This document shows positions 1 through 35,940 of a DNA stretch of 35,940 nucleotides, piece after piece (position 1 is the stretch's first letter; every line of letters starts with the position of its first letter). This DNA is from Bryobacteraceae bacterium (lineage in GTDB: Bacteria; Acidobacteriota; Terriglobia; Bryobacterales; Bryobacteraceae): positions 1 through 35,940 of the forward strand of contig JASIAM010000330.1 of NCBI GenBank assembly GCA_030041985.1. The letters run 5' to 3'. The position numbers and the translations under genes were made by a program. The notes under the pieces are model-generated. The model did not search any database. It had not been told where the DNA came from and saw nothing but the letters and a program-made list of their open reading frames with translations.

Positions 1-545
1 AAGCGGTGCACCATGGGAGCGAGCGTGAGAGCGGTATCGGTCGATCGCCCGGCAATCACCACGTCAGCGCCAGTGGCCAGCGCTTCGGCCAGGGGGAATG
101 CGCCGATATAAGCGTTGGCGCTGAGGATACGATCGCGGATAGAAGCGAGCGGCTGGCCGGTATCCGGATCGCGCATCTCAGAGCCCTTCGCCAGAAATTC
201 ATCCACACGCGAGAACACGTCGTCGCCCAGAACCACCGCGACCTTCAGCGCCGGAGCGAGGCGCAGCACTTCCCGCGCGCACGCCACAGGGTTCACGCCG
301 CCGGCATTGGCGATCACCTTTACACCGCACTCCCGGATCCTGCCGGCGATGCGTCCGATGAGCGGCGGGAAATCGCGCGCGTACCCGAGGCGGGGATCGT
401 CCTGCTTCTGTTTTTGCAGGATCGACATGGTGACCTCGGCCAGGTAATCGAGCGCCAGATAATCGATCGGACCCTGCTCCACCAGACGCACCGGCGCTTC
501 CAGCCAATCGCCCCAGAAGCCCTGACCGTTGGCGATGCGAATCAT
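1..545 (-). CDS. AtuA-family protein (DUF1446), N-terminal part, cut by window edge
   Basis: An open frame runs leftward from an ATG at 545 and leaves the window still open, giving 181 residues. It begins MIRIANGQGFWGD and contains the stretches VKVIANAGGVNP, SANAYIGAFPLAEAL and ADVVIAGRSTDTALT. These match my memory of the acyclic terpene utilisation AtuA/DUF1446 family, whose N-terminal domain has exactly this G-x-GFWGD start and a central NAGG motif. AtuA takes part in citronellol/geraniol breakdown in Pseudomonas, but most bacterial members are uncharacterised, so a terpene role here is inference. The family is about 450 residues or longer, so more than half lies outside the window. It is divergent from galactokinase across a 184-base gap. 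There is no obvious ribosome binding site, because the sequence upstream of the ATG is a GC-rich repeat. Confidence 0.85.
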   Translation of the reverse strand, partial: MIRIANGQGFWGDWLEAPVRLVEQGPIDYLALDYLAEVTMSILQKQKQDDPRLGYARDFPPLIGRIAGRIRECGVKVIANAGGVNPVACAREVLRLAPALKVAVVLGDDVFSRVDEFLAKGSEMRDPDTGQPLASIRDRILSANAYIGAFPLAEALATGADVVIAGRSTDTALTLAPMVHR

Positions 546-595
546 GAAAGGGGCGCCAGGAGCCGGGGGCCGGGAGCCGGGGGCATGCGAATCAT
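535..595. repeat. 11-bp direct repeat flanking a GC-rich tandem, duplicating the AtuA start
   Basis: The 11-mer ATGCGAATCAT occurs at 535-545 and again at 585-595. Read on the minus strand it is the start codon region (Met-Ile-Arg) of the AtuA gene. Between the copies lies an imperfect tandem of GGAGCCGGGGGC. The upstream copy is out of frame and reaches a stop after 17 codons. Confidence 0.7.
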
Positions 596-729
596 TTCCA
601 TAGTGTATAGGAATTTTTGGGTGCTTCTGAGCGCTACCGCACATTCGCGGCGAATCTTACGGGCAGAGCGCTACAGGAATGTGGAGAGAACGCGCGCACC
701 ACACGGTAAGCTGAAACTTCGCAACAGCC

Positions 730-1896
730 ATGCTCGATGTCTTCCGCCGGATTTATGGCAGCGCGGATGGAATTCGCGTGTTCCGGGCGCCTGGCCGCGT
801 CAACCTGATTGGGGAGCACACGGACTATAACCTCGGCTTCGTGCTGCCGGTGGCGCTACAGCTTGCTACATACGTGGCTACCACACCATCATCCGATGCC
901 AGGCTGCACATCTATTCCGAACACAAGCAGCAGATGCGTGAGTGGACCATCGCCGCCATTCCGTTTCTGGAGCGGGAACATGACTGGACGGACTACCCGG
1001 TGGGCGTGGCGCGCGAACTGATTCGGGCGGGCTTCGCGGTCAAGCCGGCCAATCTGCTGGTCCGCAGCACGGTGCCGGAAGGGTCGGGCCTGAGTTCGTC
1101 GGCCGCGCTAGAGGTATCCTGCGCGCTGGCGCTGCTGCAAGGGCGCCGCATCGGGCGGCTCGAGCTGGCACAGCTTTGCCAGCGCGCGGAGCACAATTTT
1201 GTGGGCATTCCCTGCGGCATTATGGATCAGTACGTGTCCATCTTCGGCCAGGCGCATTCGGCTATTGAACTGGACTGCCGCAGTTTTACGCACCGTCCGG
1301 TGTACCTGCCGGAAAGCGCCGCGTTCGTGGCGGTAAATAGTATGGTGAAGCACGCTCTGGCCGCTTCGGCATACAAGGACCGGGTAAAGGAGTGCATCAC
1401 CGCCATGGACCACCTGCGCCAGCATTATCCTTCCGCCGCCAGTCTGCGCGACGTATCGCTCGAAGAATTTATAGAGGCTGCGCCCTCGTTGCCCGATCTT
1501 CTTGCCCGGCGCGCCCGCCATGTGATCACCGAGAATCGCCGGGTGGCACGTTTTGTAGAGGCAGCCAGCCGCGTGGATCTTCAGGAGATGGGGATGCTTC
1601 TGGTAGATTCCCACCGCAGCCTGCAGCACGATTACGAGGTCAGTTGCGCGGAACTCGATTTCCTGGTCGACACGGCCCTCACCATTGATGGTGTGTGCGG
1701 CGCGCGGATGACCGGCGGTGGTTTCGGAGGGTCTGCCGTAGTCATGCTCCAGCCCAATGCCGCGCCCGATTTTGAGAGTCGCATGATCGCTGCTTACCGG
1801 GAGCGCTTCGGCCTGACGCCACAAGTTTACCCCTGCCGCCCTTCCTCCGGGGCTGGTGAAGTGACAAATTTTGAGACGATTGCGGCCGCAGGCTGA
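730..1896 (+). CDS. galK: Galactokinase
   Basis: This 388-residue protein phosphorylates alpha-D-galactose to galactose-1-phosphate with ATP, the entry step of the Leloir pathway, in the cytoplasm. All three GHMP-kinase signatures are present. The galactokinase signature GRVNLIGEHTDYN is at residues 22-34. The ATP loop PEGSGLSSSAALE is near 116-128. The C-terminal glycine motif GARMTGGGFGGSAV is near 323-336. Length matches the family (about 380-400). The ATG at 730 leaves the usual short lead before the signature. No galT, galE or sugar transporter is next to it, so it is not in a classical gal operon. The next gene downstream makes lipid headgroups. Confidence 0.95.
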   Translation: MLDVFRRIYGSADGIRVFRAPGRVNLIGEHTDYNLGFVLPVALQLATYVATTPSSDARLHIYSEHKQQMREWTIAAIPFLEREHDWTDYPVGVARELIRAGFAVKPANLLVRSTVPEGSGLSSSAALEVSCALALLQGRRIGRLELAQLCQRAEHNFVGIPCGIMDQYVSIFGQAHSAIELDCRSFTHRPVYLPESAAFVAVNSMVKHALAASAYKDRVKECITAMDHLRQHYPSAASLRDVSLEEFIEAAPSLPDLLARRARHVITENRRVARFVEAASRVDLQEMGMLLVDSHRSLQHDYEVSCAELDFLVDTALTIDGVCGARMTGGGFGGSAVVMLQPNAAPDFESRMIAAYRERFGLTPQVYPCRPSSGAGEVTNFETIAAAG

Positions 1897-2019
1897 CTAA
1901 TAGGGTCAAACACTCTAGAGAATGTCCTCCGTGGCGGGGCAATCGGTTTGGGCTTTGCCCTGCCATGGCTTGTAATGCCCTCGCGGTATCTCGAAACGCC
2001 GCGTTACACTCAACTTGAG

Positions 2020-2568
2020 ATGCCCCGCTGGGCGAACCTCGCTAACCTGCTTACTATCCTGCGGCTGATTTTGGTTCCGTTCGTGATTCTGGCGATTCTG
2101 GAAAAGGACCACATCCGCGCGCTGGTGCTGTTTGCGTGCGCGGCCGCAACCGATGCCCTGGATGGCTTCGCGGCCAGAGCCGCAGGCGCGGCCACGCAAC
2201 TGGGAGCCTACCTTGATCCTGTGGCTGATAAGTGCCTGCTGAGCGGAGTGTTTCTTGCTCTGGCCGCGGCGGGCCTGGCGCCGCGCTGGTTCGTGGTGGT
2301 GATCTTTGGGAGGGATTTTTACATTCTGGCGGCAGTGGCCTTCCTGCTATGGGTGACCCCGGTGCGGCGTTTTCCGCCGAGCATCTGGGGCAAGGCATCC
2401 ACCTTTGTTCAAGTGATGACGGCCACGCTGTGGCTGGCGCGCGACGCTACCGGCTCCTCCTGGTTGGAAACAGTTTCCACGGCAACACTTTGGCCCTGCG
2501 CGGCTTTCACTGTATGGAGCGGAGTCCACTACACATGGAGAGGCCTGCAATTGGCGCGCGCGCATTGA
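2020..2568 (+). CDS. CDP-alcohol phosphatidyltransferase family protein
   Basis: This membrane enzyme transfers a phosphatidyl group from CDP-diacylglycerol to an alcohol such as glycerol-3-phosphate or phosphatidylglycerol. The active-site pattern is complete when counted from the chosen start: D45, D48-G49, A52-R53, then G62, D66 and D70. Several hydrophobic helices follow. I chose the ATG at 2020 (182 residues) because the protein then begins MPRWANLANLLTILR, as PgsA-like proteins do. An in-frame ATG at 1948 would add 24 residues that look non-coding. PgsA, cardiolipin synthase-like or phosphatidylinositol-type activity cannot be separated by eye. It starts a plus-strand run with the two membrane-associated genes downstream. 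Confidence 0.85.
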   Translation: MPRWANLANLLTILRLILVPFVILAILEKDHIRALVLFACAAATDALDGFAARAAGAATQLGAYLDPVADKCLLSGVFLALAAAGLAPRWFVVVIFGRDFYILAAVAFLLWVTPVRRFPPSIWGKASTFVQVMTATLWLARDATGSSWLETVSTATLWPCAAFTVWSGVHYTWRGLQLARAH

Positions 2569-2611
2569 CTGCCCCTGCGCTCGGGAGTAGTCTATAGGTG
2601 ACAGGCGTTTC

Positions 2612-3175
2612 ATGACTCGCTATTCCCCCGCCCGGCACTATCTTTGGTTCGGTATTACTGCCACCGTGCTCGCTGCAATGTCCGGCAGGATCGGCTGGGA
2701 GTGGGCGGCGGCATTCGTCCCCGCGGGCTTGTTCCTCCTGACTGCGATAGCCTTGCTCGCCATGGCGTTTCGTCCGGCGATTGAAGTCAATGAGGCTTAT
2801 CTTTCCATCGGCAAACGCAACATTCCCTGGATGGACATTCGCCGCCTGGATCGCACCGGCTGGATCTCACCGCTGATTCTGCACCTTACGCTGTACGACG
2901 ACACCCGTATCCTGCTCATTTACCCTGGCGACCTGGATTCCTGCAACAGCCTGTTGCGCCATTTGCGGCGCTTCTCGACCGATGCTCTGATCGATGGCAT
3001 CCCCTATCGCCAGTACTGGGGCGAGCTGCTGGCTCCGGGGTCCGAGCGCAAGCAGGTGCAGCCTCCGCCTCGCTACAAGGTTTTGCGCCCGGAAGACGAA
3101 GCCGAAGTGGAACGTCTTTATCAGCGCCTGAAAACCGTAGGGAACCTGGATCAGAAGTCTTCGGACGAGAAGTAG
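2612..3175 (+). CDS. Membrane protein with PH-like soluble domain, function unknown
   Basis: I do not recognise a named family. The 187-residue protein has two hydrophobic segments at about residues 10-25 and 30-52. A soluble beta-rich part follows, with the pattern 'IEVNEAYLSIGKRNIPWMDI' and then 'LTLYDDTRILLIYPGD', which resembles bacterial PH-like membrane proteins. The C-terminus is charged, with a predicted helix. The ATG at 2612 is preceded by AGGTG. The stop is three bases before the GTG start of the DUF218 gene, so the two are almost certainly co-transcribed and perhaps translationally coupled. Confidence 0.6.
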   Translation: MTRYSPARHYLWFGITATVLAAMSGRIGWEWAAAFVPAGLFLLTAIALLAMAFRPAIEVNEAYLSIGKRNIPWMDIRRLDRTGWISPLILHLTLYDDTRILLIYPGDLDSCNSLLRHLRRFSTDALIDGIPYRQYWGELLAPGSERKQVQPPPRYKVLRPEDEAEVERLYQRLKTVGNLDQKSSDEK

Positions 3176-3178
3176 TTC

Positions 3179-3796
3179 GTGGCGCGCCGCTGGTCTTACC
3201 GCTTCTTCCAATTCCTGTTTGTCTTCATTCTCCTGGTGGTAGTGGCGGGTCTAACGCGCTCGTGGTGGTTGCGGGGTGTCAGTCATGCCTTAATGCGCGA
3301 AGATGCACCGGTGAAATCTGAAATTGCTGTGGTGCTAGCGGGAGACCCTTTTGGATCGCGCATCAAAAAGGCAGGTGACCTGGTGCGGGAAGGATTTGTT
3401 CCGGCCGCGCTGGTGAGCGGACCGCCGGGCGCCTATGATCTGCATGAGTGCGATTTGGCAATCGCGTTTGCCGTCCGGCACGGCTATCCCGCCGCATGGT
3501 TTGTCCCGTTTCCTAACGAGGCCCGTTCCACGCAGGATGAGGCTAACGCCGTGATCGCGGAGCTAGAGCGGCGCCACATCCATCAAATGTTGCTGGTGAC
3601 CAGCGAGTATCACACGGCGCGCGCGTACCGAACGTTTGAAAGTGCCGCGCGGAAGCAGCGCGCCGATATCGACATTCATACCATTGGCGCGGCGGACCCC
3701 GAATTCCATCCGGATTCCTGGTGGCAGAGCCGCCAGGGCGAAAAGATAACTTTCATGGAATGGACTAAGACGGTGGCCGATGCGCTGGGGTTTTAG
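3179..3796 (+). CDS. YdcF/DUF218-family membrane-anchored protein
   Basis: The 205-residue protein starts at GTG 3179, directly after the preceding stop. It has one N-terminal transmembrane segment (residues about 9-27), then a DUF218 domain. Family landmarks are IAVVLAGDPFGSRIKKA, the acidic NEARSTQDEANAV stretch, and VTSEYHTARAYRTF, in which the conserved His/Arg follow the TS motif. DUF218 members such as YdcF, SanA and ElyC are linked to envelope and peptidoglycan or vancomycin-sensitivity phenotypes. The biochemical role is not settled, so only an envelope location is inferred here. Confidence 0.8.
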   Translation: MARRWSYRFFQFLFVFILLVVVAGLTRSWWLRGVSHALMREDAPVKSEIAVVLAGDPFGSRIKKAGDLVREGFVPAALVSGPPGAYDLHECDLAIAFAVRHGYPAAWFVPFPNEARSTQDEANAVIAELERRHIHQMLLVTSEYHTARAYRTFESAARKQRADIDIHTIGAADPEFHPDSWWQSRQGEKITFMEWTKTVADALGF

Positions 3797-3837
3797 AGTA
3801 ATGAGGGGTTTCCGTGGGGCCGGGGCTTGGTCCCCGC

Positions 3838-3992
3838 CGCCGCCCTTCCGGGCGGCGCTCTGCGACAAGCTTTCAATGGTGCTGCTGGCCTTCTGTCTGT
3901 TGCCACCTCAGACCAACCGGCGCCTGTATCGTAGAGCGGTAGACCAGCGCGCCGGGCGGAAGCCCGGCGGCAGGGCAGAAGCCCTGACCCCA
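3838..3992. repeat. Array of three GC-rich hairpins (REP-like) in the 225-base gap before the ABC exporter
   Basis: There are three perfect stem-loops with four-base loops. Stem 1 is CGCCGCCC/GGGCGGCG (3838-3845 with 3850-3857, loop TTCC). Stem 2 is GCCGGGC/GCCCGGC (3951-3957 with 3962-3968, loop GGAA). Stem 3 is CAGGGC/GCCCTG (3971-3976 with 3981-3986, loop AGAA). None is followed by a T-tract, so simple terminators are unlikely. The 20-mer at 3973-3992 recurs exactly at 8061-8080. Confidence 0.75.
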
Positions 3993-4021
3993 CGAAAGGC
4001 TGCCGCGCAAGGGGTCTAGCC

Positions 4022-5773
4022 ATGCGGACTGTCCTCGCCACTCTTCACCCTTACCTCTGGCGTTATCGCTGGGGCATGGCGGGCGGCATGCTCTGCCTGG
4101 TCATCAAGGATTTTGCCGCGGCCGCGCAGCCGCTGATGATCGGCTTCGCCGTGGACGCCCTCACACGTTCCCTCCGCTCCGGCCTGTTCGTGCGCTATGC
4201 CGTCTATCTCGCCGCCCTAGCAGTCATCCAGGGAATCTTCCAATACGGAATGCGGGTAATCATTATCGGCATCTCGCGCGACATTGAATATGACCTGCGC
4301 AATGACCTGTTTCGCCACTTAGTCTCGCTATCGCCCGATTATTATCAGCGCACGCGCACCGGCGATATCATGGCGCGCGCCACCAACGACCTCAATGCCG
4401 TCCGCATGATGCTCGGCCCAGGCATTATGTACTGGGTCGAAACCAGCCTCACCTTCGTGCTGGCGATTGTGGTGATGGTCTCGAAGGATTGGCACTTGGC
4501 GCTGCTGTCGATCCTTCCCGCGCCGGCCGTGAGTCTCGCGGTGATCTTCTTCGGCCGTGTCATTCACGAACAGTTTGAGGGTATCCAATCGCAATTTTCC
4601 GATATCTCCAGCCGGGTGCAGGAAAACCTGGCGGGCGTGCGCATGGTGCGGGCCTTCGTGCAGGAGCGGGCGGAACTGCGGCGATTCGAAACGCTCAACC
4701 GCCAGTACATCACGCAAAACCTGAAGCTGGTCAAGATACAGGGCTTCTTCCAGCCATTACTCGAAGCCCTCATCGGACTAACATTCCTGGTGGTTTTGTG
4801 GGCGGGCGGCTACCAGGTGATGCGCGGGCGCATTACTCTCGGCAGCTTTATCATGTTCAACACTTATATGGGCCGGCTGGTGTGGCCCATGATCGCGCTG
4901 GGCTGGGTGGTGAACCTGATGCAGCGCGGCAGCGCCTCTTTGGGCCGCATCAATCAAATTCTCGGCGAAAGGCCGGCCATCGCCGCGCCGGCCTTTGTGC
5001 ATGCGGCTCCGCGCGCGTTGGCGGAGTTGAGCGGCGAAATCGAATTTTGCGGTGTCTCCATGGATTACGGTTCGGGACCGGTGCTCGAACGGATTCATCT
5101 CCGGATTCCAGCGGCTTCCACCATTGCGGTAGTGGGCCACACGGGATCGGGCAAGAGCACGCTGGTGAGCCTGATACCGCGGCTGATGGACCCCACATCC
5201 GGCACGGTATGGCTGGATGGTGTGGATCTGCGCGAGCTCGATCCGGCCGATTTGCGGCGCCAGATCGGTTTCGTCCCCCAGGAAACGTTCCTGTTTAGTG
5301 CTACCATCGCGGAAAATATCGCCTTCGGCGTGGAGGACGCCACCAGCGAAGAGATCCGGCGGGCAGCCGAAATTGCCGGGCTGGCCGGCGATATCGAAGG
5401 TTTTCCGGAAGGCTATGAGACCATGGTCGGCGAGCGGGGCATCACTCTCTCCGGCGGCCAGAAACAGCGCACCGCGATCGCCCGGGCGATTCTCCGCAAT
5501 CCGGCAATTCTGATTCTGGATGATGCCCTTTCGAGCGTGGACACGCTGACCGAGGAGCGTATCTTGAATCACCTCGCGGACGTCATGCGCGGCCGCACCG
5601 TCATTCTGATCTCCCATCGCGTTTCGACCGTGAAGGATGCGGATCGGATCATAGTGCTCGAACACGGCCGGATTGTCGAACAAGGCAACCACGCCGAACT
5701 GCTCGAACTGGGCGGCTACTATGCGTCGCTCTCGCAAAAGCAGATGCTCGAAGAAGAGCTGGAAGCGATTTGA
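4022..5773 (+). CDS. ABC exporter, fused permease and ATPase (MsbA/multidrug type)
   Basis: This 583-residue half-transporter should dimerise in the inner membrane and export a lipid, drug or other amphiphile. A six-helix type I exporter membrane domain occupies about residues 15-310. The intracellular loop motif RTRTGDIMARATNDLNAV is present. The ATPase domain has Walker A GHTGSGKST (about 371-379), Q-loop FVPQET, signature LSGGQKQR (about 476-483), Walker B ILILDDALSSVD (about 495-506) and H-loop ISHR. AAGGGG lies upstream of the ATG at 4022. It stands alone, without a second half-transporter or a membrane-fusion protein, so a homodimer is the simplest reading. The substrate cannot be told. 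A weak hairpin/T-run overlaps its stop codon. Confidence 0.93.
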   Translation: MRTVLATLHPYLWRYRWGMAGGMLCLVIKDFAAAAQPLMIGFAVDALTRSLRSGLFVRYAVYLAALAVIQGIFQYGMRVIIIGISRDIEYDLRNDLFRHLVSLSPDYYQRTRTGDIMARATNDLNAVRMMLGPGIMYWVETSLTFVLAIVVMVSKDWHLALLSILPAPAVSLAVIFFGRVIHEQFEGIQSQFSDISSRVQENLAGVRMVRAFVQERAELRRFETLNRQYITQNLKLVKIQGFFQPLLEALIGLTFLVVLWAGGYQVMRGRITLGSFIMFNTYMGRLVWPMIALGWVVNLMQRGSASLGRINQILGERPAIAAPAFVHAAPRALAELSGEIEFCGVSMDYGSGPVLERIHLRIPAASTIAVVGHTGSGKSTLVSLIPRLMDPTSGTVWLDGVDLRELDPADLRRQIGFVPQETFLFSATIAENIAFGVEDATSEEIRRAAEIAGLAGDIEGFPEGYETMVGERGITLSGGQKQRTAIARAILRNPAILILDDALSSVDTLTEERILNHLADVMRGRTVILISHRVSTVKDADRIIVLEHGRIVEQGNHAELLELGGYYASLSQKQMLEEELEAI

Positions 5774-5784
5774 GGCGCTTTTTT
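5763..5784 (+). terminator. Possible weak intrinsic terminator overlapping the ABC exporter stop
   Basis: Arms AAGCG (5763-5767) and CGCTT (5776-5780) flank an 8-base loop and are followed directly by TTTT. The stem is only five pairs and includes the stop codon. It lies between convergent genes, where a terminator is expected. Confidence 0.35.
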
Positions 5785-5791
5785 GTGCTCG

Positions 5792-7135
5792 TTAACTGTT
5801 ATATCGAAACAGCATCATGAATCCGAAGTCCATATGCGTTTGATTGTGACAATGAAAAAGACTCAGACCGGGATTATTCGCGGTGAAATCCACTTCGGCG
5901 GTAGTCTTGCCGGGAACGACCAGCACGTCTTTATTGAGTCCGGAGAGTGGCTTCCCATCCAGGCTGGTCACTTCGAAGGTGTGGCGATGCAGGTGAAGCG
6001 GGTGATCGTCGGTGCTGCGATTGATCATCTGTAACCGATACCTTCGCCCCTGCCGTAGCATGATCGTGTCCGTCTTGGGGTACGACTTTCCGTTGATGGT
6101 CCAAGTATCGAAGTTCCCCGCGCCGTGGAACTTCGATTCGAACCGAAGCGGAATCATTTCATCCGGCTGGCGTGTGGCGGACTGCGCGGAAGCGAACGGC
6201 TGGTAATCCCACAGCGTTTCCGGCGGCTCGATCCATTGGGGCTTACCCTGCTGGTTAGCGTACTCGACCACGATTCCCATGCCCGCCTTGCGAAATGGTT
6301 CGCGCGTCTCGCCGAGGATCCAGACCCCCGGCTGGGTCATGGTAACGACGGCGTCGATGCGCTCGGCCGGCCCTAAGCGGACTGCCCGGACTCGCGTTGG
6401 CGTGGGGACCGGATTGCCATCCATAGCGACTACCGTTAGTTCGTGCCCCGCGAGCGCTATCCAATGAACCAGGCTGGCGCTGGCATTTAGAAGATGCAGC
6501 AGTAGCCGCTGTCCCTCGCGAACCTTGATGGGATCGTGGTAGCCAAGCATGCGGCCATCGATCGTGGAGTAATCGTAGGCGGTCTCCATCGAAGTGTCGC
6601 TCGGGGACATGTAGGCGTTCCAGTCGTGCAGGGTGAGGAAGACTTCCTGGTCGTATGCACCGGGATCACCTTTGGGCTCGATATAGAAGCAGCCGAACTG
6701 CCCCGTGTAAGCACCGCGCTTCAGGTTATGTCCCGCGAAGGCATGGGTGTGGTACCAGCGGAATCCCGCGGGGTTTGGCGTAAAGGCATAGCGAAACTGC
6801 GCGCCGGCCGCGATCATGGGCGAGCCTTCCTCCACCGAGCCATCCATGTTGGAGGGAATCCAAAGCCCATGCCAATGTACGATCTCGGGGATGGTGCTGC
6901 GGTTGAGGACGTCGATCGCGATGGGCTTGCCTTGGGGCCAACGAATCAGCGGCCCCGGAACACGTCCATTGTAGGCAACCGTGCGCACCACCTTGCCGGG
7001 TGCGATCTCCAAAGCCAAGGGTGCAATCTCGAGCTTCACATCGGCCGGCGTTTGGGCCCAAGACGGCTTGGCCGAATCCAAGGCCGCGGCCGCCAAGGCC
7101 GCACCGTTCTGCGCGAGGAAGGTACGGCGGTCCAT
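5792..7135 (-). CDS. Tat-exported multicopper oxidase
   Basis: This 447-residue three-domain copper oxidase couples one-electron oxidation of a substrate (phenol, metal ion) to reduction of oxygen to water in the periplasm. It starts MDRRTFLAQNG, a Tat signal with the twin arginines. Copper motifs are all there: HWHG (H87, H89), WYHTH (H129, H131), HPLHLHRH, and HCHNQTH (from H428). At the position of the type 1 axial ligand, five residues after H434, the sequence has Phe rather than Met (see findings). It lies 15 bases after the outer-membrane-type gene and is probably co-transcribed with it. There is no methionine-rich insert like that of CueO, so a specific copper-detoxification role is not supported. 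A laccase-like enzyme is as likely. Confidence 0.92.
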   Translation of the reverse strand: MDRRTFLAQNGAALAAAALDSAKPSWAQTPADVKLEIAPLALEIAPGKVVRTVAYNGRVPGPLIRWPQGKPIAIDVLNRSTIPEIVHWHGLWIPSNMDGSVEEGSPMIAAGAQFRYAFTPNPAGFRWYHTHAFAGHNLKRGAYTGQFGCFYIEPKGDPGAYDQEVFLTLHDWNAYMSPSDTSMETAYDYSTIDGRMLGYHDPIKVREGQRLLLHLLNASASLVHWIALAGHELTVVAMDGNPVPTPTRVRAVRLGPAERIDAVVTMTQPGVWILGETREPFRKAGMGIVVEYANQQGKPQWIEPPETLWDYQPFASAQSATRQPDEMIPLRFESKFHGAGNFDTWTINGKSYPKTDTIMLRQGRRYRLQMINRSTDDHPLHLHRHTFEVTSLDGKPLSGLNKDVLVVPGKTTAEVDFTANNPGLSLFHCHNQTHMDFGFMMLFRYNS

Positions 7136-7150
7136 CAGACTCCCTGCCGG

Positions 7151-8053
7151 TTACTGAGGGCTTTCCGAACTGCCGGGGCGGTGATGAGACCAGTCAAGGC
7201 GACGTCCGATAATGCACTTGAAGATCAAATGGTCGGTCCCGGCCGTCGCGCCCCAGCCCACGCCAACGTTGACTTCCCAATTGGGCGAGACAAACAGGTT
7301 CACTACCGGAAAGACTTGCTGCTGCTGGTTATGCAAGGCAACAAAATCTCCGAACTGGCCGTAATACGAATAGTATTCCACGCCGAAGTTGAAATATTTT
7401 GATGGCTGATAGGTGAGGGTCGCGGCAGGGCCGAACGTCATGCCTTTGGGAGCGACATCGCGATAGTAAGCCAACTTCTCCGCGGGCGTAAAGTCCCCGG
7501 GCGGGGGAACCACATGCAGGTCCCAGACCATCGTGCTGTTCACTGCCCAGTACCAGCGTCCAATGGTCTGGTCTACGATCGGCATGAGCTGCAAGGACCA
7601 GGTAGGGTTGGAAAACGCAGGCCGCGCATAGCCAAATTCGCTCGATAAACTCACGCCCACGGGCCAGTGCCAGCGCTCCGGCACGCGCACCCGCGGACGG
7701 ATATGATCGCCTGCCCAGTCCACGCCATTCCCGTTTTTCTCCGCGGTAAAGATGTAAAAGCCAACTTCGGACCAATCGTTGATTCCCTCGGTCAACTCGA
7801 TCGTTTCATGCTCCTGGTCCTGGGTTGGCAACATGCCAAACTGCGTTGTGGTGCTTCCCGCCGCCGTAAAGTTGCTGTGCAGTTCAACCATGAGCGTTTT
7901 CGGAGCCACCGTTTCCGAAGCGTAAACCTGGATTTCGTAGTTATCCTGCGCTCGCAGATTCGGCGGCCACAGTAAAGTGAATGATAGAAGGGGAAGCCAG
8001 AGGCCGCGGAGCGAGAGGCCAAGCGGGGAATTGGGAGCGCCCGGCAGAAGCAT
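7151..8053 (-). CDS. Secreted, probably outer-membrane beta-barrel-like protein of unknown function
   Basis: I chose the ATG at 8053 (300 residues). The protein then has a hydrophobic signal segment (LWLPLLSFTLLW) ending at LRAQ, and the mature chain begins DNYEIQVYAS. The frame stays open upstream to 8239, but that part encodes the non-coding dispersed repeat at 8061-8080 and carries no signal sequence, so I left it out. The mature part alternates aromatic and polar residues (GVEYYSYYGQFGDF, FFNFG-like strands) and ends with VNVGVGWGATAGTDH and LIFKCIIGRRLDW, the look of a barrel with an aromatic C-terminal strand. No named family is recognised. It precedes the multicopper oxidase, which suggests a shared envelope role. 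Confidence 0.7.
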   Translation of the reverse strand: MLLPGAPNSPLGLSLRGLWLPLLSFTLLWPPNLRAQDNYEIQVYASETVAPKTLMVELHSNFTAAGSTTTQFGMLPTQDQEHETIELTEGINDWSEVGFYIFTAEKNGNGVDWAGDHIRPRVRVPERWHWPVGVSLSSEFGYARPAFSNPTWSLQLMPIVDQTIGRWYWAVNSTMVWDLHVVPPPGDFTPAEKLAYYRDVAPKGMTFGPAATLTYQPSKYFNFGVEYYSYYGQFGDFVALHNQQQQVFPVVNLFVSPNWEVNVGVGWGATAGTDHLIFKCIIGRRLDWSHHRPGSSESPQ

Positions 8054-8060
8054 GGCGGCC

Positions 8061-8080
8061 GGGCAGAAGCCCTGACCCCA
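8061..8080. repeat. Second copy of the 20-base dispersed repeat
   Basis: The sequence is identical to 3973-3992 over 20 bases, including the GGGC-AGAA-GCCC hairpin. It lies just upstream of the chosen start (8053) of the outer-membrane-type gene and accounts for the misleading upstream open frame there. Confidence 0.75.
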
Positions 8081-8333
8081 AGAAGGTTCCTTGCCGTCAC
8101 TACATTCGCTTCTATTTTGGATTGCGAACCGGATGAGGACCTCCTCGCCGCTGCCGATCGTGCCTGTGGATTTAAACTGATTTTCCATCCTATGCGAATT
8201 GATCTGGCGAAGCAAGGAATTCATCCGGCGTTCATGCAAGGCTGGGGAGGCTTGTACAGTCCGCCGGCGAATCCCTGGGGGCCAGATTCGCTACAATATC
8301 TACCCAGGATGTTTCTAACACGAGGTCCTGCCC

Positions 8334-9122
8334 ATGGATAACCCGGCTGCTCCTGCCGAATCCCTCAATATCGAGCAGTTGCTGCACCTCCATACTCTCA
8401 CGAAAGAGGTTGCCAAGCTCTGCCAGAAGCAACTCCGCGGCTACCTCGACACCATAGCCCTTCTTTTCCGGCCCCGCCGCATGCTCGGCGACGCTATGGA
8501 AGGCGCGGAGCGCGAGGCCGGCGGCGGCTCCGAGCGCACCATCGCGGAACTGCGCGAGCTGTACCGGAAAGCCGCTCCCCGTCCGTTCGATCTCCGGCCG
8601 GAACTGACTTTTCCCCTCGAATCTGTCTCTACGCAGATGCAGCTTTATGAGTGGGAGTACCTGCATCAAACCAAGACTGAGCGCGGCTGGCGGAGCATTA
8701 AGGTCTCCTCGCCGCTCACGTGGGTGATCACTTACTCTTCGCATTACTCACTTCCCATGCTGCGCCAAGTGCTTGCCGGGCAGGAAGAGCGGGATCCCGA
8801 AGCGGTGCGTGCGTTTGTGCTGCGCGCCTGTCTCATTCATCTCCACTTTCAGAAATTTCCGGCCATCGCCGAGCTGTTGGCAGGCTTGCGCTATAACGTA
8901 GAGGTCCGTCAATCCCCGGAGACGGGGGACCTGCCGCTGGTCACTGTGTCGGCGCCCTTCGCGACGGTTCGCCCTCCCGATAGCCTGGTGACGATTGCGA
9001 GCGCTCTGGCGGGCGGCGCCAGCTTCGCCGAAGTGCTCGATCTCACTACCGTGCACAATCTCAAGGACCCCTTACGCGAGCAGATTACCACTATCTTCCA
9101 GAAGCAGGGACAGGAGCTATAG
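8334..9122 (+). CDS. Unknown protein paired with TssK
   Basis: I do not recognise this 262-residue soluble protein. It starts at ATG 8334, with GAGG about ten bases upstream. There is no signal peptide or membrane segment. Visible features are a helical N-terminal half containing a basic patch (FRPRRML), a Gly-rich linker near residue 65, and a leucine/histidine-rich helical stretch around residues 145-175. The C-terminal part mixes strands and helices (LPLVTVSAPFATVRPPDSLVTIASAL). The stop is seven bases before the tssK start, so the two form one transcription unit and probably one functional unit. By context it may be a baseplate partner or accessory of a type VI-like contractile system; that is inference from position only. 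Confidence 0.7.
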   Translation: MDNPAAPAESLNIEQLLHLHTLTKEVAKLCQKQLRGYLDTIALLFRPRRMLGDAMEGAEREAGGGSERTIAELRELYRKAAPRPFDLRPELTFPLESVSTQMQLYEWEYLHQTKTERGWRSIKVSSPLTWVITYSSHYSLPMLRQVLAGQEERDPEAVRAFVLRACLIHLHFQKFPAIAELLAGLRYNVEVRQSPETGDLPLVTVSAPFATVRPPDSLVTIASALAGGASFAEVLDLTTVHNLKDPLREQITTIFQKQGQEL

Positions 9123-9129
9123 CACGGGT

Positions 9130-10515
9130 ATGCGGAACCGCCATCGCGTCGTTTGGACCAAGGGGATGTTTCTCACTCCCCAACAATTCCAGACACAGGA
9201 CAACTTCTTCGAGGCCGCGCTGCAGTTTCGCTTCGCGGCTTCGTGCTTCGCCAACTGGGGAGTCACCAGCTTGGATATCGATGCCGAAGCCCTGCAAAAC
9301 GGGCTTTTCCGTCTGGCCGGCTGCAGCGGGATTATGCCGGACGGCGAATCTTTCGATATGCCGGACATCGATGATCTGCCTCCCTCGCGCGCCGTGGCAG
9401 GGCACTTTCCGCCCACTCAGGAATCGGTGGACGTCTTCCTGGGAATTCCGGAGAGCCGTCCGCGTGCGCGCAATGTCAGCATTCCGGGGCGCGGCATCTC
9501 TGCCAGCAACCCGGCTGAATCCGCCGCCGGCCCTCCGATGACCCGCTACCTTGCCGAAACACGCATGTTCACGGATGACAATACGGGCGACGACGAGAAG
9601 CCCGTGCAGGTGGCTCGCCGCACGTTTCGCATTCTGTTCGGCGATGATTACCGCGACGGTTACTCGACGCTGCGTATCGCGCAAGTGATCCGGAACGCCG
9701 CCGGCATCCCCATCTTGAACCCGCGCTTCGTCGCGCCTTGCCTGAGCCTGGCCGCCAGCCCGTATCTGAATTCGCTGCTGCGCCGGCAAATCGAGATTCT
9801 CGCTACGAAGAGCGGTTCTCTCTCGGGTCCGCGGCGCCAGCGCGGCAAAATCACGGCTGAATTCTCCCCCTCCGAGACCGCCAATTTCTGGCTTCTGCAC
9901 ACGGTCAATTCGTACCTGCCGGAACTCAAGCACATCTGGAAGGTGCGCAAAGGCCACCCGGAGCCGGCGTATGTGGCTATGCTGCGCCTGGCCGGGGCTC
10001 TCGCCACCTTCTCGCTCGAAGCGCGTCCCGAGAATCTCCCCGATTACGACCACGACGACCTGGGCCGCTGCTTCACCCTCCTCGACGAGAAGATCCGAGA
10101 CCTGATGGAAACCGTGATCCCCTCCAAGTTCATCGCCATTCCGCTCGATCTGCGGGACCGCTTCATTTGGGGCGGCACGGTAACCGAAGATCGCTATTTC
10201 CGGGACTCCCAGTTCTTCCTCGCGATCAGCGCCAAAATCGGTGTCGACGACCTCATCCGCAAGGTGCCGCAACTGGTCAAGATCTCTTCCAACGAAGACA
10301 TCCAGCGGCTGATCCGCAACGCGCTTCCCGGCATCACTCTGCGCCACACGCCCGTGCCTCCGGCGGCCATCCCGATGAAGCTCGACAGCCAGTATTTTTC
10401 GCTCAACCAGAGCGGGGAATTGTGGAACATTATGACCCTCTCGCGGCAGATCGCTGTTCATGTGCCGGGCGAAATTGTCGAACCCAGGATGGAAATTCTG
10501 ATCGTCCTGGAATAA
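9130..10515 (+). CDS. tssK: Type VI secretion baseplate subunit TssK (ImpJ/VasE)
   Basis: TssK links the cytoplasmic baseplate to the membrane complex in type VI secretion. The 461-residue protein has the family hallmark at its N-terminus, VVWTKGMFLTPQQFQTQDNFFE (residues about 7-28), and the central HTVNSYLPELKH stretch followed by an LAGALATFS helix. It also has the terminal strand pattern EIVEPRMEILIVLE. I placed the start at ATG 9130; an upstream frame to 8995 would overlap the preceding gene by 128 bases and add residues unlike TssK. No other tss gene is in the window: on the right it meets a convergent dehalogenase gene, so this is a detached TssK locus. Confidence 0.88.
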   Translation: MRNRHRVVWTKGMFLTPQQFQTQDNFFEAALQFRFAASCFANWGVTSLDIDAEALQNGLFRLAGCSGIMPDGESFDMPDIDDLPPSRAVAGHFPPTQESVDVFLGIPESRPRARNVSIPGRGISASNPAESAAGPPMTRYLAETRMFTDDNTGDDEKPVQVARRTFRILFGDDYRDGYSTLRIAQVIRNAAGIPILNPRFVAPCLSLAASPYLNSLLRRQIEILATKSGSLSGPRRQRGKITAEFSPSETANFWLLHTVNSYLPELKHIWKVRKGHPEPAYVAMLRLAGALATFSLEARPENLPDYDHDDLGRCFTLLDEKIRDLMETVIPSKFIAIPLDLRDRFIWGGTVTEDRYFRDSQFFLAISAKIGVDDLIRKVPQLVKISSNEDIQRLIRNALPGITLRHTPVPPAAIPMKLDSQYFSLNQSGELWNIMTLSRQIAVHVPGEIVEPRMEILIVLE

Positions 10516-10546
10516 ACCGGTCGGCAAGCCCACCGCAACTCCGGCG

Positions 10547-11236
10547 TCAGGAATCGGCAAGGAAGGGCAATTCCGCGAGAGAGCGAACTTCATGATCAGG
10601 CCGGCCGGGTAAGCGCTCGGGCCGCTGGTTGTAGCGATTGCACCAAACCACTCGCATGCCGAATGCCGAAGCAGCCCACGCATCCCATCCGTTTGATGAG
10701 ATGAACGTGATCGCCTCAGACCGGATTGCCAGGCGGTCCACGGCAAGCTGGTACACTTGCCGAGCTGGTTTATAGACACCGACTTCTTCCACTGAGAGCA
10801 CCATATCGAAGAGCGGTTCCATCCCGGCCCGGACTACGGCTGACCGAAGCATTGCCGGAGATCCGTTCGACAGGATCGCGGTTCGGATGCCCATCTTACG
10901 GAGGCGCTCCAGCACGCCCGGCGCTTCCGCGAACGCGCCTAAACACAGATAGGAGTCCATTAGCTTCTCGCGGAGACCAGGAGCCGAAAGTTCCAGCGAC
11001 TCCAGCGTGAAATCGAGGGCATCGCCGGTAACCTGCCAAAAATCGGCGTGCTCGCCCTCAAGTGAGCGAAGCCAGGTGTACTCGAGCTGCTTTTGCCGCC
11101 AGAGCCTGGTGAGTGGCTCGGCCTTCGCACCTAACTGCGCATCGAAACCTGTGACCGCCGATGCATAGTCGAACAGCGTGCCGTACGCGTCAAACACGCA
11201 GGCTTGGGGCATTGCGCCGTGCATTGCGTTTTTCAT
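10547..11236 (-). CDS. Haloacid dehalogenase, type II ((S)-2-haloacid dehalogenase-like)
   Basis: This 229-residue HAD-superfamily hydrolase has the nucleophile motif VFDAYGTLFD (the first Asp at residue 16), motif II LSNGSP, the lysine in VGVYKPA, and motif III SSNGWDAWAASAFG. The YGTLFD nucleophile loop and the SNGWD motif are characteristic of type II L-2-haloacid dehalogenases, which hydrolyse 2-haloalkanoates to 2-hydroxy acids with inversion. Actual dehalogenase activity is not guaranteed by sequence. The start is uncertain among ATGs at 11236, 11224 and 11212; none has a clear ribosome site. It is convergent with tssK and has no evident operon partner. Confidence 0.85.
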   Translation of the reverse strand: MKNAMHGAMPQACVFDAYGTLFDYASAVTGFDAQLGAKAEPLTRLWRQKQLEYTWLRSLEGEHADFWQVTGDALDFTLESLELSAPGLREKLMDSYLCLGAFAEAPGVLERLRKMGIRTAILSNGSPAMLRSAVVRAGMEPLFDMVLSVEEVGVYKPARQVYQLAVDRLAIRSEAITFISSNGWDAWAASAFGMRVVWCNRYNQRPERLPGRPDHEVRSLAELPFLADS

Positions 11237-11264
11237 TCTAGCGTCATTCCCATGCGGGGCCTAA

Positions 11265-11492
11265 CCGGGCGATCTGCGGCGGGATGGCTCGCTTCCCGAA
11301 ATCAACCGGGAAGTAGACCGCATGCGGCTGAACCCCGTCAATCGCGCGATGAACCGGCTCATCTTTCGTTTCTTCCTGCTGAAACGGGCGTACACGAAGG
11401 CCGCACTCGAGGAGTTGGTTGCCGGAACCCGATTCCGCGAAAGCTCTTTCACGGAATCGGGGATTGGATTTGAATTGCTTCTGACGAAGTAA
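11265..11492 (+). pseudogene. C-terminal remnant of a class I SAM-dependent methyltransferase
   Basis: An in-frame stretch reads GDLRRDGSLPEINREVDRM, then RLIFRFFLLKRAYTKAALEEL, then TGIGF-like 'ESGIGFELLLTK' and stops at 11490-11492. This ordered pattern (DLRRD, two hydrophobic/basic helices, AYT, terminal GFE-hydrophobic-K) is what I know from the C-terminus of small methyltransferases common in Acidobacteriota. An in-frame TAA at 11262-11264 closes it on the left and no SAM-binding half is found upstream. It is therefore a decayed fragment. A start at ATG 11322 could still give 56 residues, but a function is unlikely. Confidence 0.6.
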
Positions 11493-11500
11493 TCCGAAAC

Positions 11501-12691
11501 TTACTTCGCCGCCCGCTGAACCGGTTTACCGAACTTCGCCATATCAACCGTGGTGTTCGGTTGCACATCGGTGAGTGTATAAATTTCACGGCCACTCACC
11601 CAGCCGAAGGTCCACTTAAATGGCATCATCACGCCGGCCACCGGACGGTAATCGGAATAATCCCACTGCGTGGGCACGCGCCCCATCGCAGAATTCGCAT
11701 AACGCACCATGCGGTTCAGGAGGCCTGTCTGCTTGTCGAAATAGAATGTTGCCAGCAGACCCGAAGGGTTGCTTCCCTGAACCACGTAAACATCCCGTCC
11801 CTCCACAGTGGCGGGAAAACTGACTTTCCAATTGCTGAAGAATTGCTTCAGGCCACCGGGGAAAGCCATCTGCGCGTCCAACTTGGCCCCATCGAAGGCG
11901 CTTGCGTTCAAAGGATATTCTTTGACCACAGTGAGAGGCAGCATCACCCAAGCTTGTTTGCCATCGTAAGTTCGTGCCAGGTCCCCTTCGCGCTGGTGAA
12001 CAATGGTGGCCAGCAGGTCGGGCGCCTTCGCGTAGAGCTCCGCCGGGTCGATTCGCACCTCGCCGAACAGTTGGCTGGTCCCCTTGGCGGTGTAGCTGGT
12101 GAGCTTGGCGAGTTGGGCCGCGCCGCCCAGAGCCTGGATATATTTATCCAGGATCTCATCGGCGGAAGGCGTACCGGAAGTTTTGGGGGGTGCGGTCGGC
12201 AGCACGTCGGGCGGTACGAACACCGGCATATCGTTGTAGATGGTGTCGAGCGGCGGCGTGGTGGCGGGAGCCTGTGCTCCGCGATGACAGGTCCAACAGG
12301 TGACGACTTGGCGTCCACGGAAATTATCGCGATTAATCGCATTGACCATGGTCACCATGCGGCGCGCCATGATTTTGCGTGGAGGGTCCGCAGCCCAATT
12401 CGGATTGTCGGTTCCGGCTCCTTCGTGACAGTCGCCGCAGCATACGCTGAGAGCCGCGGAAAACAGGCCCATCGTGCCCATGAACTCATCGACCGGAATG
12501 CCTTTCAGCACCTGAATGTTCTTGAAGGCCACATCGGACATCTCGGATTTCGCCGGAGCCTTGCTTTGCGTGGCGGCCTGGTTTTGGGCGAAGGCCACAC
12601 CTATGACATTTGTCTCGTTCAGGGCGACCGCCATGCTGATCGGCAGCGCGACCGCACCGATAGCCATGATTCGTCTGGATACAATCTTCAT
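11501..12691 (-). CDS. Exported two-haem cytochrome c (reaction-centre cytochrome type) with LolA-like C-terminal domain
   Basis: I chose the ATG at 12691 (396 residues), preceded by GAGGTGAGG; an adjacent TTG would add one residue. A signal peptide covers about residues 1-36 (cleavage near AFAQ). Two haem-binding motifs are present: CGDCH at 85-89 and CWTCH at 132-136, separated by a helix with RMVTMVN that could supply a Met ligand. This spacing is that of the photosynthetic reaction-centre cytochrome c family (PF02276), which in heterotrophic Acidobacteriota serves as a periplasmic electron carrier. From about residue 180, DEILDKYIQALGG opens a beta-rich domain like outer-membrane lipoprotein-sorting (LolA) folds, a combination seen in these bacteria. 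It is divergent from a CPBP gene and stands alone. Confidence 0.85.
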   Translation of the reverse strand: MKIVSRRIMAIGAVALPISMAVALNETNVIGVAFAQNQAATQSKAPAKSEMSDVAFKNIQVLKGIPVDEFMGTMGLFSAALSVCCGDCHEGAGTDNPNWAADPPRKIMARRMVTMVNAINRDNFRGRQVVTCWTCHRGAQAPATTPPLDTIYNDMPVFVPPDVLPTAPPKTSGTPSADEILDKYIQALGGAAQLAKLTSYTAKGTSQLFGEVRIDPAELYAKAPDLLATIVHQREGDLARTYDGKQAWVMLPLTVVKEYPLNASAFDGAKLDAQMAFPGGLKQFFSNWKVSFPATVEGRDVYVVQGSNPSGLLATFYFDKQTGLLNRMVRYANSAMGRVPTQWDYSDYRPVAGVMMPFKWTFGWVSGREIYTLTDVQPNTTVDMAKFGKPVQRAAK

Positions 12692-12754
12692 CAATACCTC
12701 ACCTCAGTCCGCCCGCCGGGCTGCGGCCGCGAACATACGCATTCGAAAGAGGCC

Positions 12755-12760
12755 ATTATA
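12755..12760 (-). promoter_or_regulatory. Candidate -10 element of the cytochrome c gene
   Basis: TATAAT on the minus strand lies 63 bases before the ATG at 12691, in the divergent gap. No good -35 is seen at 16-18 bases, so this is a weak call. Confidence 0.3.
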
Positions 12761-12838
12761 TACCGAGTTGCCTCGCGACTGCCGCGTCTGTCACGCTAGA
12801 AGCGTCGCGCGCCCAAGGCGGGGCGCCCGGTACACGCC

Positions 12839-13720
12839 ATGCAAATGTGGTTGCTGGCCCTGCTTGCGGCAGGCATCCTTAGTGGATTTTCATCGGGAAT
12901 ACAAAATTCGGTTCGTGGTGTGTTTACGCGGCGGCCCGTGCGCATCTGGGCCGTTCCCATTCTGCTGACGGCTATCTTCAGTCTCGCCGCGATTCTGGCG
13001 CACGCCTGGAACTGGGGGCTGGCGGCCCTGGTGCTGGCCTATACAGCAGCGCCGGTGGCCTCGATGGCGGCGCAGGGTGCCGGCGCGGCCAAGCGCCCCT
13101 CGGGTCTGGATTTTCTGGCGGTCCTGCTTTTGTGGCTGCCGCTCGAGTTTGGAGCCGGGGCGCAACTCGTCCCCCTGGCGGCGCGCGGCTACCTGCACAG
13201 CATCGCTTACGCCATTGCCATCCTGCTGGGTCTGATATTGTTCCTCTGCTTCCGCTGGTTCCCGGATTTGAAGTATACCCTGCCGCGCAATCGCAGAGAC
13301 TTGTGGCTGCCCCTAGCGGGCTTCGCCGTGGTAGCTCCGGTTCTGATTGGCCTCGGAATCGTCATCGGATTCATCCCCCCGCCCCATTTGCCCACCAGGT
13401 CAGGCGGCGCCATGGCTGCCGCGGTGGCCGCCATTTTCCTCGGCACGGCGCTCCCTGAGGAAATCCTTTTCCGGTCGCTCATTCAAAATCTGCTGATGCT
13501 GCGGTTTGGCCACAGTATCCGCGTGTTGCTGCTGGCCAGCTTTATTTTCGGTTGTGCGCATCTGGACAATGGACCGCAACCATTGCCCAACTGGCGCTAC
13601 ATGATCCTGGCCACCATCGCCGGGGTTGCATACGGGCGCGTCTTTCAGAAGGGTTCGAGTGTGATTTCGTCCGCTGCGCTGCACACCATGGTGGATTGGA
13701 CCAAACATTTTTTCTTTTGA
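12839..13720 (+). CDS. CPBP-family intramembrane metalloprotease
   Basis: This polytopic membrane protein of 293 residues has about eight hydrophobic segments. The CPBP/Abi (CAAX-protease and bacteriocin-processing) motifs are intact. The glutamate pair and arginine are in PEEILFRS (E207, E208, R212), the second motif is FGCAHLDN, and a third histidine lies in LHTMVD near the C-terminus. Family members cleave within the membrane or protect against self-produced peptides; most bacterial ones are uncharacterised. The next gene, 56 bases downstream on the same strand, is a second CPBP-like protein whose catalytic glutamates are lost, so the two may act together. Confidence 0.85.
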   Translation: MQMWLLALLAAGILSGFSSGIQNSVRGVFTRRPVRIWAVPILLTAIFSLAAILAHAWNWGLAALVLAYTAAPVASMAAQGAGAAKRPSGLDFLAVLLLWLPLEFGAGAQLVPLAARGYLHSIAYAIAILLGLILFLCFRWFPDLKYTLPRNRRDLWLPLAGFAVVAPVLIGLGIVIGFIPPPHLPTRSGGAMAAAVAAIFLGTALPEEILFRSLIQNLLMLRFGHSIRVLLLASFIFGCAHLDNGPQPLPNWRYMILATIAGVAYGRVFQKGSSVISSAALHTMVDWTKHFFF

Positions 13721-13776
13721 ACCGCCCCCTCGCGTGTCTTTATATATGGGTAGCGACTCGATTGAGGTAACGCACT

Positions 13777-14403
13777 ATGGGGTGGATTGTACGCAGGCGT
13801 GCCATTCTCGAACCGATCGGAGTTTTTCTACTGATCATGGATTACATCTGGAACATACGGTATACATATCCGGTGTTCTGGCTGGCCATTATCGCGCTGG
13901 TAATCGCTTCTCACTGGGTTCATCGGGAGAAGGCCGCAACGCTCGGCTTTCAATCGCTTCATTTCCGTAAGTGCGTGATCGACTTCGCGCCCAGTGTCAT
14001 CCTGCTAGGCTTGCTGCTGCTGGGTTTCGGGCAACTGCTCGCCACCATCCGGCCCATCGGTTACGACCGCGCCATGCTGACGTGGTTCGGTTATCTCCCA
14101 TGGGGCCTGTTCCAGCAGTACCTATTGAACGGTTATTTCTTCAACCGTTTCGAACGCGTTGTTCCGGGCCGCTCGGCGCACGTGCTTTCCGCGGCATTGT
14201 TCTCCGGCGCTCACCTGCCGAACTTGTTCCTCATGGTGGTGACCTTGCTTCTGGGTTATTGCAGCGCGCGGATCTACAGCCGCTATCGCAACCTCTACTT
14301 TCTGGGAGGCGCGCACGCCACTTTGGGATTTTTGCTGTACCTGGTAGTGCCCGATTCGGTGAGCCATCACCTGGTGGTGGGGCCGGGGTGGTTCGGGCAT
14401 TGA
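13777..14403 (+). CDS. CPBP-like membrane protein lacking the catalytic glutamates
   Basis: The 208-residue protein has about six membrane segments and the CPBP layout. Where the family has EExxxR it reads FQQYLLNGYF (Q113, Q114), and the arginine is also missing. The other two motifs remain: FSGAHLPN and GGAHATLGF. TGAGGTAA precedes the ATG at 13777. With Gln in place of the metal- and water-activating Glu pair, peptidase activity is doubtful; a scaffolding or binding role is possible. It lies directly after an intact CPBP gene. Confidence 0.75.
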   Translation: MGWIVRRRAILEPIGVFLLIMDYIWNIRYTYPVFWLAIIALVIASHWVHREKAATLGFQSLHFRKCVIDFAPSVILLGLLLLGFGQLLATIRPIGYDRAMLTWFGYLPWGLFQQYLLNGYFFNRFERVVPGRSAHVLSAALFSGAHLPNLFLMVVTLLLGYCSARIYSRYRNLYFLGGAHATLGFLLYLVVPDSVSHHLVVGPGWFGH

Positions 14404-14449
14404 GCTATTCGGCTATCCGGCTTATCCCCGCGATACAATAGCAACCGGC

Positions 14450-15352
14450 ATGAACCTGCACCGACGTGAATTCCTCCGCACCCTCGCCGGCGGCGCAGTG
14501 GCGCCCGGTTTGTCTCGAGTCGGTTTCGCCGAGACCACGCCCGCCGTACAAAAGCTCACCGACAAGCTCACGCTGATTACGGGAGCAGGCAATAACATCG
14601 TGGCTTTCAAAAGCGACGAGGGAAGTCTTCTGGTGGATTGCGGCGATGCTGCGCACGCGCGCGATGTCCTCGAACTTACAGGCAAGGTGCAGAGAGTTTT
14701 CAATACCCACTGGCACCTCGAATCGACCGGAGCGAACGACGCCATGGCGGAAGCGGGCGCCAAGCTCGCCGCAAGCGTGAACACCGAACTCTGGATGACG
14801 CAGGAGATCCGGCACGATTGGGAAAAGAAGATTTTCCCGCCACGCGCCAAGGAAGCTTTGCCCACAGAAACGTTCTACACCACCGGCAAAACGAGCGTTG
14901 GGGGTGAGGCGGTGGAATACGGCCTGATGCTGGATGCCCATACCGATGGCGACATCTACGTACACTTCACGCAGTCGAACGTGCTGGCCGTGGGCGATGT
15001 GGTGCAGGCCGGCAGGTTTCCCGTGCTCGATTTCCCTACTGGCGGCTGGATCGGCGGCATGCAGGAGGCGCATCGCACTCTGTTGCGCATCGCGGGCGAC
15101 ACCACGAAAATCGTGCCCGCTACCGGACCCGTACTGACCAAGGCGGAGGTGCAGGCAAACCTCGATGTACTCACTAAAATCCGCGAGCAACTGGTAAAGC
15201 TCATGAAGCAAGGCATGGGAGCTCAAAATATGATGGATGCCAAAGCCATGAAGGACTTCGAAGGGCAACTGGCAGGAGACCCCAACGTGTTCCTCTTTAC
15301 CGCGTACCGTGGGCTATGGGCCCACGTCCGCGAACTCGGCGGAATCGTGTAA
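14450..15352 (+). CDS. Tat-exported metallo-beta-lactamase-fold hydrolase
   Basis: The 300-residue protein begins MNLHRREFLRTLAGG, a Tat signal, and should fold in the cytoplasm with its metal before export. The core is a metallo-beta-lactamase fold: SLLVDCGD, the metal loop NTHWHLESTGAND (H87, H89), TDGDIYVHF and NVLAVGDVVQAG. The usual HxHxDH is altered: the Asp and third His are Glu and Ser here, so only one metal site is likely to be complete. The substrate is unknown. Family relatives include quinoprotein-associated and SoxH-like proteins. No clear ribosome site precedes the ATG; TACAAT sits only 11 bases upstream, so translation may begin near the transcript end. Confidence 0.83.
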   Translation: MNLHRREFLRTLAGGAVAPGLSRVGFAETTPAVQKLTDKLTLITGAGNNIVAFKSDEGSLLVDCGDAAHARDVLELTGKVQRVFNTHWHLESTGANDAMAEAGAKLAASVNTELWMTQEIRHDWEKKIFPPRAKEALPTETFYTTGKTSVGGEAVEYGLMLDAHTDGDIYVHFTQSNVLAVGDVVQAGRFPVLDFPTGGWIGGMQEAHRTLLRIAGDTTKIVPATGPVLTKAEVQANLDVLTKIREQLVKLMKQGMGAQNMMDAKAMKDFEGQLAGDPNVFLFTAYRGLWAHVRELGGIV

Positions 15353-15430
15353 TACTCAGCGAACGCGTCAGCCACGCCAGCCCGCCGGACCCGTGCTCTT
15401 CCAATCGCCATCGCCACCGGTGCCGAGGGC

Positions 15431-15459
15431 TTGCGTATACGCTGCCACTTCACTACAAT
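15431..15459 (+). promoter_or_regulatory. Sigma-70-type promoter for the haem/propeller gene
   Basis: TTGCGT (15431-15436), a 17-base spacer, then TACAAT (15454-15459). The ATG follows 43 bases after the -10, with AGGAGG at 15491-15496. Confidence 0.6.
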
Positions 15460-15502
15460 CGCGCACGTAGCCATTGTGATTCCACCCGGAAGGAGGTCTG
15501 AT

Positions 15503-17683
15503 ATGGTGAGCAAACGTATTTTGCATGGGGCGATCGTGACGGCACTCGCCGCGATTCTAGCGGTTGTGCTGGCTGGATTGAGTGGGGCCCAGACGAGAAG
15601 TAGTGCCGTCCGCGTTGGCAATGCCGATATCGGCGGAGTGGTGACCAGTTCGAAGGGACCCGAGGCCGGGGTGTGGGTTATCGCCGAAACCACCGAACTG
15701 CCGACCAAATTCGTCAAGATTGTGGTCACCGATGATATGGGGCGCTACCTGGTGCCCGACCTTCCAAAGGCTAACTACAACCTTTGGGTTCGCGGCTACG
15801 GCCTGGTAGATTCACCGAAGGCTCAAGCCATGCCGGGCAAGACGCTTAATCTGAAGGCGGTATTGGCGCCGGATAAAAGGGCTGCCGCCCAATACTACCC
15901 TGCGCAGTACTGGTTCGCTTTGTTGCAGGTGCCGCCGAAGAGCGACTTTCCGGGCACTGGCCCGTCCGGGAACGGTATTTCTCCGAACGAAAAAAGCCAG
16001 GGGCAATGGATCCGCGACATTGTGAATACAGACGGCTGCACAGGCTGTCATCAGATGGGCGACAAGGCCACACGCGAAATACCGCAGAGTATCCTCAGCA
16101 AAACCAAAGACTCGAAAGCGGCGTGGGATCTGCGGATCAGGGCAGGCCAGGCGGGTGCGGGAATGAGTGCCCGCTTTGACCAGGTCGGCCGCCAGCGCGC
16201 TCTGGCGATGTATGCCGACTGGTCAGACCGGATTGCCCATGGAGAATTGCCGGATGCGGCCCCTTCGCGTCCCCAGGGGCGTGAGCGCAATGTCGTGATC
16301 ACTATGTGGGATTGGGCAGACCCAAAGGCATATCTGCACGATGCCATCGCAAGCGATAAGCGAAATCCCACTGTCAACCCCAACGGCCCCATCTACGGTG
16401 GACTCGAAGAGAGCGCCGATTACCTCTCAGTCCTCGATCCCGTGCGCAACGCAACGAGCGAGATAAAGCTGAGAGTGCGCGATCCGGAGACGCCGAGCTC
16501 TGCCGATACGAAGCCCTTCGCCCCTTCGCCTTATTGGGGTGACGAGGTAATCTGGAACAGCAAGACCACAGTTCACAGTTTTTCCATGGATCAGCAGGGC
16601 CGCGTGTGGGCGGCGGCACGGGTCCGCAAGCATCAGTCGCCTGCATGGTGCAAGGCGAGATCGGATAATCCATCGGCAAAATTGTTCCCCATCAATTACG
16701 GCGATCGGGGCTTGGAACTCTATGAGCCAAAAACCAAAGAGACAACCACCATCGATACCTGTTTCACCTGGGGCCACGTGAATTTCGATGACCATGATGT
16801 GCTGTGGTCGTCGTTTGGCCCAGCCGGCGTGGAGGGGTGGTTTGATACGAGGGTTTGGAACAAAACCCACGACGAGAAGAAGGCCCAGGGCTGGAGCGCG
16901 TTTGTTCTCGATTATAACGGCAACGGGAAGCGCGACGCCTACACCGAACCGAATCAGCCGGCGGATCCAACCAAAGACAAGCGCATTAACGTGTCCTACT
17001 ACGGTGTCGCCCCAGCGCCGGATGGCTCGGTATGGGGCTCCGTGATGGGAATGCCAGGGGCGCTGGTCCGTTTCATCCCCGGATCGCACCCGCCCGAGAC
17101 GGCGTTGGCCGAGTATTATGAAGTGCCGTGGAACAATCTGAAGGCGCCGGTCCAGGGCTACTCGCCTCGCGGCATGGACGTCGATAGCAAGGGCGTGGTC
17201 TGGACGGTTCTGTCGAGCGGGCATTATGCCAGTTTCGACCGCAGCAAATGCAAGGGGCCTCTCAATGGTCCAACCGCAGCCACGGGCCAGCAGTGCCCCG
17301 AAGGCTGGACCCTATATGCGTTCCCCGGTCCGAACTACAAGGGCGCCGTGGAGAACGGAAGCGGCGACTCGGCGTACTACAACTTCGTCGATCGATTCGA
17401 CATGCTGGGCGCCGGTAAAGACATACCGCTGGCAACCGGCAACCTGTCCGAGGGCTTGTTGGTGCTGGTGAATGGCAAGTTCCTCACGCTGCGCGTGCCC
17501 TATCCGATGGGCTACTACGCCAAGGGCCTGGATGGCCGCATCGATGATCCGAATGGCGGCTGGAAGGGGAAGGGGATCTACACGCCGATCTCGACGCGCG
17601 CGCCATTTCATATGGAAGGCGGCAAAGGGACTACCAGCAAGCTGATCAAGTTCCAGTTGCGGCCGAATCCACTGGCCGACTAG
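15503..17683 (+). CDS. Exported haem c protein with carboxypeptidase-regulatory-like and beta-propeller domains
   Basis: I chose the ATG at 15503 (726 residues), which has AGGAGG six bases upstream and a promoter before it. A signal peptide spans about residues 1-29 (cleavage near LSGAQ). Next is a carboxypeptidase-regulatory-like sandwich (ADIGGVVTSSKGPEAGVWV to YNLWVRGYG, about 40-105). A single haem motif, CTGCH (C179, C182, H183), follows. From about residue 270 there is a long repeat-containing region with DxxGRVW/DGSVWGS/SKGVVWT blades, as in virginiamycin-B-lyase-like propellers. The role is probably periplasmic oxidation with electron transfer through the haem, but no substrate can be named. 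It ends 14 bases from a convergent NIPSNAP gene. Confidence 0.82.
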   Translation: MVSKRILHGAIVTALAAILAVVLAGLSGAQTRSSAVRVGNADIGGVVTSSKGPEAGVWVIAETTELPTKFVKIVVTDDMGRYLVPDLPKANYNLWVRGYGLVDSPKAQAMPGKTLNLKAVLAPDKRAAAQYYPAQYWFALLQVPPKSDFPGTGPSGNGISPNEKSQGQWIRDIVNTDGCTGCHQMGDKATREIPQSILSKTKDSKAAWDLRIRAGQAGAGMSARFDQVGRQRALAMYADWSDRIAHGELPDAAPSRPQGRERNVVITMWDWADPKAYLHDAIASDKRNPTVNPNGPIYGGLEESADYLSVLDPVRNATSEIKLRVRDPETPSSADTKPFAPSPYWGDEVIWNSKTTVHSFSMDQQGRVWAAARVRKHQSPAWCKARSDNPSAKLFPINYGDRGLELYEPKTKETTTIDTCFTWGHVNFDDHDVLWSSFGPAGVEGWFDTRVWNKTHDEKKAQGWSAFVLDYNGNGKRDAYTEPNQPADPTKDKRINVSYYGVAPAPDGSVWGSVMGMPGALVRFIPGSHPPETALAEYYEVPWNNLKAPVQGYSPRGMDVDSKGVVWTVLSSGHYASFDRSKCKGPLNGPTAATGQQCPEGWTLYAFPGPNYKGAVENGSGDSAYYNFVDRFDMLGAGKDIPLATGNLSEGLLVLVNGKFLTLRVPYPMGYYAKGLDGRIDDPNGGWKGKGIYTPISTRAPFHMEGGKGTTSKLIKFQLRPNPLAD

Positions 17684-17697
17684 AGATCGCGAAAGCG

Positions 17698-18474
17698 CTA
17701 CTGAATCGGCGAGAACGGTAGCGCCCGCCAGATTGAGAGATTCTGATAGTCCACAATCTGGCCGCCCTTGGCGATGGATTCTTCGCGCACCTTGAGCCAC
17801 TCGGGATCGGAGCCAAAGGTATCCCACGCTTTTTCGCGATCCCCCAGCGACGCGAACGGGATGATGTAAGTGAGGTTGTCCATGTCCGGGCCGGCGATGG
17901 TGTCGGCGTACAAAATGGGATGGATTCCGGATCTGTGAAAGATCTTGATCTCCGGTCCCGCAAAGCGCTCGTGGACAAGACGCAGTTGGCGCGCGGTTGG
18001 CGAGTGATACACGCGGAGCTCGAAATAACGCGGCCGTTGCGGCTTTGGGGCGAGGGGGACAATCTCAGGCGAAAAGTCAGTAGCCCGCATCAGGACTCGC
18101 TGATGGGAATCGAATGCCGGGGCATTGCCGCGATCCAATTCCTGGCGGGCTTTCTGATACCCTTGGTCCGCATCAAGGCGGCTCTCAGAGGCAGTCATTT
18201 CTTCGAAGCTCGAAAACCCGCTAAGCACAAGAGTGGTTTGCGCGTGTGGCGCCATCACAGCGGTAAAGACGCCGAAAGCGCGAGAATGCTTCGTCCATAG
18301 CGGCGCTTGGGACGAAAGAAACTGCTGTAAGCGAGTCCCTTGGTCGCCCTGCCGGTAGTAGAAATAATCCAGGCAGTACAGACGAGTGGAGGAGGCGGCG
18401 GCCGCCTGGGCAACCGCGGTTTGAGAGAGCACGCCTGCGCCGGCAACTGATTGGACAAATGAGCGGCGATTCAT
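17698..18474 (-). CDS. NIPSNAP-family protein with Tat signal
   Basis: The 258-residue protein begins MNRRSFVQSVAGAGVL, a twin-arginine signal, with a likely cut after the alanine run near residue 27. The mature chain has two ferredoxin-like halves. The second, with RYFELRVYHSPTARQ and LTYIIPFASLGDREKAWDTF, fits the NIPSNAP (dimeric alpha-beta barrel) pattern; the first (RLYCLDYFYYRQGDQ to LVLSGFSSFEEM) looks like a diverged copy. Catalytic function is not known for the family. It is convergent with the haem/propeller gene and starts 63 bases after the mutM stop, so it may be read with that operon. Confidence 0.82.
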   Translation of the reverse strand: MNRRSFVQSVAGAGVLSQTAVAQAAAASSTRLYCLDYFYYRQGDQGTRLQQFLSSQAPLWTKHSRAFGVFTAVMAPHAQTTLVLSGFSSFEEMTASESRLDADQGYQKARQELDRGNAPAFDSHQRVLMRATDFSPEIVPLAPKPQRPRYFELRVYHSPTARQLRLVHERFAGPEIKIFHRSGIHPILYADTIAGPDMDNLTYIIPFASLGDREKAWDTFGSDPEWLKVREESIAKGGQIVDYQNLSIWRALPFSPIQ

Positions 18475-18537
18475 GGGGACCAGTGTAACTCTTGCCGGGA
18501 ATGATTGTGTTCCTCTGCGGTGAGTGGTGTGCGCGTG

Positions 18538-19335
18538 CTAGCGCTTCTGGCACTTGGGGCAGAAATGGGAAGAGCGCTGCGCTACCAGGATGCGGCGGAT
18601 CGGAGTCCCGCAATTCAGGCACGGCTGGCCGGTGCGCTGGTAGACGCGATGGCTCAACTGGAAGAATCCTTTGCGGCCTTCGGCATCGACATAATCCGAG
18701 ATGGAGGAGCCGCCCGCCTCGATGGCCTCGCGCAATACCGCGCCAATGGCCTGGTGGAGGCGGCGGGCGCGATCGCCTCGAATGCGTGATGCGATGGCTA
18801 GCGGATGTATGCCCGCGCGAAAGAGCGCTTCATCAGCGTAGATATTGCCCATGCCGCGCAGGAAACGTTGATTCAGCAGCAGCGCTTTGATGCGGGTGGA
18901 GCGCCGGCGGCTGAGACCCGCGGCGAATTCTTCGGCGGAAATTTCCAGCGGTTCGGGACCGAGCCGCGCCACGCGCTCAGGAAATTCCGCGCTGTATTGG
19001 AAACAGCCGAACTGGCGAGGGTCGTCATAGAGCAGCAGACCGCGATCGAGCGTGAGAATGGCATGGGTATGTTTGCCCGGAGAACCGCCCAGAAGCAACC
19101 GGCCCGTCATACCTAGATGGATCACCAGATAACCGCCGCCGCCCAGTGACACGAGCAGGAACTTACCATAGCGGCAGATCGCTGCGATTTTGCGGCCCTC
19201 GATCCCGGCGGCCATGGTGTCCGGGTCGGAGCCGCGCAGCACGCGCGGGCAGCGAAATTCCGCGGAGAGTATTTTTCGCCCGATGAGCGGCGCTATTGAC
19301 CGGGCGACCGTTTCTACTTCAGGCAGTTCCGGCAA
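18538..19335 (-). CDS. mutM: Formamidopyrimidine-DNA glycosylase
   Basis: MutM/Fpg removes 8-oxoguanine and ring-opened purines from DNA and nicks the abasic site. The 265-residue protein begins MPELPEVETVARSI with the catalytic Pro2 and Glu3. It contains the LVIHLGMTGRLLL stretch and the helix-two-turn-helix region NQRFLRGMGNIYADEALF. It ends with a zinc finger C-x2-C-x16-C-x2-C (C239, C242, C259, C262). Length is that of the family. Its start lies one base after the Rieske stop, so it is translationally close to the upstream genes mqnD and Rieske. Damage repair fits an organism rich in redox chemistry, but the grouping may be accidental. Confidence 0.96.
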   Translation of the reverse strand: MPELPEVETVARSIAPLIGRKILSAEFRCPRVLRGSDPDTMAAGIEGRKIAAICRYGKFLLVSLGGGGYLVIHLGMTGRLLLGGSPGKHTHAILTLDRGLLLYDDPRQFGCFQYSAEFPERVARLGPEPLEISAEEFAAGLSRRRSTRIKALLLNQRFLRGMGNIYADEALFRAGIHPLAIASRIRGDRARRLHQAIGAVLREAIEAGGSSISDYVDAEGRKGFFQLSHRVYQRTGQPCLNCGTPIRRILVAQRSSHFCPKCQKR

Positions 19336-19336
19336 T

Positions 19337-19642
19337 TCAGGGAACCTGGATCAGAATGTCCCCGCCTTCCACCTTTACCGGATACACGGGGACGCACGTA
19401 GTGGGATCGTCGAGGTTGGCGCCCGTGCGGCAATCATATTCCCAGGCGTGCCACGGGCAAATCAGGCGGCCTTCTTCGATTGTCCCTTGTCCCAGCGGTC
19501 CGCCCTGGTGGAGACACGTATTGCTCAGTGCGGTGATACTACCCTCGACGTTGCAAATGGCGTATTGATCATTGCCGACGCTCACTTCCAGGACTGAATT
19601 CTCCGGCACGTCGGCCAATGTAGCGACTTTAACGAATGGCAT
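19337..19642 (-). CDS. Rieske [2Fe-2S] ferredoxin-like protein
   Basis: This small 101-residue soluble protein consists almost wholly of a Rieske domain. The cluster ligands are C43-x-H45 (CLHQGG) and C62-x2-H65 (CPWH), 16 residues apart. The chain has the NirD/biphenyl-dioxygenase ferredoxin form (LADVPENSVLEV near the start, PVYPVKVEGGDILI at the end). It probably passes single electrons to an unidentified partner in the cytoplasm. It sits four bases after mqnD and one base before mutM. No oxygenase or nitrite reductase large subunit lies nearby. Confidence 0.92.
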   Translation of the reverse strand: MPFVKVATLADVPENSVLEVSVGNDQYAICNVEGSITALSNTCLHQGGPLGQGTIEEGRLICPWHAWEYDCRTGANLDDPTTCVPVYPVKVEGGDILIQVP

Positions 19643-19646
19643 AACA

Positions 19647-20492
19647 CTATCGTACGAATTCGACTTCCACGCGGTGCGGAATCAGTCCGGCTTCGTGGCC
19701 CATGTCCAGCAGCCGCTGCGCCGCGCGAGGCACAATGTCTCCGCCATCCAGCGTGAAGTGATTGACGTACATGCCCACGAATTTTTCGGCTAGAGGCGTT
19801 TCGAGGTCGCGCGCGAACTGGAGCGCGTAGGTGAGAGCTTCATCGCGGTTGTCGAGCGCGTACTGAATGCTTTCGCGCAGCAGGCGGCAGCACTCGCTTT
19901 TGATCGCCGGATCGAGCGACCGCAACAGCACGTTGGCGCCCAGTGGCAGCGGGAGCGCGAAGCAGGTCTTGAACCAGCGGCCCAAATCCACCACGCGATG
20001 GAGGCCCTGTTTATCGAAGTTCAATTGGGCCTCATGAATGATCAGGCCGGCGTCTACAGAGCGTTCCCGCACGGCGTCGGTAATCTTGTCGAAAGGCGTA
20101 ACCACAGCCTCAAAATCCGGCTGGAACAGCTTTGCCGCGAGGTACGCCGAGGTCATCCTGCCCGGAACTGCAATGCGCTTGCCCTTGAGATCCTCCGGTT
20201 CCATAGGGCGAGCCGCGACCATCATGGGGCCATAACCGTCACCAATGCTCGACCCGGTGGACATCAGCACATACTTGTCGGCAACGTAGGCGTACGCGTG
20301 GAAGGAAATCGCACTCAAATCATATTGCCCCTGCATGGCCGCCCGGTTCAACGTCTCGATATCCTGAAGCACATGGCGAAACGTGACCTTCGGAGAGCGG
20401 ACCTTCTTGGTAGCGAGTCCGTAGAACATGAATGCATCATCTGAATCCGGACTGTGGGCTGCAACAATTTCCAGGGGAGAAACCAGGGTCAT
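19647..20492 (-). CDS. mqnD: 1,4-dihydroxy-6-naphthoate synthase (futalosine menaquinone pathway)
   Basis: MqnD converts cyclic dehypoxanthinyl futalosine to 1,4-dihydroxy-6-naphthoate on the way to menaquinone. The 281-residue protein has the family landmark AHSPDSDDAFMFYGL near the N-terminus, then DIETLNRAA, DLSAISFHAYAYV, GKRIAVPGRMTSAYL, and DAGLIIHEAQL. The fold is that of a periplasmic binding protein, but there is no signal peptide. I chose the ATG at 20492, which places SPDSDDAF about 14 residues in; an in-frame start at 20531 is possible. Other mqn genes are not in the window. Its presence says the organism uses menaquinone made by the futalosine route. Confidence 0.88.
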   Translation of the reverse strand: MTLVSPLEIVAAHSPDSDDAFMFYGLATKKVRSPKVTFRHVLQDIETLNRAAMQGQYDLSAISFHAYAYVADKYVLMSTGSSIGDGYGPMMVAARPMEPEDLKGKRIAVPGRMTSAYLAAKLFQPDFEAVVTPFDKITDAVRERSVDAGLIIHEAQLNFDKQGLHRVVDLGRWFKTCFALPLPLGANVLLRSLDPAIKSECCRLLRESIQYALDNRDEALTYALQFARDLETPLAEKFVGMYVNHFTLDGGDIVPRAAQRLLDMGHEAGLIPHRVEVEFVR

Positions 20493-20975
20493 AGGCGCCG
20501 TTCTCTCAGTGTACACTAACGCGCTCACCAACCCTTAGCTGATTAAACTTTGGAAGGAAAAATCGAAGGGCGGTTGCCATCAAGGACTGCAACGCTCGGA
20601 AGAATTGTAGACCATCATCACTCATGCGCATCACGCGCCACGTGGACATTATCCACGCCACTTAGAAATCCGATGGTTCAGCCTTCCGTACTACCTGCTC
20701 GCATTCCGGTGGAAAACCGCCCCATTTCTGGCCCGGTTCTATTTAGCCACCTCCCGCCAGTCCCGAAAGACCAGCTCATCGATTACAGTCTGCCTCCGAT
20801 TAAGAGCCTTGTCAATAGTTACCGACATATTAACTGATGTGATTTGACTATGTTCTAACGAACGTTGCTCCGGTGAAAAAAGATGCGTCCGGAACGGCTT
20901 CCCGCCTATAAGAAAGCCCCCGCTATGGGGCGCAAGGTGTTGCAACCTGGCGGCCGCTCGATCATCATTCACCAC
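20493..20975. other. 483-base intergenic stretch between mqnD and DinB
   Basis: This divergent gap is more AT-rich near 20790-20870 than its surroundings and probably holds the DinB promoter. A short open frame at 20550-20837 has no family resemblance, no ribosome site and unusual composition, so I do not call it. A small palindrome, GTGGA-CATTA-TCCAC, lies near 20641-20657. No RNA gene or mobile element is recognised. Confidence 0.5.
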
Positions 20976-21524
20976 ATGACTTACTACGGCACAAAACAAC
21001 TGGCATCCGCATTCCGCACGGTGCGCAAGAACACGATTCAAATTGCGGAAGAGATTCCCGAAGAGAAATACAGCTTCCAGCCTGCTCCGGGCGCGCGGAC
21101 GGTTGCGCAGACGCTCGCACATATTGCGATATTGCCGCGATTCAGCCGCATGGCCGGGCAGGTCACGTCGTATGAGGGCTTTGATTTTGCCAAATTCCGC
21201 GCAGAGGTGGCCGCCGAAGAGGCGAAGCCGCGCACGAAAGCCGGGTTAGTGGAGTGGCTGCGGAACAGCGGCGAGGAATTCGCGCAATGGGTGGATACTT
21301 TGACGGAGGATTATCTATCTCAAGTATTCACGTTTCCCGCCGGCGCGGAGCCGCCGAGCCGGACGCGTTTTGAAATGCTGTTGAGCGTCAAGGAGCATGA
21401 GATGCACCACCGCGGGCAACTCATGCTGGTAGAGCGCATGCTCGGGATCACGCCCCACCTGACACGGCAGAATGAGCAGCGGATGGCTGCCATGAGGGAG
21501 GGGTCTCAGACGCAGCGAGCCTAA
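20976..21524 (+). CDS. DinB-family four-helix metal-binding protein
   Basis: This 182-residue protein has the DinB/YfiT helical bundle pattern. Candidate metal ligands are H49 (TLAHIA) and H141/H145 in KEHEMHHRGQL, the spacing usual for this family. Members bind a divalent metal; some are bacillithiol- or mycothiol-dependent transferases, but most are unassigned. I chose the ATG at 20976 because the family begins with a short segment before the first helix; a frame from 20883 adds basic residues without family resemblance. No strong ribosome site is seen. The gene is convergent with the ABM-domain gene. Confidence 0.85.
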   Translation: MTYYGTKQLASAFRTVRKNTIQIAEEIPEEKYSFQPAPGARTVAQTLAHIAILPRFSRMAGQVTSYEGFDFAKFRAEVAAEEAKPRTKAGLVEWLRNSGEEFAQWVDTLTEDYLSQVFTFPAGAEPPSRTRFEMLLSVKEHEMHHRGQLMLVERMLGITPHLTRQNEQRMAAMREGSQTQRA

Positions 21525-21534
21525 GCTGTATACG

Positions 21535-21602
21535 GCGCTCGGCTCTGCTATTCGAGCGCAATATACAAGCGCTCGGCTTTATTATTCGAGCGCAACATAG
21601 AG
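21535..21602. repeat. 34-base tandem duplication at the 3' end of the ABM gene
   Basis: Copy 1 (21535-21568) and copy 2 (21569-21602) begin with GCGCTCGGCT and share ATTCGAGCGCA, differing at a few positions. On the minus strand both encode ERLY(V/I)ALE followed by a stop. The inner copy is the real C-terminus of the gene; the outer copy is a spare, untranslated end. Confidence 0.8.
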
Positions 21603-21986
21603 GCGCTCGTCGAAGGGACTTCCCAAGCCCGGCTGAATCTTCTCGCGAAAGCGCTTGCTGTGCTCGAGCGCGAGATGGGCTTCGAAATCCTTTCTCGCGC
21701 GCCACACTTCCACCAGCTCGAAATGATTCTGCCGGTCCGGGTTGCGCAATGCCTCGAAGCGCACGCAACCCGGATCTTTGCGGCTATCGGCGGCGAATTG
21801 CGCTACCTGCTTCGCGGTCGCAGCGGCAAAGTCTGGCGTCACGTCGATGTGCGTGACGACGTAAAGCTCTTTCTCCTGGGCGCCCTGCTGGGCTTGCTCC
21901 CTACCGCCCTGCTGGGCTACTAAGGCGCTGGAGAGGGCGATGAAACCCACCGCCCCCAACCCCGCAAGCCAACTGTTTCGGGACAT
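21582..21986 (-). CDS. Exported antibiotic-biosynthesis-monooxygenase (ABM) domain protein
   Basis: The 134-residue protein has a signal peptide (about residues 1-25, cut near ALVAQ), then a Gln/Gly-rich linker, then an ABM-type dimeric alpha-beta barrel. Family features are LYVVTHIDVTPDF, RKDPGCVRFEALRNPDRQNHFELVEVW and the helix ending in HLALEHSKRF. ABM domains oxidise small aromatics or act as haem-degrading enzymes; export of one is unusual and its substrate is unknown. The reading frame ends inside a duplicated 34-base segment. The upstream PEBP-like gene ends 25 bases before its start, so the two are likely one operon. Confidence 0.83.
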   Translation of the reverse strand: MSRNSWLAGLGAVGFIALSSALVAQQGGREQAQQGAQEKELYVVTHIDVTPDFAAATAKQVAQFAADSRKDPGCVRFEALRNPDRQNHFELVEVWRARKDFEAHLALEHSKRFREKIQPGLGSPFDERLYVALE

Positions 21987-22011
21987 GCGGCCTCCTATAT
22001 TGCTGTTGCCG

Positions 22012-22587
22012 CTATTGCTGCCGGTGGAACCGGCCCTCCCAAACCGCTTTGCCGAGGATGTGGCCTTCCATAGCCTTCATCACTTCTGCGCGCGGCGTAT
22101 CCGGCCCCAGGTCGAGCTTGGTGTCCAGCGCGAAAAGCTCAAAGGTGTAGTGGTGCTCCGGGCCATTCGCGCCAGCCCCGGGACCCATGTAGGCGTTGGC
22201 GCCCCGTGTGTTCTTTCCCTGGATCATGCCATCCGGCAAGGTGGCGCCTTCCTTGATCCCTTCGTCCAGCTTTGTGGCTGTGCCCGGAATGTTCCAGGCG
22301 ATCCAGTGGGTCACGTCATCTAATTTTTTCTGCAGTGCCACATCCGGATCATGGAACAGCAGCACGAACGTCACCGTGCCCGGCGGGACATTGGTCCAGT
22401 CCAGTTCGGGTGAAATGCTCTGTCCGGCGCTCGTGTACTTTTCCGGAATTACGCTGCCATCTGCGAACGCGGGGCTCGTCAACCGCATGGCTGGAGCTCC
22501 GCCCTTCTTCCCACCGCCGCCTTGCGCCCATGCGCTTGCCGTTGCCAGGGCCGCTGTCGCCAGCAGACCCGCCAGTTTCCTGCTCAT
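22012..22587 (-). CDS. Exported YbhB/YbcL-type PEBP (Raf kinase inhibitor-like) protein
   Basis: I chose the ATG at 22587, with AGGAGG seven bases upstream, giving 191 residues with a clean signal peptide (cut near ASAWAQ). A Gly/Lys linker is followed by the phosphatidylethanolamine-binding fold: ISPELDWTNVP, FVLLFHDPD, THWIAWNIP and GANGPEHHYTFELFALD, which line the anion-binding pocket in the family. Bacterial YbhB/YbcL proteins have no firmly established enzymatic role; YbcL of uropathogenic E. coli is secreted and modulates host cells. It precedes the ABM-domain gene. Confidence 0.88.
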   Translation of the reverse strand: MSRKLAGLLATAALATASAWAQGGGGKKGGAPAMRLTSPAFADGSVIPEKYTSAGQSISPELDWTNVPPGTVTFVLLFHDPDVALQKKLDDVTHWIAWNIPGTATKLDEGIKEGATLPDGMIQGKNTRGANAYMGPGAGANGPEHHYTFELFALDTKLDLGPDTPRAEVMKAMEGHILGKAVWEGRFHRQQ

Positions 22588-22686
22588 GACTTGCCTCCTA
22601 AACTTGAAGTCCCGGGCTTTCGCCGGCAACCTGTTATTCTCAGCTTTTTTGCAATTGAATGCAATGCGGGCTGAGCGCGGCGCCCG

Positions 22687-23388
22687 CTAGCCTGCTGCGG
22701 CCCGCTCCCGACGCGGCTCGAATGTATATCCGAAACCGCGCACGGAATGGATGAGGGCGGGGTTGGCGGGGTCGGACTCTACCTTTTGGCGCAGCCGCAA
22801 CACGTACACATCTACCGCGCGATCGGTGATCGCGCGATCCTGGCCCCAGACTGCATTGAGCAACTGCTCGCGGCTGAAAACCACCCCCGGCCGGCTCATC
22901 AGGAATTCCAGCAGACGAAACTCGGTGGCCGTCAGAGAGAGCGGGGAGCCGTTGAGCCGCACCTGGCAACTGGTGCGATCGAGTTGCAAGCCGCCGGCTT
23001 CCAGGACGCGCACGGGCATGGCTTGATTGCGGAATTGCAGCTTGATGCGCGCGATCAATTCGCGCACAAAAAACGGTTTTACCACGTAATCATTTGCTCC
23101 CAGCTCGAGCCCGACAATTCGGTCCGTCTCGGAGGCGCGTGCTGTCAGAAAGATTACGGGAACCGAGGACAGCTCCGGATCTTTGCGGATGCCTTTGCAG
23201 ATGTCGAGACCATCTGAATCCGGCAGCATAATATCCAGCAGAATCAGATCGGGCCTCACCTGCCGGCAAAGATCGATTGCGCCTTTGCCCGTCTGCAAAC
23301 CGGTCAAGCCGAAGCCTTCTTTCTCGAGGTTATACTTCAACAACGAGAACAGGTCTGAGTCGTCCTCGATAAGCACTATTTTTTTCAT
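22687..23388 (-). CDS. PhoB/OmpR-type response regulator (first of a tandem pair)
   Basis: I chose the ATG at 23388 (233 residues), because the protein then opens MKKIVLIEDDSD at the usual distance. The receiver has acidic pair D9/D10, phosphorylation site D52 (LILLDIMLP), T82 (FLTARA) and K104 (DYVVKPF). The C-terminal winged-helix DNA-binding domain has LTATEFRLLEFLMSRPG, REQLLNAVWG and TDRAVDVYVLRLRQKVE, the PhoB subgroup. No histidine kinase gene is adjacent. The next gene upstream on the same strand encodes a close relative. A possible operator lies just upstream at 23413-23444. Confidence 0.93.
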   Translation of the reverse strand: MKKIVLIEDDSDLFSLLKYNLEKEGFGLTGLQTGKGAIDLCRQVRPDLILLDIMLPDSDGLDICKGIRKDPELSSVPVIFLTARASETDRIVGLELGANDYVVKPFFVRELIARIKLQFRNQAMPVRVLEAGGLQLDRTSCQVRLNGSPLSLTATEFRLLEFLMSRPGVVFSREQLLNAVWGQDRAITDRAVDVYVLRLRQKVESDPANPALIHSVRGFGYTFEPRRERAAAG

Positions 23389-23412
23389 GGCTGGTCGTTT
23401 CTTTAGCACCAA

Positions 23413-23444
23413 CTTAACCGTATGCCAGTTACAGGATGGTTAAG
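23413..23444. promoter_or_regulatory. Candidate operator: inverted repeat CTTAACC/GGTTAAG before the regulator gene
   Basis: Arms CTTAACC (23413-23419) and GGTTAAG (23438-23444) are separated by 18 bases. On the minus strand it also reads as a direct repeat CTTAACC...CTGTAAC at about 10-11 bases spacing, as expected for PhoB-type tandem binding. It lies 25 bases upstream of the regulator ATG. It may be an autoregulatory site. Confidence 0.4.
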
Positions 23445-23504
23445 AGCAAGTGAATTCGGGATTAAAGCATGGGCTGCGCGGGGCCAAGCGCGCAGGGGGG
23501 CGGA

Positions 23505-24197
23505 CTAGGGAGTTCCCTCGAAGCGGTAACCGAAGCCGCGAACGGTCGTCAGGAAACGGGGCGCGTCCGCCTGCTCTTCGATCTGCTCCCGCAGCCTGCG
23601 CACATGTACGTCCACCGTGCGCGGTGTCACATAGCGCTGCTCGCCCCACACGGATTCGAGAAGCTGTTCGCGGCTGTAAGCACGGCCGGGATGCGTGAGG
23701 AAGAATTCCAGAAGGTTGAACTCGGTGGATGTGAGAGTGAGTTCGCGGCTGTCCAGAAACACACGGCGTGCGCCACGGTCCAGATGGAATCGCCCCAAGT
23801 CGAACACCGCCGGCTCGTTGCCCATGTCTTCGCGCCGCAGATGGGCCCTCACGCGAGCCACCAGTTCGCGCGTGCTGAAGGGCTTCGTCATGTAGTCGTC
23901 GCCGCCGATTTCGAGGCCCAGGACGCGATCCACTTCGTCGGACCGCGCGGTCAGGAACAGAACCGGAGTTCGCGACAGCACGGCCGATTGCCGGATCGCC
24001 CGGCACAGCTCGAAGCCATCCGGGCCGGGCAGCATCACATCCAGCAGAATCAGATCTGGTTTCAGATTCTCGAGCGTTTTCAGAGTACCCTCTGAGCCGG
24101 CTAGAACTTGCGTCTCATAACCGTGATGGCTAAGGTTATAGTCGAGCAGCGAAGCCAGTTCTGCTTCGTCCTCCACAATGGCGATGCGTTTCGGCAC
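23505..24197 (-). CDS. PhoB/OmpR-type response regulator (second of a tandem pair)
   Basis: The 230-residue protein has receiver residues D10 (IVEDE), D53 (LILLDVMLP), T83 (FLTARS) and K105 (DYMTKPF). Its winged-helix domain carries LTSTEFNLLEFFLTHPG, REQLLESVWG and TPRTVDVHVRRLREQIE. It is a close relative of the downstream regulator (same PhoB subgroup, similar length), so the pair probably arose by duplication and then diverged. The spacing of 116 bases holds a candidate operator. No kinase is near, so phosphate or another signal is unproven. Confidence 0.93.
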   Translation of the reverse strand: MPKRIAIVEDEAELASLLDYNLSHHGYETQVLAGSEGTLKTLENLKPDLILLDVMLPGPDGFELCRAIRQSAVLSRTPVLFLTARSDEVDRVLGLEIGGDDYMTKPFSTRELVARVRAHLRREDMGNEPAVFDLGRFHLDRGARRVFLDSRELTLTSTEFNLLEFFLTHPGRAYSREQLLESVWGEQRYVTPRTVDVHVRRLREQIEEQADAPRFLTTVRGFGYRFEGTP

Positions 24198-24278
24198 GGG
24201 AGACTTCCAGGATCAGGACAGTAATCCCTATTGTAGCTTCGCGCTGGCAGTGGTTCGCGTATGCACCGTCATACAGCA

Positions 24279-24308
24279 TTGACAGTACATGCATGCAAGC
24301 GATATGCT
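24279..24308 (+). promoter_or_regulatory. Near-consensus sigma-70 promoter for the DUF6152-like gene
   Basis: TTGACA (24279-24284), an 18-base spacer, then TATGCT (24303-24308). The ATG at 24334 is 25 bases after the -10, with GAGGTG upstream. This supports the later of two in-frame starts for that gene. Confidence 0.65.
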
Positions 24309-24333
24309 GCCAATGTTCCGAGGTGCGCACACG

Positions 24334-24756
24334 ATGAAAGCTCGACTCCTATCTACGATGGTTTTCGTGGGCTTTGCAATCTCCCTGCCTCTGATTGCTC
24401 ATCACTCGTTTAGCGCCGAGTACGATGCCTCAAAGCCTGTAAAAGTGACCGGTGTGGTAACCAAGGTGGAGTGGCTGAATCCGCACATCTGGTTCTACGT
24501 GGATGAGAAAGACGCAAACGGTAACGTGACCCACTGGGCTTTTTCCGGTGGCGCTCCGGGCCAGTTGATGCGGCGCGGCATCATGAAAGATGTTATTCAG
24601 CCGGGCATGACCGTGGTGGTGGAAGGCTTTCGCGCCAAAGATGGTTCCAACAATGCCAATGGTTCCAAAGTGACTTTTCCTGATGGCCGTATGGTGTTCA
24701 CCGCGAGTGGCGAAGAGCCAGGTCAGGGCGGTGATAAGAAAGAAGGCAAGAACTGA
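24334..24756 (+). CDS. Exported DUF6152-like protein
   Basis: I chose the ATG at 24334 (140 residues) because a promoter lies at 24279-24308, so an ATG at 24289 would sit inside it. A signal peptide covers about residues 1-24. The mature chain starts HHSFSAEYDASKPV and carries VEWLNPHIWFYVDEKDANG and TFPDGRMVF, a pattern I associate with DUF6152, small exported beta-barrel-like proteins common in Acidobacteriota. The function is unknown. It is followed 17 bases later by an exported partner gene. A diverged second copy is at 35166-35570. Confidence 0.75.
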   Translation: MKARLLSTMVFVGFAISLPLIAHHSFSAEYDASKPVKVTGVVTKVEWLNPHIWFYVDEKDANGNVTHWAFSGGAPGQLMRRGIMKDVIQPGMTVVVEGFRAKDGSNNANGSKVTFPDGRMVFTASGEEPGQGGDKKEGKN

Positions 24757-24773
24757 CCGTTGGGGAGAGTCGT

Positions 24774-25571
24774 ATGGCGATCTTTCGAAAATTCCGAGCC
24801 GCTGGAGTAGTTTTGGGCGTGGCGCTTGCCGCTGCCGCGTTCACCCTTCTGCCGTTCGCGCCTGTCCGCGTGCATGCGCAAGATGCCAAAGCCCGGACGG
24901 CGGATGGCAAGCCTGATTTCAGCGGAATGTACGAGTGGCCCAAAGCTTCATCGGGCGAGCGCTGCCGCTGCTCAGCGACCGTTTTCGACAAAGCCCTGTT
25001 TCCTCCGTTGATACCCGGCGGCGACCCTCTCTATGAGCCGCCCAACGGGGACCCGCGCCACGATGAGCCGCGCAACTTCTGCATGCCTGCCGGCTTCCCT
25101 TCCGGCATGCTATCGGCTAACGCCGTGCAGTTCGTGCAGAACAAAAACTACCTCGTCATTGTCCACGAGTTCCAGCGCATGACTCGAGTCATTCCTCTCG
25201 ATGGCCGTGCCCACCGCGAGGGATTGGAGCCGATGTTTTATGGCGACCCGGTGGGGCATTGGGAGGGAGATACGCTGGTAATCGATACCACCAACTTCAA
25301 GCGCTGGGGTCTTGACGATTACTACTACAGCAACCCGAAAGAGTACCGGATGCACTCGGATGCTCTCCATACCATTGAAAGGATCAGTTGGAAGGACGAT
25401 AAAACGCTGAACTACCAAATGACCCTGGATGACCCCAAAACCTTCACCCGGGCGTGGACCGAAACCTTCACCATGGCGGCCAAGCCGGAGTGGGATTCGG
25501 CGGGCCTCTACGAGTACGTGTGCGAAGAGAACAACCGCTGCCCGGGCGGCAAGTGCGCGTCAGTGAAGTAA
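24774..25571 (+). CDS. Exported protein of unknown function, partner of the DUF6152-like protein
   Basis: The 265-residue protein has GGGAGAG before its ATG and a signal peptide to about residue 36 (cut near VHAQD). The mature N-terminus reads ARTADGKPDFSGMYEWP; later come GHWEGDTLVIDTTNF and a Cys-containing tail (CEENNRCPGGKC). The 'DGKPDFSG' plus 'HWEGDTLV' pairing marks a large, unnamed family of secreted proteins in Acidobacteriota and related soil bacteria. It is co-transcribed with the DUF6152-like gene. The paired cysteines suggest disulphides or a metal site. Confidence 0.7.
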   Translation: MAIFRKFRAAGVVLGVALAAAAFTLLPFAPVRVHAQDAKARTADGKPDFSGMYEWPKASSGERCRCSATVFDKALFPPLIPGGDPLYEPPNGDPRHDEPRNFCMPAGFPSGMLSANAVQFVQNKNYLVIVHEFQRMTRVIPLDGRAHREGLEPMFYGDPVGHWEGDTLVIDTTNFKRWGLDDYYYSNPKEYRMHSDALHTIERISWKDDKTLNYQMTLDDPKTFTRAWTETFTMAAKPEWDSAGLYEYVCEENNRCPGGKCASVK

Positions 25572-25583
25572 TTAGGGAGCATT

Positions 25584-25606
25584 GCCGGCAGCGCAACGCC
25601 GCCGGC
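25584..25606. terminator. Possible hairpin between convergent genes
   Basis: GCCGGC at 25584-25589 and 25601-25606 can pair with an 11-base loop. No T-tract follows on either strand, so it is only a weak bidirectional terminator candidate. Confidence 0.25.
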
Positions 25607-25613
25607 GCCCCGC

Positions 25614-26444
25614 TTAGACCGTGCGCGACTGTCGCTTGAAGCGTCGCCCGAAAGCCAGAACACCAAGCAGGCCCCCGCCAAGCGGCACAAAAGCCGATGG
25701 CTCGGGTGTGGCGGTGGTTTGCAGGGCTGTGATACCCAGTATCAGTGACGTATTGCCGTTGCTCGTGATCGTAATGGAATCCAGCGTCTGGCCGGCGAAG
25801 GATGGGTTGAGGAAGAAACTGGCTTCGGTCAGATCATAGAAATTGAACGCGCCGTTAGTGGAATTGCCCGTGCCGCCTGCGCCGACATCCTGCACGATCA
25901 GGGCGGTTTGGTCGTACAGATTGTCCGTCAGGCTGCCGTTGACGGCGGATTTATTGTTGATGCCCCCGCTGCCGGCGCCTCCGTTGAAATCGGGAAAGGA
26001 AACGTTGCTGAAGGTCTCACTGGTTGACGAGCCGTTGAAGGTGATATTCGCCGAGGTGCCGAAGTAGGCCGCAGCAAGAATGTATACGGAAGAAACATCC
26101 GAGAGATTCACCGGGATGGTCAGCGTTTGACCGCCGGTCAGTTGCTCAAAGTCCTGCCCCGAAGCATTTGAAGTAAGATCAAAATCAATGCCGTTGTTTA
26201 CTAAGGCGGTTCCTGACAGCGTAAGATTCGCCGATGAATAAGTATCCGGGTTATAAATGTAACTCGCGTTCGGTACGCCCACACCAGACCCCGGAACACC
26301 CGCGCCCGTATTTGGAAACTGCTGGTTCAAATCCGTAAAAATGTTATTATCCTTAGCAAAATCGGTGAGATAAACTTCGCTTGCCATGGCTTGTCCCACA
26401 AACACACCGAATGCCACCAGACTTCCCGTAATTAGCTTCTGCAC
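25614..26444 (-). CDS. PEP-CTERM sorting-signal protein, secreted
   Basis: The 276-residue protein starts at GTG 26444, with GGGAGG upstream and a promoter at 26491-26520. It has a signal peptide (cut near AMASE) and a low-complexity beta-rich body full of Asn, Ser, Thr and Gly (GIDFDLTSNASG, SANITFNGSSTS). The C-terminus has the PEP-CTERM signal: TPEPSAF, then a hydrophobic stretch, then the basic tail GRRFKRQ. PEP-CTERM proteins are cut by exosortase and linked to extracellular polysaccharide. No exosortase gene is in the window. The cargo function is unknown; a surface-exposed or matrix role is likely. Confidence 0.9.
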   Translation of the reverse strand: MQKLITGSLVAFGVFVGQAMASEVYLTDFAKDNNIFTDLNQQFPNTGAGVPGSGVGVPNASYIYNPDTYSSANLTLSGTALVNNGIDFDLTSNASGQDFEQLTGGQTLTIPVNLSDVSSVYILAAAYFGTSANITFNGSSTSETFSNVSFPDFNGGAGSGGINNKSAVNGSLTDNLYDQTALIVQDVGAGGTGNSTNGAFNFYDLTEASFFLNPSFAGQTLDSITITSNGNTSLILGITALQTTATPEPSAFVPLGGGLLGVLAFGRRFKRQSRTV

Positions 26445-26490
26445 TTTTTCCTCCCGAACTTGTACATAAGGCAGGTGTGCTGCCTCCGGA

Positions 26491-26520
26491 ATTGTAACAA
26501 GGATTGGACGAGGCAGACAA
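26491..26520 (-). promoter_or_regulatory. Sigma-70-type promoter for the PEP-CTERM gene
   Basis: On the minus strand TTGTCT (26520-26515), an 18-base spacer, then TACAAT (26496-26491). The GTG start follows 46 bases later. Confidence 0.55.
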
Positions 26521-26611
26521 TAGTTTTCTAACCGGCAATTTCGATTTAAATACTAATAGGACCGGTACTTAACCAGCGAAATGATGGGAGGTTGGCAGTT
26601 TAACCGAGGTT

Positions 26612-26989
26612 CTACAAGCCCGAATGCCGCTTGAATATCTGCGGCAGGTTTTGCGAAAACGCGGAACGCGCCATGACCATATCGCAGCCGGCCGCCTGCG
26701 CCTGCTGCTTGAGGTCCACCTGCACATGCGACAGATATCCGATCAGGCTGATCCCCTTGGTGAGCGGCTTGCTCTTCAACTGGGTGATCAATTCGAGCGG
26801 CTGAACAGCATCGAAGTTGAGGTCGAAGATGATCAGGGACGGTTTTTCGCCGGCTTTTTCCAGCACGAGGTTCCCCTCTTTGACAAATTCGAGATCGAGG
26901 CCATTGCGCTTGGCAGCCTCCGATAGCTTGACCGAGAAGAACAGATCGTTCACCACGGCCAGGACTCGTTTCGATCCATGGCTCAGCAT
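26612..26989 (-). CDS. Divergent receiver-like (CheY-fold) protein
   Basis: The 125-residue protein has the length and strand pattern of a stand-alone receiver domain: VLAVVNDLFF, SLIIFDLNFD (D56 at the phosphoacceptor position), ISLIGYLSHV, and CDMVMARSAF. Compared with CheY, only one acidic residue is seen at the first strand (D15), and the conserved Lys-Pro of the last loop is Arg-Ser. It may therefore be a poorly or non-phosphorylated regulator. It lies 92 bases downstream of the molybdenum-hydroxylase operon on the same strand, and could be read with it. Confidence 0.6.
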   Translation of the reverse strand: MLSHGSKRVLAVVNDLFFSVKLSEAAKRNGLDLEFVKEGNLVLEKAGEKPSLIIFDLNFDAVQPLELITQLKSKPLTKGISLIGYLSHVQVDLKQQAQAAGCDMVMARSAFSQNLPQIFKRHSGL

Positions 26990-27081
26990 ATGAAAAGCGG
27001 TTTGGTACCTGTGCCCCTTTTTTGATAAGAACGAGGAGGAGGGAGATTTCTGATTCTAACACGGAACGGAAACGCCGCTTT

Positions 27082-27519
27082 TCACGTCTGGTCCTGCTCT
27101 CCATTGCCGCTTACCTGGTTCGCGACTCCGCTCTGTGCCTTCAAAATCTCATCAATCAAAAACAGATCCGTCAGCAGTGCCCGCAGGTGAATCGAAGCGT
27201 TCAAACTGTCGATGAGCTGCGAACTGAGGGAAGGCTGGGACAGCACTAACTCCAGAGCGGCGCGCGAATCGGCTGTGTCGCGGGCCATCACGGCGAGAAA
27301 TGCCTCGTACCGGCCGGCTGGCTCACAGTTGCCTTCTTTTACCGCCGAGGCGCACACGCCTGCCAATTCCGAGAGCGCGTCCACCGCCTGCGCCAGCAGG
27401 TGGCGTAACTGGCCGCCCGACTGGCTGCCCTGGTCGCCGGGCAGGCCCTGGGCCGCATAGGCCAGCATGAACTCATAACATTCCTCGATGGCGTCACAGC
27501 ACTCTTTCAGGCTGGCCAT
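27082..27519 (-). CDS. Unknown helical protein at the end of the molybdenum-hydroxylase operon
   Basis: I do not recognise this 145-residue protein. It is almost wholly helical by eye, begins MASLKECCDAIEECYEF with three closely spaced cysteines, has one more in VCASAVKEGNCEP (two Cys), and has no signal or membrane segment. Its start lies four bases after the cytochrome b stop, so co-transcription with the enzyme genes is nearly sure. A maturation or cofactor-handling role would fit the place and the cysteines, but that is inference. A four-helix bundle (ferritin-like) is another possibility. Confidence 0.6.
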   Translation of the reverse strand: MASLKECCDAIEECYEFMLAYAAQGLPGDQGSQSGGQLRHLLAQAVDALSELAGVCASAVKEGNCEPAGRYEAFLAVMARDTADSRAALELVLSQPSLSSQLIDSLNASIHLRALLTDLFLIDEILKAQSGVANQVSGNGEQDQT

Positions 27520-27523
27520 CGAC

Positions 27524-28372
27524 TCAGGCGGTCATCCTACGTTCCGATGATGAGGAAGCGGCGTCCACTGCCCAGCGCTGCGGGTCATGGTGTTCGAGAT
27601 AGTGCTCGCGGTCCAGAGTGCCGACGATCATGGATTTGGTGATCACCAGTTTTTCCGGCCGCACAGCGAAATACACGTGCACCATCACCAGCGCGATCAG
27701 GCCGATACCTGCAGCGCCGTGCAGCACGTACATCAGGCCCCAGGTCATGTCGCCGAACAGGTAGGGGTTGCGCGGCAGAATGCCGGTGCGCACGCGGAAC
27801 ATCATGAAGACGCCGGTCAGTATAGCCGCCAAACCGGCCAGCACAATCACGCCGTGGTACATCTTGTTTTCGAGCGGATACTTGGCAAAACGCCGCGGCG
27901 GCGGCGCGTCCTGCCCGAGTGCGCGTTTGAGGCGCCGCGAGGCATCCTCCATATCGGCTTTGTCCGGCCAGATCGATCGGAAATCCAGCCAGAAGCTGGC
28001 ATGCACGATGTGGAACAGAATGGATGCCGTAAGCACAAGGCCCGCGATCCAGTGGTAAGTCACCCACGGGAACTGAATGCCCACTTTGGGAAGGAACGCG
28101 GTGATCAGCAGCGCCAACATGGCCGCGGCCATAATCCAATGAAACAGGCGCGCCGCCAGCGAGTGCCTGGGGACGCGTTGCGGAATGCGAGCGGCCACAT
28201 CGGGCGGCGTGACGCCTTCAAACACCTCCGCCTTGGCGAAGTAGCGGACCCAAATGGCATGCCCCACCAGGAACAACAGCCCCGCGATGGCCGCCACCCA
28301 AATCAGAAAGAACGAGATGTGAATGGGGATGTCTTCACCCCAGGGACTCTTGGCCCACTCGACTAAGCCCAC
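27524..28372 (-). CDS. Membrane cytochrome b subunit (formate-dehydrogenase-gamma/cytochrome b561-like)
   Basis: This 282-residue inner-membrane protein has about five hydrophobic helices. Likely haem-ligand histidines are in RLFHWIMAA, TYHWIAGLVL, LFHIVHASF, MYHGVIVLAG, VLHGAAGIG and ALVMVHVYFA. This resembles dihaem cytochrome b subunits that pass electrons from periplasmic dehydrogenases to quinone. It starts at GTG 28372, inside the end of the FAD gene (overlap of 10 bases), with GGAGG just upstream, so it is translationally coupled to it. Its place after the three hydroxylase subunits suggests it anchors that enzyme and feeds the menaquinone pool. Confidence 0.85.
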   Translation of the reverse strand: MGLVEWAKSPWGEDIPIHISFFLIWVAAIAGLLFLVGHAIWVRYFAKAEVFEGVTPPDVAARIPQRVPRHSLAARLFHWIMAAAMLALLITAFLPKVGIQFPWVTYHWIAGLVLTASILFHIVHASFWLDFRSIWPDKADMEDASRRLKRALGQDAPPPRRFAKYPLENKMYHGVIVLAGLAAILTGVFMMFRVRTGILPRNPYLFGDMTWGLMYVLHGAAGIGLIALVMVHVYFAVRPEKLVITKSMIVGTLDREHYLEHHDPQRWAVDAASSSSERRMTA

Positions 28373-29376
28373 GTTGCCTCCGGAACTCCGCGAATGGCGC
28401 GCTTTACCAAGTTGCGCATCAGCGGAACTTTGTAGCCGTTATAACGCAGCGGCGCCGCCCCTTCGATGGCCAACTTTCCCGCCATCTCGGCCGTAGCTTC
28501 GTCGCGCGGCTTGCCGCGGACGGCGTCTTCCACCTTCTGCAAACGCAGCGGATGCGCGGCCACGCCGTTCACCGCGATGCGAATCCGCTCGATATGCCCG
28601 CCGGAAAAAACCGCGGCCGAGGCGACATTGATCAGCGGAAAATCCCAAACGTTGCGGTCGCGGACCTTTTCGAAATAGAACTCGGTGCCCGCCCAATCCC
28701 CCGGAATGCGGATCGCGGTCAGCAGGTCGCCGGGCTTCAATATGGTCATGCGCGTGATATCGGTGCCGGGGCCGATGAAGTAATCCTCGGCGTTCACCAC
28801 ACGCTCTCCGCGCGAATTGCGGATCACCATCTTGGCGTCGAGCGCAATCAGCGCGGGCGCCGTGTCGGAGGGGTTCACGGCCACGCAGCGGTCAGCGCCC
28901 AGAATGGCGTGCTCGCGATTGATGGCAGTGGGCGTATCGGCAAAGCAGATGTTGCCGCCCGCGCGATAGCATTTCCAGCCGCCGCGGTAATACCAGCAGC
29001 GCGTATCCTGCGAGATGTTGCCGCCGATAGTGCCCTGGTTGCGGATCTGCGGGGAAGCAGCGGCTTCGGCGCCCGTAGAAAGGATGCTGAACTTTTCGCG
29101 CACCAGCGGATGGCGCACCACTTCGGTCAGCGTGGTCATCGCGCCGATTTCCAGGCCCCCGTTGAGAGCACGCACGCCGGTGAGCTCTTTGACCTGGCTC
29201 AGATCGACCACCACGCCGGGACGTTTGATGCGGTCCTTGAGCCAATCGAAGCTGTCGAGTCCCCCGGCTAATACCCAGGCATCTTTTCGGTAGCGGCCGA
29301 GCAGCCCCAGTGCATCGTCAGTACTTGCCGGCTGAAAGAGTTCGAATGCCGGCATGATGTCACGAATGATCGCCAT
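28363..29376 (-). CDS. FAD-binding subunit of molybdenum hydroxylase, with predicted [4Fe-4S] loop
   Basis: The 337-residue medium subunit carries FAD between the iron-sulphur subunit and its acceptor. Motifs are VLAGGLDSFDWLKDR and NQGTIGGNISQ (FAD contacts). Between them and the C-terminal domain is an insertion with four cysteines (RCWYYR, WKCYRAGG, NICFAD, DRCVAV) matching in order the extra cluster loop of PaoB/YagS and of 4-hydroxybenzoyl-CoA reductase beta, which hold a [4Fe-4S] cluster. The ATG at 29376 has AAGGAG upstream. It lies 18 bases after the Mo subunit. The cluster loop would allow electrons to leave through a route other than NAD. Confidence 0.88.
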   Translation of the reverse strand: MAIIRDIMPAFELFQPASTDDALGLLGRYRKDAWVLAGGLDSFDWLKDRIKRPGVVVDLSQVKELTGVRALNGGLEIGAMTTLTEVVRHPLVREKFSILSTGAEAAASPQIRNQGTIGGNISQDTRCWYYRGGWKCYRAGGNICFADTPTAINREHAILGADRCVAVNPSDTAPALIALDAKMVIRNSRGERVVNAEDYFIGPGTDITRMTILKPGDLLTAIRIPGDWAGTEFYFEKVRDRNVWDFPLINVASAAVFSGGHIERIRIAVNGVAAHPLRLQKVEDAVRGKPRDEATAEMAGKLAIEGAAPLRYNGYKVPLMRNLVKRAIRGVPEATWA

Positions 29377-29394
29377 ATGCGGTTCTCCTTCTGG

Positions 29395-31932
29395 CTAGAT
29401 GTGGGCCGTCAGCCCCTCGGTAGCCGGCCTGCCCGCTTCGAGGGAAGCGAGAATGACATCGGCGGTCACGGGCGCGCGGCGGAACACTTCATCGCCCAGC
29501 GCGTCCGAAAGTGCGTTGATAATGGCCATGCAGCCCGCGCCCACAGGCGGCTCGCCGATGCCGCGCGCGCCAATGGGTGTTTCGGGATCGGGGATATCGA
29601 GCGCGGCCCATTGCATGTGTTCGGGTGCATCCAGAATGGTCGGCGGTTTGTTGTGATGAAAGCGCTTGGCCAGCGGCAAGCCGTAATGCTGATCGTAGAC
29701 CCACTTCTGGCCAATGGCGTGGCCAATCCCCAGCATGGAACGGCCCAGAATCTGCCCGCCAAGCGCTTTCGGATGAATGATCGTGCCCACGTCCGCAACA
29801 CCCAGGTAGTCGAGGATGCGGTATTTGCCGGTTTCCAGGTCCACTTCCACTTCCGCGAAGCCGGCAACATAAGAATGCGTCTGTCCGTCGCGCTTCATAG
29901 TGTCGCGGGCCACGGCCACCAGGCCCTGTCCCACAAACGCTTGCGCCGAACGAACGGTCATCGCATTGACGCCGTTGGGCAGCTCATGGCCATCGTAAAT
30001 GCCGCCTAGTTCGATGGCACGCTTGGCCGCCTGCGCCAGCGTCATTCCGGCCCCTCCGCCCTTGCGAAATACGCGCTCGTTGGCCACTACGTAGTCTTCC
30101 GGCCTGCCGCCCAGATCCTTTGCCGCGATCTGCTGCAGTTTATCCACCGCATCCATCGCAACCGCGTAGGCAGCGCGCGTGTGTGCGTGTGTAGTCTGGC
30201 TGCCGCCCGAAGGACAGCTCCACGGGAGATTTTTCGCCGTGCTGCCCCAGGTGATCTCGCATTTCTCCCAAGGCACCCCGAGGATTTCGGCTGTCACGCG
30301 ATGGCAGTCGCTGACGGATTCGGTCCCCAGGTTGCCGATTCCGGACTGGATGTACAGCTTGCCATCCGGCCTGATCACGAAAAGCCCATCAAAGCCGATG
30401 GAGCCACCCACAAAGCAACTGGTGGCGACGCCGATGCCGCGCACCTTCGAGCCGCTGCGCTTGGGCTGCCCTTTGCGCTTCTCCCAGTCGAACAGCTCCA
30501 CGCCGCGGTCGAGCGCTTGATGCACATACGCGCTCGTTACATAGAGACGTTTGCCTTCCTTATCGGGAGGGCCGATGGGCGCTTTTCCCACCGGCGCATT
30601 CACGCGGTGAATGGCCACCTGGTCAACACCCAGTTTGCGCGATGCCTTGGCCATAATCGGTTCCATAAGCGCAATGCCCTGGAACCCGCCCGGCTGGCTT
30701 TGCGAGAGCCGCGGGGGGGTATTGGTCAGCACCGTGACCCCGCGCCACCGCATGGCGGGCGGCTGGTACATCAGCGAAACCATGCGGCCGGACTGGTTGG
30801 CATCGCCCTGCGGATCGTAAGGGCCGTTGTCCATGATCACGTACATGTCGATGGCCGTGATCCGGCCTTCCTTCGTAAATCCCGCCTTGATCCGCCCGTG
30901 CAGACTGGGCCGGGCGCGTCCGATGAAATGCTCTTCCTCCCGGCTGACCCGCATCATCACCGGCGCGCCTACCTTGCGCGAAAGTATCGCGGGGATGATC
31001 GCCGAAATCGAACTGGTGATCTTGCTCCCAAATCCTCCACCCGTATACTCGCTGATCACCACGACCTTATCCAGGTCGGGCCGCCCTTTCTCATCCACCA
31101 AGCCCAGCCAGCGCGCAATCGCGGGCGCGGTCTGCGACACACTCTGGGTGGAACAGTGAACGTAGACCTTCCCGTTCTGCCAATAAGCCATGGCCGAGCG
31201 GGTTTCGAGAGTCTGGTGGCTGGTGTTGGGCGTAACGAAGGTTTCATCCAGCACTAGCGCGGCATTCTTCAGTCCGCCTTCCCAGTCGCCGAACGACCAG
31301 GAAGGTTCCGTGTCATGACCCATCGGCAGGCGGCCTTCGTTATACTCGGCGAAATCGGCCTCCGTCCACTTCACCTCTTTTACCTGCGGCGGCGGCGCGA
31401 GTTGGCCGGCAGCCACCACCGGCCGTATCCAGACATTGCCCTCTACACGGGCATTTGGTGATCCCGGCCGCAGGCTTACCAGCGGATCGACGACGTGCGG
31501 CAGCCGTTCGATATCGAGTTTGATCTTCTCGATCGCTTCCGCGCACGTAAGCTCATCCACCGCACAGACGGCTAAAATCGGCTCGCCCTGGTAGACGGGT
31601 TCATTGGTGAGGCCGCGTTCGCCCAACGGATTCGCCGGAATCCTCTGGCCCAGGTCCGTCAACGCGTCCGCCGGTTTCGGCATGTTGTCGGCCGTCAGGA
31701 TGGCTTTCACTCCGGGCATCCGCAACGCCTCGCTCGTATCGATATTGCGGATGATCCCGTGGGGAACCGGGCTCAGCAAGAGCTTGGCGAACAGCATGCC
31801 ATCTGCCCGGTAATCTTCGGCGTACTTGGCGCGGCCGGTCACCTTGGCGATCAGATCCGGTGTGGTGTAGTCCTTCCCGAGCAGTTTGTAGGGAGGATGG
31901 CTCGGAAGCGCGTTCTCAATTTTCGCAGCCAT
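29395..31932 (-). CDS. Molybdopterin-binding subunit of a xanthine-dehydrogenase-family hydroxylase
   Basis: This 845-residue large subunit binds the molybdopterin-cytosine-dinucleotide-type cofactor and hydroxylates a carbon (aldehyde or N-heterocycle) with water-derived oxygen. Its features are a xanthine-dehydrogenase alpha-subunit N-terminal domain (VTGRAKYAEDYRADGMLFAK), the EYTGGGFGSK loop of the cofactor site, GNLGTESVSD, and the catalytic-glutamate motif GARGIGEPPVGAG near the C-terminus. Length is a little above that of CoxL/PaoC (about 730-800). It has no signal peptide and would be exported with the Tat-tagged small subunit. AGGAGG lies within the end of the small-subunit gene, so the two are coupled. 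The substrate is not identifiable. Confidence 0.93.
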   Translation of the reverse strand: MAAKIENALPSHPPYKLLGKDYTTPDLIAKVTGRAKYAEDYRADGMLFAKLLLSPVPHGIIRNIDTSEALRMPGVKAILTADNMPKPADALTDLGQRIPANPLGERGLTNEPVYQGEPILAVCAVDELTCAEAIEKIKLDIERLPHVVDPLVSLRPGSPNARVEGNVWIRPVVAAGQLAPPPQVKEVKWTEADFAEYNEGRLPMGHDTEPSWSFGDWEGGLKNAALVLDETFVTPNTSHQTLETRSAMAYWQNGKVYVHCSTQSVSQTAPAIARWLGLVDEKGRPDLDKVVVISEYTGGGFGSKITSSISAIIPAILSRKVGAPVMMRVSREEEHFIGRARPSLHGRIKAGFTKEGRITAIDMYVIMDNGPYDPQGDANQSGRMVSLMYQPPAMRWRGVTVLTNTPPRLSQSQPGGFQGIALMEPIMAKASRKLGVDQVAIHRVNAPVGKAPIGPPDKEGKRLYVTSAYVHQALDRGVELFDWEKRKGQPKRSGSKVRGIGVATSCFVGGSIGFDGLFVIRPDGKLYIQSGIGNLGTESVSDCHRVTAEILGVPWEKCEITWGSTAKNLPWSCPSGGSQTTHAHTRAAYAVAMDAVDKLQQIAAKDLGGRPEDYVVANERVFRKGGGAGMTLAQAAKRAIELGGIYDGHELPNGVNAMTVRSAQAFVGQGLVAVARDTMKRDGQTHSYVAGFAEVEVDLETGKYRILDYLGVADVGTIIHPKALGGQILGRSMLGIGHAIGQKWVYDQHYGLPLAKRFHHNKPPTILDAPEHMQWAALDIPDPETPIGARGIGEPPVGAGCMAIINALSDALGDEVFRRAPVTADVILASLEAGRPATEGLTAHI

Positions 31933-31934
31933 GA

Positions 31935-32597
31935 TTAAGCCCTCCTGGCGTGTGTTACGCCACTCACACTCGTGCCTTTGGGCGTACGCAGGAGATCCGC
32001 GCCCCGAAGCATAGCGGTGAGGATCTTATCGTAATCCTGGCACCGGCAAAGGTTGCCCGAGATGCCGTGCGCCAGCTCCGCGCGCGTGGGTTGGGGATTC
32101 ACTTTCAAAAATCCCACAGTGGCCATAATGTAGCCCGACATACAGAACGCGCACTGGAAACCCTGTTCGTCGAGTACGCCCTGCTGCACCGGGTGCAAAG
32201 TGCCATCCGCCGCAGCCAGGCCTTCGATGGTCAGAATCTTTTTGCCGCGAACCGTGTGTGTGAGCACCGAACAGGAGTAATGCGGAACGTCATCGATGAG
32301 GACTGTACAGGCGCCGCATTCGGAGCGGTCACAGCCAAGTTTGGTCCCGGTAAGGCCTAGCTTGTAGCGCAGCGTGGTGGCCAGCGTTTCCTGTTTCATC
32401 ACGTCCACCCGCCGCTGCTGGCCATTCACGTTCAGGGTGAGCAGCCGCTCGACAGAACCGGGAGCCGATACTTGCGCGTGCACTGAGGAGGCGCGGAACA
32501 GATAGCCCGCCGACGACACGGAGCCTGCCGCGATCACGCCCTTAATCACGTCGCGTCTCGATAACGCCTTCGAAGTGGGTTCCGGAAAATCTTCCAT
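31935..32597 (-). CDS. Tat-exported [2Fe-2S] subunit of molybdenum hydroxylase
   Basis: The 220-residue small subunit has a Tat signal with SRRDVIKGVIAAG (residues about 13-25) and a cut near VHAQ. It then has the plant-type [2Fe-2S] domain (GCDRSECGACTV and the later Cys in YSCSVL) and the helical [2Fe-2S] domain (FQCAFCMSGY, GNLCRCQDY). Both clusters are complete. It should carry the folded complex through the Tat system, as PaoA does for PaoABC in E. coli. It is first in the operon, behind a near-consensus promoter, and has GAGGTGATCC upstream of its ATG. Confidence 0.94.
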   Translation of the reverse strand: MEDFPEPTSKALSRRDVIKGVIAAGSVSSAGYLFRASSVHAQVSAPGSVERLLTLNVNGQQRRVDVMKQETLATTLRYKLGLTGTKLGCDRSECGACTVLIDDVPHYSCSVLTHTVRGKKILTIEGLAAADGTLHPVQQGVLDEQGFQCAFCMSGYIMATVGFLKVNPQPTRAELAHGISGNLCRCQDYDKILTAMLRGADLLRTPKGTSVSGVTHARRA

Positions 32598-32641
32598 AGG
32601 ATCACCTCATTTATCTTCGAAACCTGGTACTAGATTGCGAG

Positions 32642-32670
32642 ATTATATGCCTTCGGCGTAGCAATGTCGA
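32642..32670 (-). promoter_or_regulatory. Near-consensus sigma-70 promoter of the molybdenum-hydroxylase operon
   Basis: On the minus strand TCGACA (32670-32665), a spacer of exactly 17 bases, then TATAAT (32647-32642). The first ATG is 44 bases further on. Five of six -35 positions and all six -10 positions match consensus. Confidence 0.7.
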
Positions 32671-32731
32671 GGGCAAACGCGTGGTGGGCGTGGTGTCTCC
32701 ACGGCGCTGCCGCCCGCGGTGTCATCTCACA

Positions 32732-33106
32732 TCAGCTTAGTGCGGACCGGATGAGGATCTTCAGCCCGTTCCACAAAATCTGGACACCAATACAAACCAG
32801 GATGAACGAAGAGATGCGGACGATAACGTTCATAGCCGAATCTCCGATTCTGCGCGCGACCTCTTCCGCGAAGCGGTAACTCACGTAAATGGATGCCGCA
32901 ATCAGAACCGATCCCAGTAACATCCCTGCGATTAGCGGCCACCGCCACTCGGCGCCTTGCGGCCGGTTGGCGCCGACCGTAATCGCTACCGAAATCGACC
33001 CCGGCCCGACAGTCAGCGGCAGCGTCAACGGATAGAACGCCTGCCGCGTGTAATCCGATTGGTTTACTGCCCAGCTCTCGCTCGAGCTGCCTTTCGGTGA
33101 TGGCAA
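32732..33106 (-). pseudogene. MarC-family membrane protein, truncated at the N-terminus
   Basis: The frame gives up to 124 residues, starting at a TTG. From QAFYPLTLPLTVGPGSISVA onward it matches the C-terminal half of MarC/YhgN proteins, with three helices to the end (IVRISSFILVCIGVQILWNG). MarC proteins are about 200 residues, so the first helices are gone. The lead MPSPKGSSSESWAVNQ matches the linker but is not preceded by membrane segments: the same frame is closed by TGA at 33173-33175 and no hydrophobic helices are encoded in between. The left-over upstream sequence is repeat-rich. A functional short form is possible but unlikely. Confidence 0.65.
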
Positions 33107-33188
33107 TACGAGTAACTGGAATTTTCGGGCGGTCGTGGTAAACGGCGGGAGCCAACGCGCCGCGAAGCGGCGTCAGTTTGCCTTTTTA

Positions 33189-33299
33189 GCTGATAGCTGG
33201 CCTGTGACCGCCGCCCAATCCTTTTGTTTTCAGCCTGAATTTTCGGCGGCGAGTCACAGGTTATTCAATCCGGCGCCGCCGGAGGCCGGGCTGATAGCT
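33189..33299. repeat. Inverted repeat flanked by GCTGATAGCT direct repeats, next to truncated marC
   Basis: The 10-mer GCTGATAGCT is at 33189-33198 and 33290-33299. Between them, arms 33201-33215 and 33245-33260 form a near-perfect inverted repeat (CCTGTGAC...GTCACAGG, with one extra base). The size and structure look like a small non-autonomous element or REP-type unit. There is no transposase. Confidence 0.6.
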
Positions 33300-33334
33300 G
33301 ATGGCTGAAAGCTCGCGTCCGGACTGCCTTTGGC

Positions 33335-33805
33335 CTAGATATAAGCCAGTAATCGCCCCGCCGTAATTGCTCCCAACCAGCAAATCAGCGCGGCCCACGC
33401 CAGCGGCTTGGCGCTCTCCGGTAGCGAGCCATCGGGACCGAGACTGTGGAACACCCTGCTCCGCGTGAGCCGGAGCACGGCTACACCCACGAAGATGAAA
33501 ATCATCTTGATGTAGAACGTGGGATCGATCAGCCTGGTGGATGCACTTGCCATCAGCAGAACCGTTCCGGTGATCGCATTCAGCCAGAACCCGCCCCACA
33601 TCAGCGGATATAAGCGCTCCAGCGGTTGTACGGCGGTCTTGGGCGAAACTCCCAAGAGCCGCAGGCTGATAACCGAACTGCCGCCCGCCACCACAGCCAT
33701 GCCGATGACGTGCAACAACAGAATCGTGGGATACGCCAAGACGGATGGGGATTCGTGCACCCATGCCACGAAGCCGATCTGTTCGATCGATTCCAAGAAA
33801 TGCAT
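33335..33805 (-). CDS. DUF6644-like four-helix membrane protein
   Basis: I chose the ATG at 33805 (156 residues), because residues upstream lie in the neighbouring small gene. AAGGGG precedes it. About four membrane helices are seen, with HVIGMAVVAGG and NAITGTVLLM as landmarks. The same order (H-hydrophobic-G, RLLG, NxxTG, K in the next helix) appears in the C-terminal half of the 311-residue protein two genes upstream, so the two share a domain, probably DUF6644. The conserved histidine might bind haem or metal. Function unknown. Confidence 0.75.
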   Translation of the reverse strand: MHFLESIEQIGFVAWVHESPSVLAYPTILLLHVIGMAVVAGGSSVISLRLLGVSPKTAVQPLERLYPLMWGGFWLNAITGTVLLMASASTRLIDPTFYIKMIFIFVGVAVLRLTRSRVFHSLGPDGSLPESAKPLAWAALICWLGAITAGRLLAYI

Positions 33806-33809
33806 CCGT

Positions 33810-33974
33810 CTATGCCCCTTTTCCTTGGCGCTCGCGCTGGGCGGGATCGCCGGTTTTGTATATGAGACGCTTACCCTCCACCGGCTCAACGGTTTTGTCT
33901 ATGAAATGTCCGAGGATGCCCACTAGCACGGCGGAGGCAATCACAATGAGGCTTACAAGCAGACCTGTCAGCAT
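33810..33974 (-). CDS. 54-residue single-pass membrane protein
   Basis: A short frame from ATG 33974 to TAG at 33812-33810 encodes one transmembrane helix (LLVSLIVIASAVLVGILG, residues 4-21). A charged tail with VEPVEGKRLIYKTGDPAQRER follows. It starts 16 bases after the stop of the upstream 311-residue gene and ends four bases before the next start, so it fills the gap in the operon exactly. The hydrophobic-then-charged layout and the tight fit argue that it is real. It may be an assembly or accessory subunit of the membrane complex. No family is recognised. Confidence 0.65.
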   Translation of the reverse strand: MLTGLLVSLIVIASAVLVGILGHFIDKTVEPVEGKRLIYKTGDPAQRERQGKGA

Positions 33975-33990
33975 TCGTTTACCCGGGGCG

Positions 33991-34926
33991 TCAGTAGGAG
34001 CGCCCGATAAAGGGCAACATCTGACCGCAGAAGATCACGCCTAACCACAGGCAGATTCCGGACGCCGCCGCCACCTTGGCCACCATGGGCGGCGTGTCGC
34101 CGGGTCCCAGTGACCAGGTTTGGTCGACTACCGTGAAGTACAGGGCATTGGCTCCCGCCACCAGGATTAAGGCCAGCTTCCAATGGAAGACCGAGGCGGT
34201 GATGTAGAAATCCGGCGGGGAGCCGATAAAGAACAGAATGCCCGTTACCACATTCACGCCGAACCCTAACACTCCCCAGGGCAAGAGGCGGTGCAGCGCC
34301 GAAAACGAGAGGCCCTTCACGAATCCCAGCATCCGCAGGTCTAATAACAGCACCACGCCAAACAAGAGGGATAGCCCGACGAAATGAATCGCCTGGGCGG
34401 CTGCCCACGCCCACTTGGTGTTGACCATAAACTCTCCGATCTCTCGCGCCAGCGGCGGGTCCCCGGCGGGCAGCACGGGAGCGGGACCGGTGCGTATCTC
34501 GGCGTGCGCGATCTGGCCGCCGATGTTTGCGGCACGGGCCATCAGGCCGAAGCTGACAAGCCCAGCCAGCAGAACCGCCGCTACGGTTCCCTGCGGCACC
34601 CGGGACAAACGCCGGAATTGCCAGAGTCCCAGCCATCCTAATACGCCGGTGAGCTCCATGAACCAGAGGGCGATAAAGGCTGCAGTTTCGTGCGCATCCA
34701 CCATCGTCTTCGAGACTCCTGGCTTGTTAGCCAGTTCTAACACCGCACCTCTGCCCGTGACAAACACGGGAATCGACAGCAGAGCGATACCGAAGAAAAC
34801 TGCGAGGCTGGCACGCTTCAGATCATCGCTTTTGGAAGCGATGGCCATGAGAAACAGGCCTAATCCGACGATCATGCCGACTGTCGGGAAATGATTCAGT
34901 AAAAGATGTACATGTATTAAATTCAT
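33991..34926 (-). CDS. Polytopic membrane protein, DUF2231-like N-terminus fused to DUF6644-like C-terminus
   Basis: The 311-residue protein has about eight to nine membrane helices. The N-terminal half has HVHLLLNHFPTVGMIVGL and KTMVDAHETAAFIAL, conserved His motifs of DUF2231-type proteins. The C-terminal half (QAIHFVGLSLLFGVVLL, RMLGF, NVVTGILFF) aligns by eye with the 156-residue protein encoded two genes downstream. It begins a three-gene operon. The paired histidines in membrane helices suggest haem b binding and electron transfer, which is inference only. No strong ribosome site precedes ATG 34926; a repeat unit (34947-34956) lies just upstream. Confidence 0.75.
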   Translation of the reverse strand: MNLIHVHLLLNHFPTVGMIVGLGLFLMAIASKSDDLKRASLAVFFGIALLSIPVFVTGRGAVLELANKPGVSKTMVDAHETAAFIALWFMELTGVLGWLGLWQFRRLSRVPQGTVAAVLLAGLVSFGLMARAANIGGQIAHAEIRTGPAPVLPAGDPPLAREIGEFMVNTKWAWAAAQAIHFVGLSLLFGVVLLLDLRMLGFVKGLSFSALHRLLPWGVLGFGVNVVTGILFFIGSPPDFYITASVFHWKLALILVAGANALYFTVVDQTWSLGPGDTPPMVAKVAAASGICLWLGVIFCGQMLPFIGRSY

Positions 34927-34946
34927 AATCCAGCTCTTAGCTTTCG

Positions 34947-34956
34947 GCTATCAGCT
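34947..34956. repeat. Further copy of the AGCTGATAGC-type dispersed repeat
   Basis: GCTATCAGCT here is the complement of the core of the 10-mers at 33189 and 33290. The neighbouring bases (CTTAGCTTTCGG) also resemble the sequence around 33300-33313. It lies in the 239-base gap upstream of the 311-residue protein gene; nothing else is recognised in that gap. Confidence 0.45.
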
Positions 34957-35165
34957 ATTGGGTCGTACGGGCGGGCAGCAGATGGAAGCCGAGCGGCGGC
35001 TGACGAGGAGTGACCCCATTGGCCGCCGCGCACTGTAACCGATTATATGGGACAAAACACTAGTGGCGAATCTGGCTGGAAATGTTCCCAGTTTCGTAAA
35101 CCTCGCAATACGCCCGCTCCGGAAGGAGTCCGGCATCGGGATTATGACGGTCTTCCCTTCGTTCT

Positions 35166-35570
35166 CTAATCGTTGGGGCCACCGCCGGAGACCACGATCA
35201 CATGCCCGTCCGGAAAAGTGATCGATTTGAGAAACCCTAACGGCGCACCATCTTTAGCGGGCAGGAACTTCACCTTAATCTCGTCCCCGGTATGGAGGGC
35301 ATTCGGTCCGATTTTCCCGACGCCCCTCTGCGCGAGGGCCGAGACGGAGCCGAGTGTAAACACCCAATCGGTCTTAGTGCCGTCCTGATTTTTGACCCCG
35401 ATGGTCAGAGACCCATGGGGATTGACAAATTGAACTTTTTCGACCGCACCTGCGAGCTCTTTGTCTGTTTTCATGTCGTACACGCCCGCAAGGGAATGAT
35501 GAGCCTGCAACGAGCTACTGGCCATCAAGCACCCGAATAGGGCGACGTATCCGAGAGTCGGCTTAATCAT
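35166..35570 (-). CDS. Exported DUF6152-like protein, second copy
   Basis: I chose ATG 35570 (134 residues), with GGAGG eight bases upstream; an earlier in-frame ATG at 35606 lacks one. The signal peptide is cut near SLQAHHS. The mature chain has HHSLAGVYDMKTDKEL, VEKVQFVNPHGSLTIGV and SITFPDGHVIVVS, the same order of motifs as the 140-residue protein at 24334. The two are diverged relatives, each probably secreted. This copy has no partner gene of the 265-residue kind beside it. Function unknown. Confidence 0.75.
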   Translation of the reverse strand: MIKPTLGYVALFGCLMASSSLQAHHSLAGVYDMKTDKELAGAVEKVQFVNPHGSLTIGVKNQDGTKTDWVFTLGSVSALAQRGVGKIGPNALHTGDEIKVKFLPAKDGAPLGFLKSITFPDGHVIVVSGGGPND

Positions 35571-35831
35571 TCGGTAACCTCCGCACATCGGCTGGCATTC
35601 TATCATGATCGGGTAGCCGCCGCAATTGCGGACAACCTTGCGAGCAAAAATTGCGGGCAGCTATCGGGATGGCATGTGGGCCGGCCTCCGTTGGGACCGT
35701 GGACTTGGCAGGACGGCCGGCTGGCTTACCACTTAGCAGGGCCATTATATCATTGGAACTTCGCCCCCACGTTTGCCGTCCAACCCGCGTATAGTATTTA
35801 GGTAGACTCCAGTTAGCGGAGGTCCGGCTAA

Positions 35832-35940
35832 ATGAAGTACCCAGTTCGGGTAATTACCGCATGCGCTCTTGCGGTGGTTATACTTCCCCGCTTAGGAAAT
35901 ACTACAGGGCCATTCGACAAACGGCTCTCTCCGGAACAAC
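35832..35940 (+). CDS. Start of an exported protein, cut by window edge
   Basis: GGAGG nine bases upstream of ATG 35832 and a signal-peptide-like start (MKYPVRVITACALAVVILP) support a real gene. Only 36 residues are visible. The lead into the mature protein (PFDKRLSPEQ) resembles what I recall just before the conserved domain of DUF1800 proteins, but that is a guess from few residues. Confidence 0.5.
   Translation, partial: MKYPVRVITACALAVVILPRLGNTTGPFDKRLSPEQ

Follow-up and report, generated by a model that had tools for sequence, protein, structure and literature searches.

The heme-ligand histidines of FdnI (cytochrome b556) are H18, H57, H155, and H169, and NarJ, DmsD, and TorD are all-helical assembly factors of molybdenum enzymes. 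4-Hydroxybenzoyl-CoA reductase is said to contain an extra [4Fe-4S] cluster, and we know of no Tat signal or cytochrome b in that system. The membrane-bound aldehyde dehydrogenase of acetic acid bacteria (8gy3) is a xanthine-oxidase-family enzyme that delivers electrons to the membrane quinone; it uses a c-type cytochrome subunit. E. coli PaoABC has its Tat leader on the small subunit, and its electron acceptor is given as still to be identified (PMC3958847). Two further papers report that some xanthine-oxidase-family members carry fused c-type cytochrome domains (PMC6147048) and that NarJ is crucial for the full maturation of the cytochrome NarI and for the timing of membrane anchoring (PMC10609526).

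We analyzed a 35,940-nucleotide stretch of DNA from a Bryobacteraceae bacterium (the window) and found five minus-strand open reading frames, in the order S-L-M-B-X, running from 32597 to 27082. Our preferred reading, to which we assign a probability of roughly 60%, is that a PaoABC-like periplasmic hydroxylase passes electrons through an FdnI-like cytochrome, B, to menaquinone, and that X is a cytoplasmic assembly factor. The features are:

32642..32670, minus strand: sigma-70-like promoter TCGACA-17-TATAAT upstream of S (motif scan, 11/12 matches)
32600..32609, minus strand: Shine-Dalgarno-like GAGGTGATC, 5' of S (sequence inspection)
31935..32597, minus strand: S, small subunit with two [2Fe-2S] domains and a Tat signal peptide (SRRDVIKGV) (ORF, Fer2/Fer2_2)
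29395..31932, minus strand: L, the xanthine-oxidase-family large subunit for the Mo cofactor (ORF, Pfam, Glu794)
28363..29376, minus strand: M, FAD subunit with a PaoB-type four-Cys insertion (ORF, Pfam, alignment)
28885..28998, minus strand: coding stretch of M from C127 to C164 (C127, C136, C144, C164), a probable [4Fe-4S] site (PaoB alignment)
27524..28372, minus strand: B, b-type cytochrome resembling FdnI, with one added TM helix at its N terminus and a GTG start (Pfam, model)
27082..27519, minus strand: X, 145-residue soluble helical bundle with no family match (ORF, profile searches, model)

An earlier note on this DNA had described five tightly coupled genes behind one promoter. The ORF coordinates confirmed the coupling: 2 nt separate S from L, 18 nt L from M, and 4 nt B from X, and M and B overlap by 10 nt. 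The TATAAT and TCGACA boxes, 17 bases apart, are present as claimed at 32670-32642, and in the 150 nt 5' of S, 0/1000 block shuffles equaled the promoter's score. Over positions 26500-33500, the number of promoter-like sites (one, versus a mean of 2.5 in shuffles) is not above chance. Conservation of the promoter across relatives is weak. Both boxes also occur upstream of S in one relative (L025), the only one of 53 to score at least 10; the best scores in the 53 relatives averaged 7.2 versus 6.2 in shuffled sequence, and 45% of shuffles on average equaled them, the dinucleotide-block shuffles used here being a rough control. The Shine-Dalgarno-like GAGGTGATC is identical in 5/8 relatives inspected, with GAGGTGAC in 2/8. 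An Rfam search of the window gave no match.

The first three genes encode the catalytic subunits. S matched the Pfam families Fer2 and Fer2_2, L matched Ald_Xan_dh_C, MoCoBD_1, and MoCoBD_2, and M matched FAD_binding_5 and CO_deh_flav_C. For the residue counts in each subunit, identical proteins were counted once, and we left out proteins with identity <40%, coverage <85%, truncation at a contig end, or stops or N. The eight cysteines of the two [2Fe-2S] domains were invariant in 72/72 distinct S proteins, and the catalytic-type Glu794 of L, which aligns with the GVGE of PaoC, was kept in 77/77; the Fe-S domains and cysteines of S and the domains and glutamate of L place the enzyme in the xanthine oxidase family. 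A twin-arginine motif was found in 71/72 distinct S proteins and in none of the L (0/77), M (0/88), B (0/95), or X (0/73) proteins, in agreement with the earlier proposal that the 2Fe-2S subunit alone bears a Tat signal. Together with the Mo, Fe-S, and FAD families, this motif supports a Tat-exported Mo hydroxylase. The genome encodes TatC, as well as an XdhC-MocA pair unlinked to the operon, and the sole XdhC_CoxI match found in it lies on contig C197.

E. coli PaoABC(D) has the same three kinds of subunit, and the likeness extends to M. The cysteines C127, C136, C144, and C164 of M were invariant in 88/88 distinct proteins and align one-to-one with PaoB C119, C129, C138, and C157, which are all the cysteines that PaoB has. 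The four-Cys insertion noted earlier in the FAD subunit is therefore, by alignment, a PaoB-type site, and it probably holds a [4Fe-4S] cluster. The two systems also differ: the gene order is S-L-M here but S-M-L in paoABC, and this operon, unlike E. coli paoABCD, is without PaoD/XdhC and has a cytochrome b and X added. Arg440 of PaoC corresponds to V508 of L, a variable position (V/H/S/T), and L scored 236.1 bits against the PaoC NCBIfam equivalog, below the cut-off of 1180 bits.

Among PDB sequences, 4-hydroxybenzoyl-CoA reductase was the best match of L and S and the second of M, with one of the four M cysteines unaligned in that enzyme; 8gy3 matched S with E 2.1e-25 and L distantly (E 8.4e-11). 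CO dehydrogenase (CODH) subunits were also among the matches of S, L, and M, and the best CODH chains outscored PaoA (for S) and PaoB (for M), as would fit a relative of the aerobic CO dehydrogenase (cox) that oxidizes CO. However, the CoxL signatures, AYxCSFR in form I and AYRGAGR in form II, are absent from L, in which the presumed corresponding stretch is RLSQSQPGGFQG (Q411 in 76/77). L also matched 4-hydroxybenzoyl-CoA reductase and PaoC better than CODH, and M has the PaoB-type cysteines. We regard CO oxidation as extremely unlikely.

We then examined the cytochrome. B is a member of Ni_hydr_CYTB (prokaryotic cytochrome b561, PF01292; 79.2 bits versus a cut-off of 30.1, E 4.1e-22). When its AlphaFold model (pLDDT 87.4) was searched with Foldseek, FdnI (1kqf_C) was the only match under 1e-3 (E 1.9e-6), and VIA aligned the two over 199 residues (Z 15.5, rmsd 4.1). 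A B profile search of PDB sequences did not recover FdnI, and B scored 46.6 bits against NCBIfam TIGR01583 (formate-DH-gamma equivalog), below the cut-off of 115.85 bits. Judged by predicted fold, B would be a b-type cytochrome of FdnI type, which bears out the earlier suggestion of a dedicated cytochrome b. The predicted fold of B matches FdnI over nearly the whole FdnI chain, and three of the four ligand histidines are aligned: FdnI H18, H155, and H169 fall on B H78, H218, and H232. FdnI H57 is unmatched in the alignment, where B H107 falls on Q41, but H107xxxG of B resembles H57xxxG. Among B proteins, H78 was conserved in 94/95 and H107, H218, and H232 in 95/95. B differs from FdnI in an additional N-terminal helix among its five predicted TM helices and in five further invariant histidines (H38, H70, H121, H124, and H173). 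It is also encoded with a xanthine-oxidase-family enzyme, whereas FdnI is encoded with FdnGH. Lys and Arg number 20 in three alternate loops versus 3 in the others, which points to an N-out/C-in orientation. In the C-terminal tail, predicted to be cytoplasmic, R238, P239, E240, K241, T245, M248, G251, and W267 were invariant in the alignment of 47 of the 70 listed B proteins.

Close full-length M occurred at 48 places in a sample of 396 Acidobacteriota genomes, and B adjoined it at 38 of these, with X as well at 22. B was missing at the other 10 (threshold E 1e-20), which fall in the same clade, indicating that the enzyme can exist without B; at nine such loci that we retrieved, S-L-M was complete in eight (L203-L210) and X was found in none. 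Solitary divergent copies of B also occur (L213 and L214), one of them adjoining a PQQ dehydrogenase-like gene (by eye), and E. coli paoABCD has no adjoining cytochrome b gene. S-L-M might accordingly be an ordinary soluble periplasmic aldehyde oxidoreductase, with B serving another dehydrogenase or acting as an optional docking site. We consider this unlikely in view of the overlap of M and B (median gap −13 nt, 62 loci) and of their adjacency at 38/48 places.

X was present in 26/396 genomes, across nine families, and adjoined B in 25 of the 26; the five-gene operon is restricted to a minority of Acidobacteriota. The five-gene order, which the earlier note had proposed as a unit to look for in this phylum, recurs in several families, but B and X are not obligatory for the enzyme. 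Absence of B and X from most related loci, named there as evidence against such a unit, was not observed for B (38/48 present) and was observed in part for X (B and X at 22/48). In the 200-genome order sample, 23 genomes gave an X match, and B stood beside X at 22/23 loci (L009 has a short B match only); the 23rd X match (G118, E 0.00987, 30%) is probably due to chance. A scan with B, which recovers close relatives only and says nothing on absence in other phyla, returned 76 loci, all with Acidobacteriota-group titles. A plasmid search gave no B or X match, and its L matches were under 60%.

X had been called a protein of no known family, and neither Pfam nor NCBIfam, the libraries searched, contained a match over cut-off. 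A Pfam scan of 60 X members and an X profile search of PDB sequences yielded nothing convincing, and a Foldseek search gave no match under 1e-3; a flagellar export chaperone (1orj) reached E 0.41 only and was rejected as a relative. By VIA, the best Z was 11.3, and helical bundles of many unrelated kinds scored within about 1 of it; the rows comprised talin, vinculin, cytochrome b562, hemerythrin-like proteins, receptor fusions, and designed bundles. The 50 rows listed (Z 10.0-11.3) all lay under the tool's helical-bundle level, and we accepted none of them as fold kin. X has no TM-grade segment and no twin-arginine motif, and its model (pLDDT 90.3) consists of long helices at residues 4-23, 33-62, 68-93, and 110-136. 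Weak HTH_13 matches in 10/60 members (best E 0.011) and an HTH_1 match of the window's X (E 0.1) could hint at a regulator of the operon, but the latter scored 13 bits versus a Pfam cut-off of 26.6 and the modeled long helices form no compact HTH, making regulation very improbable. The description of X as cysteine-bearing did not hold up as a conserved trait: no cysteine is conserved (best C14, 54/73), so the cysteines provide no functional clue. Metal or heme binding by X was rejected as well, H111 being its only invariant histidine and no cysteine being invariant.

X lay directly after B in 72/74 assessable loci; the 72 include one interrupted X (L079), and two loci whose contigs end just after B (L098 and L099) were excluded. 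The median B-X gap was −11 nt (47 loci; heuristic start choice). Mirror-tree outcomes for the partner of X were inconsistent and were given no weight: with 23 loci, X correlated most strongly with B (partial correlation 0.48), whereas with 47 loci X-S was the largest (0.27; top partner in 195/300 resamplings) and X-B was 0.17. In an alignment of 60 X proteins out of 73 (one from the window, the others from 72 loci), 21 positions were invariant, 11 of them within residues 101-121. This cluster, the invariant residues in the B tail, and the tie of X to B by position and occurrence would suit a B complex with X as a permanent subunit on the cytoplasmic side, placed for example over the quinone site or the B tail. 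Against that, B occurs without X in 14 genomes, all of one genus, where X is evidently dispensable, and maturation genes adjoin X in 19 loci; we judge a permanent subunit possible but rather doubtful. Those 19 loci, out of 76, have an IscU-like gene after X, together with XdhC (17 loci) and MocA (15 loci), which indicates a maturation neighborhood. The window's operon is without IscU, MocA, and XdhC, so only the relatives provide this context. Because its cysteines are unconserved, X is most likely an assembly factor rather than a redox subunit. No NarJ, TorD, or DmsD family was among the 18 Pfam families listed for the 60 members, and the likeness of X to these proteins lies in the proposed role, without a sequence match.

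From these observations we infer the cofactors, the electron path, the quinone, and the role of X. S-L-M would be a periplasmic xanthine-oxidase-family hydroxylase, exported folded via Tat by the signal on S, with an aldehyde or N-heterocycle as its substrate. Electrons would travel from Mo through the two [2Fe-2S] clusters, FAD, and, in M, the PaoB-type [4Fe-4S] site to B, whose hemes would take them across the membrane, from its periplasmic face to its cytoplasmic one, where menaquinone would be reduced. Menaquinone genes (PF02621, MqnA/D family) are present in the genome, one of them inside this window. The whole would resemble a formate dehydrogenase-N membrane module coupled to PaoABC-like catalytic subunits, and X would assist the assembly of B and the exported enzyme in the cytoplasm, much as NarJ does for NarGHI.

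The operon combines known modules, an enzyme of the xanthine oxidase family and a cytochrome b of FdnI-like type, in a pairing that we did not find described among the best-matching open-licence PMC literature searched. We put forward more tentatively, at somewhat less than even odds, that the formate dehydrogenase-N-type membrane module and the hydroxylase form an undescribed acidobacterial respiratory complex, a proton-motive redox loop, possibly with more than two hemes in view of the five additional invariant histidines of B, and that X represents a new small helical chaperone family that assembles it. If true, periplasmic hydroxylation would be coupled to cytoplasmic menaquinone reduction. 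X represents a further conserved protein family, one whose genetic partner is clear. The question of the PaoABC acceptor, as posed in PMC3958847, lends relevance to an operon of a PaoABC-like enzyme and an FdnI-type cytochrome. Overall, the pairing, seen across nine families in a 396-genome sample of one phylum, offers a direct link, open to testing, between periplasmic oxidation and respiration.

The five genes, S ([2Fe-2S] subunit), L (Mo hydroxylase subunit), M (FAD subunit), B (b-type cytochrome) and X (145-residue protein), occupy the positions given in the earlier note. All are on the minus strand in the order S-L-M-B-X, and the successive gaps are 2, 18, -10 and 4 nt. The proposed promoter sequence is also present: a sigma-70-like TCGACA-17-TATAAT at 32670-32642 ends 44 nt before the S start codon, and in 1000 block shuffles of the 150-nt stretch before S its score was never reached. 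Across 26500-33500, this is the one promoter-type site, against a shuffle average of 2.5. The Shine-Dalgarno-like sequence before S is GAGGTGATC in the window and in five of the eight relatives displayed, and GAGGTGAC in two others of the eight.

Other features of the window (protein names in the first, third and fourth lines by eye)
32732-33106, minus strand: ORF for a MarC-like membrane protein, directly ahead of the operon; its N-terminus looks shortened
19647-20531, minus strand: MqnA/MqnD-family menaquinone gene (PF02621 match 19692-20462), same contig as the operon
26612-26989, minus strand: receiver-like ORF, co-directional with X and ~90 nt further downstream; absent from the list of neighbours common to the loci
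8334-10515, plus strand: TssL/DotU-like and TssK-like ORFs of type VI secretion baseplate type; no other T6SS gene was recognised by eye nearby

Judged by sequence, S, L and M each represent one of the three subunits of an enzyme in the xanthine oxidase family. All eight cluster cysteines of S are invariant (72 of 72 distinct proteins), and 71 of the 72 carry a twin-arginine motif, the single exception, at locus L088, reading GRRRF. The same motif count across the homologue sets found none in L, M, B or X, confirming that the Tat signal is confined to S; TatC is present in the genome. The four-cysteine loop reported in M finds its match in E. coli PaoB, whose exactly four cysteines (119, 129, 138 and 157) all align with C127, C136, C144 and C164 of M, invariant in 88/88 distinct M proteins, and is by homology a putative [4Fe-4S] loop. 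In L, the catalytic-type glutamate E794 is kept (77/77). However, Arg440 of PaoC is not kept, the position being variable and V508 in L, and L has an unusual stretch, R-x-x-Q-[SR]-x-P-G-x-x-Q. Together, these differences suggest that the substrate pocket probably differs from that of PaoABC, which prefers aromatic aldehydes according to the excerpted text of PMC3958847. At locus L203 (2815-9951), S-L-M is followed by a 140-residue lipoprotein-like ORF and then a second L gene, so that a single S-M pair is accompanied by two catalytic subunits.

B matches PF01292 above cut-off. Its AlphaFold model (pLDDT 87.4, built from 47 sequences) has long helices at residues 22-44, 72-97, 103-127, 167-193 and 208-237, and residues 62-281 superpose on the formate dehydrogenase-N gamma subunit FdnI (1kqf_C; Z 15.5, rmsd 4.1, 199 residues), the sole Foldseek match under 1e-3 (E 1.9e-6). 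FdnI is a two-heme cytochrome. Its H18, H155 and H169 aligned with H78, H218 and H232 of B, the latter two in two alignments; the HxxxG context of H107 resembles that of FdnI H57, although these two are left unpaired in the automatic alignment. H38, H70, H121, H124 and H173 of B are also invariant (95/95), and the number of histidines exceeds the needs of FdnI. The spacing H107-H121 is 14, the same as H218-H232. The five invariant residues in excess of the FdnI-type set (window 27527-28372) could possibly serve a third heme or a quinone site. Alternate loops of B contain 20 versus 3 Lys+Arg; this distribution puts the predicted N-terminus outside and the C-terminus inside, and hence brings H107 and H218 close to the periplasmic side, with H232, H121 and H124 close to the cytoplasmic side. 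At locus L214 (6011-9338), a solitary, divergent B-type cytochrome adjoins a gene resembling a PQQ dehydrogenase by eye.

Counting against filing B with FdnI, B fell below the formate-DH-gamma equivalog cut-off, and a PDB sequence search with the B profile did not find FdnI. The S-L-M enzyme came out negative for PaoABC on equivalog score, Arg440 and paoD. We therefore assigned the system to the xanthine oxidase family and PF01292 alone, and not to PaoABC or formate-DH-gamma. Both modules, catalytic and membrane, belong to known kinds; neither the combination of PaoABC-like enzyme and FdnI-like cytochrome nor family X turned up among the matches listed in searches of open-licence papers. The genome has two matches to PF02621 (MqnA/MqnD), and menaquinone fits as the putative electron acceptor.

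A scan with B over a genome collection of 84,980 species brought up 76 loci, every title being of the Acidobacteriota group. X lies directly after B in 72/76 loci, and S, L and M lie upstream of B in 53 of the 56 loci with >4.6 kb there. Two loci (L090, L091) have S and M only, and one has M only. After B, the space is present and X absent at L062 and L091; two further loci are cut. Copies of L lie elsewhere in the genomes of L090 (58%) and L091 (61%), and thus the electron-transfer genes need not stay together with that of their catalytic subunit. In genome G202, L is present in several copies. At L112, L113 and L114, L genes of the same clade have no adjoining M, and their genomes carry S-M-B or S-L-M-B elsewhere; L114 begins near a contig end, and a preceding S could lie beyond it. 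A sample of 200 genomes from the order to which the window belongs contained 23 with an X match.

The window's X matched no Pfam or NCBIfam family above any cut-off, 60 members gave weak and scattered Pfam matches, and a PDB profile search returned chance-level rows only. The confident model (pLDDT 90.3, from 60 sequences) predicts four long helices and one short; structural searches with it gave no informative match, and no TM-grade segment was seen (maximum 19-residue hydropathy 1.3). Eleven of the 21 invariant positions fall within residues 101-121 (60 sequences). X had been described as cysteine-bearing; not one of its cysteines is conserved among relatives. In 19/76 loci, and at L116, the next gene after X is IscU-like and runs on the same strand.

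Loci with an IscU-like gene directly after X
L034, L067-L073, L076-L078, L080, L082-L084, L086-L089

Farther on in these loci, on the opposite strand, lie XdhC (17 loci) and MocA (15 loci), all three names being assigned by eye from sequence; in the window's genome, an XdhC-MocA pair lies away from the operon, on contig C197. In the single IscU-like example inspected, the usual third cluster cysteine seems missing, and the protein may not be a standard scaffold. Because of these maturation neighbours, the prediction that X is a helical cytoplasmic protein, and the association of X with B, we favour X as an assembly factor over a permanent subunit, which is the less likely but still plausible role. 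Such a role would follow the NarJ pattern, as outlined in the excerpted text of PMC10609526.

In 396 Acidobacteriota genomes not chosen by B, X occurs in 26 and B at 43 places in 40 (E 1e-20); both are a minority trait, X being spread over nine families (f1, f4, f6, f27, f32, f33, f47, f49 and f57). X adjoins B in 25 of the 26, the last (G286) holding only a broken 44-residue remnant. M matches formed two groups, a close one with 48 full-length places of at least 60% plus two fragments, and a separate one at 45% or below. By hand tally of match coordinates, the 48 close places comprise 22 with B and X, 15 with B but lacking X (14 from a single genus, f50/g149, the other being a second copy in G230), one with B cut by the end of a 3607-base contig (G514), and ten with no B, among them G361 with nearly 4 kb of downstream room. 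Nine of these ten were fetched and had neither X nor B; eight have complete S-L-M and L211 has M only. The earlier note had held that B and X missing from most related loci would tell against a distinct unit; B is present at most, and X at 22/48, with B. B is thus the usual companion, X follows its distribution, and neither of the two is required.
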